Shown here: positions 1-5,511 of the stretch, one piece after another
Numbering within the stretch: the first letter of the stretch is position 1
How the letters are laid out: each line of letters starts with the position of its first letter
From: Desulfobacteraceae bacterium
Lineage (GTDB): Bacteria; Desulfobacterota; Desulfobacteria; Desulfobacterales; Desulfobacteraceae
Assembly: GCA_003354055.1 (NCBI GenBank)
Contig: PIVQ01000518.1
Span: 1 to 5,511 of the forward strand
Length of the DNA stretch: 5,511 bases
Direction of reading: 5' to 3'
The notes under the pieces: model-generated
The model's input: only the letters and a program-made list of their open reading frames with translations
What the model was told of the DNA's origin: nothing
Database searches by the model: none
Position numbers and translations under genes: made by a program

Positions 1-3000
1 GAGGGGGATTTTACCGTTAAGGTAAGGGAAAACCCCAGATTCATAGATCCGGAAAAATGTACGGCATGCGGGGAGTGCTCCGATGCCTGTCCCGTGGAAC
101 TGCCCAGTCAGTTTGACGAAGAACTCCGGGACAGAAAAGCGGCGTTTAAACTCTATCCCCAGGCCATGCCCAGCGCCTATTCTATTGAGAAAAAAGACAA
201 GGCCCCCTGTAGGCTGACATGTCCGGCCGGACTCAACGTCCAGGGCTATGTCCAGATGGTTAAAGAGGGGAAGTTTAAAGAGTCTCTGGAAATTATCATG
301 GAGCAGTTGCCTCTGCCGGGTGTGTTGGGCAGGGTCTGTCCCCATGAGTGTGAAGATGCCTGTCGCCGATGCCAGGTGGATGAGCCTGTGGCTATCCGGG
401 ACCTGAAACGGCTGGCTGCTGATAATTTCGACCCCAGGGAAGTTGAAATCCCCTGTGCGGAAAAGATCAATAAGAAGGTCGCCATCATCGGTTCCGGGCC
501 CGCAGGGCTGTCCGCAGGTTACCATCTGGCCCGCCAGGGTGTGGATGCGACCATATTTGAGGCCCTGCCAAAGGCCGGCGGCATGCTAAGGGTCGGGATT
601 CCCGATCACAGGTTGCCGCCCGAGGTCCTGGATAAGGATATCGAGGTCGTCACCAATCTGGGTGTTGAGCTTAAGCTCAATACCCGTCTGGGAAAAGATT
701 TTACTATAGACAGTCTCCTGGCCGACGGCTTTGAGTCTGTTTTTTTAGGTCTGGGTGCCCATACCGGTATTGATTTGGGGATTCCGGGCGAAGATTTGGA
801 AGGTGTCCGCCAGGGGGTTGATTTCCTCAAAGAACTCAACCTTACAGGTACGACTTTCGTCGGTAAAAAAGTGGGCATCATCGGCGGCGGTAACGTGGCC
901 ATTGATGTGGCAAGATCAGCCGTACGTCTGGGGGCCGAAGAGGTCACCATACTCTATCGCAGAACCCGCAAGGAAATGCCGGCCTGGGAAGAGGAAATCT
1001 GTGCTGCGGAAGACGAAGGCACAAAGATCACTTATCTGGCTGCACCCCAGGAAATCCTGGAGCAGGACGGAAAAGTATCCGCTGTCCGGGTAATCAAAAT
1101 GGAACTGGGTGAACCGGATGCCTCTGGGCGTCGCCGCCCTGTGCCGGTGCCCGGCTCTGAATATGATATCGAGATTGATCAGCTTATCCCGGCAATCGGC
1201 CAGCGGCCGGATCTGACGGCATTGGAAGAACTGGCTGATATCAAAATCTCCAAATGGAATACCACAGAGGTCAATCCCCTGACCCTGGAAACGGACAAAC
1301 CCGGTGTTTTTGCCGGTGGTGATGTCCAGACTGGTCCGGGTGTTGCGATCTCCGCCATAGCGGCCGGTATGGAAGCCGCGGAATCCATTGTCCGGTATCT
1401 CACCGGAAAAGATATGGAAGACGGCCGCGAGCTGCCCATGGTTGAAGAACCGGATTACAGGCCGGTTGATGAAAAATGGCCAATTGAAAACCGGTACAAA
1501 ATGCCGGAACTGGCCGCGGCTGAACGGGTGGGCAATTTTAATGAGGTGGAACTCGGCTATGGGGTTGAAGAGGGGCTAAAAGAAGCCTCACGCTGCATTA
1601 ACTGCGGATACTGCTCCGAATGTATGCAGTGCGTAGATGCCTGTCTGGCAGATGCGGTCAATCACAACATGCTGGGCAAGACCCACAATATCAATGTGGG
1701 CGCCATTATAATGGCACCGGGATTTGCACCGTTTGAACCTGACAATATGGTGACCTACTGCTACGGCCACAGCCCCAATATCATGACCTCCGTGGAGTTT
1801 GAGCGGGTGCTGTCTGCCTCAGGTCCCTATGCAGGGCACTTGGTAAGGCCGTCGGATAATAAAGAACCCAAAAAGATTGCCTGGCTCCAGTGCGTAGGGT
1901 CCAGGGATATTAATAAGGGAGACCACTCCTATTGTTCAGGGGTTTGCTGTATGTATGCAAACAAGCAGGCTATCATTGCCAAAGAGCATGCAGACTATGA
2001 CCTGGACTGTGCCATTTTTTACATGGACATGAGGACCCATGGCAAGGAGTTTGATAAGTACAATATCAGGGCCCAGGACGACAACGGGGTCCGTCTTGTC
2101 AGATCCAGAATTCATTCGGTGTTCCCGGAACCCGGTGATAAATATCGTCTGGTCTATTCCAGCGAGGCCGGAAAATCCGTGGAAGAGATTTTTGACATTG
2201 TGGTCCTTTCCATAGGTCTTGCGCCTAACAAGGATGCCGTGGCTCTGGCGGATACGATGGGTATTGAGCTCAACGCCCACGGGTTTGCCGATACCACTAA
2301 CCTGGCACCTGTGACAACCAGCCGGAAGGGAATCTTCGTCTGCGGTACCTTTCAGGAACCCAAGGATATCCCGGGGTCTGTCATGGAAGCCTCGGCAGCC
2401 GCTGCCACAGCCACCATGGCAATGAAAGATGCCCGGTGGTCCCAGACAAGGACCCGTGAGCTGCCGCCCGAGAGGGACTTTACAGGGCTGGCACCCAGAA
2501 TCGGAGTCTTTGTCTGTAACTGCGGTATCAACATCGGCGGTATTGCTGATGTGCCTGCAGTCAGGGATTATGCCAAAACGCTGCCCTATGTGGTTCATGT
2601 GGAGGATAATCTGTTTACCTGCTCCCAGGATGCCCAGGATCATATGAAAGATGTGATTCAGGAAAATGAGATCAATCGGGTCGTCGTGGCCTCCTGTTCA
2701 CCTAGGACCCATGAGCCTCTGTTCCAGGAAACCATACGGGATGCAGGCCTAAACAAATATCTATTTGAAATGGCCAATATCAGGGATCAGAACACCTGGG
2801 TTCACATGAACGAACCTGAAAAAGCTACGAATAAGGCCAAGGATCTGGTCCGCATGGCCGTGGCTAAGGCCGCCTTTGTGGAACCACTGCACCAGGTCGA
2901 CCTGCCCATTAAAAAGTCTGTACTGGTGGTCGGCGGCGGTGTGGCCGGTATGGAGGCTGCGTTAGGAGCGGCGTCCCAGGGTATTGATGCTCATCTGGTG

Positions 3001-4167
3001 GAGCGTGCTCCGGTACTGGGCGGCATTGCCAATCATCTGAACACCACCTGGAAGGGAGAACCGGTCCGTGCCTATCTGGATCATTTGACCGAATCAATTA
3101 AATCCTCTGAAAATATAACCCTTCATATGGAATCCGAGGTCACAGCGACCACCGGGTCCATAGGTAATTTTATTACAACCATAACCAATGGCGCCGGCGA
3201 GTTTTCTGTGGAACACGGGGCTGCTATCATTGCCACCGGCGGTATGGAGTATAAACCGGATGAGTATCTCTACGGGGATCACCCTGATGTGCTCACCCAT
3301 CTGGATATGGATGCTGCGCTTCGTGAAGAGGATGACAGGGTGGCGGCAGCCAAGTCGGTTGTTTTTGTTCAGTGCGTGGGATCCCGGAACGTGGAAAATC
3401 CCTATTGTTCCAAGGTATGCTGTACCCACAGCCTGAAATCGGCCATTTCCCTGAAAAAAATAGATCCCAGAAAACGGGTCTATGTGGCATACAGGGATAT
3501 CCGGTCTTACGGGTTCAGGGAAGATCTCTACCAGAAGGCCCGTGAAATGGGTGTCCTCTTTATCCGATATGACCTGGAAAAGATGCCCAAGCTTAGAATA
3601 GACGGTGAAGGCCAACTGGAGTTCACGGTGATTGACCACGTCCTTCAGATGGAGGTTCTGGTGAATCCGGATCTGGTGGTACTGGCATCGGGTATTGTGC
3701 CCGGCGACAACAAACCCCTGTTCGAAAAGTTCAAAATTCCGGTCAACGCTGAAGGCTTCCTGGTGGAGGCCCATGCCAAGCTCCGGCCGGTGGATTTCGC
3801 CTCGGACGGTCTGTTTGTGGCAGGACTTGCCCATTATCCCAAGCCTCTGGAGGAGAGCATTGCCCAGGCAGGAGCTGCTGTGGCCCGTGCCATGACAATC
3901 CTGTCCCGTGATTCCCTCAAGGTCGGCGGTGTGGTGGCGGATGTGACCACTGAAAAATGTGCGGTCTGTCTGACCTGTGTCAGAACCTGCCCCTATTCTA
4001 TCCCCTTTATCCATGAAGACGGATATGCCCAGATTGAAGCATCTGAATGTCATGGATGCGGGGCTTGTGTGGCGGAATGTCCGGGCAAGGCCATTAAGTT
4101 GAACCATTTTACAGACCAGCAGATCATTGCCAAAACCGATGCCCTGTTTGAGGAGGTGTCGTCATGA
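1..4167 (+). CDS. hdrA: HdrA-GltD-HdrA fusion flavoprotein, 5'-truncated
   Basis: Multi-cluster flavin oxidoreductase subunit, likely cytoplasmic. The frame is open from base 1, so the start lies upstream; 1388 residues are visible (numbered from base 1). Order: CxxCxxCxxxCP ferredoxin motif of HdrA unit 1 (C20-C30); GltD-type N-terminal cysteines (C70, C74, C113-C124); FAD motif GSGPAG (164-169); NAD(P)H motif GGGNVA (295-300) followed by YRRTRKEMPA; FAGGD (437-441); six-cysteine motif (532-548); rest of HdrA unit 1 with QCVGSR and CSGVCC (631-650). HdrA unit 2 follows: CNCG (839-841), CSPRTHEPLFQ (C899), FAD motif GGGVAG (978-983), QCVGSR and CSKVCC (1125-1141), then two CxxCxxCxxxCP motifs (1320-1330, 1350-1360). 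Known for the families: HdrA bifurcates electrons through FAD, and GltD/NfnB modules bind FAD and NAD(P)H. Inferred: electron entry and bifurcation subunit for the MetVF reductase downstream. The stop is TGA followed directly by in-frame TAA. Confidence 0.93.
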   Translation, partial: EGDFTVKVRENPRFIDPEKCTACGECSDACPVELPSQFDEELRDRKAAFKLYPQAMPSAYSIEKKDKAPCRLTCPAGLNVQGYVQMVKEGKFKESLEIIMEQLPLPGVLGRVCPHECEDACRRCQVDEPVAIRDLKRLAADNFDPREVEIPCAEKINKKVAIIGSGPAGLSAGYHLARQGVDATIFEALPKAGGMLRVGIPDHRLPPEVLDKDIEVVTNLGVELKLNTRLGKDFTIDSLLADGFESVFLGLGAHTGIDLGIPGEDLEGVRQGVDFLKELNLTGTTFVGKKVGIIGGGNVAIDVARSAVRLGAEEVTILYRRTRKEMPAWEEEICAAEDEGTKITYLAAPQEILEQDGKVSAVRVIKMELGEPDASGRRRPVPVPGSEYDIEIDQLIPAIGQRPDLTALEELADIKISKWNTTEVNPLTLETDKPGVFAGGDVQTGPGVAISAIAAGMEAAESIVRYLTGKDMEDGRELPMVEEPDYRPVDEKWPIENRYKMPELAAAERVGNFNEVELGYGVEEGLKEASRCINCGYCSECMQCVDACLADAVNHNMLGKTHNINVGAIIMAPGFAPFEPDNMVTYCYGHSPNIMTSVEFERVLSASGPYAGHLVRPSDNKEPKKIAWLQCVGSRDINKGDHSYCSGVCCMYANKQAIIAKEHADYDLDCAIFYMDMRTHGKEFDKYNIRAQDDNGVRLVRSRIHSVFPEPGDKYRLVYSSEAGKSVEEIFDIVVLSIGLAPNKDAVALADTMGIELNAHGFADTTNLAPVTTSRKGIFVCGTFQEPKDIPGSVMEASAAAATATMAMKDARWSQTRTRELPPERDFTGLAPRIGVFVCNCGINIGGIADVPAVRDYAKTLPYVVHVEDNLFTCSQDAQDHMKDVIQENEINRVVVASCSPRTHEPLFQETIRDAGLNKYLFEMANIRDQNTWVHMNEPEKATNKAKDLVRMAVAKAAFVEPLHQVDLPIKKSVLVVGGGVAGMEAALGAASQGIDAHLVERAPVLGGIANHLNTTWKGEPVRAYLDHLTESIKSSENITLHMESEVTATTGSIGNFITTITNGAGEFSVEHGAAIIATGGMEYKPDEYLYGDHPDVLTHLDMDAALREEDDRVAAAKSVVFVQCVGSRNVENPYCSKVCCTHSLKSAISLKKIDPRKRVYVAYRDIRSYGFREDLYQKAREMGVLFIRYDLEKMPKLRIDGEGQLEFTVIDHVLQMEVLVNPDLVVLASGIVPGDNKPLFEKFKIPVNAEGFLVEAHAKLRPVDFASDGLFVAGLAHYPKPLEESIAQAGAAVARAMTILSRDSLKVGGVVADVTTEKCAVCLTCVRTCPYSIPFIHEDGYAQIEASECHGCGACVAECPGKAIKLNHFTDQQIIAKTDALFEEVSS

Positions 4168-4220
4168 TAAATCAACCCCGAAATGAAAATAGGGACAGGA
4201 AAACGGGAGGTGCCGTATGA
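4164..4220 (+). CDS. Possible 18-codon coupling ORF between hdrA and mvhD
   Basis: A tiny ORF, reading MINQPRNENRDRKTGGAV, fills the hdrA-mvhD gap. Its ATG (4164) overlaps the hdrA stop as ATGA, and its TGA (4218-4220) overlaps the mvhD ATG as ATGA. An AGGAGGTG sequence at 4151-4158, inside the end of hdrA, sits about 7 bases before the ATG, which is good Shine-Dalgarno spacing. The peptide is hydrophilic, has no recognisable domain and is out of frame with mvhD. If translated, it would carry ribosomes from hdrA to mvhD rather than act as a protein. The Shine-Dalgarno-like run could simply be the Glu-Glu-Val codons of hdrA, so the call is tentative. Confidence 0.3.
   Translation: MINQPRNENRDRKTGGAV
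4205..4212 (+). promoter_or_regulatory. Ribosome binding site of mvhD
   Basis: GGGAGGTG, with the GGAGG core ending 6 bases before the ATG at 4217. It fixes the mvhD start upstream of the in-frame TGA, and so supports readthrough of that TGA over initiation at the ATG at 4298, which lacks a comparable purine-rich site at the right distance. Confidence 0.8.
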
Positions 4221-4642
4221 GTCAGGATTTCGAACCGAGAATTGTTGCCTTCTGTTGCCAGTACTGAGCGTACGCAGCAGGGGACCTGGCAGGTTCCATG
4301 AGGCTTTCCTATCCTGCAGATATTAAGGTGATCCAGGTGCCGTGCACAGGGCGGGTGGATATCCTCCATCTGCTCAACGCCATCGAGGATGGGGCGGACG
4401 GTGTGTATGTGGCAGGGTGCCTTGAAGGGGAATGTCATTATCTGGAAGGCAATCTCAAGGCAAGACGGAAAGTTGAATATGTAAAAAAGACCCTGAAAGA
4501 ACTGGGTATCGAGCCGGAACGGGTGGAGATGTACAATCTCTCCTCTGCCCAGGGGGCACGTTTTGCTGAAATTGCCAATGAAATGGCGGAAAAGATAAAG
4601 GCACTGGGCCCCACACCGGTTCAAGCCAATTCTGCGGCATAG
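4217..4642 (+). CDS. mvhD: Selenocysteine-containing MvhD-type Fe-S subunit
   Basis: Small [2Fe-2S] electron-transfer subunit that in known complexes links HdrA to a partner enzyme. Reading the in-frame TGA at 4265-4267 as Sec gives 141 residues, close to the usual MvhD length. The N-terminus reads IVAFCCQYUAYAAGDLAG (residues 9-26), aligning with the family's CCxxCxYxxxDLAG motif so that Sec17 replaces a conserved cysteine. Other family signatures follow: PCTGRVD (C43) and GCLEGECHYLEGN (C68, C73). The coding frame is conserved on both sides of the TGA, there is a good ribosome binding site, and a hairpin lies at suitable distance. Sec forms of this subunit are known (VhuD of methanogens, BamF of Geobacter). 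Position between hdrA and metVF suggests it carries electrons between them. Starting at ATG 4298 would lose 27 residues including three metal-ligand candidates. A nonsense mutation is the less likely alternative. Confidence 0.93.
4265..4297 (+). promoter_or_regulatory. Sec UGA codon and putative bacterial SECIS hairpin
   Basis: Downstream of the TGA (4265-4267), bases 4282-4287 (GGACCT) pair with 4291-4297 (AGGTTCC), leaving one bulged U (4294 or 4295) and a GGC loop at 4288-4290. The loop begins 20 bases after the TGA. A short stem with a bulged U and a G-starting loop at this distance matches the known bacterial SECIS pattern read by SelB. The stem is short, and a 4-bp competing hairpin (4278-4281 with 4285-4288) exists, so the exact fold is uncertain. 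Confidence 0.72.
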
Positions 4643-4682
4643 AACGCTTAGCGTCGTCCGGCAGAAAATGAATACCAATTCT

Positions 4683-4717
4683 CCCGGATCCGGCCCACTC
4701 GGTGAGCCGGATCCGGG
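4683..4717 (+). repeat. Perfect 12-bp inverted repeat in mvhD-metV gap
   Basis: CCCGGATCCGGC (4683-4694) is exactly complementary to GCCGGATCCGGG (4706-4717), with an 11-base spacer whose CAC/GTG ends can extend the stem past one mismatch. Each arm contains the self-complementary CCGGATCCGG, so the arms are also direct repeats. No T run follows on either strand, so it is not a typical intrinsic terminator. In mRNA it would be a very stable GC-rich hairpin that could protect the upstream message, mark a processing site, or lower metVF expression relative to hdrA-mvhD. No convincing promoter is visible in the 97-base gap. Confidence 0.85.
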
Positions 4718-4727
4718 AACAAATAAC

Positions 4728-4736
4728 GGAAGGTGA
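4728..4736 (+). promoter_or_regulatory. Ribosome binding site of metV
   Basis: GGAAGGTGA, with the AAGG core ending 6 bases before the ATG at 4740. It lies 10 bases beyond the base of the inverted repeat, so the hairpin should leave it accessible. Confidence 0.65.
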
Positions 4737-4739
4737 CCA

Positions 4740-5417
4740 ATGATAGTTGCTGATCGTAAATCCATTGAAGAAATATTAGGGATGGTGGAATACTGCAAAA
4801 AGGTGCTTGTCGTCGGTTGTAAAGGCTGTGTAACGGTCTGTAATACAGGCGGGCTCAAGGAGGTTGAGATTCTGGCCTCCACCATGAAGATTGCCCGGAA
4901 AAAGGCAGGCAATGAAATTGAGATTGACGAGCGGGTGCTGGAACGCCAGTGCGATACCGAATATGTCGCCCAGCTGGGGGAGGAAGTAAACGAATATGAT
5001 GCCGTGGTTTCCATGGCCTGCGGGGTCGGCCCTCAGTTTTTATCTGAAATGTACAAAGAACAGACCTTTTTTCCGGCGGTAAACACCACGTTTTTCGGTG
5101 GGGCTACCCAGCACGGCGTCTGGGAAGAACGGTGTGCCGGTTGCGGTACCTGCGGTATACATATGTTCGGCGGTCTATGTCCGGTTGCCCGGTGTGCCAA
5201 AAGCCTGCTTCATGGCCCCTGCGGCGGATCCTCAAACGGTGCCTGTGAGATAAGTAAGGATACCGAATGCATCTGGGACTCCATTGTCAGAAAGAAAATG
5301 GAAGCCGGGCAATTGGAAGACCTTATGGGTGTCAAAGGTCTGAAAGACTGGCAGACGGCAAGGGACGGCGGCCCTAGAAAGAGTATAAGAGAAGAACTGG
5401 TTCAGGGAAACATATAA
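4740..5417 (+). CDS. metV: MetV, Fe-S partner of methylenetetrahydrofolate reductase
   Basis: Encodes 225 residues of the family annotated as methylenetetrahydrofolate reductase C-terminal domain protein (MTHFR_C, zinc-finger-like). In acetogens MetV forms a complex with MetF and carries Fe-S clusters that relay electrons to the MetF flavin. Visible motifs: GCKGCVTVCNTGG (C27, C30, C34) near the N-terminus, RQCDTEY (C71), MACGVGPQ (C94), then a cysteine-rich C-terminal region with CAGCGTCG (C132, C135, C138), LCPVARCAK (C147, C152), GPCGGSSNGAC (C161, C169) and C177. The first part resembles a Rossmann-like domain with an N-terminal cluster site. There is no signal peptide or membrane segment, so it is cytoplasmic. 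It is separated from mvhD by a 97-base gap with a strong hairpin and from metF by 14 bases. The ATG at 4740 has a suitable ribosome binding site. The family assignment is firm; cluster number is inferred. Confidence 0.9.
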   Translation: MIVADRKSIEEILGMVEYCKKVLVVGCKGCVTVCNTGGLKEVEILASTMKIARKKAGNEIEIDERVLERQCDTEYVAQLGEEVNEYDAVVSMACGVGPQFLSEMYKEQTFFPAVNTTFFGGATQHGVWEERCAGCGTCGIHMFGGLCPVARCAKSLLHGPCGGSSNGACEISKDTECIWDSIVRKKMEAGQLEDLMGVKGLKDWQTARDGGPRKSIREELVQGNI

Positions 5418-5425
5418 GGAGGTGA
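5416..5425 (+). promoter_or_regulatory. Ribosome binding site of metF
   Basis: AAGGAGGTGA is a near-perfect match to the anti-Shine-Dalgarno complement and starts within the metV stop codon (TAA 5415-5417), 6 bases before the ATG at 5432. It is the strongest site in the window and implies high, coupled translation of metF. Confidence 0.85.
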
Positions 5426-5431
5426 ACAAAA

Positions 5432-5511
5432 ATGAGTGAACTCAAATCAGGAAGTAACCTTGAAAAAGTCCTTGCGGCCGGTCATTTTGCATTCACAGGG
5501 GAATGCGGTCC
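5432..5511 (+). CDS. metF: Methylenetetrahydrofolate reductase, N-terminal fragment
   Basis: Only 26 full codons are present before the window ends. The fragment starts MSELKSGSNLEKVLAAG and then reads HFAFTGECGP, which matches the beginning of the MetF TIM-barrel, where a first beta strand ending in TGE(C/I)GPP is typical of MetF proteins that pair with MetV. MetF carries FAD and reduces 5,10-methylenetetrahydrofolate to 5-methyltetrahydrofolate. The start is clear from the strong ribosome binding site and the 14-base gap after metV. The assignment relies on a short motif plus the adjacent metV, so it is good but not complete; the rest of the gene lies downstream. Confidence 0.82.
   Translation, partial: MSELKSGSNLEKVLAAGHFAFTGECG

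Follow-up and report, generated by a model that had tools for sequence, protein, structure and literature searches.

Predicted Selenocysteine in the MvhD Subunit of an HdrL-MvhD-MetV-MetF Gene Cluster from a Desulfobacteraceae-Type Sulfate Reducer

Introduction

The small [2Fe-2S] electron-transfer subunit MvhD, encoded in an HdrL-MvhD-MetV-MetF cluster of a Desulfobacteraceae-type sulfate reducer, is predicted with high confidence from sequence comparison to be a selenoprotein, in which the UGA at position 4265 would be decoded as selenocysteine (Sec) by SelB and tRNA-Sec under the guidance of a coding-sequence hairpin at 4281–4297. An earlier reading made from the letters of this DNA (the sequence-only reading) had named mvhD a selenoprotein gene in its title, and this claim is supported by the location of the TGA at a cysteine position, by conservation of the hairpin in TGA forms only, by the presence of Sec machinery in most carriers, and by shortened database entries.

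Sec-containing MvhD is already known in sulfate-reducing bacteria, and the novelty implied by the sequence-only reading was set too high, because published accounts of the Sec form in this bacterial group go back to 2009 (PMC2702500). The new elements are the conserved HdrL-MvhD(Sec)-MetV-MetF cluster, the hairpin that is invariant across Desulfobacterota and three Acidobacteria MAGs, and a paralogous cluster with an in-frame TGA in HdrL. Neither a Sec-MvhD tied to metVF nor the invariant hairpin was found in the covered parts of openly licensed PubMed Central papers.

Organization of the Locus

The window, that is, the whole analysed stretch of 5,511 nt, carries on its plus strand, in this order, the 3′ portion of an HdrL-type gene, mvhD, metV, and the start of metF; the ribosome binding site, the in-frame TGA, and the SECIS-like hairpin of mvhD lie on the same strand. 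The HdrL-type gene (1–4167) is an open frame with its 5′ end beyond the window; it uses TGA as stop and its 3′ terminus reads TCA TGA TAA. The product is an HdrA extended by a glutamate-synthase-like domain that binds NAD(P)H (Pfam Pyr_redox_2, Fer4_20, and Fer4); it scores 792.1 bits against the HdrA2 model NF040770, below the cut-off of 1100, and also matches glutamate-synthase-like families.

The mvhD gene of the FlpD family (4217–4642) extends from ATG (4217–4219) through the in-frame TGA at codon 17 (4265–4267) to TAG (4640–4642) and would encode 141 residues with Sec as residue 17. The ribosome binding site GGAGG (4206–4210), read from the sequence six bases 5′ of the ATG, is in place as had been stated earlier. 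The metV gene (4740–5417) matches PF12225 (methylene-tetrahydrofolate reductase C terminal) with 109.4 bits, and the metF start (methylene-tetrahydrofolate reductase, 5432–5511), cut by the window end, was identified by its first residues, which are like the start of a gene of a Desulfobacula relative (locus L003) that itself belongs to PF02219. Because the gaps are short and the strand is common, the arrangement suggests that the HdrL-type gene, mvhD, metV, and metF form one operon.

Two inverted repeats were observed in the intergenic regions. One, of 18 pairs, is located at 4681–4719 in the mvhD-metV gap of the window and is terminator-like only on the minus strand; the other is a long repeat at about 9908–9969 in the hdrL-mvhD gap of L003. 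The corresponding hdrL-mvhD gap of the window comprises 49 bases and has no repeat of the L003 type.

The In-Frame TGA and the Conserved Cysteine Position

The read-through product matches the Pfam FlpD profile PF02662 with 171.9 bits (cut-off 22.3) over profile positions 1–123 of 123, versus 137.9 bits over positions 21–123 for the open reading frame that starts from Met28, which leaves profile positions 1–20 unmatched. Both flanks of the TGA therefore belong to the FlpD family in a single frame, as the sequence-only reading had proposed. In one scan of a genome collection, of which the best 80 of 148 loci were kept, codon 17 was TGA in 45/80 related loci and TGC or TGT in 35/80, with no third codon type among the 80. 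This agrees with the earlier placing of TGA 4265–4267 at a conserved cysteine position, since 80/80 loci have Cys or TGA there; homologues lacking both Cys and Sec at position 17, which had been named as evidence that would speak against a selenoprotein, were sought and amounted to 0/80 loci.

A pseudogene or sequencing error, in which the TGA would be a nonsense mutation or a miscalled Cys codon, may be suggested by the single base that separates TGA from TGC or TGT and by the cysteine found in 35/80 relatives. However, sequencing error is excluded because the TGA recurs in 45 other loci; the remaining protein is conserved, and a common hairpin accompanies the TGA forms and is missing from the Cys forms, so that this explanation is scarcely credible.

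Among the best 120 of 7654 database proteins matching the full product, position 17 was occupied by Cys in 116 entries, by Trp in 3, and by Arg in 1. The Trp entries read CCQYW twice and CCQHW once and are probably the result of TGA being translated with code 4 by the gene caller. These 3/120 entries are what a genome-wide reassignment of TGA without Sec, such as the Trp reading of code 4, would also print, but TGA terminates 116/278 mechanical frames of at least 300 codons in the Sec loci, and the code is therefore not reassigned. Moreover, relatives without the TGA have Cys there rather than Trp, and most carriers have SelB and tRNA-Sec, which leaves reassignment with a negligible probability.

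In 45 aligned sequences with TGA read as Cys, the cysteines 14, 43, 68, and 73 were invariant and position 17 was Cys in at least 90%. The predicted Sec17 replaces a family cysteine and forms, together with Cys 14, 43, 68, and 73, the conserved set of cysteine positions for the [2Fe-2S] cluster. The AlphaFold model of MvhD, with Sec read as Cys, reached a mean pLDDT of 90.4, and its closest PDB folds, 7bkb_F (TM 0.91), 5odc_D, and 8rvu_F, are chains of Hdr complexes. Against the VhuD model of NCBIfam (NF045873) MvhD scored 156.8 bits, below the cut-off of 215; the protein may work in a VhuD-like manner while standing outside this model.

Residue 13 (4253–4255) is an extra cysteine in CCxxU, replaced by Leu in several MvhD paralogues within the same loci (LCNWC); Cys13 might add one more thiol close to the cluster.

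Truncation in Databases and the Internal Start Codon

The best 120 of 3694 database matches to the truncated product all start at Met28, corresponding to the frame 4298–4642 of gene callers, and for this reason the earlier statement that standard gene calling would truncate mvhD is correct. These 120 entries thus start 27 residues late, without Cys14 and the Sec position, and the redox site then escapes surveys of Hdr and methylene-THF reductase complexes among sulfate reducers. A comparable shortening of methanogen hdrA genes in gene prediction by Sec codons has been described (PMC12054007). The invariant 32-base tag composed of TGA, 14 bases, and a 15-base core can serve as a simple marker for fixing this misannotation.

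The in-frame ATG at 4298 that gene callers use is also the starting point of another explanation, where the first 16 codons are a leader peptide, the TGA is a regulatory stop, and translation restarts at Met28 to yield a shorter but functional MvhD. However, such a product would lose the first strand and helix along with position 17 and the conserved Cys14; besides, residues around the TGA are conserved as protein, and only TGA or Cys codons occur at the site in 80 loci. The leader peptide is accordingly judged very unlikely, and Sec insertion into the full-length MvhD remains the preferred reading.

The Recoding Hairpin

In bacterial selenoprotein genes a stem-loop is situated shortly after the TGA and its apical loop starts with G, and in archaea the Sec recoding signals sit in the 3′ untranslated region. 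The SECIS-like hairpin of the window (4281–4297), as RNA, has a 7-bp stem formed by arms 4281–4287 and 4291–4297 shortly 3′ of the TGA and an apical loop GGC (4288–4290) that begins with G. The 15-base core GGACCTGGCAGGTTC (4282–4296), located 14 nt 3′ of the TGA, is identical in 46/46 TGA forms, window included, and present in 0/35 Cys forms, which bears out the SECIS-like hairpin of the sequence-only reading.

The mean synonymous entropy of codons 22–26 was 0.00 bits in TGA forms versus 1.36 bits in Cys forms, and in the flanking codons the two groups were alike (codons 18–21: 1.36 versus 1.31; codons 27–42: 1.11 versus 1.25). Where these loci match HdrL, MetV, and MetF, the fixed codons GAC, CTG, GCA, and GGT account for only 0.39, 0.41, 0.23, and 0.25 of their respective codon families, and codon bias therefore does not explain their fixation.

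Folding energies gave a different picture. For the window hairpin 25/200 dinucleotide shuffles folded equally well (z −1.28), and in the synonymous-codon shuffle, with a codon pool that included the Sec loci, p ≤ 0.05 was reached in 0/46 Sec loci and 5/35 Cys loci, with mean z of +0.33 and −0.46, respectively. Since these energies are uninformative or contrary, the case for the hairpin is a comparative one and rests on synonymous-site conservation. None of the SECIS families of Rfam matched the window with E ≤ 1, and a single weak Rfam match was irrelevant.

The core being invariant, covariation was examined for change at the single pair 4281–4297. Of the 46 TGA forms, 34 have G-C at this basal pair, 5 have C-G, and 7 are mismatched (C-C); with 15 added loci (L085–L099) the figures were 34, 16, and 11 of 61, and in Cys forms the same columns were C-G in 7/35 and C-C in 24/35. 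The basal-pair covariation gives modest support to the hairpin, modest because the relatedness of the loci is uncorrected.

One Cys form (L052, 2337–2753) is one base off the Sec hairpin core. It might be a relic of lost Sec but does not exceed chance, as about 0.3–0.7 such loci are expected according to a hand estimate from the codon counts of the Cys group.

Selenocysteine Machinery in Relatives

The machinery on which the sequence-only reading had made its claim depend was looked for in relatives of the window organism. SelB was over cut-off in 37/44 TGA-form genomes and tRNA-Sec in 35/44, at least one of the two in 41/44, and both in 31/44; the best tRNA-Sec matches of the 35 genomes scored 68.7–78.8 bits against a cut-off of 47. 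In control genomes tRNA-Sec was over its lenient cut-off in 5/14 and SelB in 2/14.

The genome of Desulfamplus magnetovallimortis (locus L033) has SelB, tRNA-Sec, and SelD over cut-off. In the TGA-form genome G010, SelB, tRNA-Sec, and SelD were all absent over cut-off. Two further genomes (G024 and G037) have no SelB and tRNA-Sec over cut-off, and in both SelD, which was looked for in five genomes, was found with its own in-frame TGA. Six SelB-bearing genomes gave no tRNA-Sec over cut-off, including the single-contig G039, in which 74/312 candidates were scored.

Machinery as a discriminator between Sec and Cys forms was tried and rejected: SelB was found in 37/44 TGA-form versus 22/34 Cys-form genomes, and tRNA-Sec in 35/44 versus 20/34, two of these 20 being near the cut-off.

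Conservation of the Cluster and the Paralogous HdrL-TGA Cluster

The clustering of an hdrA-type gene, mvhD, metV, and metF, by which an Hdr-type methylene-THF reductase is recognized, is present in the window and its relatives. HdrL, MetV, and MetF all adjoin mvhD in 41/45 Sec loci in the order HdrL-MvhD-MetV-MetF, which confirms the earlier proposed linkage to metVF; the other 4 loci are cut by contig edges: 2 that have MetV and MetF begin at such an edge, and 2 that have HdrL end at one. In Cys loci all three neighbours occur in 27/35; of the rest, 3 run into contig ends and 5 lack a match to one or more of the three. No in-frame TGA was observed in the adjacent HdrL, MetV, and MetF within the tblastn alignments, and wherever the alignment covers position 65 of the window-type HdrL (34 Sec and 27 Cys loci), this residue was Cys, the hdrL portion of the window itself stopping short of this position.

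In five genomes (L095–L099), one of which has Cys in its window-type copy, the second copy of MvhD was inspected, and the order HdrL-MvhD-MetV-MetF was again found in 5/5. The paralogous HdrL is 48–59% identical to the window-type HdrL and contains in 5/5 an in-frame TGA within FPTNDCxM-TGA-(V/I)ISPKLVE, a CxxU motif, followed in 5/5 by CTGGTCG-AGGT-CGGCCGG, which forms a hairpin by the energy model in 4/5. In these clusters an in-frame TGA followed by a hairpin-forming sequence is seen in both HdrL and MvhD.

According to these observations a broader scheme can be put forward as a speculative and rather doubtful possibility. Two parallel methylene-THF reductase complexes might exist, one with Sec in MvhD only and Cys in HdrL, the other with Sec in both HdrL (CxxU) and MvhD, where successive Sec redox sites would determine at which potential or in which direction each complex works, acetate oxidation versus CO2 fixation being an example, and where a single ancestral hairpin, with its nucleotides unchanged in both Desulfobacterota and Acidobacteriota, would have travelled with MvhD.

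Distribution and Origin

The Sec form of MvhD was found in Desulfobacterota and in three Acidobacteria MAGs, with one invariant hairpin common to all. The pattern of TGA, 14 arbitrary bases, and the core was matched in 44/44 Sec genomes and in 98/395 genomes drawn from the phylum, and the reversed control pattern gave 0 matches in this search; the loci fetched from the phylum encoded in 10/10 cases a CCxxU MvhD in frame. A second form starting with TGAGG is also present in 32/44 Sec genomes.

A quick tree built on 73 of 81 rows (the window plus 72 loci, with 8 rows omitted), which carries a long-branch warning among Cys rows, needs at least 4 changes between Sec and Cys forms, 3 of them forced by starred branches, these counts not separating gain from loss. 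Because the hairpin is identical throughout, one origin followed by losses or transfer is favoured.

Proposed Role of the Sec Residue

MvhD is reviewed as a holder of one [2Fe-2S] cluster that passes electrons to the HdrA flavin (PMC6019823), and in Sporomusa ovata pull-downs it binds HdrA, HdrB, and MetF, with no tight complex purified in the reported work (PMC9430772). Sec17 would bind the [2Fe-2S] cluster or lie beside it, and MvhD would mediate electron transfer between a partner and HdrL (NAD(P)H/flavin), linking HdrL to the chemistry of MetVF, which may interconvert methylene-THF and methyl-THF, probably running towards methyl oxidation as in acetate oxidation. Hypothetically, Sec tunes the redox potential of MvhD; if it does so at this electron-transfer centre of the reductase, this bears on the wiring of acetate oxidation near the thermodynamic limit.

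Comparison with Known Systems

A close precedent is Desulfobacterium autotrophicum HRM2, which shares the family, the bacterial group, and the Sec form: mvhD1, mvhD2, mvhD3, and mvhD5 are given as Sec-containing, and mvhD adjoins hdrA and hdrL genes, while the covered parts of the paper give no Sec position, hairpin, or metV/metF linkage for these genes (PMC2702500). An in-frame UGA with SECIS was also reported for mvhD of Desulfococcus multivorans (PMC5109826) and for a methyl-viologen-reducing hydrogenase gene of MvhD type in the Desulfobacula-like genome Deltaproteobacteria-bbl-31 (PMC8318568); in the covered parts of both papers these are list items without cluster or hairpin comparison. 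Judging from its name, locus L005 (isolate CORE_19_RING_Bin_00001) is probably from the bbl-31 genome, and its TGA form is 90% identical.

The HdrCBA-MvhD-MetVF systems of Moorella thermoacetica and Sporomusa ovata are similar in that MvhD and MetVF are encoded with HdrA (PMC9430772). They differ in having Cys where the window MvhD has the predicted Sec. No match to hdrB or hdrC with E up to 1e-10 was found among the 8/15 ORFs scanned in one relative, L003.

The sequence-only reading had stated that Sec at this position is known in VhuD and BamF. For VhuD, a 2026 review counts MvhD/VhuD as a Sec family with the motif CxxU and 2 Sec (PMC13188914), and the solved chain 9sfi_K, a delta subunit of F420-non-reducing hydrogenase, has an X, taken to be Sec, aligned to position 17. 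The BamF part was not established: BamF is described as a predicted selenite-binding subunit (PMC13119186), and in D. multivorans Sec is said to be in BamE (PMC5109826).

The methanogen MvhD/VhuD thus resembles the window protein at position 17 but has two such positions, with another X at 68, and hydrogenase or formate dehydrogenase partners. In MvhD of the Acidobacteria locus L053 two in-frame TGAs were observed, at 10040–10042 (codon 17) and at 10193–10195 (codon 68), the latter in this only locus. The codon-68 TGA is followed by the stem TTTCCT/AGGAAA with loop GGA, whose energy was equalled by 19/200 shuffles, compared with 18/200 for the matching Cys stretch of the window. Both TGA positions of L053 match the X positions of 9sfi_K.
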